From Flavobacteriales bacterium (GTDB lineage: Bacteria > Bacteroidota > Bacteroidia > JANQJC01): a stretch of DNA of 39,528 bases. The notes under the pieces were generated by a model. That model saw only the letters and a program-made list of their open reading frames with translations, had not been told where the DNA came from and made no database searches. The stretch covers positions 1 through 39,528 of the forward strand of contig JANQJC010000122.1 in the NCBI GenBank assembly GCA_028281825.1, in the 5' to 3' direction. Of this stretch, positions 1-39,528 are shown piece after piece; the first letter of the stretch is position 1; each line of letters starts with the position of its first letter. Position numbers and translations under genes: made by a program.

Positions 1-189
1 AAATATGGATATATAGCCTTAGTGATTGGAGCTTTTATAGAAGGAGTTTTTATGGTTAATTTTTATTTTCCTGGTTCTTTAGTCATTTTGATCGCGTTAG
101 TTGCATCTGGTAAATCATCGGAAGCTTTGGCTTTCATAGGATTTTATTCGTTGATTGGATTTTCAATATCATCAATTCTGATTTTTTAA
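1..189 (+). CDS. DedA/VTT-like membrane protein, 3' fragment (5' end outside window)
   Basis: An open frame enters from the left edge and stops at TAA 187-189, giving 62 residues. It is very hydrophobic and contains an acidic residue followed about ten residues later by a Pro-Gly pair (FIEGVF then NFYFPGS). That resembles the E...PG signature near the first re-entrant segment of DedA/VTT membrane proteins, but only this short piece can be seen, so the family call is tentative. The same frame stays open after the stop up to 420 (see the 256-420 entry), so this may be the front part of one gene broken by a nonsense codon in a T6A7 stretch. The sequence is AT-rich compared with the core genes to the right, in keeping with an accessory region. 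Confidence 0.4.
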   Translation, partial: KYGYIALVIGAFIEGVFMVNFYFPGSLVILIALVASGKSSEALAFIGFYSLIGFSISSILIF

Positions 190-255
190 AAAAAGGGAGG
201 TATAGTTTTTACAAGGTATTATATATTTCTTGGCAAAAAAGATTTAGTAACAAAT

Positions 256-420
256 ATGGAAAAGAAACTATCAAAAAATAAATTTCGCACATTATTTTTT
301 TCTCCGATTATTAATAAAGTAGATTTCAGTGATCCACATCAAGATTGGTATATAGTTGGAGTATTAGTCTTATGGGGATTTGTAAATATTATTATTGATC
401 AAAAGATTAGAAGAGGTTAA
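256..420 (+). CDS. Small hypothetical membrane protein, or tail of the preceding broken gene
   Basis: A 54-residue frame from ATG 256 to TAA 420. The first half is basic (KKLSKNKFR), followed by a hydrophobic segment (WYIVGVLVLWGFVNIII) that could span the membrane once, and a basic end. I recognise no family. It lies in exactly the same reading frame as the fragment ending at 189, with no further stop between 190 and 420. The bridging codons encode RYYIFLGKK, which vaguely recalls the YxxGr element of DedA proteins. It may therefore be the C-terminal part of one interrupted gene, not an independent gene. There is no convincing ribosome binding site before ATG 256. Confidence 0.3.
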   Translation: MEKKLSKNKFRTLFFSPIINKVDFSDPHQDWYIVGVLVLWGFVNIIIDQKIRRG

Positions 421-449
421 AATAAGTTTATGATTTTTGGAAGTAAGTG

Positions 450-1289
450 CTATTCTTTTCCTTTGATCTTCTTTTGTCTTTTGTAATCCAAAAAATTCTG
501 TGGCGTAACCACATCTTCTCCTGTTTTTGATTCTATTTCTTTCCGTGCAACTCCGGCTACATTCCCACCTTCTTGTGCAACCTTTTTATTTTGGCTTAAG
601 GTCTTTGGTTTTTTCTTTTTTGAGATTTCTGTAGTAGAAGCCTCTGCAAGCATGTTCAAAACCAGTTCAAGGTTTGTCATATTATCTCGCAAGTTTTCTT
701 TTTTCAGGTTTTTGAGCTTTTTATATTCTTTGGTAGTATGCCCCGCCCAGGCTTTAGTAATTTCATCAGTTAGGATCGCATATTCCAATCCTTTTTTTAC
801 ACCCCTTGCATCCCATTCATCCGTCAGTTCTTTTCGGACTTCTATACTTTTCAAACGCTGGTTGATCCACTCTTTGGAATACCCCTTTTTCAAGTAGGTT
901 TCCATAGCCCTGTGAAAAGCCAGTTCGGGGTCTTCTGTTTCCTCAATGCGTTCATACCCGACTTTAGCAAGCCAGAGTTTAAAAGGTTCAGCTTTGGAAG
1001 AGGGAATGGACTGGATTAGGCGTAAAAGCTGTTCGGTATCCGCTACATCGGTCATTCTCATTTTGCCGTCAGTAGCTTGCATTTTCAACTGGCTACAATT
1101 TGTAGCCACTTCACTTCCCTCCTTTTTCAACCTAGTTTTTAAAACACTCCAGTATTTTTTGGGATTATTACTTTCCGTCAAAACACCTACGACATCAATA
1201 ATTGAAAAATACCATTTCTCTTCTTCATCGTCCCAATGAGCACGGATTTGGCTTTCGTTAAAAAGTTTTATGGCTGTTTCTTTCGTCAT
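450..1289 (-). CDS. BRO-N / DinD-type protein
   Basis: A 279-residue protein starting at ATG 1289. The N-terminal part (about residues 5-115) has the BRO family N-domain pattern: WYFSIIDVVGVLT, then KKYWSVLKTRLKKEGSE, then GKMRMTDVADTEQLLRLIQ and KAEPFKLWLAKVGYERIEE. The rest matches the long form common in bacteria that is related to DinD, with the runs NQRLKSIEVRKELTDEW, LEYAILTDEITKAW and NLRDNMTNLELVLNMLAEA, and a lysine-rich tail. BRO-N domains bind DNA and occur in phage antirepressors; in the DinD-like form the cellular role is unclear. Length and motifs look complete. It is alone, convergent with nothing on its left and preceded by an inverted repeat at 1338-1387. Such genes are often accessory, which fits the AT-rich surroundings and nearby tRNA. 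Confidence 0.8.
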   Translation of the reverse strand: MTKETAIKLFNESQIRAHWDDEEEKWYFSIIDVVGVLTESNNPKKYWSVLKTRLKKEGSEVATNCSQLKMQATDGKMRMTDVADTEQLLRLIQSIPSSKAEPFKLWLAKVGYERIEETEDPELAFHRAMETYLKKGYSKEWINQRLKSIEVRKELTDEWDARGVKKGLEYAILTDEITKAWAGHTTKEYKKLKNLKKENLRDNMTNLELVLNMLAEASTTEISKKKKPKTLSQNKKVAQEGGNVAGVARKEIESKTGEDVVTPQNFLDYKRQKKIKGKE

Positions 1290-1337
1290 GGCTAAATATT
1301 TGTTTAAAAATACAGATTAATTCTACTCTAAAATTAC

Positions 1338-1387
1338 GTTTCGGAGAAAAGTTATCCAGTAATCGTACCGTTGTAATCGTCCGAAAC
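1338..1387. repeat. Inverted repeat GTTTCGGA/TCCGAAAC upstream of the BRO-N gene
   Basis: GTTTCGGA at 1338-1345 is matched by TCCGAAAC at 1380-1387, a perfect 8-bp inverted repeat with a 34-base spacer. The spacer also carries AATCGT twice, spaced 17 bases apart (first T of each core at about 1353 and 1376). It lies 49-98 bases upstream of the BRO-N start and could be an operator or a recombination site. Function is inferred from position only. Confidence 0.35.
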
Positions 1388-1449
1388 TTCGATACTCCTT
1401 TATTTAAAAGTTCACAACACTATCAAGAGCCTCATCAAAATCTTTATGA

Positions 1450-1551
1450 ATGCAAAGTGTGAATAAAAACCAACTCAAAAAGGCTTTGCGGTTTATTCAG
1501 GAAAACAGAGGGGAAAGTTTGAAATATGTGGATTTGGAGAAGAAATTGTAA
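1450..1551 (+). pseudogene. Short coding remnant, origin unknown
   Basis: ATG 1450 to TAA 1551 encodes 33 residues with protein-like composition (KKALRFIQENRGESLKY then VDLEKKL). No ribosome binding site is evident, the piece is very short, and I do not recognise the family. It reads like the end of a degraded gene in the accessory region beside the tRNA, but chance cannot be excluded. Confidence 0.2.
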
Positions 1552-1615
1552 TTTGTTCCATGGTTCATGAAAGTTTTTGTTCTAAAATGAATGCGGGAAA
1601 AATGTTGCACCCAGA

Positions 1616-1646
1616 ATAAAAAAGCCGCTTCTCTCGAACCGGCTTT
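1616..1646 (-). terminator. Hairpin with T-tract after the partial tRNA copy
   Basis: AAAGCCG at 1621-1627 pairs with CGGCTTT at 1640-1646 around a 12-base loop. Read on the minus strand the hairpin is followed by six T. It follows the partial tRNA copy (1663-1717) and the GIY-YIG gene, both on the minus strand, and probably ends that transcript. Confidence 0.7.
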
Positions 1647-1662
1647 CCCTTTGTTTATTTAG

Positions 1663-1717
1663 TAGCGGGACCGGACTTGAACCGACGTCCGGCATCTGCC
1701 GGATATGAGCCCAGCGG
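1663..1717 (-). repeat. Partial copy of the 3' half of tRNA-fMet
   Basis: On the minus strand this reads GGGCTCAT, then an altered middle, then GTCGGTTCAAGTCCGG, TCCCGCTA and CTA. The T arm and 3' acceptor strand match the intact tRNA-fMet at 2021-2093 almost exactly, including the TTAG just outside the 3' end; one C of the acceptor strand is missing. The 3' side of the anticodon stem and the variable loop are replaced by a perfect hairpin, TCCGGCA/TGCCGGA. There is no D arm or 5' acceptor strand, so this is not a working tRNA. The GIY-YIG stop codon lies right at its upstream edge. Confidence 0.8.
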
Positions 1718-1718
1718 A

Positions 1719-1970
1719 CTAATCTTGTTTTAATATTTCTTTTCGGATGAAGTTCCTTCCCTGGTGTGATTTGAGTTGTTTTTCCCGCTGGAGCGCTAAT
1801 GATTTTTCGGAAAATTCTTCTAAGTGTATGATTTTCCATGGGCGAAAGCTTTTTGTCCATCCTTTAGGAAGATTGTTATGGGCAAATAACCGCTTTTCGG
1901 GGTTTGAGCTTGTTCCGATATATATTTTATCGTATTCTTCTGAATAAATTACATATACATAAAATAACAT
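1719..1970 (-). CDS. GIY-YIG family nuclease
   Basis: An 83-residue, single-domain GIY-YIG protein of the UPF0213/UvrC-N-like type. The N-terminal strand pair gives YVYVI and, after a short turn, KIYIGTSS. The conserved arginine is in PEKRLFAHN, and the downstream helix contains the conserved glutamate in LALQREKQLKSH. The domain is complete and of usual length. GIY-YIG nucleases cut DNA one strand at a time; small stand-alone members also occur as homing-type or repair-associated enzymes. The gene sits exactly between the intact tRNA-fMet and a partial copy of its 3' half, on the same strand and between two hairpins. It was therefore probably inserted at the tRNA 3' end. Its TAG stop overlaps the junction with the partial copy. 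Confidence 0.85.
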   Translation of the reverse strand: MLFYVYVIYSEEYDKIYIGTSSNPEKRLFAHNNLPKGWTKSFRPWKIIHLEEFSEKSLALQREKQLKSHQGRNFIRKEILKQD

Positions 1971-1979
1971 AGGGTGAAA

Positions 1980-2012
1980 AATAAAAAGGGGAACCGATTA
2001 ACTCTATTCCCC
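1980..2012 (-). terminator. Terminator of tRNA-fMet
   Basis: GGGGAA at 1988-1993 pairs with TTCCCC at 2007-2012. On the minus strand the hairpin runs into TTTTTATTTTT. It begins 9 bases after the last base of the tRNA, as expected for an intrinsic terminator of that gene. Confidence 0.75.
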
Positions 2013-2020
2013 CTGGTTAG

Positions 2021-2093
<73 letters not shown>

Positions 2094-2149
2094 ATATATC
2101 TTGGTATAATTTACTTCTTAAAGAACGCTCCCCTGTGCGTAAGGGAGGG

Positions 2150-2180
2150 CAAAGATAAGGTTTGTTTCTCTGGCAGCAAA
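2150..2180 (-). promoter_or_regulatory. Promoter of tRNA-fMet (TTTG-N19-TATCTTTG)
   Basis: On the minus strand, TTTG (2177-2180) and TATCTTTG (2150-2157) are separated by exactly 19 bases. This is the housekeeping promoter consensus of Bacteroidota (-33 TTG, -7 TAnnTTTG). It points at the tRNA, leaving a leader of about 50 bases that contains a possible CCCT/AGGG pairing. Confidence 0.85.
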
Positions 2181-2230
2181 TATTTTGAGAAAATAATTTA
2201 ACTGATTGAGCCATTGATTCATTGAGCATT

Positions 2231-2608
2231 CTAGCCAATGTTAACTGCCTTAGCACTTAACTTTCTGTAGAACCAATAAGATATGATTAGCAATACAAGC
2301 GGAATGACAGGGCCTATAGCCTTGCCGTCACCAGCATTTAGGTGAGAGAATATAGCCAGCACAAGGTCGAGCGCAAAGCCCAGATAGGCTAAATTTTTAA
2401 TCAAAGGGATTTTGATAAACCATATCGCTATAATACCACATATCTTGGCTATTGCCAATGGGTAGATTATTTCGGTTGGTACACCTAAGCTGGTAAACAT
2501 TTCAGCCGTCATTTCATAATTCACAAAATAGGTGATAGCTCCAGCTAAAAGCATTAAACTAAACAAGCCAGTTACAATCCTATAGATAATCAAGTTTCTT
2601 TTTTTCAT
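2231..2608 (-). CDS. DoxX-like family membrane protein
   Basis: A 125-residue protein with four hydrophobic segments (about 7-28, 45-64, 68-87 and 96-114) separated by short loops, the layout of the DoxX-like family. The stretch VTGLFSLMLLAGAITYFV and the loop with SLGVPTEIIYPLAIAKI are typical of the version next to HxlR regulators. Molecular function is not established for this subgroup; some DoxX proteins take part in redox or stress responses. It diverges from an HxlR regulator with 98 bases between them. On the minus strand TATATTTG (2635-2642) provides a -7 element, and the regulator's likely operator covers its -33 region, so local repression is expected. Confidence 0.75.
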   Translation of the reverse strand: MKKRNLIIYRIVTGLFSLMLLAGAITYFVNYEMTAEMFTSLGVPTEIIYPLAIAKICGIIAIWFIKIPLIKNLAYLGFALDLVLAIFSHLNAGDGKAIGPVIPLVLLIISYWFYRKLSAKAVNIG

Positions 2609-2654
2609 CGTCTTATATTTTTGATTGTGTTTGGCAAATATAATTTTATTGATT

Positions 2655-2699
2655 TACTTTGTAAAGTAGATATATAAAATATAGTAGTATACTAAAGTA
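2655..2699. promoter_or_regulatory. Probable HxlR operators between doxX-like and hxlR-like genes
   Basis: TACTTT (2655-2660) and AAAGTA (2663-2668) form a perfect 6-bp inverted repeat with a 2-base spacer. A second site, TAGTATACTA (2685-2694), is a perfect 10-bp palindrome and overlaps TACTAAAGTA (2690-2699). The first lies where the -33 element of the doxX-like gene should be, since its -7 TATATTTG is at 2635-2642. The second lies just before the regulator's own start. Assignment to HxlR is inferred from position and symmetry. Confidence 0.6.
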
Positions 2700-2706
2700 T
2701 AGTGAT

Positions 2707-3111
2707 ATGTCAGGTGAAGGAACGAGGAATGCTAAAGTTCCAATGAAGGAACATTTTGGCAATTACATGTTACCCATTAAAGATGCTCTTGAAATTTTTA
2801 GCGGTAAGTGGAAAATACCCATTATTACAGCGCTTAATTTTTATGAAAAATGTAGTTTTAAAGAACTGGAGAGGATTGTAGAAGGAATTACACCGAAGAT
2901 GTTGTCAAAAGAATTGAAGTTTCTTGAAGAAAATATGTTGATAGCGCGGGAAGTGAAAGATACTCGACCAGTAACAGTGGAATATAGTATTACTGAGTAC
3001 GGTAAAACATGTAGGTCTGTGATGACCGAGCTTTATAGATGGGGCATAGAACATCGAAAAAAATTCTTTAATACCGAAGAGGCAGAGACTTGGGGCAAGG
3101 GCAAGTGCTAG
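2707..3111 (+). CDS. HxlR-family winged-helix transcriptional regulator
   Basis: A 134-residue regulator. The MarR/HxlR winged helix spans about residues 20-112. IKDALEIFSGKWKIPIITAL is the family's first helix block, SFKELERIVEGITPKMLSKE the recognition helix region, and RPVTVEYSITEYGKTC the wing and following helix. Family members usually repress a divergent gene and respond to reactive electrophiles, quinones or peroxide, often through cysteine. Here C48-like (EKCSF), GKTC and the end KGKC supply cysteines, but which one matters is unknown. ATG 2707 is the only suitable start, just downstream of two palindromes. The divergent DoxX-like gene is the obvious target. Confidence 0.85.
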   Translation: MSGEGTRNAKVPMKEHFGNYMLPIKDALEIFSGKWKIPIITALNFYEKCSFKELERIVEGITPKMLSKELKFLEENMLIAREVKDTRPVTVEYSITEYGKTCRSVMTELYRWGIEHRKKFFNTEEAETWGKGKC

Positions 3112-3119
3112 GTGTTTGG

Positions 3120-3665
3120 TTAGAGGTGTTTTTTATTCTTATTTAAGAATCCCTGGGCTATATTTTCTGCCACTTCGTGATGATTACTCCAAACATTATG
3201 TACCTCTAAGCTCCATCTTTCAATTAAATCTTTACATTCGGTTTCATTGGTTAGTTTTTCTTTGATGTCGGTGGTTGTGATGTTTCCTCTTTTAAGCACT
3301 TCTGGAGGGGTAAGATATTCATCTCGTTTGTGAAGCTTGTATATATTCAAATAGTCACTAAGTTTGGGAGATAGTTTATAAGTCCACTTGATGTTGTGCT
3401 TAAAAATCAAATGCAATCTTGAAAGGTGAAAGTGGTTATTCCATCTACCATGAATTTCTGGATGTTGTAAAGCATGTGAATCAACAATCAGAAATCGGTA
3501 AATGTGATTTTCACTAATTGAAAAGTCAATGCTGTAAAACTCAAGATTGAATATTTCTAAGCATTCATGTATTCCCCTCTTTGTTTTGGCACCGCAAAAT
3601 TGACATTTACCAATGTCGAGAAGTTTAAACCCATTTTTTCTCGCGAAATCAATATAATCTTGCAT
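3120..3665 (-). CDS. DUF5946 family protein
   Basis: 181 residues when started at ATG 3665. A longer frame with a TTG start at 3716 exists, but that TTG is the likely -33 element of a promoter whose -7 TATATTTG lies at 3689-3696, so the shorter form is preferred. An early zinc-binding-like CxxC (KCQFCGAKTK) is followed by HECLEIFNLEF. Further on come IVDSHALQHPEIHGRW and HFHLSRLHLIF. The C..C / H..QHP / H pattern is that of DUF5946, a widespread family of unknown function. The C-terminal half is helical and charged. It follows the HxlR gene convergently with 8 bases between stops. No role can be assigned. Confidence 0.65.
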   Translation of the reverse strand: MQDYIDFARKNGFKLLDIGKCQFCGAKTKRGIHECLEIFNLEFYSIDFSISENHIYRFLIVDSHALQHPEIHGRWNNHFHLSRLHLIFKHNIKWTYKLSPKLSDYLNIYKLHKRDEYLTPPEVLKRGNITTTDIKEKLTNETECKDLIERWSLEVHNVWSNHHEVAENIAQGFLNKNKKHL

Positions 3666-3688
3666 TTTCTTTTGTCCCGTCAGCAATT

Positions 3689-3716
3689 CAAATATATCAA
3701 ACGTAAATAAGAACAA
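3689..3716 (-). promoter_or_regulatory. Promoter of the DUF5946 gene (TTG-N17-TATATTTG)
   Basis: On the minus strand TTG (3714-3716) and TATATTTG (3689-3696) are 17 bases apart, at the short end of the usual spacing. It places transcription start near 3682 and so decides for the ATG at 3665 over the upstream TTG codon. Confidence 0.55.
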
Positions 3717-3717
3717 A

Positions 3718-3753
3718 ATAGCGGCTAAAAGTATTACACTTTCAAGTCGCTAT
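3718..3753 (-). terminator. Possible terminator after zur
   Basis: ATAGCG (3718-3723) and CGCTAT (3748-3753) are complementary, with inner pairing of AAAGT and ACTTT; on the minus strand the hairpin is followed by TTTTG. It lies 24 bases past the zur stop and just before the promoter of the DUF5946 gene. The stem is short, so this is only likely. Confidence 0.4.
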
Positions 3754-3776
3754 ATGTAAAAGTTTCAAGTGTTGGC

Positions 3777-4214
3777 CTAAAGAAGAGCTAATTCATTACA
3801 ATCTTTGCAAATCCCCTCGACCAGCATTGAAGAGTGAACTTCAGTAAAACCCTTTGGCAAAGGTACCGACGGTATTTCTCTGTCTTCAATACAATAAGTT
3901 TGATGGCAGGATGTACATTTAAAATGTATATGAGCATCCTGGTGTTCGTGCTTTGAACATGAGCTATTACACAAGGCGTATTTCACTTGACTTGAAGTGT
4001 CCAATACCTGGTGGATAATTCCCTTTTCTTCAAAAGTTTTCAGCGTGCGGTAAATCGTGACTTTATCCAGTTTTTCTTTTACACTATCATTAATATCATT
4101 ATATGATAACGCAAAAGGATATTTTCTAAACACCTTTAAAATACGCCTTCTGGTGGGAGTGAGTTTGAGGTTTGCCTCTTTAAGTAAGGCATCTGTTTCT
4201 TCCAATGATTTCAT
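3777..4214 (-). CDS. zur: Fur-family regulator, probably the zinc regulator Zur
   Basis: 145 residues. The winged helix covers about 10-80 (KLTPTRRRILKVF, then DKVTIYRTLKTFEEKGIIHQ). The dimerisation domain has the family's two structural-zinc pairs, C100/C103 (KCTSCH) and C136/C139 (ICKDCN), and an unusually His-rich sensor stretch around H89-H97 (SKHEHQDAHIHF) with C82 and C86 before it. Fur-family proteins repress with bound metal. The zinc assignment rests on context: it diverges from a COG0523 GTPase, a MerC-like protein, FolE and a TonB receptor, and GCAAC/GTTGC palindromes fill the intergenic space. Fur or another metal sensor is possible but less likely. The gene is probably self-regulated, since a -7 TACCTTTG at 4230-4237 lies close to the first palindrome. 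Confidence 0.8.
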   Translation of the reverse strand: MKSLEETDALLKEANLKLTPTRRRILKVFRKYPFALSYNDINDSVKEKLDKVTIYRTLKTFEEKGIIHQVLDTSSQVKYALCNSSCSKHEHQDAHIHFKCTSCHQTYCIEDREIPSVPLPKGFTEVHSSMLVEGICKDCNELALL

Positions 4215-4229
4215 AGAATAACGTTGCTA

Positions 4230-4257
4230 CAAAGGTAATTAAATAGTATCAATCAAA
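4230..4257 (-). promoter_or_regulatory. Likely zur promoter
   Basis: Minus-strand TACCTTTG (4230-4237) is a full -7 match. A TTTG at 4254-4257 is 16 bases upstream of it, slightly shorter than the usual spacing. The first GCAAC/GTTGC palindrome begins 6 bases further upstream, so the same operators could control both directions. Confidence 0.5.
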
Positions 4258-4263
4258 AATGAC

Positions 4264-4276
4264 GCAACTAGGTTGC
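4264..4276. promoter_or_regulatory. Zur-type operator 1
   Basis: GCAAC-TAG-GTTGC is an inverted repeat with 5-bp arms. Its right arm contains the TTG (4273-4275) that is the -33 element of the rightward operon promoter, so bound repressor would hide it from RNA polymerase. Confidence 0.7.
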
Positions 4277-4302
4277 ATTTGATTATTATTGAATTATATT
4301 TG
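4273..4302 (+). promoter_or_regulatory. Promoter of the zinc operon (TTG-N19-TATATTTG)
   Basis: TTG 4273-4275 and TATATTTG 4295-4302 are exactly 19 bases apart, a perfect Bacteroidota promoter. The -33 element overlaps operator 1 and the end of the -7 element overlaps operator 2. Transcription should begin near 4309, about 20 bases before the GTPase start codon. Confidence 0.85.
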
Positions 4303-4315
4303 CAACTTAGTTGCA
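4301..4315. promoter_or_regulatory. Zur-type operator 2
   Basis: TGCAACT-T-AGTTGCA is a perfect 7-bp inverted repeat around one base. It starts on the last bases of the -7 element and covers the expected transcription start, an ideal place for repression. Confidence 0.8.
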
Positions 4316-4329
4316 TTTAATAAATCAAA

Positions 4330-5547
4330 ATGAACCAAACAGCAAAACTTCCAGTAACGGTATTAAGTGGCTTTCTAGGAGCAGGCAAAACCACTTTATT
4401 AAATCACATTCTTCACAACAAGGAAGGGCTGAAAGTTGCAGTGATTGTGAATGATATGAGTGAGATAAATGTAGATGCCCAGCTCGTGGAAGATGGGAAT
4501 ACATTATCTCGCACAGAAGAGAAACTGGTGGAGATGAGCAATGGCTGTATCTGTTGTACCTTGCGTGAAGACCTTATACAAGAAGTTGCCCGCTTGGCAA
4601 AGGAAGAGCGCTTTGATTATTTACTCATAGAAAGCACTGGGATTTCTGAGCCACTGCCAGTAGCCCAAACTTTTTGGTTTGATAGCGAGGAGTTGAATGT
4701 AAACCTATCTGATGTGAGCAGACTAGATACGCTTGTAACTGTCGTTGATGGACTTAATTTCGCAAAAGACTTTGGTTCTTCGGACACCATATTGGACAGA
4801 AATTTAAACGATGACCCAGAAGATGGACGTACAATCGTCAACCTGCTTATCGACCAAATTGAATTTGCCAACGTAGTTATCATCAACAAAATTGACTTGG
4901 TTCCTCATGCCAGGGTCGTAGAATTAGGGAAACTCATTAACAAGCTCAACCCTGGTGCCAAGGTTATCCGCTCATCCTTTGGTAAAGTCCCTCTTTCTGA
5001 GATATTGGATACCGGGTTGTTTGATTATGAGGTGACTTCCCAGTCAGCTGGATGGATTGAAGAGTTGGAAAACGATCATATTCCTGAGACTGAAGAGTAT
5101 GGAATATCGTCGTTTGTTTACAGGACTAGAAAACCATTTCACCCAGAGCGGTTTTGGAAATACATCAATGAGAAATGGGATACTTCAATTATACGTAGCA
5201 AAGGATTGTTCTGGTTGGCTTCTCGTCCTGAACAGGCATTAAGTTGGAGCCAGGCTGGAGGGTCCTTGAGGGCTGAACCTGCTGGTGTATGGTGGTGTTC
5301 ATTATCTACTATCGAAAGAAATCAACACCCTGCCTTTCAGGCCAATGAAGAAGTAATCATGTCACGATGGGATAAAAACTATGGTGACAGAATGAATGAG
5401 CTTGTTCTTATTGGTCAGGATATGCAAAAGGAAAAGATAATCAGTGAACTGGAGGAGTGCCTATGCACGGAAAAGGAATACCAAGTTTATCAGTTAGGGC
5501 TTGTTCATGGCGATAAATGGCCTATTTATGAACATCAAAACGATTAA
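4330..5547 (+). CDS. COG0523 (CobW/ZNG1/ZagA-like) metal-chaperone GTPase
   Basis: 405 residues. The N-terminal G3E GTPase domain has the Walker [10 protein letters not shown] at 14-22, the family's metal-binding C73-I-C75-C76 (CICC), ESTGISEP and the base-recognition NKID. The C-terminal CobW_C domain starts at about residue 260 ([18 protein letters not shown]). These GTPases use GTP to load metals into client proteins; zinc members (ZNG1, ZagA/YciC) are controlled by Zur or zinc shortage. It is the first gene of the operon, directly behind the promoter and operators, and is followed after 3 bases by the 76-residue gene. In Bacillus subtilis the homologous ZagA serves FolE, and a folE lies four genes downstream here, so FolE is the best guess for the client. 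The identity as a zinc rather than cobalt or iron member is an inference from context. Confidence 0.9.
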
Positions 5548-5550
5548 TGA

Positions 5551-5781
5551 ATGGAGAATACAGTTTCATTGATGGAATACGAAGAGTGGAAGCATTGTAT
5601 TGTTGTTAGATGTAGAATTACCCTGACAAGGGACTTTATAGATAAGAGATTGGCAGAACTTGTAGATAAAAAGCACGAAAAAACTATTCAATTCGAGAGA
5701 CTATATGGGACGAGATACAAGGAGAGAATAGTAAATCACTTTAAAAGGGCACGTTTAGAATTAAAAGAAAAACTGACATGA
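5551..5781 (+). CDS. Small hypothetical protein in the zinc operon
   Basis: 76 residues, three bases after the GTPase stop and overlapping the next start by ATGA (5778-5781), so it is almost certainly translated as part of the operon. It begins with an acidic stretch and becomes strongly basic and helical (FIDKRLAELVDKKHEKTIQF, YKERIVNHFKRARLELKEKL). It has two cysteines (KHCIVVRCR) spaced by five residues and a few histidines. No family is recognised. A role as a small adaptor or metal-responsive partner of the GTPase is possible but unsupported beyond gene order. Confidence 0.65.
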   Translation: MENTVSLMEYEEWKHCIVVRCRITLTRDFIDKRLAELVDKKHEKTIQFERLYGTRYKERIVNHFKRARLELKEKLT

Positions 5782-6446
5782 TTGAAGCGTTGCAAGCAGT
5801 AAAAATAGCACATTACCAGTATGTTTCCGAGATTTCATCCTTGGATATCATCAAAGATGAAAACGTAAATATTGCCATATGCCAGAGGCCAGAAGCTGAT
5901 GGGTTAAATAAGTTTATAAAGCATCTGGCCGAAAGTAATTTCAGTTCATTCAATATGGCCTTGGACATTGCTGATTTTTCAGATTTGTTTGATGAGCATT
6001 TTAAGATATATCAATCCGTAGCATCTGGATACCACTTTTTGAAAAGTGACATCAATCAGCTTATTACCCTATTCAGCAATATTTGTGAGAGTTCTAATGT
6101 GAAAATCTTTTTTGGAAGAGTAGATACGGATATGTGCAAGCGATTTCATGTAGACATGTATGAACTTAGGATGCTTTGCACTTATACAGGCCCTGGAACT
6201 CACTGGCTCACAAATGATAATATTAACCATCAAGCTTTGGGCAGCTTTGAACCAAACAATGAAATCGCTTTGAGAGAAAATGACATTAGAAAGCTGAATT
6301 CTAAGGATGTTGCTATCCTTAAAGGAGCCTTAAGTCCAAACTCTAAGGCTGGGGCTTTGGTTCACAAAAGTCCAGCCATTCAGCAACTCAAACAAAAAAG
6401 AATCCTTTTGAGAGTGGATTGTAACTCATTATCTGACCACTTATAA
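5778..6446 (+). CDS. DUF1826 domain protein
   Basis: 222 residues, translationally coupled to the preceding gene. The central conserved block is that of DUF1826: CKRFHVD at 120-126, RMLCTYTGPGTHWL at 131-144, then N-x-x-H151. The N-terminal half (IAICQRPEA, KSDINQLITLFSNICE) and the C-terminal part (SKDVAILKGALSP, AGALVHKSPAI) also follow the family layout. Function is unknown, but DUF1826 genes are repeatedly found beside COG0523 GTPases. The H124-x-D126 pair followed by a second histidine and an aromatic Gly-Pro-Gly turn looks like the metal site of a double-stranded beta-helix oxygenase. That is inference only. The product has no signal peptide, so it should be cytoplasmic. Confidence 0.8.
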   Translation: MIEALQAVKIAHYQYVSEISSLDIIKDENVNIAICQRPEADGLNKFIKHLAESNFSSFNMALDIADFSDLFDEHFKIYQSVASGYHFLKSDINQLITLFSNICESSNVKIFFGRVDTDMCKRFHVDMYELRMLCTYTGPGTHWLTNDNINHQALGSFEPNNEIALRENDIRKLNSKDVAILKGALSPNSKAGALVHKSPAIQQLKQKRILLRVDCNSLSDHL

Positions 6447-6490
6447 TAGCGTTGATTTGTAACTCAATGGCATTTATGAAATGATATAAA

Positions 6491-6895
6491 ATGATTCTCT
6501 ATCGAAAAACAATCGACCCAGACTTTATTGGAGTTGCGGCAAGCAGTTTATGCTTTATCCATTGTGCTGCCACCCCTTTTTTGTTCGTTGCAAAGGTATG
6601 TTCGGAGACCTGCTGTGTTGATACCCCTATATGGTGGCAAGTAATAGATTACTTATTTATAATAGTCTCGTTTGCCGCGATTTACTATGCAACAAAAAAT
6701 TCGACTAAAAAATGGGTGAGAATAGCATTGTGGAGTAGTTGGGTTCTTTTGTTGCTTACCATTTTAGGCGAGACACTCCAACTTGGTTTTATACCTGAAA
6801 CCTTTATTTACCTGCCTGCCTTAGCGATAGTTGGGTTACATTTTTACAATTATAAATACTGTAAATGTAAACAGGATGATTATTGCATAGAATAG
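6491..6895 (+). CDS. MerC-domain membrane protein, possible zinc transporter
   Basis: 134 residues with four hydrophobic segments (about 12-35, 47-67, 75-96 and 100-118). The first segment carries the MerC signature with C21 and C25 (SSLCFIHCAATPFLF), followed by C37, C41 and C42, and the C-terminal tail adds CKC and a final Cys. MerC proteins bring Hg(II) across the inner membrane, but no mercury reductase or MerR is nearby. Placed between DUF1826 and folE in a probable Zur operon, this member is more likely to move zinc or another thiophilic metal. Start ATG 6491 lies 44 bases after the DUF1826 stop; the next gene begins one base after its stop. Confidence 0.75.
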   Translation: MILYRKTIDPDFIGVAASSLCFIHCAATPFLFVAKVCSETCCVDTPIWWQVIDYLFIIVSFAAIYYATKNSTKKWVRIALWSSWVLLLLTILGETLQLGFIPETFIYLPALAIVGLHFYNYKYCKCKQDDYCIE

Positions 6896-6896
6896 A

Positions 6897-7586
6897 ATGA
6901 AGATGGAAGAAGAGATTATTGAACAAGTGGAGGCGATTGGCAACAATCATGTCTCCACCAACGTGGAGACACCCTTGAGGAAAGATGCCTTTGACAAATC
7001 TGATGAAGAAAAGATAGAAAGCATCCACCTTCATTTTTCTAAAATAATGGAAGAGCTGGGCTTGGATTTAAGTGATGATAGCCTATCAGGTACACCATAT
7101 AGGGTTGCCAAGATGTATGTTAAAGAATTGTTCTATGGGTTAAATCCGCAAGCCAGACCTAAAACATCTACTTTTCAAAATAAATACGGCTACCAAAAAA
7201 TATTGGTGGAACAGAACATTAGCCTGAACTCTTCATGTGAGCATCATTTTTTACCCATTGTTGGTAAAGCCCATGTAGGGTACATTCCGAAAGATAAAGT
7301 AATAGGCTTGTCAAAAGTTAACCGCCTTGTAGATTATTATGCCCATAGGCCTCAGGTTCAGGAAAGGCTATGCCTGCAAATCGTGAAAGATCTTCAGGCT
7401 ACTTTGGATACAGAAGATGTAATTGTTGTGATACAAGCCAAACACCTCTGTGTATCATCAAGAGGGATAAGAGACCAAGAGAGCTTTACCACTTCAGTGG
7501 AATATGGAGGTGTATTTAATAACCAGGAACAGCGAAACGAATTTTTCAGGCTGGTAAGTATGCCCTTGTGTGAAAACTTAGGTTAG
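6897..7586 (+). CDS. folE: GTP cyclohydrolase I (type IA)
   Basis: 229 residues. The enzyme converts GTP to 7,8-dihydroneopterin triphosphate, the first step to folate or pterins, in the cytoplasm. The zinc ligands are present at the usual spacing: C114 and H117 (SCEHHFLP) and C185 (HLCVSSRG), matching C110/H113/C181 of the E. coli enzyme. Other family blocks are GTPYRVAKMY, GKAHVGYIP, GLSKVNRLVDYYAHRPQVQE and SFTTS. The first 30 residues are acidic and extra. This is the zinc-dependent form, unlike the zinc-independent FolE2 that many bacteria put under Zur. Finding it in the operon of a COG0523 GTPase suggests it is a dedicated, chaperone-supplied copy; a second folE may exist elsewhere in the genome. 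Confidence 0.93.
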   Translation: MKMEEEIIEQVEAIGNNHVSTNVETPLRKDAFDKSDEEKIESIHLHFSKIMEELGLDLSDDSLSGTPYRVAKMYVKELFYGLNPQARPKTSTFQNKYGYQKILVEQNISLNSSCEHHFLPIVGKAHVGYIPKDKVIGLSKVNRLVDYYAHRPQVQERLCLQIVKDLQATLDTEDVIVVIQAKHLCVSSRGIRDQESFTTSVEYGGVFNNQEQRNEFFRLVSMPLCENLG

Positions 7587-7666
7587 GAGCAGCCATATAA
7601 ATAATGTAAAAAAGCGAAACGCAGACTAACCGTGGAAAGAGAGCGGAGTGATATTACCATAATGTA

Positions 7667-10081
7667 ATGGGTTTAAAAGGGATAATAGCAATAGGATTGT
7701 GTCTTTTGGCGCACACCGTTTTTGGGCAAGATACCTGTAACTATAGCATATCAGGCAAAGTGCTGGATGTGGACACCGATACCCCTCTGCCTTTTGTTGA
7801 GGTGAGGGTGAAGGATACCCAAAAAGCCACTATTACAAATATAGATGGTGAGTTTTCTATAACAGGCCTGTGTTCACCCAACAACACCATTCTTTGCTCT
7901 TGTGTAGGGTATTGTGACACTACTTGCAGGGCCTACCATGAGCACGGGAAAACGCACAACGTGTATCTCAAGACAAAAGTTACTGAACTTAATAGTGTAG
8001 TTATATCAGCAGGAAAAAATCGTGAACGTGGAACTGTATCTATTGCACAACTGACATTGGATAATAAAGACCTGGACTTGGCTACTACTCCCACTTTGGC
8101 TTCATCACTATCTCAAATACAGGGAGTTTCTTTTACATCAGTGGGAAGCAATGTTCAGTTGCCTGTAATTCATGGTCTTTATGGTAACAGGATATTGATT
8201 TTGAATAATGGGATGAAACATGGTTTTCAAAACTGGGGTTCAGACCATGCTCCTGAAATTGATATATCCAGTGCCAACAAAATAACCCTTGTGAAAGGTG
8301 CGGCGGGGGTTCGTTTTGGTCCAGAGGCACTTGGCGGCGCCATTATTGTTGAAAACAACCCTTTGTATCTCAATGAGCCTTTCTTTTTGAACTTGGGGGC
8401 AGGTTATCAAACCAATGGTAGGGGGTTTAACAGTTCCCTATCTTTGGGGCAGGGTTTTGAAAAATTCAGCTATTATCTGGGCGGAAGCTGGGTAAAAATA
8501 GGTGATAGAAATACGCCAGATTATGTGTTGACCAACTCAGGAAAAAGAGAGCAATCGTTTAATACTGGGCTGCGCTACAACTGGAAAAAAATAGATACCA
8601 AGATAATTTACAGTTACGTAAGGCAAAACCTGGCGGTTTTACGTTCTTCTATTGCTTCAAGCGGCAGTTCGCTAGTTCAGGCCATTAATTCTGACAAGCC
8701 TAATTTTATTCGTCCCTTTTCTTATGATATTAATCAACCTAACCAACAATTGGAACATCATTTTGGTAAGGCTGAAATATCGTATTGGTACACTGATGAG
8801 GCTCGTCTTACATTGAAAGTGGCGGAGCAAATCAACAATAGGCAGGAATACGATGTGAGGAGAAATGCTGACTTGCCAATCATAGACTTAAGCCTTTTTA
8901 CCAATGATGTGCAATTGGAGTGGAAGCATCCAAAGTGGATTGGACTTGACGGTTTGATTGGAGTACAATGGTTTACACAAAACAATTACAATAATCCAGG
9001 GACAGGAACAACTCCATTTATACCTAATTACAAAACAGCACGATATAGCGTCTTTATAACGGAAAGCTTGACCCAGAAAAAAAACACCTATGAATTGGGA
9101 GTGAGGCTGGATAATGAATACAATAGTGTTATTGGGCGAGAAACTAACCAGGATATTTTCAGGGATGAGTTTAGCTTCATCAACCTTACTGGTTCTGTGG
9201 GATATGTAAGAGAGGTTTCAGATGCAGTTACTTATCGAACCAATATTGGGTCGTCCTGGCGCACGCCCTTTATGGCGGAACTATACAGCTTTGGTCAACA
9301 CGGTTTTAAATCATTGTATGGCCTATTAAGGTACCATACTGACCATGAGGGAAATTTGAGAACAAACAAAGTAGTTGAATTGGCAAGTAGCGAAATATCC
9401 CCTGAAAAAGGCTACAAATGGCTGAATGAATGGGAGTACACGAAGGAAAAAACCACTGTTAGTATAACTGCTTATCTCAATTACATCCAAAATTTCATTT
9501 TCAGCAGACCCGTTGCTATAATAGGCACTATCAGAGGGCCAATGCCCGTATTTATTTTTGACCAGGCTGATGCACTGTTTGCTGGCTCAGACATCACATG
9601 GCGGCATAACCTACATAAGCGTGTTGAGGGAAAGTTAGGTGCCAGCTTATTGTGGTCCAAAAACATAAAAAAGGATGAGTCGCTTATCAATCAGCCACCC
9701 TTCTCAATAGACTATAAATTGACCTACCGACAACATACCAAGGGCATAATAAAAGGACTAACATTTGCTTTAAAGCCAAGCTACACATTTAGACAATATC
9801 TGGCGCCCCGCGCTATACACCCTCAAGATATAATTAATGGCACAGAAGAAATAGGTGTTGATTCGGAAATTTTTGATTTTAAAGATGCCCCCGAAGGATA
9901 TTTTCTTCTTAATGCTTCTGGTGGTTTTTCTATTGGGAGCTTCCAGTTCAATTTGGATATACAAAATGCACTTAATACACGATACAGAGACTACCTGAAT
10001 GAGATGCGGTATTTCGCAGACGAACTCGGGTTCAACATAGCTTTTTCAATCAATTATAAACTAAACAACAAATTAAAATGA
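7667..10081 (+). CDS. TonB-dependent outer-membrane receptor, probably for zinc
   Basis: 804 residues. A signal peptide (about 1-20, ending VFGQ) leads into a carboxypeptidase-D-like regulatory domain (about 27-105, with SGKVLDVDTDTPLPFVEVRV), a plug (about 115-225, with RGTVSIAQL and VKGAAGVRFGPEALGGAI), and a 22-strand-type barrel ending in IAFSINYKLNNKLK. The plug contains GMKHGFQNWGSDHAPEI and there is LEHHFGK near residue 362 and YHTDHEGN near 560, histidine-bearing pieces that could bind metal as in ZnuD-type receptors. It imports its substrate using TonB energy. Position in the Zur-type operon makes zinc the likely cargo, perhaps as a complex. The stop overlaps the next start (ATGA), coupling it to the lipoprotein gene. 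Confidence 0.88.
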   Translation: MGLKGIIAIGLCLLAHTVFGQDTCNYSISGKVLDVDTDTPLPFVEVRVKDTQKATITNIDGEFSITGLCSPNNTILCSCVGYCDTTCRAYHEHGKTHNVYLKTKVTELNSVVISAGKNRERGTVSIAQLTLDNKDLDLATTPTLASSLSQIQGVSFTSVGSNVQLPVIHGLYGNRILILNNGMKHGFQNWGSDHAPEIDISSANKITLVKGAAGVRFGPEALGGAIIVENNPLYLNEPFFLNLGAGYQTNGRGFNSSLSLGQGFEKFSYYLGGSWVKIGDRNTPDYVLTNSGKREQSFNTGLRYNWKKIDTKIIYSYVRQNLAVLRSSIASSGSSLVQAINSDKPNFIRPFSYDINQPNQQLEHHFGKAEISYWYTDEARLTLKVAEQINNRQEYDVRRNADLPIIDLSLFTNDVQLEWKHPKWIGLDGLIGVQWFTQNNYNNPGTGTTPFIPNYKTARYSVFITESLTQKKNTYELGVRLDNEYNSVIGRETNQDIFRDEFSFINLTGSVGYVREVSDAVTYRTNIGSSWRTPFMAELYSFGQHGFKSLYGLLRYHTDHEGNLRTNKVVELASSEISPEKGYKWLNEWEYTKEKTTVSITAYLNYIQNFIFSRPVAIIGTIRGPMPVFIFDQADALFAGSDITWRHNLHKRVEGKLGASLLWSKNIKKDESLINQPPFSIDYKLTYRQHTKGIIKGLTFALKPSYTFRQYLAPRAIHPQDIINGTEEIGVDSEIFDFKDAPEGYFLLNASGGFSIGSFQFNLDIQNALNTRYRDYLNEMRYFADELGFNIAFSINYKLNNKLK

Positions 10082-10701
10082 AAACTGAAACCTTTAGAAT
10101 GTCCAATGTAACAAGAATTGCTATTATACTTTTAATAGGTAGTGTGGCTATCACATCTTGTAAGAAAGAAGAAGTTCCGGAAGAAGAAAACGAAGTAGAG
10201 GTAATTACAGATGTGTCTCTTATTTTTACCAATGTAGCCGATGCCAATGACAGGGTAGTAGCGAAAGCCAAGGATCCTGACGGAGAAGGTGTGGAGGAAC
10301 TGGAGATATTAGACGAAATTGAGCTAGAAACAGGCAAAACTTATACTCTAACTTTCGAGATTTTCAATAACCTGGAAACACCGGGAGAGAATATTGGTGA
10401 AGAGATATTAGATGAAGATGATGAGCATCAGGTTTTCTTTTCTTTTACCAATGATGCTTTTACTGACCCAAGCGGAAATGGAAATATCGATAACGCTTCG
10501 GACGCGATTAATTACGATGATACAGATGACAATGGTAACCCTGTGGGTTTATCAACTACCTGGACAACGGGAACTAACCATACCCATGATGGTGAGTTTA
10601 GAGTGCTTTTGAAGCACCAGCCGGGAGTTAAAACACCGTCTTCAGGTTCTAATGATGGTGAAACGGACTTTGACATAACCTTTGAATTGCACATTCACTA
10701 A
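10078..10701 (+). CDS. Zinc-operon surface lipoprotein, partner of the TonB receptor
   Basis: 207 residues. A lipobox (AITSC, lipidated C28) follows a hydrophobic stretch, so the protein is anchored to a membrane, possibly facing outward. The mature part is very acidic (long Glu and Asp runs) and has DPDGEG, ILDEDDEHQVFFSF and a C-terminal HTHDGEF ... KHQPG ... ELHIH set of histidines. Similar proteins, often labelled type 1 periplasmic-binding-fold proteins, sit behind TonB receptors in other Bacteroidota. Acidic and His-rich surfaces suit metal capture. The start at ATG 10078 overlaps the receptor stop; an internal ATG at 10099 is also possible. The operon ends at a hairpin right after it. 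Zinc is inferred from context. Confidence 0.75.
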   Translation: MKTETFRMSNVTRIAIILLIGSVAITSCKKEEVPEEENEVEVITDVSLIFTNVADANDRVVAKAKDPDGEGVEELEILDEIELETGKTYTLTFEIFNNLETPGENIGEEILDEDDEHQVFFSFTNDAFTDPSGNGNIDNASDAINYDDTDDNGNPVGLSTTWTTGTNHTHDGEFRVLLKHQPGVKTPSSGSNDGETDFDITFELHIH

Positions 10702-10718
10702 TCACCAACCTTTTATTT

Positions 10719-10752
10719 GAGAGGAAGGTATCTTATATCTTCCTCTCATTCA
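10719..10752 (+). terminator. Terminator of the zinc operon
   Basis: GAGAGGAAG (10719-10727) pairs perfectly with CTTCCTCTC (10739-10747) around an 11-base loop, 17 bases after the lipoprotein stop. The following ATTCATTTC is only moderately T-rich, but the stem is long and it separates the operon from the next gene. Confidence 0.75.
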
Positions 10753-10778
10753 TTTCAGGATAAATATAGATAAGCTCA

Positions 10779-11072
10779 ATGACAAGAATACTTATAGTCT
10801 TTATGCTGTTAATACCAGCATTTGGGTTTTCTGCCCCATCTGAAAGCATTACTCGAATTTTAAATTCAGGAGATGGAAAAAGCTATCATACAGCCTACGA
10901 AGTATATACGGTTGATGAAGAGTATCAATTTATAGAGTACCTAGAACTAAACCCGAAAATGCAAATGTTAACTATTATCAATGGAGAGTATTTTGACGTT
11001 TTGCAGGTGGGTGATAGCTTAGTTTGGTTCAAGCTGATTACGAAACCAGATACCATGGATACTATATTGTGA
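10779..11072 (+). CDS. Small secreted protein, DUF4919-like C-terminal module
   Basis: 97 residues starting with a signal peptide (about 1-18, LLIPAFGFSA). The mature part reads NSGDGKSYHTAYEVYTVDEE then LTIINGEYFDVLQVGDS, which resembles the final module of DUF4919 proteins as I remember it; that match is not verified. No catalytic residues can be pointed out. It lies between the zinc-operon terminator and the TPR gene, has a possible start at ATG 10779 only, and no clear promoter. Role unknown. Confidence 0.55.
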   Translation: MTRILIVFMLLIPAFGFSAPSESITRILNSGDGKSYHTAYEVYTVDEEYQFIEYLELNPKMQMLTIINGEYFDVLQVGDSLVWFKLITKPDTMDTIL

Positions 11073-11282
11073 TTAATAAATCTGCAGAAACCCTTGCAGG
11101 GGTAGTGGCTAACATGTAATTAATCCATAAAAGTAACGTCAAGAAAATATCAAATCAAGGTACTTGGTGAATTAAAACTTAATATGAGAACTTTTTTAGT
11201 TTTACCTTGTTTCATAATTAAGGTATTCTACAGAATGTAATCGACTTAAATTCTGAAAGCTTATCAAACTAAAGTAAATGCT

Positions 11283-12584
11283 ATGATTAATTTTTTTACG
11301 AGATATCTTTTAAAACATTACTCCTTAGGGCGGAATAGTTATTGGGGTTCGTTTCTTCTACTTTTTTTATGTACAAGCTTTGCAGTAGCTCAAATGCCTC
11401 CCAGATTTAGTTCAGAAAGAATGAACTCCATACAGTACATTCAGAAAGCCGATGTAGAGGCAAGGTGGGGAAATTGGCAGGAGGCAATTTTTCAATATAC
11501 CAATGCGATTAATGTTGATCCGTCGAATGGAGAGGCTTACATGAAACGCTCTTTTCTTTATGAAAGGATAGGCAGGACTACTGAGGCCGTGAGCGATTAC
11601 AGAAAAGCACTTTCACTTAACCCATATTCGGCTTACATTTATGATAGGGCCGTAAAAGTTAAAATGCTTAATGCAGAGTTTAAGGGTGTTGAGAGTGATT
11701 TTAATAAAGCACTCTCAATAAAGCCAGAAAGTGATTCCTTATTAGAAAAACGTCTCGATGCATTTATAGCCATGGAAAACTTTTCTATGGCACAAATGGA
11801 TATTGATACATTGATAGCCCATCACCCAAACGATTTTTATCTGCACCTTAAAAAAGCTTCGCTCTTGTTTTTGGAATATAGGTACTCTGATGCTCTTGAA
11901 GAGTTGCAAATAGCCGAGGAACTCAATGGCTCTTCAGCGCTCTTGGAAGATATGAAGGGGCTTATAGAGCATGAAATGAAGAATTACAATAAAGCCATTG
12001 ACCATTTTTCGAGAGCCATAGAGTTTAATCCTGGTTTTGCAGTGGCCTTTTATAATCGTGCGGCTTCTTATAAGGAAGTAGGAGAGTTCGAGAAAGCTGT
12101 AAACGATTTAAACAAGGTTGTTGAATTGACAACTAGTAATGCAAGTGTATTTTTTGCGCGAGCAGTAGCAAGAAAGAGAACAGGTGATTTACAAGGTGCT
12201 TTGGATGATTACAATAATGCAATTAAACTGGATAGTAGCTATACTGAAGCTTTTTTTAACAGGGCCTTTACTAATAAACTATTGGGCAATTATCTTGATG
12301 CACTTGCTGAAGCAAGGGTGCTTGTTGAAGAAACACCAGATGATAAGGATGCCTGGAACTTATTAGGTAATACTCAAATGCTTTTTGGTGAATATGAAGA
12401 AGCAATAGTGGCTTATGAAGAAGCATTAAGACTTGACCCTGATTATACGGATGCTATTGTTAATAGGGGGTTAGCATATATTATGAGTTACAGGCCCATC
12501 ATTGGTTGTGAAGATTTGTACCATAGCATGAGACTGGGGCATGAAAAGGCCCAAAGCCTTATTGCAAATTTCTGTAACTTCTAG
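11283..12584 (+). CDS. Secreted tetratricopeptide-repeat protein
   Basis: 433 residues. A long N region is followed by a hydrophobic signal segment ending SFAVAQ at about residue 37. The rest is made of about ten TPR units of 34 residues with the usual W/Y-G-A-Y-A-F-P spacing, for example AIFQYTNAINVDPSNGEAYM, AVSDYRKALSLNPYSAYIY, AIDHFSRAIEFNPGFAVAFY and AIVAYEEALRLDPDYTDAI. Such proteins act as scaffolds in the periplasm or on the cell surface. A cysteine pair in the last 30 residues (GCEDLY ... NFCNF) may form a disulfide. The neighbours give no hint of the partner. It converges with katG, sharing the hairpin region between. Confidence 0.85.
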   Translation: MINFFTRYLLKHYSLGRNSYWGSFLLLFLCTSFAVAQMPPRFSSERMNSIQYIQKADVEARWGNWQEAIFQYTNAINVDPSNGEAYMKRSFLYERIGRTTEAVSDYRKALSLNPYSAYIYDRAVKVKMLNAEFKGVESDFNKALSIKPESDSLLEKRLDAFIAMENFSMAQMDIDTLIAHHPNDFYLHLKKASLLFLEYRYSDALEELQIAEELNGSSALLEDMKGLIEHEMKNYNKAIDHFSRAIEFNPGFAVAFYNRAASYKEVGEFEKAVNDLNKVVELTTSNASVFFARAVARKRTGDLQGALDDYNNAIKLDSSYTEAFFNRAFTNKLLGNYLDALAEARVLVEETPDDKDAWNLLGNTQMLFGEYEEAIVAYEEALRLDPDYTDAIVNRGLAYIMSYRPIIGCEDLYHSMRLGHEKAQSLIANFCNF

Positions 12585-12635
12585 TTTTTAACTAGGTGTA
12601 GTTTCACAATGGTCAAAACGTTTTAGGGCTTATTA

Positions 12636-12676
12636 CAAAAAGACGGTCCCAAAGGCTTTAAGCCTTTGGGGCCGTC
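12636..12676 (-). terminator. Strong hairpin, terminator of katG
   Basis: GACGGTCCCAAAGGCTT (12642-12658) pairs with AAGCCTTTGGGGCCGTC (12660-12676); only one T-G wobble breaks complementarity. On the minus strand the hairpin is followed directly by TTTTT, so it ends katG transcription. It may also stop read-through from the convergent TPR gene. Confidence 0.85.
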
Positions 12677-12693
12677 GGGGGCAAAACACCAAT

Positions 12694-12716
12694 TTTAAGC
12701 CTAACGCAGGCTTAAA
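12694..12716. repeat. Second hairpin directly behind the katG stop
   Basis: TTTAAGCCT (12694-12702) and AGGCTTAAA (12708-12716) form a perfect 9-bp stem with the loop AACGC, 5 bases past the katG stop. Its AAGCCT core recurs in the larger hairpin at 12642-12676, giving two related stem-loops in tandem. Confidence 0.6.
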
Positions 12717-12720
12717 GTAT

Positions 12721-14940
<2,220 letters not shown>

Positions 14941-15103
14941 CTAAATGATATAAGTGCAATAACTAATGTACTAATTAACAATTTTAGTTTAATACTTGTT
15001 TTTATTGTTGGTTATGCAAATGTGATTTTTTATTATCATTTATAAAAACGATATTTTAGATATAAATATTCATTTTGTAGATATTAATTACATTTGTTGC
15101 GTT

Positions 15104-16039
15104 ATGAATATTCAACAGTTTCAATATGTATTGGCGGTAGTAGATTTAAGGAATTTTGAAGCTGCAGCAGAGAAGTGTTTTGTGACCCAGTCTACCTTGA
15201 GTACTATGATTGGCAGGTTTGAAGATGAGATAGGCATCAAGATATTCAACAGGAAGACAAAGCCTGTTTCCATCACGGTAGAGGGAGGGCAAATCATTGA
15301 TAGGTTAAGAATAGTGCTCAATGAAGTTGATATACTCAATAACGTAGTTCAGGAACTTAAAGGCGAAATGGTAGGGGAGTTAAGAGTTGGGGTGATACCC
15401 ACCATTGCACCATATCTTTTACCACTTTTTTTGACTGATTTTGCGGCTCGGTTTCCGAAAGTGAAAATGCTGGTGAAGGAAATGACCACCTCTGAAATAC
15501 AACAGTCTTTGAAGATGAGGAATATTGATATAGGTATATTGGCTATACCGCTGGATGATGATGAGTTGGAGGAAGTGGAGTTGTACTCAGAACCCTTTTT
15601 GGTATACGATTGCTCAGGGAATACAAGTGAATCAAAAGTTTCGGTGAAGAATTTGGATTATTCAAAGCTTTGCTTGTTGCAAGAGGGGCATTGCCTAAGG
15701 ACGCAGGTGAGACAGATATGCGAGTTGTCCAATCAGCTTTCTGTAAGCGATGTGAACTATGAGTTCGAGTCAGGCTCAATGGATAGTTTACTCAGAATAA
15801 CCAAAGCAAGAAAGGGGATTACAATTATCCCTCATTTGACTTCCATTGATTTGCCAGAAGATGAACATTGTAGTTTAAAGGAGTTTATGGCCCCTGTGCC
15901 AGTGAGGTCTGTTGGTTTGGTTACCCACAAGTTTTTTGTGAAGAAAAGGCTATTGAAGGACTTAAAAAAAATCATTCAAAACTCGGTTGCAGACTTGCTT
16001 CCTATTGCTGAGAAGCAGCAAACACTTCGACCATTATAA
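15104..16039 (+). CDS. oxyR: Peroxide-sensing LysR-type regulator
   Basis: 311 residues. The LysR winged helix-turn-helix is at 1-60 (NFEAAAEKCFVTQSTLSTMI) and the sensing domain follows from about 90. The redox pair is conserved: C197 in EGHCLR and C206 in RQICEL, nine residues apart as C199 and C208 are in E. coli OxyR, where a disulfide between them switches the protein on. It diverges from katG, its classic target. The stretch before the start contains TACATTTG (15089-15096), a full -7 match only 7 bases before ATG, but no TTG at proper distance. A short hairpin at 16165-16182 might end the transcript. Confidence 0.92.
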   Translation: MNIQQFQYVLAVVDLRNFEAAAEKCFVTQSTLSTMIGRFEDEIGIKIFNRKTKPVSITVEGGQIIDRLRIVLNEVDILNNVVQELKGEMVGELRVGVIPTIAPYLLPLFLTDFAARFPKVKMLVKEMTTSEIQQSLKMRNIDIGILAIPLDDDELEEVELYSEPFLVYDCSGNTSESKVSVKNLDYSKLCLLQEGHCLRTQVRQICELSNQLSVSDVNYEFESGSMDSLLRITKARKGITIIPHLTSIDLPEDEHCSLKEFMAPVPVRSVGLVTHKFFVKKRLLKDLKKIIQNSVADLLPIAEKQQTLRPL

Positions 16040-16160
16040 GCTTTTAGTTTATAGTAATACATATCCTTTCTTGAACTCCTTTACAGGTATATAATGGCCA
16101 AATATCTTGCGCTCTTTATCTAAAAAGTTTTTCTGATCTGGAAAACTTCGGTTAAAAAGT

Positions 16161-16190
16161 AGGGAGTTACAATAGTGTAACTTCTCTCTT
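16161..16190 (+). terminator. Weak hairpin after oxyR
   Basis: AGTTAC (16165-16170) pairs with GTAACT (16177-16182), extendable by G-T and G-C pairs, followed by TCTCTCTTTG. It lies in the 204-base gap between oxyR and the next gene. The stem is short and the T-tract poor. Confidence 0.3.
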
Positions 16191-16243
16191 TGTGGAATCC
16201 CTCGATTATTGCACCTACCTAGGAGTAACCAAACTTTTGTAAA

Positions 16244-16966
16244 ATGATTTTTATTCGGTCTATTATCTCTCTGCTTTTATGCCTGATGTGTTTTAACTCA
16301 AATTCTCAATGTAGTAAGTTGTATTATAATCCTCAAGACTCGCTGACTTATGCTGATAGTTTGTTCACTGAAATGGCTAATTGCGTGCATTTTACACTTA
16401 ATGGTAAGAATAGAACTGAGTATACTTTTATTGCTGGGAAAATGAGAAAAGTTGTTAGTTATCATGAAAACAATACAGTTGAATTTTCATTTGATATTGA
16501 AGAAAACGGACAAATTGCCAATGACTCTATGATAACCTATCATGATAATGGAGGAGTTGCCAAAATTGGCTACTACGAAAAAGGTGTTGAAACGGAGTAT
16601 AAGTTTTTTGATATAAAAGGCCGGCTTCTGGAAGAGAAGAAATACATTGGCGAAAACACTAGTCTTGAGCTAGTACCAACCTTTAACGGAAATATTTTCA
16701 GGCAAACAATTACTGCCCCCAATTTAATGTCATCAACTTACCGCTTGAGAGACAACGGTAAAATAGCTTCTATAGATACATGGGTAGTAACTCCGCACGG
16801 TATAAGCATAGGCTTTAATGAGAATGGCACGCCTAGCTATATTGAAACCTATGTGTATGGCCAGCGGAATGGGTGGTGTGTTTATTACACAGAAGAAGGA
16901 GATTTTAAACAGCGAGATTACTATATAGGCGGTGTGCTACTAGAAACCGAAACTGTATGGCATTAG
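16244..16966 (+). CDS. Secreted YwqK/MORN-like repeat protein
   Basis: 240 residues with a signal peptide (about 1-21, ending SNSQC). The mature part shows degenerate MORN-like repeats of the YwqK type: ITYHDNGGVAKIGYYEKGVE, EYKFFDIKGRLLEEKKYIG, and the final YGQRNGWCVYYTEEGDFKQR DYYIGG pattern. Databases often call these 'antitoxin YwqK' but nothing here suggests a toxin-antitoxin pair. The role is unknown; such repeats form surface-exposed beta structures. It stands alone between oxyR and a convergent flavoprotein gene. No recognisable promoter. Confidence 0.65.
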   Translation: MIFIRSIISLLLCLMCFNSNSQCSKLYYNPQDSLTYADSLFTEMANCVHFTLNGKNRTEYTFIAGKMRKVVSYHENNTVEFSFDIEENGQIANDSMITYHDNGGVAKIGYYEKGVETEYKFFDIKGRLLEEKKYIGENTSLELVPTFNGNIFRQTITAPNLMSSTYRLRDNGKIASIDTWVVTPHGISIGFNENGTPSYIETYVYGQRNGWCVYYTEEGDFKQRDYYIGGVLLETETVWH

Positions 16967-17007
16967 GGCAACAACATAGCAGTTTAACAATTCAACCATA
17001 TAACAAC

Positions 17008-17982
17008 TCAACTCAGCATTCCACTCAATCTTTTGGTGATAATGTTGTGAGCGCCTTCCATTATGCGGTCTATCAGCTCTTTACAGGTGGGTATGTCATT
17101 TATCAGCCCTACAACCATTCCGCATGACCATGCCCCAACTTCCATATCGCCTTCCATCATAATTTTTGGGTAAACGCCAGCCACTTCTTCAATGATATCC
17201 TCAAACTTGATGTCCTTTCCGAGCTTTTGTTCTTTCTCTAGCAAACGCTGTACAGCTGCATTGTTCATCACACGTTCGGTATTTCTTAGCGGGCGCATAA
17301 CCAAGCGGGTATCCAATTCAGTAGCGTTAAGAATAGCCTGCTTCACGTTATCATGTATTGGCGCTTCTTTGGTAGCCATAAAACGGGTTCCCATGTTCAT
17401 GCCTTCGGCACCCATAGCCAGTGAAGCCACTAAAGAGCGGGCATCTGCCATTCCGCCCGAAGACAAAAATGGTATTTCCAATTCATCATGGGCCCGAGGA
17501 AGCAATATCATGTTCGGTATATCATCTTCGCCCGGGTGGCCGCCACACTCAAAACCATCAACGGAAACCGCATCGCAACCAATACTCTGTGCTTTTAAGG
17601 CATGCCTTACTGAGGTGCATTTGTGAATGACCTTAATCCCAGCATCCTTCAAATAAGGCAAAACTTGTTGTGGATTGCGCCCTGCTGTCTCTACAACTTT
17701 TACACCTCCTTCAATAATAGCCTTAACATAACCTGGGTAATCAGGGGCTGTTACCGTTGGCAGAAAAGTGATGTTTACGGCAAAAGGTTTATCCGTCATG
17801 TCCTTGCATCTTGCTATTTCATCGGCCAGGTCGGCTGGCGTTTTTTGGGTCAGGCCTGTAATTGTGCCAATACCACCGGCGTTAGAAACCGCTGCAGCCA
17901 GTTCTGCAAATCCTACATAATGCATTCCTCCCTGCATAATGGGATGCTCTATACCGAAAAGTTCTGTTATCCTTGTTTTCAT
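17008..17982 (-). CDS. Nitronate monooxygenase / FabK-like FMN flavoprotein
   Basis: 324 residues from ATG 17982 (an adjacent ATG at 17985 adds one residue). A TIM barrel with the FMN-binding blocks of the 2-nitropropane dioxygenase family: EHPIMQGGMHYVGFAELAAA, VSNAGGIGTITGL, CDAVSVDGFECGGHPGEDD with the conserved His, PFLSSGGMADARSLVASLAM and GAEGMNMGTRFMATKEAPI. Members oxidise nitronates or act as enoyl-ACP reductases; sequence alone does not decide. The His in GGHPG and the length suit a nitronate monooxygenase-type enzyme. It is a single gene with a 117-base gap upstream and converges with the YwqK-like gene. Confidence 0.82.
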   Translation of the reverse strand: MKTRITELFGIEHPIMQGGMHYVGFAELAAAVSNAGGIGTITGLTQKTPADLADEIARCKDMTDKPFAVNITFLPTVTAPDYPGYVKAIIEGGVKVVETAGRNPQQVLPYLKDAGIKVIHKCTSVRHALKAQSIGCDAVSVDGFECGGHPGEDDIPNMILLPRAHDELEIPFLSSGGMADARSLVASLAMGAEGMNMGTRFMATKEAPIHDNVKQAILNATELDTRLVMRPLRNTERVMNNAAVQRLLEKEQKLGKDIKFEDIIEEVAGVYPKIMMEGDMEVGAWSCGMVVGLINDIPTCKELIDRIMEGAHNIITKRLSGMLS

Positions 17983-18102
17983 CATTTTAGTTCAGTTGTT
18001 AGTTTGATTTCTATTCCCCTTTTGTACTGGCAAAAAACTTAGCAGTGGAGAAAGCACAGGGCTAATATCAGAAAAGATGTGTTGTCGGGCAAATTAGTGA
18101 AG

Positions 18103-18390
18103 TCAAACGTTTATTTCCCAATTGAAGTTTAATGCCTTGCACTTTGGGCAGGCTACATATTCACCCATGAGTTTGCTATACTTACAGCGATGGCACTCGC
18201 CATGCTTATTAATGTGTAATGTGATATACTTTGAGTCCTTTAGGCTAAAAGGAAAGCCTTGTCTCAACGCTTTTACTGCTTGAATTGATGATATTGATTT
18301 TAATTCGAGCAATTTCCGCTTTTCTTCTTGAGTAAACTCAGGTATTTCTATTCCTTCCTCAGGCAGGCAGCGTGTGCATTTGACTTTCAT
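18103..18390 (-). CDS. Zinc-ribbon protein with an L7/L12-C-like middle
   Basis: 95 residues. Three CxxC pairs are visible: C5/C8, C66/C69 (GECHRCKY) and C81/C84 (ACPKCKALN), which could form one or two zinc ribbons. Between them, SSIQAVKALRQGFPFSLKDS and KYITLHIN resemble the helix-turn of the ribosomal L7/L12 C-terminal fold (aiKalr..t.lgLkeAK). No function is known to me. It diverges from era with 86 bases between; on the minus strand a -7 TACATTTG lies at 18408-18415 and on the plus strand TAGTTTTG at 18452-18459 serves era, though neither has a well-spaced TTG. Confidence 0.6.
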   Translation of the reverse strand: MKVKCTRCLPEEGIEIPEFTQEEKRKLLELKSISSIQAVKALRQGFPFSLKDSKYITLHINKHGECHRCKYSKLMGEYVACPKCKALNFNWEINV

Positions 18391-18476
18391 ATTGTTTAGG
18401 TTTGATACAAATGTAAAAGACTTGCCAAGTATTCTAATGCGAAATTAAATGTAGTTTTGCTGGCTCAATTATCGCC

Positions 18477-19367
18477 ATGGCTCATAAAGCAGGTTTTGTG
18501 AATATTATTGGTAAGCCTAATGTGGGTAAATCTACCCTAATGAATGCCATGGTGGGTGAGAAGTTGTCTATTGTCACCTCAAAAGTTCAAACCACCAGGC
18601 ACAGGATAATTGGTATCATTAATGGTGAGGATTATCAATTGGTTTTCTCCGACACCCCTGGTATTATTGACGAACCCAGCTACAAAATGCAGGAAGGCAT
18701 GATGCAGTTTGTGGATGGTGCTTTTTTGGATGCTGACGTGATAGTGTATGTATCTGAGGTGGGAGAGAAGTTGGATTCACCTTTTTTACAAGGCATTATT
18801 GCTAAACTGCAAAAGGCAAAAGTACCTGTATTGGTGGTTGTCAACAAGATTGACCTTACTTCTCCCGAGGGTCTGGAAGAATTTGTAGCAGCATGGAATA
18901 AGCAATTGCCCAAGGCTGAGATATTGCCTGTATCTGCTTTACATAAAATGAATGCGGATGTTTTGCTAAAGAAGTTGGTGAGCCTGATGCCTGAGTCGCC
19001 ACCTTACTATCCTGATGACCAACTTACGGATAAGTCAGAGCGTTTTTTTGTTTCTGAAATCATCAGGGAAAAGATACTGCTATATTATAAGAAAGAGATA
19101 CCCTATTCGGTAGAAGTAGTGATTGAGGAGTTTAAAGAGGAGGAAACTATCATCAGAATAAGGGCAACCATATTTGTGATGAAAGAGAGCCAGAAAGCTA
19201 TTATTTTAGGGCATCAGGGCAAGGCGATAAAAGGGATGGGAACCGAGGCCAGAAGGGATATTCAAGATTTTGTTCAGAAGAAAGTATTTTTGGAGTTGAC
19301 CGTGAAGGTAAACAAGGATTGGAGAGATAACGATAACCAACTAAAGCGGTTTGGCTATTTGAATTGA
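18477..19367 (+). CDS. era: GTPase Era
   Basis: 296 residues. A Ras-like G domain has G1 GKPNVGKST at 12-20, the switch with [10 protein letters not shown]3 DTPG and G4 NKID. The C-terminal KH domain (about 200-290) contains the GxxG-type loop in [19 protein letters not shown]. Era binds the 3' end of 16S rRNA and helps mature the small ribosomal subunit. A -7 element TAGTTTTG sits at 18452-18459. The stop is one base before the der start, so the two are co-transcribed, a frequent arrangement in Bacteroidota. Confidence 0.97.
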
Positions 19368-19368
19368 T

Positions 19369-20673
19369 ATGAGCATTGTAGCTATCATAGGGAGGCCTAA
19401 TGTGGGCAAGTCGACACTGTTTAATCGATTGATTGAACGGCGCAAGGCTATTGTGGATGAGCAGAGTGGAGTTACACGCGACAGAACCTATGGCAAAAGT
19501 GAATGGAATGGTCGCACTTTTACTGTTATAGATACTGGTGGGTATATCATCGGTTCTGAGGATGAGTTTGAGGGTGAGATAAGAAAGCAAGTGCAGATTG
19601 CCGTTGATGAGGCTGATATTCTCCTATTTGTGGTGGATGTAACCAGTGGTATTCTTGATACTGACCAAACCGTAGCCACTCTTTTAAGGAAAACCGATAA
19701 GAAGGTTTTTCTGGTAGTGAACAAGGTAGATAACAATGAGAGGATTGCCGAAGCAGTGGAATTCTACTCCTTAGGGTTGGGGGATTATCATTGCATATCT
19801 TCTATTAATGGCAGTGGAACTGGTGAATTGCTGGATGACTTGGTAGAGGCCCTACCTGAAGAGCCGGAAGAAGAGGAGAGAAGTGATATACCTAAACTGG
19901 CTATTGTAGGCCGCCCGAATGTTGGTAAATCGTCTTTAACGAATGCTTTACTAGGTGTGGAACGAAATATAGTTACGCCCATTGCCGGAACGACAAGAGA
20001 TGCGATACATAGCCATTACAGCGGTTTTGGTTTTGAGTTTACCTTGATTGATACTGCGGGAATACGCAAGAAAGGTAAAGTGCATGAGAACCTGGAGTTT
20101 TACTCTGTGATGCGTTCTATTAAGGCAATTGAAGAATGTGATGTGGCTTTGCTGATGTTGGATGCAACTGCTGGGCTGGAGGCCCAGGATATGAACATTC
20201 TACATGTGATACAGCGTAACCGCAAAGGCTTGGTTATTTTAGTAAACAAATGGGACCTGGTGGATAAGGAAACTAATTCAGCCAAGCAATACACCGAGAT
20301 GATTAAACAGAAGCTGGCGCCATTTACTGATGTACCTGTTCTTTTTATCTCAGCGCTAACCAAGCAGCGCATACATAAGGCATTGGAAGTAGCGCAAAAG
20401 GTGTATGAAAACAGAACCAAAAAAATACCTACCCATAAACTGAATGATTATCTATTGCCTATTATTCAGGACCAGCCACCCCCAGCCACTAAGGGCAAGC
20501 ATGTGAAAATAAAGTTCGTAAGGCAGCTGCCTACACATTCACCATCTTTTGCTTTTTACTGTAATTTACCGCAATACATTAAAGAGCCATACAGGCGCTT
20601 TTTAGAGAATAGGTTGAGGGAGAAGTTTGATTTTAATGGGGTGCCTATTCAGATTTTTGTGAGGAAGAAGTAA
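19369..20673 (+). CDS. der: Double GTPase Der (EngA)
   Basis: 434 residues with two consecutive G domains. The first has GRPNVGKST at 8-16, DTGG and NKVD; the second has GRPNVGKSS starting at G181, DTAG and NKWD. The C-terminal KH-like domain ends with [20 protein letters not shown]. Der acts in assembly of the 50S ribosomal subunit. It directly follows era with a one-base gap, and a hairpin with a T-tract comes 170 bases after its stop. Confidence 0.97.
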
Positions 20674-20996
20674 AAGGCTAGAGTGGATTCGTGAAGTTTT
20701 GATGAAATATCTTTTGCAAGCTATGATGATGAGGATTGCTTTATCTCATTTTTAGCTATACATCGTTCTTATTATTTTGGGAATAGTAGCCTTGATAACG
20801 TAAGTAGGAAGGCGGCTTAAAGAAAAACATACATAATAGAAAGAAAAGCGGGCGCTGTAAAGTTGTTCGCTTTTTTGTTATTATTTTGAAATAATAAGGT
20901 TTAGGGTATTATTAATCTTAGATGAATCAATATTTAAGATAGGAAAGTATTATAGTTTATTTTATTACCTTGTTATCGAAATTAAAAAAAATAGTA
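20674..20996. other. Gap between der and the HEAT-like gene
   Basis: About 320 bases without a gene. It contains the terminator at 20844-20876. Upstream of the next start, TTACCTTGTTA (near 20965) is a near match to the -7 consensus, but no clear -33 is found. No RNA gene or riboswitch is recognised. Confidence 0.5.
20844..20876 (+). terminator. Terminator of era-der
   Basis: AAAAGCGGGC (20844-20853) pairs with GTTCGCTTTT (20865-20874), allowing two G-T pairs, and is followed by further T. It is the only good terminator after der. Confidence 0.65.
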
Positions 20997-21983
20997 ATGA
21001 ACAAGACGAACTTTTTTTCAACTATCAGTGCTTTACTTGCTGTTTTATTGGTACTCTTTCTAAATGAGGGTTATGCTCAGAGCTATGATAACAAAGAAAA
21101 TACATCCTACAAAAAGGCAATTTCTCAAGTGGAAAAAGCTACTAAAGTGCAAGAAATTGAAGCAGGTGAAATTATTGGGTTGATGGGCACTGCGAAAATG
21201 CTAGGTAGCTATAGGCCAATGAACCAGAAAATAAGAGAGACTTTAATATTGTTAGCAACAGAAGCAAAAGACTATAAAGCAAGAATATGTGGAGTTAATG
21301 GCTTGGCCAACATGTCAATGAATGAAGAAGAAGTTTTAGAAGCATATAATTCAACATTTACGGATGAAAAAGTAATGGTCAGATTCAATGCTGTAGCGGC
21401 ATTATTGCAAAATAAGTTGCCGACTGAGTACTTTACTAAAAGTATTGAGCGGCTGCTTAAGGATGGTTATCCCTTGAATTCTAAATCTTCTGAGGCAGGA
21501 GCTTCAATGGCGATAAGGGAAATGGTAGCTTATATATTACAAGGCGATTTAACGAGTGAGTATGATCCTAATTTTAGTCCTCTTAATTTTTTTACCATAG
21601 ATTTTCAATCCAAAGACACTTTCCTAATTAATGAAGGAATAGAAAGGCATTTGATTGAAAAAGAGACATTAGTTCCGCAATTGATTGACAATATTTCTAA
21701 CAATCCCTCTCAAACATGGCAAGAGACGAAGCGATCTACATATTCGTTTATCTTAATGGGAACAAGTAATAGGTCTGTTCAAACAATGAATTACTTGTTG
21801 GATGAGTTGCCAATTGTAGGTAGAAAAACTAAGCTAAAGTATATAACATATCTAAGGCGAATGGGAAGAGTTGTTCCGGAAACGCTAAGTACATTGAGAA
21901 AGATTAAAGAGGAGAATATAGAAGATACTGATTTAACTAAAGAAGTACAATTGGCTATAGATGCTATTGCCCTTAATGAATAA
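20997..21983 (+). CDS. Secreted HEAT-repeat-like protein
   Basis: 328 residues from ATG 20997. A frame nine residues longer starts at 20970 with TTG, but the ATG version begins directly with a proper signal peptide (MNKTNFFSTISALLAVLLVL ending GYAQ). The mature protein is helical with HEAT-like pairs, for example RETLILLATEAKDYKARICG, LEAYNSTFTDEKVMVRFNAV and KYITYLRRMGRVVPETLSTL. No catalytic motif is seen. Such solenoids mediate protein contacts in the periplasm. The gene is single, converging with the 21985 gene by a one-base gap. Role unknown. Confidence 0.65.
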   Translation: MNKTNFFSTISALLAVLLVLFLNEGYAQSYDNKENTSYKKAISQVEKATKVQEIEAGEIIGLMGTAKMLGSYRPMNQKIRETLILLATEAKDYKARICGVNGLANMSMNEEEVLEAYNSTFTDEKVMVRFNAVAALLQNKLPTEYFTKSIERLLKDGYPLNSKSSEAGASMAIREMVAYILQGDLTSEYDPNFSPLNFFTIDFQSKDTFLINEGIERHLIEKETLVPQLIDNISNNPSQTWQETKRSTYSFILMGTSNRSVQTMNYLLDELPIVGRKTKLKYITYLRRMGRVVPETLSTLRKIKEENIEDTDLTKEVQLAIDAIALNE

Positions 21984-21984
21984 C

Positions 21985-22356
21985 TCAAACACCCATTTCC
22001 ATTTCCTCACCCATCTTGTTTTGTTCGGACAGGGTCCATTCGTCGGTGTTGGTAGTTTCCAGCCATACCTTGCCGGATTTACGAAATACCTGAACATTGA
22101 GCCCATACTTTTCTTTAAAGGCCTCTTCAAGGGTTGAGACCTTTTGGTTGCCATGAATGCTTATTTCACCCGAAGCATGGTTGAAACGTATGTCGCCCAG
22201 AATATGATTAGAGGTGATGATGTTATCTTTTGGTGAGCCTTCGCCTTCACTATGGCCTGATTTAAAAAATTCAATTTTAAGATAAGGAAAGTGTTGGTTG
22301 AACTTATCCTGTAATTGTTCTATTGATAGGTCGTCGGTAATGAGTATTTCTGTCAT
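21985..22356 (-). CDS. Conserved hypothetical protein
   Basis: 123 residues, soluble. The start ATG 22356 gives MTEILITDDLSIEQLQDKFN. Sections HFPYLKIEFFKSGHSEGEGS, GDIRFNHASGEISIHGNQKV, LEEAFKEKYGLNVQVFRKSG and TDEWTLSEQNKMGEEME have the look of a conserved Bacteroidota family that I have seen without a named function. A mixed alpha/beta fold is likely. It converges with the HEAT-like gene and diverges from the Na/Pi transporter homologue. No function is proposed. Confidence 0.65.
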   Translation of the reverse strand: MTEILITDDLSIEQLQDKFNQHFPYLKIEFFKSGHSEGEGSPKDNIITSNHILGDIRFNHASGEISIHGNQKVSTLEEAFKEKYGLNVQVFRKSGKVWLETTNTDEWTLSEQNKMGEEMEMGV

Positions 22357-22496
22357 GATTAATTTTTTTGCTAAGGTAGGTAGGCAAAAAAGCGTTTTCG
22401 ATGACCTGGCTCACTATAAAAGGTGTGTTTTTGTCAATCTAAAGTGCTAACCAGCAAAATGTAATTTAATTTGCACTTGCAAACGTGTACTTCTTT

Positions 22497-24185
22497 ATGC
22501 TTGACGAGTTTGAAATATGGAAATTTGTTGCTGGGCTTGGTATATTCCTCTTTGGAATGTTTCAATTGGAGCATTCATTGAAAATATTGGCAGGTAGGCC
22601 TTTTAAGTTATTTTTAAGGAAACATACTGATACTGCTCTTAAGGCGGTGTTAGTTGGGGTTTTGACTACTGCGATGTTGCAAAGTAGCTCCGTTGTTTCT
22701 CTGATGGTGCTAGCTTTCGTTGGGGCTGGTATCATCAAAATGAGGCATGGCCTGGCAATTGTATTTGGGGCTAACCTGGGCACCACTTTTACTGGCTGGA
22801 TAGTTGCAACCATTGGTTTTAAGTTGAATATTGAGGGGTTTGCCCTGCCTGCAATTGGGATAGGGAGTGTGCTAATGTTGACATTCAGTAATGCGAGGGT
22901 ATTGAATAACCTGAGTCGCTTTTTGGTGGGTTTTGGTTTTCTATTCCTTGGCCTTAATTACATGAAGGTGAGTATAGAAAACTTTGCTGAGGGTGTTGAT
23001 ATTGTTGGCTTTGCCGATTATGGTCTGTTAGTGTTTTCATTAATTGGAGTAGGCTTAACTGCTTTGATACAATCTAGTTCAGCTATGCTGGTAATTACCC
23101 TAAGTGTGTTGAACGCAGGGCTTATTTCTTTTGAGTCGGCTGTTGCAATGGTAATAGGAGCGAACATAGGCTCGACATCAACTATACTATTGGGTTCCAT
23201 AAAGGGGATACCTGAGAAGAAGAGGATTGCTTTAGGGCAATTGCTTTTTAATTTAACCACAGGTATAATAGCATTTGTGTTAATAGGTGCTTCTTCAAAG
23301 GTTATTATTCAAATTTTTGGGGTAAGTGATAAGGTGATAGCTCTTGCGGTGTATCATAGCTTATTTAATTTGATGGGAATTGTAGTGTTCTTACCTTTTA
23401 TAGGTAAGTTTTCGAAATTTCTTAAAAGCAAGTTTGTAGAGGTTGATGATGCCCTTACAACTTACATGAAAAAAGCAACCTTGAGAGAGCCTATAGCCGC
23501 GATACATATTATGGAGCAAGAAGGGAAGGCTATTATTGAGCAAACTATTCAATTGAATATGGTTGCCTTTCAATTTAATGAGAATGAAGAAGACGAGAGG
23601 TTTGCGGATAAAGTGAGGGAGACACTAGGTGTAGGCCGAAAGACTTTTGGGCAACTTTATGACAGGCTGAAGCAGCGAGAAGGGTTGATTGTGGAGTTTT
23701 ACGTGAAGGAACAAAATCAAGAGATGGAAAAAACAGAAACAGCCAGGCTTAACCAATTAATAGCCAGTGTGAGAGGTGCTTTACACTCCGCCAAAAGCCT
23801 AAAGAATGTATCTCATAACTTGGATGAGTTCAATAAATCAGCGAATGACTTTTTGCATAAGCAGTATGTGTTTTTTAGACAGCAATCACATGAGTTTTAT
23901 AATGAGTTAAGAGTGTTGCTAAACACGGGTGATAATGAAACTAGCTTTGAGAAACTGGCTGACATGATGAGGCTAAACCAAAAGCAATATGAAGAGTTCT
24001 TGAAGCAATTCTATAGCAAAAAGGAAAAGCTGAGCGAGATAGAGATATCTACCGTTTTAAATGTAAACAGGGAGATTTACTCATCTCGTAAGAATATAGT
24101 GAGAGCGGCTAAAAACCTGATGTTAAGCCCTGAGAGGGCAGAAGATTTTAATGACATTCCCAATTATATGCATGGGGTGTATTAG
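22497..24185 (+). CDS. Na/Pi-cotransporter family protein with PhoU-like tail
   Basis: 562 residues from ATG 22497 (a GTG four codons earlier is possible). The membrane part (about 10-310) has the inverted repeat of the family, each with a QSSS motif: TTAMLQSSSVVSLMV near residue 60 and LTALIQSSSAMLVITL near 195, each followed by a GANLG/GANIGST element. The C-terminal cytoplasmic part (about 330-560) is helical and charged, as in PhoU domains (ARLNQLIASVRGALHSAKSL). Members exchange sodium and phosphate or affect phosphate homeostasis. The neighbours add no information. Confidence 0.88.
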   Translation: MLDEFEIWKFVAGLGIFLFGMFQLEHSLKILAGRPFKLFLRKHTDTALKAVLVGVLTTAMLQSSSVVSLMVLAFVGAGIIKMRHGLAIVFGANLGTTFTGWIVATIGFKLNIEGFALPAIGIGSVLMLTFSNARVLNNLSRFLVGFGFLFLGLNYMKVSIENFAEGVDIVGFADYGLLVFSLIGVGLTALIQSSSAMLVITLSVLNAGLISFESAVAMVIGANIGSTSTILLGSIKGIPEKKRIALGQLLFNLTTGIIAFVLIGASSKVIIQIFGVSDKVIALAVYHSLFNLMGIVVFLPFIGKFSKFLKSKFVEVDDALTTYMKKATLREPIAAIHIMEQEGKAIIEQTIQLNMVAFQFNENEEDERFADKVRETLGVGRKTFGQLYDRLKQREGLIVEFYVKEQNQEMEKTETARLNQLIASVRGALHSAKSLKNVSHNLDEFNKSANDFLHKQYVFFRQQSHEFYNELRVLLNTGDNETSFEKLADMMRLNQKQYEEFLKQFYSKKEKLSEIEISTVLNVNREIYSSRKNIVRAAKNLMLSPERAEDFNDIPNYMHGVY

Positions 24186-24193
24186 TTTGGGTT

Positions 24194-25057
24194 CTACACT
24201 ATACTATCTATAATTATCTCGTGTATCTTTCCATTTGGCAGCAGAAACTTAACTTCAAAAGACACATTTTTATCAACAAAAGTAGTTCCGGGTTTGCGCG
24301 AACTCTCTCTGTCTGATAATTCAATTTGAAGGACTGATTCAGTGGTTACAGAGTAATTTGCAAGTTCCTTCTCCAGCTGTTCATATGCCTCGGGATTCTC
24401 TATTTTTAAATCATTCAAAGAGATTTGCTTTTCAAACTCTTCTGGAAACATGGAGTAATCATAGCGTGAAAAAATAGCACCAGCCACCCTGTCAATAAAG
24501 TTGTGATTCTCTAATGTCCATCGTACCAAATCTAGCTCATACAAATCTCCATTTCTTGAGTCTTGCAAAACAACTTCATAAACATAAGGTTCAGTGATTA
24601 TAATTCCGTTAGGGGATTTGACTTCAACCTCTCTCTCGATATCGAGCTTAATGCCTCGAATAACGAGGTTGTGTTCTCTTGCAAACCAAGAGGCGGCTTC
24701 CCTTATGTCTTTGGGTTCTTCACTTTCTCTCAACACCGTTTCTTCAGAAGGATTGTCTTGCATTTCAACAATACCCATTACACAACTATCATTTCCACAT
24801 CTGTTAAAGAAGACTTCATTGTGGTCTGACAGTCTTGCTAAAGAATAGGTTCGATGTCTTAATTCTAAATAGGTGAAGCTGGCAATTAGAGCTATAAGAA
24901 AGAAGATTAATCCATTTCTTATGGTTCTTACACTTATAGAGACAATGGTTGGCTGGGTTGATGTTTTTTGTGTTTCCCCATCATTCTTTGTCGCTTCAGT
25001 GGTGTTTCGATTAGGGAAAACTACTTTGAGAATAGGGTCAAAATTGATATTAATCAT
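24194..25057 (-). CDS. Hypothetical membrane-anchored protein
   Basis: 287 residues with one transmembrane segment at about 48-66 (NGLIFFLIALIASFTYLEL) after a 47-residue polar cytoplasmic head rich in Thr. The remainder would be outside the membrane: an early C/C pair (RCGNDSC), then acidic alpha/beta sequence with KSPNGIIITEPYVYEVVLQD, and a last strand LPNGKIHEIIIDSIV. I recognise no family. It converges with the Na/Pi transporter homologue (8 bases between stops). A perfect hairpin lies 35 bases upstream of its start. Confidence 0.55.
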   Translation of the reverse strand: MININFDPILKVVFPNRNTTEATKNDGETQKTSTQPTIVSISVRTIRNGLIFFLIALIASFTYLELRHRTYSLARLSDHNEVFFNRCGNDSCVMGIVEMQDNPSEETVLRESEEPKDIREAASWFAREHNLVIRGIKLDIEREVEVKSPNGIIITEPYVYEVVLQDSRNGDLYELDLVRWTLENHNFIDRVAGAIFSRYDYSMFPEEFEKQISLNDLKIENPEAYEQLEKELANYSVTTESVLQIELSDRESSRKPGTTFVDKNVSFEVKFLLPNGKIHEIIIDSIV

Positions 25058-25091
25058 GACTATAAAGTTTAGTTAAAATCGAAATCTTGTC

Positions 25092-25113
25092 CCAAACACA
25101 AATAAGTGTTTGG
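25092..25113. repeat. Perfect hairpin in the leader of the 24194-25057 gene
   Basis: CCAAACAC (25092-25099) and GTGTTTGG (25106-25113) form a perfect 8-bp stem with the loop AAATAA. It lies 35 bases upstream of the start codon in the 285-base gap. It could be a protein-binding site or an mRNA leader structure. The T-tract needed for a terminator is missing in both directions. Confidence 0.4.
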
Positions 25114-25342
25114 AAGACGAATTTAGAACAGTATTGTTAATAGTCTTTAGACCCTAGATTAAAAAATTATAAACAAATATTCATTATGTTACTCGTAATA
25201 AGGGGTGTTTTTAAAAATACTATATTTTTTTGAAAGTGCGTATCTGTATCGAAGGGGGTGCTGTTAATTATGATAAAATTTACTAAGAATAAACGGTTCA
25301 GATTGAATTGAGGGGAGGGAAAAACAGGGGGTAGGTAAAAAA

Positions 25343-27169
25343 TTACTGTTTTTTAACCAGCTTGAAGTTTTTTTTCTCTCCATTTTGTTGTGCGGAAAGA
25401 ATATAGATACCTGCCTTGAAGTTTTCGCTGTTTAAATAAAGGCGATTGGTATTTTGGATGTTATGCGATTGTAGCAACTTTCCGCTGATATCGTATATCT
25501 CTATAAGTGTTTGGTCAATTGAAGGGAATTGCAAAATGGTTTGACCAGTACCATTGGTGAAGCCCGCCGAGTTCAAAAGCCTGAAACTATTTGAAGGTGA
25601 AACATCATTGACACTAACATCAGGCGGGAGCAGGCCTCGTTCTACCATCCAATAGGTGATGGGCCATGCGTGAACACCACCATAGTAGAGTTCATCGGCT
25701 TGCAGGAATATGTGTGCCGCATCACTCATGCTCATATTGGTGGCGTAACTATACATTGATTGCAGCTGAATGGCATCGGTAGGTTCGCGACCTATGTCTT
25801 CCCAGATTTGCATGAGAGTGGCCGCCCATATATCAGCATCTAAGTGGATATTGCCGCCAAGATCTTCGGGGTAGTGGTCTGTGGTTACTACTGAGCGGCC
25901 ATTCCAGAATTCATTGTGGCCATCCCAGGTGAAGACATCTTCCCATCTGAATTCACTGATAGAACGGGAGTAGGAAGAACATAAGTAGTCACCAATGGCT
26001 TCGTCTAGTGCCTGACGCTCGAAGCCGTTATTGGTATTGGGTGCTGCTGAGTAAGACAAGGCGTGGCCGTATTCGTGAATAATAACGTCAGCGTCTTCGG
26101 CGTCATCCACTCCGCCTTCACCAAAGCTGAGTCTTGGGGTGCCGAAACCTGCATTGAAGTTGGAATTGTCTGAGCCATTCAAGGCATGGCAGTCTACATC
26201 TATTGGGTAGTTAGCCAGGTTGTTAAAGCCAAACAATTGAACATAGGCTTGAAACTGATTAATGTGATAAAAGGTATTGACGTCTTCAAAACCATCTTCT
26301 GCACGGGTATAATCGAAATTGGGTGAGGTTTTATTGGCTGGTTGTACTGAAGGTGGTGAAAAATCAGTGATGTTGCAATAAGGGCCAGTAAGCGAGAACT
26401 CACCAGACTCAAAGTTGGCATCAATAATTACTTCGTGGCGCTCCAGGTTGAGTTGGTTGATGTCTGCATCATTAGAATCCTCATAGGGGGTTCCATAATA
26501 TTCTTCTGCTGTTGTTAATGGGTCAGGCAGGAAAACCTTTGCAGTGGAGGGGCTATCCAATGCTGTATGGTAATAACTGTTTAAATCCCTTTGGTATACT
26601 GTTTCTTCGGTGCTTTTGATAATGACCTCATAGAACTGGTCAACGTTATCAACAAATTCTATTCGCACAGCAGGTACAAAAGATTCTCCATCCCAAAACC
26701 AAGTATGTTCGGGTGTAGCTCTCACAAGCTGTTCTCTATCAGGGTAAAGGTTGTTGATGATGTTTTCAGTTACTGTTGCTGGCGGAAATTGTTCCGAAGC
26801 CTTTACCGCACCGAGGGAGTTGTCAAATATGGATAATACATTTCCAGACTTATCAAGGTTTACTTTTACCTGACCGCGATATACTTTTACTCCTTCATAG
26901 TATTGCTGAAAGAGTAGGTGGTAGGCTTTGGGACTTTCAATGCGATGCAGCAACTCATAGCTATGATTAGGGCCTTTGTATTTCGCAAACTGTTTTACGA
27001 ATTCCAAAACGGAAGCATTGTCTGTGCTGATTTGTTCCTTTGTATTAAAGTAAGAGCGGGTTAATACCTTGTCAATGGTTTGGATATCAACTGGCTTGTT
27101 GCCCATTTTTGAAATTTGGGCCAATGTGCCAAATGGTAGTAATATCAATATGTAGGGCCAAAAACGCAT
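25343..27169 (-). CDS. Secreted M36/M4-type zinc metalloprotease with type IX-like tail
   Basis: 608 residues. A signal peptide (about 1-18, ending TLAQ) precedes a fungalysin/thermolysin-type propeptide (about 30-180, with HSYELLHRIESPKAYHLLFQ). The catalytic domain has H365-E-Y-G-H369 and the third zinc ligand E390 in DEAIGDY. The last ~75 residues form a Por-type secretion tail (ILQFPSIDQTLIEIYDISGK, YLNSENFKAGIYILSAQ, KLVKKQ). The protein is therefore exported by the type IX system and should digest peptides outside the cell. It follows the thioredoxin-like gene after 28 bases and is probably co-transcribed with it. M36 or M4 cannot be decided with certainty; HEYGH and length favour M36. 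Confidence 0.88.
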   Translation of the reverse strand: MRFWPYILILLPFGTLAQISKMGNKPVDIQTIDKVLTRSYFNTKEQISTDNASVLEFVKQFAKYKGPNHSYELLHRIESPKAYHLLFQQYYEGVKVYRGQVKVNLDKSGNVLSIFDNSLGAVKASEQFPPATVTENIINNLYPDREQLVRATPEHTWFWDGESFVPAVRIEFVDNVDQFYEVIIKSTEETVYQRDLNSYYHTALDSPSTAKVFLPDPLTTAEEYYGTPYEDSNDADINQLNLERHEVIIDANFESGEFSLTGPYCNITDFSPPSVQPANKTSPNFDYTRAEDGFEDVNTFYHINQFQAYVQLFGFNNLANYPIDVDCHALNGSDNSNFNAGFGTPRLSFGEGGVDDAEDADVIIHEYGHALSYSAAPNTNNGFERQALDEAIGDYLCSSYSRSISEFRWEDVFTWDGHNEFWNGRSVVTTDHYPEDLGGNIHLDADIWAATLMQIWEDIGREPTDAIQLQSMYSYATNMSMSDAAHIFLQADELYYGGVHAWPITYWMVERGLLPPDVSVNDVSPSNSFRLLNSAGFTNGTGQTILQFPSIDQTLIEIYDISGKLLQSHNIQNTNRLYLNSENFKAGIYILSAQQNGEKKNFKLVKKQ

Positions 27170-27197
27170 AATACTAATATACGAAGATTTGAGGGAA

Positions 27198-28580
27198 TTA
27201 CTTTAGCATCTTATCTAGTTCTTTCTCCAGTATGTAGGGTGGGATATCTCTTTTTACAATTACGTTGTTCTCATCCAGGAGAATGATGGTGGGAGTTTTT
27301 TGGATATTGTATACTCCTGCGCTGTATGATTCCCATTCTTTGAGTTCTGAAACATTGGTCCATGTTAAGCCTAAGTCCTGTATGGCTTTTACCCACGAGC
27401 TGTAATCCTTGTCCAGCGAAATAGCATAGAAGGCAAGGCCTTTGTCGGCATACTTGAGATACATGTCATAAACATCTGGGGTTTCTTCCATGCAATGGGG
27501 GCACCACGATGCCCAAAAGTATATTACCTTGGCTTTACCTGCCAACTCATGTAAGCTCACGGATTGGTAGTTGATATCATTAATGCTCAACTCTGGAGCT
27601 ACATTTCCGGGTTTGAGTTGCTCCATCTTAGCAAAGATTTCACGTGTTTCCTCACTCATAGTAGAGGTGCATTCATCCTTGAAGTTGTTGTTGAGGTATT
27701 CCACTATTTCCACTGGGCCATTCTCATTGAAAACGCTTACCAGGTATTCAAAAGTGAAATCCCTCACTTCTGGATTGGCAGAGGCTAGCTTCATGAGGAA
27801 ATTGACAGCGAACTCAAAGCCTTTTATATCGTGTGCGGTGTAATCATTGAGATATGAAAAATATTTCACTTCTAGTACTGGGTTATTCAGGACTTCAGGT
27901 GTGGTGAAATCTATGTAGTCAAAATAATGAAGATGCCTGAAGGAGGAATTGTTGTCGTAATTATCCTTGAATTGTGGGAAATCCTGATAGCTGGGAACCA
28001 TATACAAGGGGGCAAGCACCTGAACGGCATATGTTTCGAGAAACAGTTGTTCTGCCACCCTAATGGAGTTATTAAATGCCTTGATAATGCTATCACGGGC
28101 TGCGGTAACTTCTTTGGTTTTGGTTTCTTTAAAAGGATTGAATGGGTCAACGCTTCTCATAACGTTATTCAAGCTATCCATATGGCTTTGAAAGATGCTG
28201 TAGAAATTCATCAACACGCTGTAGGCATCGTTTTCTTGAGAGTTTTCTATTGCGAATCCATTACCAACAGGTACTCCGAAAGTACCTCTCAATTGAACAA
28301 CGGGTTCACTGCCAAGCACAATCACCTCACTTTGATAGTCTGCAGCCTGTATCTCGTATAAACCACGGTCAACACCATCAAGCTCAAAACTGAAATTACC
28401 TTTCTTGTCGGTTTCAATGGTTCCTACCAAGGGTAAATCGTTTCCGTAGTATTTGTATAGGCTAATTGTTGTGGGATGGCTTAGTGGGCCATTGATAACG
28501 CCTTTTACTTCTACTTTTTGGGCTTGGGTTACACCAGCCAATAACAGGGATAAGAAGAGGAGAAAGATGTTTTTCTGCAT
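27198..28580 (-). CDS. TlpA/ResA-like thiol-disulfide protein
   Basis: 460 residues. Signal peptide 1-20 (LLAGVTQAQ). An N-terminal beta domain (about 22-120, KVEVKGVINGPLSHPTTISL) is of the DUF4369 type, followed by a helical middle with many aromatic residues, and a C-terminal thioredoxin domain (about 325-460) with the active site WC360-P-H-C363 in YFWASWCPHC. Such periplasmic proteins reduce or oxidise thiols of exported proteins. It is upstream of and 28 bases from the metalloprotease gene on the same strand. A -7 element TAATTTTG (minus strand, 28586-28593) lies just before the start. Confidence 0.85.
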   Translation of the reverse strand: MQKNIFLLFLSLLLAGVTQAQKVEVKGVINGPLSHPTTISLYKYYGNDLPLVGTIETDKKGNFSFELDGVDRGLYEIQAADYQSEVIVLGSEPVVQLRGTFGVPVGNGFAIENSQENDAYSVLMNFYSIFQSHMDSLNNVMRSVDPFNPFKETKTKEVTAARDSIIKAFNNSIRVAEQLFLETYAVQVLAPLYMVPSYQDFPQFKDNYDNNSSFRHLHYFDYIDFTTPEVLNNPVLEVKYFSYLNDYTAHDIKGFEFAVNFLMKLASANPEVRDFTFEYLVSVFNENGPVEIVEYLNNNFKDECTSTMSEETREIFAKMEQLKPGNVAPELSINDINYQSVSLHELAGKAKVIYFWASWCPHCMEETPDVYDMYLKYADKGLAFYAISLDKDYSSWVKAIQDLGLTWTNVSELKEWESYSAGVYNIQKTPTIILLDENNVIVKRDIPPYILEKELDKMLK

Positions 28581-28644
28581 GAAGACAAAATTACGAAATA
28601 ACCTTTTGTACTTATATTTTTCCTATTCAGGGTCAGCCATTCAT

Positions 28645-29514
28645 TTATCCAAATGCTATCATAGCTATTGCGATAATGGCAAGAATTATACCTAACCAAT
28701 TCATTCGGGATAGTTTTTCCCTGAAAATAGCTACTGAAAGTAATGCTGAAAGGGCTACAATACTCATGCTGTTTACAGGAAAAACAACAGAGCTTTGAAT
28801 ACCGGGGGCATTCAGTGCTTTATATAAATAATAGAAAGAAAAGAAGTTTGGAATACCTAATATCAAGCCGCCTACAATACTTGAAGTGCTTATTTTGATA
28901 TTACCTCTTAACGAATTGATAATTAGAATAATAACTCCAAATGTTCCTGATACAAAAAAGACACTGGAATTGAACAATTCAAGGTCGCTTTCTGGTAAGT
29001 AATGTTCTTTGGTAAATTCGTAATAGGCATCACAAAACCCACTTCCCAGAAAAAGGATGAATGGGAGAAAAAGCATTTTTGGGTTGAACCCAGGGCTTTT
29101 CTTTTTTAATGAAGTAATTGTTACAGCAACTAACACCAGTAGGATGCCTGTTATCTTGATAAAGCTAAACGTATTACGCTCAGGGTATAATACTCCAGTG
29201 GCGACAACTGGTATTACCAAACCCATCTTAAATGCCACGGCTGCAACAGATACACCTATTTTGCGAGCTGAAACAGCCAATATATTAAACAGGAAAATGA
29301 AAAGGGAGCCCAATAACAGGGCTGCAAAAAACCATTCTTTTTGCGGGATTGTTTCAAAGTCATTGACATGACCACGTACTATTAAGCCAATGAATCCAGC
29401 GGTGAAGTAGTTTACTGTAATGGCTAAAAGGTTGTCAATATTGTATTTCTCAAATGCCCTGAAAACCAATACTATGGCTACGGAACTGATTATACAGAGC
29501 AGTAGATCAAGCAT
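28645..29514 (-). CDS. EamA/DMT-family transporter
   Basis: 289 residues with ten hydrophobic segments (two EamA halves of five). Typical pieces are CIISSVAIVLVFRAFEKY at the start, SARKIGVSVAAVAFKMG and the closing REKLSRMNWLGIILAIIAI. Substrate is unknown; drug/metabolite transporters move amino acids, nucleosides, sugars or flavins. Its start overlaps the ribD stop by one base (TGATG), so it is translationally coupled to ribD. That makes a flavin-related cargo conceivable but unproven. Confidence 0.82.
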   Translation of the reverse strand: MLDLLLCIISSVAIVLVFRAFEKYNIDNLLAITVNYFTAGFIGLIVRGHVNDFETIPQKEWFFAALLLGSLFIFLFNILAVSARKIGVSVAAVAFKMGLVIPVVATGVLYPERNTFSFIKITGILLVLVAVTITSLKKKSPGFNPKMLFLPFILFLGSGFCDAYYEFTKEHYLPESDLELFNSSVFFVSGTFGVIILIINSLRGNIKISTSSIVGGLILGIPNFFSFYYLYKALNAPGIQSSVVFPVNSMSIVALSALLSVAIFREKLSRMNWLGIILAIIAIAMIAFG

Positions 29515-30569
29515 CAGTTATAGTTTCGATAGAAATACAATTTGTCACCCGCTACCTCTTTTTGGGATTGGGGTCTACACTCGATTTTTGGGGCATGAAT
29601 GCCATTGCCAAGCATTTGCGGTGAAGCGAAAACCCTTGCCTCATCCCACAAGTTTTGTTGTATGAAACTATTCAAGGTCATGCTACCACCTTCGATAATG
29701 ATGGATTGAATCTCCCTTTTGTGCAAGGTTTCGCAGAGTTTGGTGTATATAACTTCCTCTTTTTCAACGAATATGTACTCCAGGTTTGCAGCAGGTTTTA
29801 CTTCTGTTTGATTTTCCGCATCAGAAAAAATCAGGGTAGGAGTGGAGCCATCCATCAATTGGAGGTCTTTTGTAAGGCGATTTTGTCTATCAAAAACTGT
29901 CCTTAATGGGTTTTTACCAGCTACTAACCTCACTGTTAGTGCAGGATTGTCCAGAATAGCTGTATTGGTGCCGACCAATATCGCTTGCTCATCGGCCCTC
30001 CATTGATGTACCAAGCGATGCGAGGTGGAGTTGCTAATAGTTGCTGGGCCTTCTTTTCCTTCATCACGGATATGGTCTATAAAGCCATCACTACTTTGTG
30101 CCCATTTTAAAATGATATAGGGCCTGTTTAGATTGTGATGGGCGAAAAAGCGCTTGTTGAGTTCCAGACTTTCTTTTTCTAAAACCCCTGTTGTTACCTC
30201 AATACCTGCACCTTCCAGCTTTTTTATTCCCTTGCCGCCCACAGCTGGATTAGTATCCGCACAACCGATAATGACCCTTGGTATTTTATGCTCAATAATC
30301 ATATCAGAACATGGTGGTGTTTTACCGTGGTGGGAGCAGGGTTCCAGATTTACATATAGGGTAGAGCTTCTTAAGAGGTTTTTGTCTTTGACCGAGTTAA
30401 CGGCTACTACTTCGGCATGTGGACCGCCATATTGGTGGTGATAGCCTTCACCAATAATCTTATCCTCGTGAACAATCACACATCCCACCAATGGATTAGG
30501 AGCCACCAAACCAAGCCCATTTTGGGCTAGCTTGAGGCAACGTTGCATATATTTTTGGTGGGAATGCAT
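29514..30569 (-). CDS. ribD: Bifunctional riboflavin deaminase/reductase
   Basis: 351 residues. The N-terminal deaminase has the zinc site H51-A-E53, C78 and C87 (HAEVVAVN, EPCSHHGKTPPCSDMI). The C-terminal reductase (about 145-351) has RPYIILKWAQSSDGFI, AILVGTNTAILDNPALTVR and IIEGGSMTLNSFI. The protein performs the second and third steps of riboflavin synthesis: deamination of the pyrimidine and reduction of its ribose. It is followed, overlapping by one base, by an EamA transporter. No FMN riboswitch is seen upstream. Confidence 0.95.
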   Translation of the reverse strand: MHSHQKYMQRCLKLAQNGLGLVAPNPLVGCVIVHEDKIIGEGYHHQYGGPHAEVVAVNSVKDKNLLRSSTLYVNLEPCSHHGKTPPCSDMIIEHKIPRVIIGCADTNPAVGGKGIKKLEGAGIEVTTGVLEKESLELNKRFFAHHNLNRPYIILKWAQSSDGFIDHIRDEGKEGPATISNSTSHRLVHQWRADEQAILVGTNTAILDNPALTVRLVAGKNPLRTVFDRQNRLTKDLQLMDGSTPTLIFSDAENQTEVKPAANLEYIFVEKEEVIYTKLCETLHKREIQSIIIEGGSMTLNSFIQQNLWDEARVFASPQMLGNGIHAPKIECRPQSQKEVAGDKLYFYRNYN

Positions 30570-31046
30570 TAGTTGCGAAAATACGGGAATTATGGTTGTG
30601 AATGTTTAGAAGGTGTAAAAGTTTGGAAAGTTGATGAGTTTGAGTACGTCTAAAGTGGAAAGAGTATTTCATCATACTTTTTTTGTCAAGAAAAAAGTAT
30701 GCAAAAAGTCAAGGCTGTCTAAAATAACCTTGAAACACAACATATCACCAGCTATGGATGTATTGAAGCCGTCCACTTCGTGAACTTCGGTAATCCTTCC
30801 TTAACAATACCCTGCCATGTGTGTCTGCTACGTTTATTTCAGAAATGCCAATTCCAGGAAAGGGAATTCTAATATATTTAGGCTAAAATTGAAACGTATA
30901 TGTAAAAGTTTTTTGCGGCTCGACCTTAAAGTGGGAAGTGTGCATGGTGTTGAGGGATGTGATTAACAAAGTTTTATCGAAACCCTCGAGGGACTCACGG
31001 AAAATCTTAAGTTGCAAATAACATTGTATATTTTGATGGTTTTTTG
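30570..31046. other. Long intergenic region between ribD and the acetyltransferase
   Basis: About 480 bases without a credible gene in any frame. It carries a perfect 11-bp hairpin (30673-30701), a GC-richer middle around 30770-30850, and some ordinary AT-rich DNA before the acetyltransferase gene. I find no RNA gene, riboswitch or full promoter here. Confidence 0.55.
30673..30701. repeat. Hairpin CATACTTTTTT/AAAAAAGTATG, possible dispersed repeat
   Basis: An 11-bp perfect inverted repeat (30673-30683 and 30691-30701) with a 7-base spacer, followed by CAAAAAGTCAAGGCTG. Elements of this form, an AAAAAGTATG hairpin with a trailing CAAAAA-TCAAGGC, are familiar to me from intergenic DNA of related bacteria, so it is likely one copy of a dispersed repeat. 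Only one copy lies in this window. Confidence 0.45.
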
Positions 31047-31499
31047 ATGAAAATAACGTGGATTTTTAAAAGCTTTGAAAGCCTTACCCTGGTTGAGTTG
31101 TACGACATGATGGTTTTAAGGCAAGAGGTGTTTATAGTAGAGCAAGATTGTCCTTACTTAGACGCCGATGGTAAGGACTTTCAGTCGTACCACCTGCTAG
31201 GCCGCGATAGTAAAGGGCTTTTGGTGGCATATACTCGTATTGTGAAGCCTGGGGTGAGCTACAAAGAGCCATCATTGGGAAGGATAGTTACTTCACCTGT
31301 TGTAAGGCGCACTGGTGTTGGTAAACAACTAATGCTGGAAAGTATAAATAGAGTAGTGGAGCTCTACGGTAGCGCAGAGTTGCGTATTTCAGCGCAGTCT
31401 TATCTTTTACCTTTTTACAGTGAGTTTGGCTTTGAAGCAGTAGGTGAGGAATACCTTGAGGATAATATTCCACATACCCAGATGTACCGTGCTGGTTAG
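31047..31499 (+). CDS. ElaA-like GNAT acetyltransferase
   Basis: 150 residues from ATG 31047 (a TTG one codon earlier also fits). GNAT features are LRQEVFIVEQDCPYLDADGK, the acetyl-CoA loop VVRRTGVGKQLM, and LPFYSEFGFEAVGEEYLEDN. The N-terminal VLRQEVF...VEQ and the end NIPHTQM are characteristic of ElaA. It moves an acetyl group from acetyl-CoA to an amine; the substrate is unknown. The gene is convergent with the decarboxylase and overlaps its stop by three to four bases. Confidence 0.85.
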   Translation: MKITWIFKSFESLTLVELYDMMVLRQEVFIVEQDCPYLDADGKDFQSYHLLGRDSKGLLVAYTRIVKPGVSYKEPSLGRIVTSPVVRRTGVGKQLMLESINRVVELYGSAELRISAQSYLLPFYSEFGFEAVGEEYLEDNIPHTQMYRAG

Positions 31500-32938
31500 G
31501 TTTGTTGGAGTTCAGCCACTTTTTCTTTAAGCACCTGTAATGTGAGGTTGATAGTACTCAGGTGTGTCCTGAAACTCAATACAGCCAAGCGAATGGTGAA
31601 TGTACCATTGAGCATGGTAGACGATAAAAATACCCTACCATCTTTTTGAATGGCCTCAATCAGTTTTTTGTTGAATTCGTTGGCATCACTTTTTTTAGGC
31701 ACATAGCGGAATGTAGCTACTGATAGCTCAGGATAATGCCCTACTTCAAAGCCCCCTATCTTTTGTATTTCTTCATAAAAGTACCTGGTTAGCCAGAGCT
31801 TTTCTTCCAGGCATGCCCTGAATGGTGCCAGCCCGTGGACTTTCAATGGTAACCACAATCTCATTCCTCTAAAATGCTTCGTCAGTTCAGGTGATAAGTC
31901 AGCTGGGGATAGTTCTTCGTTAGCTTCTACTGTATCCTGCATGTAGTTGGCTAAGTAGTAGTGTGAATTGAGTAAAGCTTCCTTGTTCTTCACCAGTACT
32001 GCCCCGCTGCCATAGGGCAAGAATAGCCCTTTGTGTGGGTCCATGATAACCGAGTCGGCTTTCTCAATGCCTTGAAGTTTCTTTTTACCCTCTTTAACCA
32101 ACACGAAAAAGCCACCATAGGCACCATCAATGTGATACCAGAGATTTTCTTTTTTAGCCATATCGCCAATATCAGAAAGCGGGTCTACTGCACCTACATC
32201 TGTTGAGCCAGCTGAAGCGATTACCAGGAAAGGGTTTAAACCATCCTGTTTATCCTGGGCAATCATCTTTTTCAGTTCGCTCACCTGCATTTTGAAATGA
32301 GCATCTACTGGAACTTCCCTAAGAATAGACTCTTTAAGTCCCGCCACCCTGATTGCCTTCAATATACTATGGTGAGCTTGCCTTGTAGCATATATCACAC
32401 TCTTAGCAATATTAGTGCTATTGATTTTTTTGGCGTCTCTCGCAGTTACTATGGCTATTAGGTTAGCCATGCTGCCTCCTGAGGTAAGGTTCCCAACAAA
32501 ACCAGGTTCCCAACCGATAATGTTTCCCATCCAGTTGATGAGCATATTCTCCATCCTTACGGCGCCCGGGCTTGCAAAAAATACACCCGAATAGCGATTG
32601 GTAACATCAGCCATATAGTCCCCTAATGCCGAAGTGTAAATACCACCCCCGGGTATGTAACCCAAGTGTCCGCCACTAGCTGGGTTCAGGCTGGGGTAGT
32701 CTATATTTTTCTCAACACTATCAATAAGTTGATTGATATCTGTTGGTTCATCTGTAATTGGAAAATCAAGTATGCCTTTTCCTTTAGTGTCTTCCAGGTT
32801 ATAGGCATTAATTTCATTGACTGCATTGAGGAAATTTTCAGTGTAGTTAAGCACACTGTTGCGTAATCGCTCGCGGGTGGGACTATCTGGTTCCAACAAG
32901 CGAGACTGCTTTTCCAGTTGGGCTATTTTGTCGAGCAC
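31496..32938 (-). CDS. Group II PLP-dependent amino-acid decarboxylase
   Basis: 480 residues, start GTG 32938. The fold-type I decarboxylase blocks are clear: GHLGYIPGGGIYTSALGDYM, GNLTSGGSMANLIAIVTARD, WYHIDGAYGGFFVL with the PLP-contacting Asp, and the lysine that binds PLP, K303 in MDPHKGLFLPYG. The family includes aromatic L-amino acid, glutamate and tyrosine decarboxylases. The substrate cannot be told from sequence; the pattern resembles aromatic amino-acid decarboxylase relatives. It begins 11 bases after ybaB and is probably co-transcribed. The stop overlaps the convergent acetyltransferase stop. Confidence 0.87.
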   Translation of the reverse strand: MLDKIAQLEKQSRLLEPDSPTRERLRNSVLNYTENFLNAVNEINAYNLEDTKGKGILDFPITDEPTDINQLIDSVEKNIDYPSLNPASGGHLGYIPGGGIYTSALGDYMADVTNRYSGVFFASPGAVRMENMLINWMGNIIGWEPGFVGNLTSGGSMANLIAIVTARDAKKINSTNIAKSVIYATRQAHHSILKAIRVAGLKESILREVPVDAHFKMQVSELKKMIAQDKQDGLNPFLVIASAGSTDVGAVDPLSDIGDMAKKENLWYHIDGAYGGFFVLVKEGKKKLQGIEKADSVIMDPHKGLFLPYGSGAVLVKNKEALLNSHYYLANYMQDTVEANEELSPADLSPELTKHFRGMRLWLPLKVHGLAPFRACLEEKLWLTRYFYEEIQKIGGFEVGHYPELSVATFRYVPKKSDANEFNKKLIEAIQKDGRVFLSSTMLNGTFTIRLAVLSFRTHLSTINLTLQVLKEKVAELQQT

Positions 32939-32949
32939 GGGAGTAGCTT

Positions 32950-33249
32950 TTATCCTAGACCTAATCCGCCAAGCATTCCGCCAGCTACGGATTGCATTTC
33001 TCTTTCAGCAAGGCGCTCAGCGCTCTCGAGGGCTCTGTTGGTGGCAATTGTAACCAGGTCGCCTATTTGCTCTACATCACCAGTTGCTGCCAGCTCTTGT
33101 GAAATGACAACTTCTTTTATTTTCCTGTTTCCCGTTGAGATAACTGTTACGCCTTCAGCTTCGCCTTTAACGGTGGTATTGTCCAAGCGCTCTTTTACTT
33201 CATCCATCTTTTGCTTCATTTCCTGAAGCTGCTTTATCCTATCAAACAT
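32950..33249 (-). CDS. YbaB/EbfC nucleoid-associated protein
   Basis: 99 residues, of usual size. The helical start MFDRIKQLQEMKQKMDEVKE is followed by the family strands EGVTVISTGNRKIKEVVI and the last helix ALESAERLAEREMQ, ending in a glycine-rich tail (GGMLGGLGLG). YbaB dimers bind DNA and shape the nucleoid; genes often lie near recR or dnaX, not the case here. On the minus strand TACTTTTG at 33269-33276 is a good -7 element, 20 bases before the start. It is followed by the decarboxylase gene after 11 bases. Confidence 0.85.
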   Translation of the reverse strand: MFDRIKQLQEMKQKMDEVKERLDNTTVKGEAEGVTVISTGNRKIKEVVISQELAATGDVEQIGDLVTIATNRALESAERLAEREMQSVAGGMLGGLGLG

Positions 33250-33319
33250 GTCAATATCTTATTTGCTACAAAAGTAGTAATAGAAATGTGAGGCGGGAAG
33301 AGAAAGGTAGGGAATAAAT

Positions 33320-33499
33320 TTAGTTATTGATTACGTCTTGTGTGGCAAGCGTTTTAATGCTATCAACATATTTGGCAAACACTTCTTCCCAATCGATATC
33401 ACCATCTATGTCAGGGTTTAACTGTACTGTAGTGTTCTCAACCGGGGTTTCAGGATAAAAGTCTTTAATTATTTTCTTTAGGTCTTCTATTTCACTCAT
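33320..33499 (-). CDS. Small acidic hypothetical protein
   Basis: 59 residues from ATG 33499; an ATG seven codons earlier at 33520 gives 66. The sequence is acidic (MSEIEDLKKIIKDFYPE, NPDIDGDIDWEEVFAKYVDS) and likely soluble and helical. I know no family for it. It is in line with ybaB on the same strand, 70 bases upstream. Confidence 0.5.
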   Translation of the reverse strand: MSEIEDLKKIIKDFYPETPVENTTVQLNPDIDGDIDWEEVFAKYVDSIKTLATQDVINN

Positions 33500-33630
33500 G
33501 ATTGCCTGTGTTTGGTGCATTTCCCTGTTAAGGTATTTTTATTCTGCACATCAATAGTATAAAAAAATATTGTTCGCTCCGTCCAAAGTTATTCACAATT
33601 AGTTAACAACCAAGATATAATCGATTAACG

Positions 33631-33666
33631 AATAAAAAAGCCGACTTGATATTTTCAAATCGGCTT
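33631..33666 (-). terminator. Terminator after the 33690-34082 gene
   Basis: AAGCCGA (33638-33644) pairs with TCGGCTT (33660-33666), with a further inner TTGA/TCAA pairing, and is followed on the minus strand by TTTTTTATT. It lies 24 bases past the stop of the preceding gene. Confidence 0.8.
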
Positions 33667-33689
33667 ATATTGTAGTTCAGTAATTGTGG

Positions 33690-34082
33690 TTATTGAACTC
33701 TCATTATTCCAATTTCAGCCAGTTGTTTTTGCAAATCGATGCGCTCAGCGTCTGTTATTGCGTCTTCAATCACGTCAAAACCTGAGAGTTTTATTACATT
33801 TTCATTGCCTTTGCTCAGCACTTGCACATAAAACGCAAGTACACTCATTTTCTCAGTAAGCTCTTTCTCACGCCTCGGCATCATGGCTTTGAATGCTGCG
33901 CTTCCGCTAAGCGATTCTAAGTAGGCTTCAGAGAGTGCATCTACTGCATCGGCTGCCTCACTTATTTCATGCTGGTAGGGCATAAACATGTCATTGGCGC
34001 TCATTTTGATGATTACATTAGTTGCTGTTGCCAGTTTCTCGGCTATTGATTTTTCTGCAAAGTCGATTTTTATCTTAGTCAT
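33690..34082 (-). CDS. Conserved-looking helical hypothetical protein
   Basis: 130 residues, start ATG 34082. Mostly amphipathic helices (SIAEKLATATNVIIKMSAND, EISEAADAVDALSEAYLESL, MPRREKELTEKMSVLAFYVQ, DAERIDLQKQLAEIGIMR). No signal peptide and no cysteines. No recognised domain. A good terminator follows, so it forms its own transcript. A structural or coiled-coil role is a guess. Confidence 0.55.
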   Translation of the reverse strand: MTKIKIDFAEKSIAEKLATATNVIIKMSANDMFMPYQHEISEAADAVDALSEAYLESLSGSAAFKAMMPRREKELTEKMSVLAFYVQVLSKGNENVIKLSGFDVIEDAITDAERIDLQKQLAEIGIMRVQ

Positions 34083-34330
34083 GATTTCCAGATGTTGTGC
34101 CTTCGGCTCGCGAAGACTGGTTAAACTTCTTTTAATTTCTATTAGTAGATTTTCGTCATCACTATTAACCTTGTATTACTGGAGACAAATTTTGTGCCAA
34201 AAACAGAAAATGCTGTAAAATAGAACACCTGCCTTGAAATTACAACGAAACGAGATTACCAAAAATTGTGGCTTTTGTAGAAAACTTTTCAAAAAGAACT
34301 TCTCTTGAGTATAAACTCTATTTTTGTCCT

Positions 34331-34726
34331 ATGTTTAGATTTTTGGCCTTCTTGTTATTCTTTGTAAGCACTTTGGTAGGTTTCTCACAGGATATCAAAC
34401 AAATCAACCAAATAGAGCCGGTTTACCAACAGTTGGATACGATGCCACAATTTATCTGGGGGGCAGATTCATTGCAAAGCCTTATCAAGGCTACCCAAAG
34501 AGAAGTAAAAGATAAAGATGGGCAAAAGATTACGGGAATGGTTGCTATAAATTTTGTAGTAACCAAAGCTGGTCTTATCGAGCAAATCCAAGTTTACCGT
34601 AGTCAAGACGAAAGGTTAGATGCAGAGGCGCTAAACGTAATCAGCAATATAAGGGACTTTAATCCAGGAATAAAAGATGGCAAACCTGTAAACACCAGGT
34701 TAAAGAGCGTGTTGCATTTTAAGTGA
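34331..34726 (+). CDS. Periplasmic TonB C-terminal-domain protein
   Basis: 131 residues from ATG 34331; an upstream frame start at 34268 would add a non-secreted stretch, whereas the ATG begins a clean signal peptide (MFRFLAFLLFFVSTLVGFSQ). The rest is a TonB C-terminal domain with GMVAINFVVTKAGLIEQIQV, DAEALNVISNIRDFNPGI and KPVNTRLKSVLHF. It lacks the cytoplasmic anchor and proline-rich linker of true TonB, so it is a domain-only periplasmic relative. It converges with the DUF6265 lipoprotein gene, 3 bases apart. Confidence 0.78.
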   Translation: MFRFLAFLLFFVSTLVGFSQDIKQINQIEPVYQQLDTMPQFIWGADSLQSLIKATQREVKDKDGQKITGMVAINFVVTKAGLIEQIQVYRSQDERLDAEALNVISNIRDFNPGIKDGKPVNTRLKSVLHFK

Positions 34727-34729
34727 GGG

Positions 34730-35206
34730 CTATCTCTTTACAAACTCCAGCATTCGTTCCTTTTTCTCTCCTTGGCTATCAATACCGCTTAGTGTAGCAA
34801 TAAATGTATCATCAGCTACTTTTTCATACCTAATCACAGAGGGGAAATCATTCTCAGGAAATTCCACTTCAAAAAAGCCGTCTTGTAATTCTGTGGTGGC
34901 AAACTTGGCAATATAAGTCTCGCTAACTTGGGCTATGTAGTACAAGGTGTCGTTGGATAGCTCCAACCACAGTTTTTCACTAAAGGCGGTATCACCATTT
35001 TCATGCAATACCCAGGTTTCACCAAAGTATTTCACATCGCTTTCTTTATACCATTTCTCATTCAATTCTTGGCCACCAGGTTCGGGTGTTGCTATCCATC
35101 GTCCCAGTAGCCATTCATACTGTTCAAGGGTTTCTTCTTGCTTTTGATTGCATGAAGTGGCCGCAATCAATATAAGTAAGGGGAGAAGCCATGCAAGTCT
35201 TTTCAT
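34730..35206 (-). CDS. DUF6265 lipoprotein
   Basis: 158 residues. A lipobox (AATSC) at about residue 19 is followed by EQYEWLLGRWIATPEPGGQ, EKWYKESDVKYFGETWVL, then LWLELSNDTLYYIAQVSE and EFPENDFPSVIRYEKVADD, the calycin-like pattern of DUF6265. The family binds small hydrophobic ligands in related folds, but its role is unknown. It lies after the CsaA-like gene on the same strand with a 16-base gap and is probably part of that transcript. Confidence 0.75.
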   Translation of the reverse strand: MKRLAWLLPLLILIAATSCNQKQEETLEQYEWLLGRWIATPEPGGQELNEKWYKESDVKYFGETWVLHENGDTAFSEKLWLELSNDTLYYIAQVSETYIAKFATTELQDGFFEVEFPENDFPSVIRYEKVADDTFIATLSGIDSQGEKKERMLEFVKR

Positions 35207-35222
35207 TGGGTACTGCTTAAAA

Positions 35223-35549
35223 TTAACTCACTTTTGAGCCATTTGGCCCGGTTTTGTCTGTGTTGAGTAATACCACACCTTCTTTTGTTTCAATACCCAA
35301 CACCAGGCATTCACTCATAAAAGTGGCAATTTGTTTGGGTGGAAAGTTAACAACCGCCAATACTTGGCGATTCAATAGGTCAGTTTTGGTGTATAAGTCG
35401 GTTATCTGTGCGCTGGATTTTTTAATTCCCAATGGCCCAAAATCTATTACCAATTGATAGGCAGGCTTGCGGGCTTTAGGAAAATCCTTTACCTCAAGTA
35501 TAGTTCCCAGTCTGATATCAAGCTTCTGAAAGTCGTCAAATGTTATCAT
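35223..35549 (-). CDS. csaA: tRNA-binding-domain protein, CsaA-like
   Basis: 108 residues from ATG 35549. A longer frame starts six codons earlier, but MITFDDFQKLDIRLGTILEV is the typical start of this family. The OB-fold is complete: AYQLVIDFGPLGIKKSSAQI, LLNRQVLAVVNFPPKQIATF and ECLVLGIETKEGVVLLN. CsaA binds tRNA or exposed proteins and has been described as an export chaperone. It lies between SiaC and the DUF6265 lipoprotein on one strand. Confidence 0.85.
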   Translation of the reverse strand: MITFDDFQKLDIRLGTILEVKDFPKARKPAYQLVIDFGPLGIKKSSAQITDLYTKTDLLNRQVLAVVNFPPKQIATFMSECLVLGIETKEGVVLLNTDKTGPNGSKVS

Positions 35550-35606
35550 AGCTGTGTATAATGACAAATGTACATGAAATCAGAAATACAAAAGGAGTGC
35601 GAGGAA

Positions 35607-35993
35607 CTATTCCTCAGGTTTTTCAGTAAAGGTAAACTCCAGGCCTGTCAAGTTCTTAAGGTCTTCGCCAAGGTCTTGCATGTCTTCGTCAAACTCCTCA
35701 TAAACCCACTCAATACTTAGCTTCTTGCCTTTGCGGTTCATTTCGCCCAATGCAGCCAATACTTGTTTAAGCCATTTGGTTGAAGCGGTGTTCAGATACA
35801 CTAAGTCAAGTTGCAGTGTCATGTCTGATGAAGGGTCTTTAGCAAAAGCTTCAGCCCATTCCAATACAGGGCGATACATTTTTTCAGGGTTCTCAGGCAG
35901 AGATTTCCCCCAAATCTTATACTCGTTAGTAGTTGGATTAAAAATTACTCCTGGTGAGTATTGATCTTCTTCTATAATTAAGCTTTCTGGCAC
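35607..35993 (-). CDS. SiaC-family (DUF1987) regulatory phosphoprotein
   Basis: 128 residues. The DUF1987 pattern is complete: PGVIFNPTTNEYKIWGKSLP, then MYRPVLEWAEAFAKDPSSDM, QLDLVYLNTASTKWLKQVLA and KKLSIEWVYEEFDEDMQDLG. SiaC proteins are small STAS-like partners phosphorylated on Ser or Thr by kinases such as SiaB, and regulate diguanylate cyclase or other outputs. The kinase is not in this window. It has its own promoter and is followed by csaA after 57 bases. Confidence 0.85.
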   Translation of the reverse strand: MPESLIIEEDQYSPGVIFNPTTNEYKIWGKSLPENPEKMYRPVLEWAEAFAKDPSSDMTLQLDLVYLNTASTKWLKQVLAALGEMNRKGKKLSIEWVYEEFDEDMQDLGEDLKNLTGLEFTFTEKPEE

Positions 35994-36047
35994 GGGCTCA
36001 AATCGGTTTACTATTCTAACTTAACGATATAAAACGGACTTGGGTTG

Positions 36048-36076
36048 CAAAGATAGGATTAATGACCAGTTTTCAA
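36048..36076 (-). promoter_or_regulatory. Promoter of the SiaC gene (TTG-N18-TATCTTTG)
   Basis: On the minus strand TTG (36074-36076) and TATCTTTG (36048-36055) are 18 bases apart, close to the ideal. The start codon follows about 55 bases downstream. Confidence 0.7.
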
Positions 36077-36121
36077 CTATTATGTGAGATAGTTTTAATA
36101 ACTTTTGTTATAAAACAGGTT

Positions 36122-36790
36122 CTAACTCAGTTGAATATGTTCTTTCTCGCCCAGAAACTTCGGTTTCTTTTTTAGGACATAAATATCCAGTACCGCTTTA
36201 GCGCGGGCAAGATATTCTCTCAAGTAGGTAACTTTGGAGTAATCAAAGCTTACTGCTTCAGCATTAAAAGCAATAGCGTTGATACCGCTTTTAGATGCCA
36301 GAAATACAGCGCGCTCATTTTGAAACTCTTGTGAAATAATAGTGTAGCTGTTTTGCCCGAAAACTTCTTTACACCTTATTACAGAATCAAGTGTTCTAAA
36401 GCCTGCATAGTCAAGAGTGATGGCTTCAGGGGGCACACCTTTTGCTTTTAATGCATTCATCATATCCCGTGGCTCGTTGTAATATTTGATGTGATTATCA
36501 CCACTAACTATGATGTGTTTTATTTTACCTGCTTTGTACAGTTTTGCGGCTGCCTCAATTCGATATTTAAAGAACAGGTTTTCATTGCCGCTTTTTGAGC
36601 GGCTACTGGTTCCCAATACAAGCCCAACATCATTGGTCGGGATTTCGTCCATCTTACTGAATATCTTATTATGTGAAGTGTTATGCACCAGGCCATTTGA
36701 AAATAATATCATCAGGAAAGGCATTAGTACAATGATAACGGCAACTATCAGGAGGTGTTTGCGGCGTTTCTTTTTGCTATCGGATGTCAT
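36122..36790 (-). CDS. SanA/ElyC/YdcF-like inner-membrane protein
   Basis: 222 residues. A basic N-terminus and one membrane segment (about 11-32, LLIVAVIIVLMPFLMILF) precede the DUF218-type domain: DVGLVLGTSSRSKSGNENL, HIIVSGDNHIKYYNEPRDMM, PPEAITLDYAGFRTLDSVI and YTIISQEFQNERAVFLASKS. Members take part in cell-envelope barrier function and lipid-carrier metabolism. The gene overlaps the upstream OMP gene by 14 bases, so it is translationally coupled to it. Confidence 0.85.
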   Translation of the reverse strand: MTSDSKKKRRKHLLIVAVIIVLMPFLMILFSNGLVHNTSHNKIFSKMDEIPTNDVGLVLGTSSRSKSGNENLFFKYRIEAAAKLYKAGKIKHIIVSGDNHIKYYNEPRDMMNALKAKGVPPEAITLDYAGFRTLDSVIRCKEVFGQNSYTIISQEFQNERAVFLASKSGINAIAFNAEAVSFDYSKVTYLREYLARAKAVLDIYVLKKKPKFLGEKEHIQLS

Positions 36791-37370
36791 ACCTTAAACC
36801 AAAATCTATCATTCCTGATAACCCAAAATTTGAGTTCCCGAAACGAATAGAATTTCTCGAACCTATATATTCATTAAGGTGGGTTATTACTCCAACGCCA
36901 GCACCAGTGGTAAAGTATAGCTTGTCTAATAATTTTTTTCTCAAGTTGATACCTACAGCTTGGTCTAGTGTACTAATCATCCTGGCGGTATCTCTGTATT
37001 TTACTTCATTGAGCTCAAAAACCACCGACTGTTGTAAAAGCATCCTGTATTGCAGTGATAATACGTTGATTTCATTTTTGTTTATTCGCCTATTATAAAA
37101 ACAATATAAACCTGATACAAAACTGGAGTATTCACTTGGCCTTACCACTTCAGGGTTAGTGAACGCTTTTTGCTGAAATACCAACCCTAAGCCAACTTCC
37201 GATTTTTCGCCCCTAACAACCATTTTTGGTGTTAAGCCAATGCTGTGAGGTATACCAACCGAATATAGGGCTGAAAATTCAAGGCCAATCATTACTGAAG
37301 AAGAATCTTTCGATCCACCAAAAGCAAGGGTGCTAATAGTCAGGAATATCAATGTAAATAACTTCTTCAT
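36777..37370 (-). CDS. Outer-membrane beta-barrel-like hypothetical protein
   Basis: 197 residues. Signal peptide 1-19 (TISTLAFGG), then alternating hydrophobic strands ending in an aromatic-rich closing strand (SGMIDFGLRYDIR), which fits a small beta barrel of eight to ten strands. VGIPHSIGLTPKMVV and YFTTGAGVGVITHLNEYIGS are typical strand-turn pieces. No known family is recognised. It precedes and overlaps the SanA-like gene, which suggests an envelope-related unit. Confidence 0.65.
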   Translation of the reverse strand: MKKLFTLIFLTISTLAFGGSKDSSSVMIGLEFSALYSVGIPHSIGLTPKMVVRGEKSEVGLGLVFQQKAFTNPEVVRPSEYSSFVSGLYCFYNRRINKNEINVLSLQYRMLLQQSVVFELNEVKYRDTARMISTLDQAVGINLRKKLLDKLYFTTGAGVGVITHLNEYIGSRNSIRFGNSNFGLSGMIDFGLRYDIR

Positions 37371-37443
37371 GATGAGTTTTGCAGCTAAAACAGCAACGTA
37401 AGATACAATTTATTATTATAGCTCACTATCTGCCAAGAGACAA

Positions 37444-38319
37444 TTATAATGCCAGGTAAATGTCTCCAATAACAAATGCGGCAAAGATTACACTAGCAAT
37501 ACCGTTGGTGGTGAAAAATGCCATATTTACCTTACTCAGGTCATCAGGCTTTACAATGAGGTGCTGATAAATAAGCAATCCACTAAATACCGTTACACCA
37601 GCCCAGTAAAGAGTTCCAAAGTTGGCAGACAACCCTGCCATTAAGATGAAAGCAAATACAAACAAGTGTAAGACAGTTGAAAGCACTAAAGCGTTTTTTC
37701 TCCCCATAAAAACGGGTATGGATTTCAATCCCATACTTTTATCAAAGTCATCATCTTGCAATGCATATATGATGTCAAAGCCGCTTACCCAAAACAGTAC
37801 GGCAAATGAAAAGAATAGAGGTAGCCAATCAAATTGACCTGTTACAGCAAGGTAAGCGCCAATTGGTGCTAGCGACAAGCCTAGCCCCAATATTAAATGA
37901 CATAAAAAGGTAAAACGTTTGGTGAGACTATACCCCAAGACTACTGCCAGTGCCACTGGAGATAAATAGAAACACAACGGATTAATAAAATAAGTAGTGC
38001 CAACAAATAGCAGGCAATTAATCACTATAAAGCCCACCGCTGATTTTTCGCTGATGATTCCAGATGGTATTTCTCTTACCGCCGTTCTTGGGTTGGCCTT
38101 ATCGTACTGTCTGTCAATGTATCTGTTAAAAGCCATGGCTGCGCTGCGCGCGAATACCATACAGAGCACAACTAATCCCAGGGTCTGCCACTCAAAGCCA
38201 TGCTCTGTGTAATTCACGGCAATAAAAAAACCAATCAGGGCAAAGGGTAGCGCAAAAATGGTGTGGCTAAACTTTACCAGCGACAAGTAGTTAGAGATAG
38301 AATTACTTTTAGTGGTCAT
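37444..38319 (-). CDS. UbiA-family prenyltransferase (MqnP-like)
   Basis: 291 residues, eight or nine membrane segments. The two Asp-rich, prenyl-diphosphate-binding motifs are clear: NRYIDRQYDKANPRTAVRE at about 65-83 and IYALQDDDFDKSMGLKSIP at about 184-202. The enzyme attaches a polyprenyl chain to an aromatic acid in quinone synthesis. The exact version, with NPRTAVREIPSG and the double DDD, is like the 4-hydroxybenzoate/futalosine-pathway subgroup; the quinone made is therefore probably menaquinone. No neighbouring quinone genes are present. Confidence 0.88.
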   Translation of the reverse strand: MTTKSNSISNYLSLVKFSHTIFALPFALIGFFIAVNYTEHGFEWQTLGLVVLCMVFARSAAMAFNRYIDRQYDKANPRTAVREIPSGIISEKSAVGFIVINCLLFVGTTYFINPLCFYLSPVALAVVLGYSLTKRFTFLCHLILGLGLSLAPIGAYLAVTGQFDWLPLFFSFAVLFWVSGFDIIYALQDDDFDKSMGLKSIPVFMGRKNALVLSTVLHLFVFAFILMAGLSANFGTLYWAGVTVFSGLLIYQHLIVKPDDLSKVNMAFFTTNGIASVIFAAFVIGDIYLAL

Positions 38320-38343
38320 TCAGGGTGTAAAATTATAAATTCA

Positions 38344-38372
38344 TTGGTCATTTCTTATAAGCACTATCTTTG
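38344..38372 (+). promoter_or_regulatory. Promoter of the small lipoprotein gene (TTG-N18-TATCTTTG)
   Basis: TTG 38344-38346 and TATCTTTG 38365-38372 are 18 bases apart. Transcription starts near 38379, so the ATG at 38391 and not the TTG at 38370 should be the start codon. Confidence 0.7.
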
Positions 38373-38390
38373 AAGTTTGCCGAATTAAGC

Positions 38391-38813
38391 ATGCCAATAA
38401 TTCACAACGCCATTTTGTCTTTTTTTGTTCTTGCTTTAGTTATAAGTGTGGCATCTTGCAACACAAGCCAGAATGTTAGTGAATCGAATGGGGTGCGTCA
38501 GAAAGGCGGTCCATGTAAGTACCAGATAAGCCCCTTCAAAGTTGAAATTGCAGAAATAATCATTACACCAAGTGGAATAAAAGATTCCATAAGAGGGGAT
38601 AAAGACTTACACACCATTTATCTCAATTACCTTGAGGGTGCTTATCAAGGCCCTCAAACCCTCAATGAGATTTATCAAACCGATTTTGATTCAGCATTTG
38701 TCTCCAGGAATAAGCTGGTAAAAGGAACAGTACTGACAGGTAAAGCCAAAACCATCACACAAGGAACCTGTAAACCCTATGTGGTCTGGTTCGACAGGCA
38801 CTTTAGCAAGTAG
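38391..38813 (+). CDS. Small hypothetical lipoprotein
   Basis: 140 residues from ATG 38391. A hydrophobic leader ends in a lipobox (SVASC) at about residue 23. The mature part has two cysteines near its ends (GPCKY, GTCKPY), which could form a disulfide, and reads as beta-rich (YQISPFKVEIAEIIITP, LHTIYLNYLEGAYQGPQTL, GKAKTITQG). No family is known to me. It diverges from ubiA-like and is followed by dapD after 48 bases, but dapD has its own promoter. Confidence 0.6.
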   Translation: MPIIHNAILSFFVLALVISVASCNTSQNVSESNGVRQKGGPCKYQISPFKVEIAEIIITPSGIKDSIRGDKDLHTIYLNYLEGAYQGPQTLNEIYQTDFDSAFVSRNKLVKGTVLTGKAKTITQGTCKPYVVWFDRHFSK

Positions 38814-38815
38814 GC

Positions 38816-38846
38816 TTTGTACGGGCTGTTTAGAAGCCTATATTTG
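38816..38846 (+). promoter_or_regulatory. Promoter of dapD (TTTG-N19-TATATTTG)
   Basis: TTTG 38816-38819 and TATATTTG 38839-38846 are exactly 19 bases apart, a perfect match. It begins just inside the last bases after the lipoprotein stop. The dapD ATG follows 15 bases after the -7 element. Confidence 0.85.
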
Positions 38847-38861
38847 CAAAAAATATTACCA

Positions 38862-39528
38862 ATGGAAGAGATTAAGGGATTAATAGAAAAAGCCTGGGAA
38901 GACAGGGAGATGTTGAAAAGCAGTGACGTTCGCGATGCTGTGATGAATACGGTTGCGCAGTTAGATAAAGGCACGTTGCGTGTAGCTGGGCCAACAACAA
39001 ATGGCTGGCAAGTGAATGACTGGGTGAAGAAGGCTGTAATTATGTATTTTCCATTGCAACAAATGGAAACAATAGAGGTAGGCCCATTTGAGTTTCATGA
39101 TAAAATACCTCTAAAGAGAAACTATGCAGAGCTTGGAGTGCGCGTGGTGCCTCACGCTATTGCGCGCCATGGTTCTTTTGTAGCTAAAGGTGTGATTATG
39201 ATGCCATCTTATGTGAATATTGGCGCATATGTGGATAGTGGCTCAATGGTAGATACCTGGGCAACGGTTGGGTCATGTGCACAGATTGGCAAGAATGTGC
39301 ACCTAAGTGGAGGTGTGGGTATAGGCGGGGTTTTAGAGCCTGTGCAAGCCGCTCCCGTAATTATAGAAGACAATTGCTTTATTGGTTCGCGCTGTATTGT
39401 AGTTGAGGGGGTTCATGTTGAGAAAGAAGCCGTTTTAGGAGCTAATGTAGTACTGACACAATCAACCAAGATAATTGACGTTAGTGGCAGTGAGCCTATT
39501 GAAATGAGAGGTAGAGTGCCCGCAAGGT
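38862..39528 (+). CDS. dapD: Tetrahydrodipicolinate N-succinyltransferase, 5' part (runs off the right edge)
   Basis: 222 residues are visible of about 270. Starts at ATG 38862, MEEIKGLIEKAWEDREMLKS. The left-handed beta-helix is clear: VVPHAIARHGSFVAKGVIMM, PSYVNIGAYVDSGSMVDTWA, TVGSCAQIGKNVHLSGGVGI and then GGVLEPVQAAPVIIEDNCFI with GSRCIVVEGVHVEKEAVLGA. The enzyme succinylates tetrahydrodipicolinate with succinyl-CoA in the lysine/diaminopimelate pathway. The C-terminal end is missing. It has its own promoter. Confidence 0.95.
   Translation, partial: MEEIKGLIEKAWEDREMLKSSDVRDAVMNTVAQLDKGTLRVAGPTTNGWQVNDWVKKAVIMYFPLQQMETIEVGPFEFHDKIPLKRNYAELGVRVVPHAIARHGSFVAKGVIMMPSYVNIGAYVDSGSMVDTWATVGSCAQIGKNVHLSGGVGIGGVLEPVQAAPVIIEDNCFIGSRCIVVEGVHVEKEAVLGANVVLTQSTKIIDVSGSEPIEMRGRVPAR

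Follow-up and report, generated by a model that had tools for sequence, protein, structure and literature searches.

The locus raises the question of whether two palindromes lying 38 bp apart, centre to centre (4270 vs 4308), within the 115-bp gap that separates a zur-like gene from a divergent COG0523/ZigA operon, form one regulatory switch, and which regulator would work it. Our analysis of the window, by which we mean the whole 39.5-kb stretch of DNA (39 528 nucleotides), indicates that the locus is in all likelihood a double Zur operator set within a promoter of the Bacteroidota housekeeping-sigma type, through which zinc-loaded Zur would repress a seven-gene operon. The upstream palindrome, box A (4264..4276; GCAAC-TAG-GTTGC, GCAACTAGGTTGC), is centred on A4270 and has perfect GCAAC/GTTGC arms with a mismatched inner T/G; with its flanks it reads CGCAACTAGGTTGCA, in which one T/A flank is changed relative to the consensus, and its partner box is conserved in relatives. 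The downstream palindrome, box B (4301..4315; TGCAACT-T-AGTTGCA, TGCAACTTAGTTGCA), is a perfect 7-1-7 palindrome with 7/7 pairs, centred on T4308, and it carries the GCAACNNNGTTGC core with T/A flanks that marks a ATGCAACNNNGTTGCAT-type Zur box. Only three other perfect 15-bp odd palindromes are found in the window. The initial annotation, which had described both palindromes and a distance of about 38 bases between their centres, was correct to the base.

Both boxes share letters with a predicted promoter. The Bacteroidota housekeeping-sigma consensus consists of TANNTTTG at -7 and TTG or TTTG near -33 (PMC7366714), and the plus strand matches it with TATATTTG at 4295..4302 and TTG at 4273..4275, the gap from TTG to TA being 19 nt. 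As first annotated, the TTG falls within box A's right arm and the -7 element runs into the left arm of box B, with which it shares the first two box letters (TG). By coordinates, one predicted operator thus covers the -33/-35 position and the other the -7/-10 position of the predicted promoter. The transcription start, previously placed near 4309, is better predicted at about 4307 (4307..4309, plus strand), on the dyad of box B, when the -12 to -5 placement of TANNTTTG in F. psychrophilum is used (PMC9723704).

The operon downstream is tightly packed, with gaps of -4 to 80 bp between its seven genes, all of which lie on the plus strand. It opens with a COG0523 GTPase of 405 aa resembling the zinc metallochaperone ZigA (4330..5547; Pfam cobW/CobW_C; 570.3 bits against the NCBIfam ZigA model, cut-off 600), followed by a small ORF of 76 aa without a family match (5551..5781), a DUF1826 protein (5778..6446; Pfam 153.8 bits), a MerC-family membrane protein (6491..6895; Pfam 73.9 bits) and a GTP cyclohydrolase I FolE, identified by family-model matches, which is the genome's second copy (6897..7586). 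A TonB-dependent outer-membrane receptor with Plug and CarboxypepD_reg-like domains and partial similarity to the ZnuD model (7667..10081) overlaps by 4 bases the gene of a putative lipoprotein of 207 aa (10078..10701), and a terminator-like hairpin with a 14-pair stem (10718..10748, plus strand) stands at the operon end. Genes for COG0523 proteins, spare FolE copies and TonB receptors repeatedly turn up as targets of Zur (PMC6103462; for COG0523 also PMC2770081). Relatives of the lipoprotein gene lie directly 3' of box pairs at three other loci (L055, L087 and L158). The other FolE copy is encoded at G000:C127:72152-72676 and has a higher family-model score than the copy in the operon.

Within the 4.02-Mb source genome the GCAACNNNGTTGC pattern occurs at five sites and the reversed control pattern at none; boxes A and B are the only intergenic sites, the other three falling within coding sequences, and the exact 15-mer TGCAACTNAGTTGCA occurs once. 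The pair is not attributable to chance, because two of only five genomic sites, with no control match, share the zur/COG0523 gap at a distance of 38 bp. Additional Zur-box-like sites with up to 2 mismatches were mostly intragenic or without zinc genes nearby, and were rejected. Among the candidates set aside were a 1-mismatch site at C80:44838 (TGCAACTAAGTTACA), flanked by a secreted-protein ORF and a glyoxalase-like ORF, and a 3-mismatch site ahead of merC (6458-6472), which is within chance expectation.

Recurrence was examined at the level of the class, in which the source genome is the sole sampled member of its family and order. Of 247 class genomes, 9 carry the exact 15-mer, with 11 occurrences in all against 2 control matches, and its neighbours placed it mostly upstream of zur, COG0523, MerC, TonB or ABC-transporter genes. 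A scan of 395 class genomes for pairs of GCAACNNNGTTGC boxes 21-51 bp apart gave 26 distinct cases, spread over 25 genomes, while the control pattern gave none. The pair scans demand exact arms and count only clean cases, so these frequencies are lower bounds; a Zur-profile hit was present in 155 class genomes, compared with the 25 that carry an exact pair, and most therefore have no exact pair. The profile also catches paralogues without a box, and many of its hits have no exact box nearby. In a tree of Zur proteins, which has too few columns for resolution, the box-bearing genes cluster.

A wider scan of GTDB genomes added many further pairs; among the matches listed, at least 42 of 80 loci belonged to Bacteroidota, and these include Winogradskyella, Aquimarina, Myroides, Sphingobacterium, Dyadobacter, Chitinophaga, Marinilabilia and Hymenobacter. 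As the initial annotation had proposed, relatives were searched for the motif, and box pairs were recovered beside zur and COG0523 genes. Winogradskyella (L072) and Chitinophaga terrae (L088) are among the relatives that share the window's layout. Oriented pairs were tabulated from hand-picked Bacteroidota loci with coding repeats excluded, and the spacing and -7 tests were redone on unfiltered sets. In the hand-picked table, zur stands beside 19 of the 44 oriented pairs (divergent in 17, downstream in 2), and 28 adjoin either zur or a gene homologous to one in the window operon. The genes downstream of these 44 pairs were COG0523 (7), MerC (7), the window-type lipoprotein (3), zur (2), DUF1826 (2) and a TonB receptor (1), while in 22 the downstream gene matched no window protein. 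At five loci (L149, L156, L157, L103 and L039) the gene directly 3' of the pair, in many cases divergent from zur, encodes an FAD/pyridine-nucleotide oxidoreductase (VIIGGSYAGLSAAMALGR) and is a putative recurrent Zur target. At four further loci (L071, L098, L147 and L153) the pair lies directly 5' of genes for ABC-transporter ATPases unlike ZnuC.

The proposal that the box offers a consensus for Bacteroidota Zur held in so far as it recurs throughout that phylum, but it is not exclusive to it, as an identical box has been predicted for the Zur of Desulfovibrio and is found in Betaproteobacteria and Campylobacterota. Near COG0523 or zur genes, GCAACNNNGTTGC pairs were seen in Betaproteobacteria (L034, L042, L074, L080 and L096) and in Campylobacterota (L068 and L089), where the spacing ranges from 28 to 49 bp and fusion to TANNTTTG is not seen.

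The alternative that survives best, although we regard it as unlikely, is that box B is the sole true operator, box A being either a degenerate remnant or an element that mainly serves the promoter of the divergent zur. The inner pair of box A is mismatched and the box is 49 bp away from the zur start codon on its upstream side, whereas box B is perfect, and in several relatives a single exact box is found near zur. On the zur side, the minus strand carries a candidate -7 element, TACCTTTG (4230..4237), recognized by its match to the consensus, as well as a single GCAAC half-site close to the predicted start of zur (4223..4227; GTTGC on the plus strand), which may be chance; together they make autoregulation of zur possible. 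Box A is not fused to this candidate -7. Against a single operator, an upstream partner with intact GCAAC/GTTGC arms is found at 36-40 bp in many unrelated genomes, and the box/promoter geometry repeated in relatives bears out the double-operator layout that had originally been described.

The spacing itself is clustered, as 18 of the 26 class pairs lie 36-40 bp apart (binomial P of about 2e-9 over the 21-51 bp searched). The linkers of 36-40 bp pairs from unrelated genomes have no common sequence except the promoter letters. Fusion to the -7 was scored by reading each pair in its better direction, with shuffled sequences as control. A perfect fusion of TANNTTTG to the downstream box was found in 11 of the 26 class pairs (shuffled mean 0.7, maximum 4) and, among the matches listed, in 17 of 45 pairs from unfiltered GTDB Bacteroidota (shuffled mean 1.1, maximum 5), far above the shuffled level in both sets; of the 43 listed pairs that belong to other phyla, 1 showed it (shuffled mean 0.4). 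In the hand-picked Bacteroidota loci, pairs at 36-41 bp place the TTG of the upstream box's right arm 17-22 nt ahead of the TA, while those at 28-29 bp place the left-arm TTG 20-21 nt ahead of it in 5/5 oriented cases, where the right arm would be too close. The promoter would thus best account for the spacing, with the -33 TTG supplied by either arm. One family of the class (L167-L171) has pairs 30-31 bp apart without -7 fusion.

These distances bear on a second alternative, which we hold to be somewhat less probable again than a lone box B, namely that two dimers cooperate and that 38 bp is fixed by helical phase for protein-protein contact rather than by promoter geometry. Spacings of 28, 38 and about 49 bp, the last found in some Betaproteobacteria, differ by about one helical turn, and in E. 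coli the dimers of Zur cooperate when they bind (PMC4219657). However, none of the 26 Bacteroidota class pairs lies at 41-51 bp, even though the search range ran to 51 bp, and the other arm's TTG accounts for the 28-29 bp class. Furthermore, the cooperativity of E. coli Zur involves adjacent dimers joined by a salt bridge, which a review restricts to enterobacterial and actinobacterial Zur (PMC6103462). Because the 28-29 bp pairs place the other arm's TTG at an equivalent distance from the -7, promoter geometry is favoured over dimer contact, and the 38-bp spacing is most likely set by the fixed distance between -33 and -7.

The regulator gene (3777..4214, minus strand) encodes a zur-like protein of 145 aa with the winged-helix and dimerization domain of the FUR family (Pfam FUR 51 bits, cut-off 23.1). 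Its best match among the curated NCBIfam models is Zur (PRK11639), yet at 46.2 bits against a cut-off of 167, which for this narrow model is a naming rule and not a biological definition. As this score is far under the cut-off, the zinc specificity of the regulator rests on its residues, neighbours and targets. The solved proteins that best match a profile built from five relatives include Zur of E. coli, M. tuberculosis and S. coelicolor. Two CXXC pairs (C100, C103, C136 and C139), as expected of the structural zinc site, are invariant in the five relatives and align to site A of E. coli Zur. The regulatory site B of that protein is formed by His77, Cys88, His96 and Glu111 (PMC4219657); H68 and C82, also invariant, align with His77 and Cys88, several His could stand in for His96, and the Glu111 position is not clearly conserved.

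Binding of the palindromes by another Fur-family member (Fur or PerR) or by an unrelated regulator is very unlikely in our estimation. FUR-family membership by itself leaves the metal unfixed, the NCBIfam Zur score is under its cut-off, and one Bacteroidales genome has a box pair without a Zur-profile hit. Set against this are the zinc gene content, the divergent zur, the closest solved relatives, which are Zur, and the assignment of an identical box to Desulfovibrio Zur, made independently (PMC545781); the genome's other FUR gene is located elsewhere, away from the box pair. The Zur reading given at the outset is thus upheld, as many Bacteroidota, unrelated to one another, carry the boxes together with zur and genes of zinc starvation.

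The Bacteroidales case concerns four loci (L030, L032, L050 and L094) at which pairs with a spacing of 37-38 bp precede the gene for a His-rich P-type metal ATPase. A TANNTTTG-like -7 follows the second box there at about 13 bp and is thus past both boxes. No Zur-profile hit was found in one of the four genomes. With the -7 past both boxes and one genome lacking such a hit, a regulator other than Zur may use the box sequence at these ATPase loci, and the layout is possibly an activator arrangement for an exporter or the work of that other regulator. A broader and rather doubtful idea is that operator pair and sigma promoter in Bacteroidota are one inherited module, the boxes giving the -33 TTG and part of the -7 TTTG, and that in some Bacteroidales the pair has moved upstream of the -7, which would let Zur or a relative activate the P-type metal exporter.

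That the palindromes are RNA hairpins or chance dyads is barely credible: inverted repeats close to a start site can fold as RNA, but the recurrence and control counts exclude chance, and with a start near 4307 neither palindrome would be transcribed whole.

For the double Zur operator that we favour, the arrangement suggests the following mechanism. With enough zinc in the cell, each palindrome would be occupied by a zinc-loaded dimer of Zur, the product of the divergent gene, the dimer on box A covering the -33 TTG and that on box B covering the end of TANNTTTG and the predicted start site; with both elements covered, RNA polymerase would be unable to bind or open the operon promoter. When zinc is scarce, Zur would lose its regulatory zinc and leave both boxes, and the operon would be transcribed, providing the COG0523 chaperone, DUF1826 protein, MerC, spare FolE, TonB receptor and lipoprotein.

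The general kind of this system, a double Zur box over a promoter with COG0523/FolE targets, is known. B. subtilis yciC and S. coelicolor znuA likewise have one Zur box over -35 and one over -10 (PMC6103462; for znuA also PMC5472717), and yciC is also a COG0523 gene, but their box sequence and sigma factor are different, whereas in the window some bases belong to both box B and the -7. A review suggests that the two boxes in znuA and yciC are bound independently, which would lead to tighter repression (PMC6103462). At the E. coli znuABC operator two dimers of one repressor also occupy one promoter (PMC4219657), although there adjacent dimers encircle one core element, in contrast to the separate boxes 38 bp apart in the window. 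For Cupriavidus metallidurans, a double Zur site is reported at the cobW1 operon, which includes COG0523 and a spare FolE and is derepressed when zinc starvation is severe (PMC11340326); the likeness is one of gene content and of the doubled site, and the FolE described there is of the metal-promiscuous IB type, whereas that in the window is type I. The palindrome itself equals ATGCAACNNNGTTGCAT, a prediction made in 2004 for the Zur of Desulfovibrio (PMC545781), and shares with it the GCAAC-N3-GTTGC core with flanking T/A and the position upstream of zinc uptake genes and zur. The Desulfovibrio site is single and lies upstream of znuABC-zur, unlike the pair on a TANNTTTG promoter in the zur/COG0523 operon gap.

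In summary, the paired boxes very probably form a genuine switch, one whose general type is known and whose design is specific to Bacteroidota. A Bacteroidota Zur box was not found in the open-access literature searched, Zur reviews included, and what appears new against that literature is the extension of the box pair across the phylum and its fusion to TANNTTTG. In F. johnsoniae the -33 element was not identifiable from global data (PMC7366714). Because the boxes carry promoter letters, their conserved spacing is independent evidence for a -33 TTG located 17-22 nt upstream of the -7. If the consensus and layout were tested, zinc regulons would become readable directly from Bacteroidota genomes.
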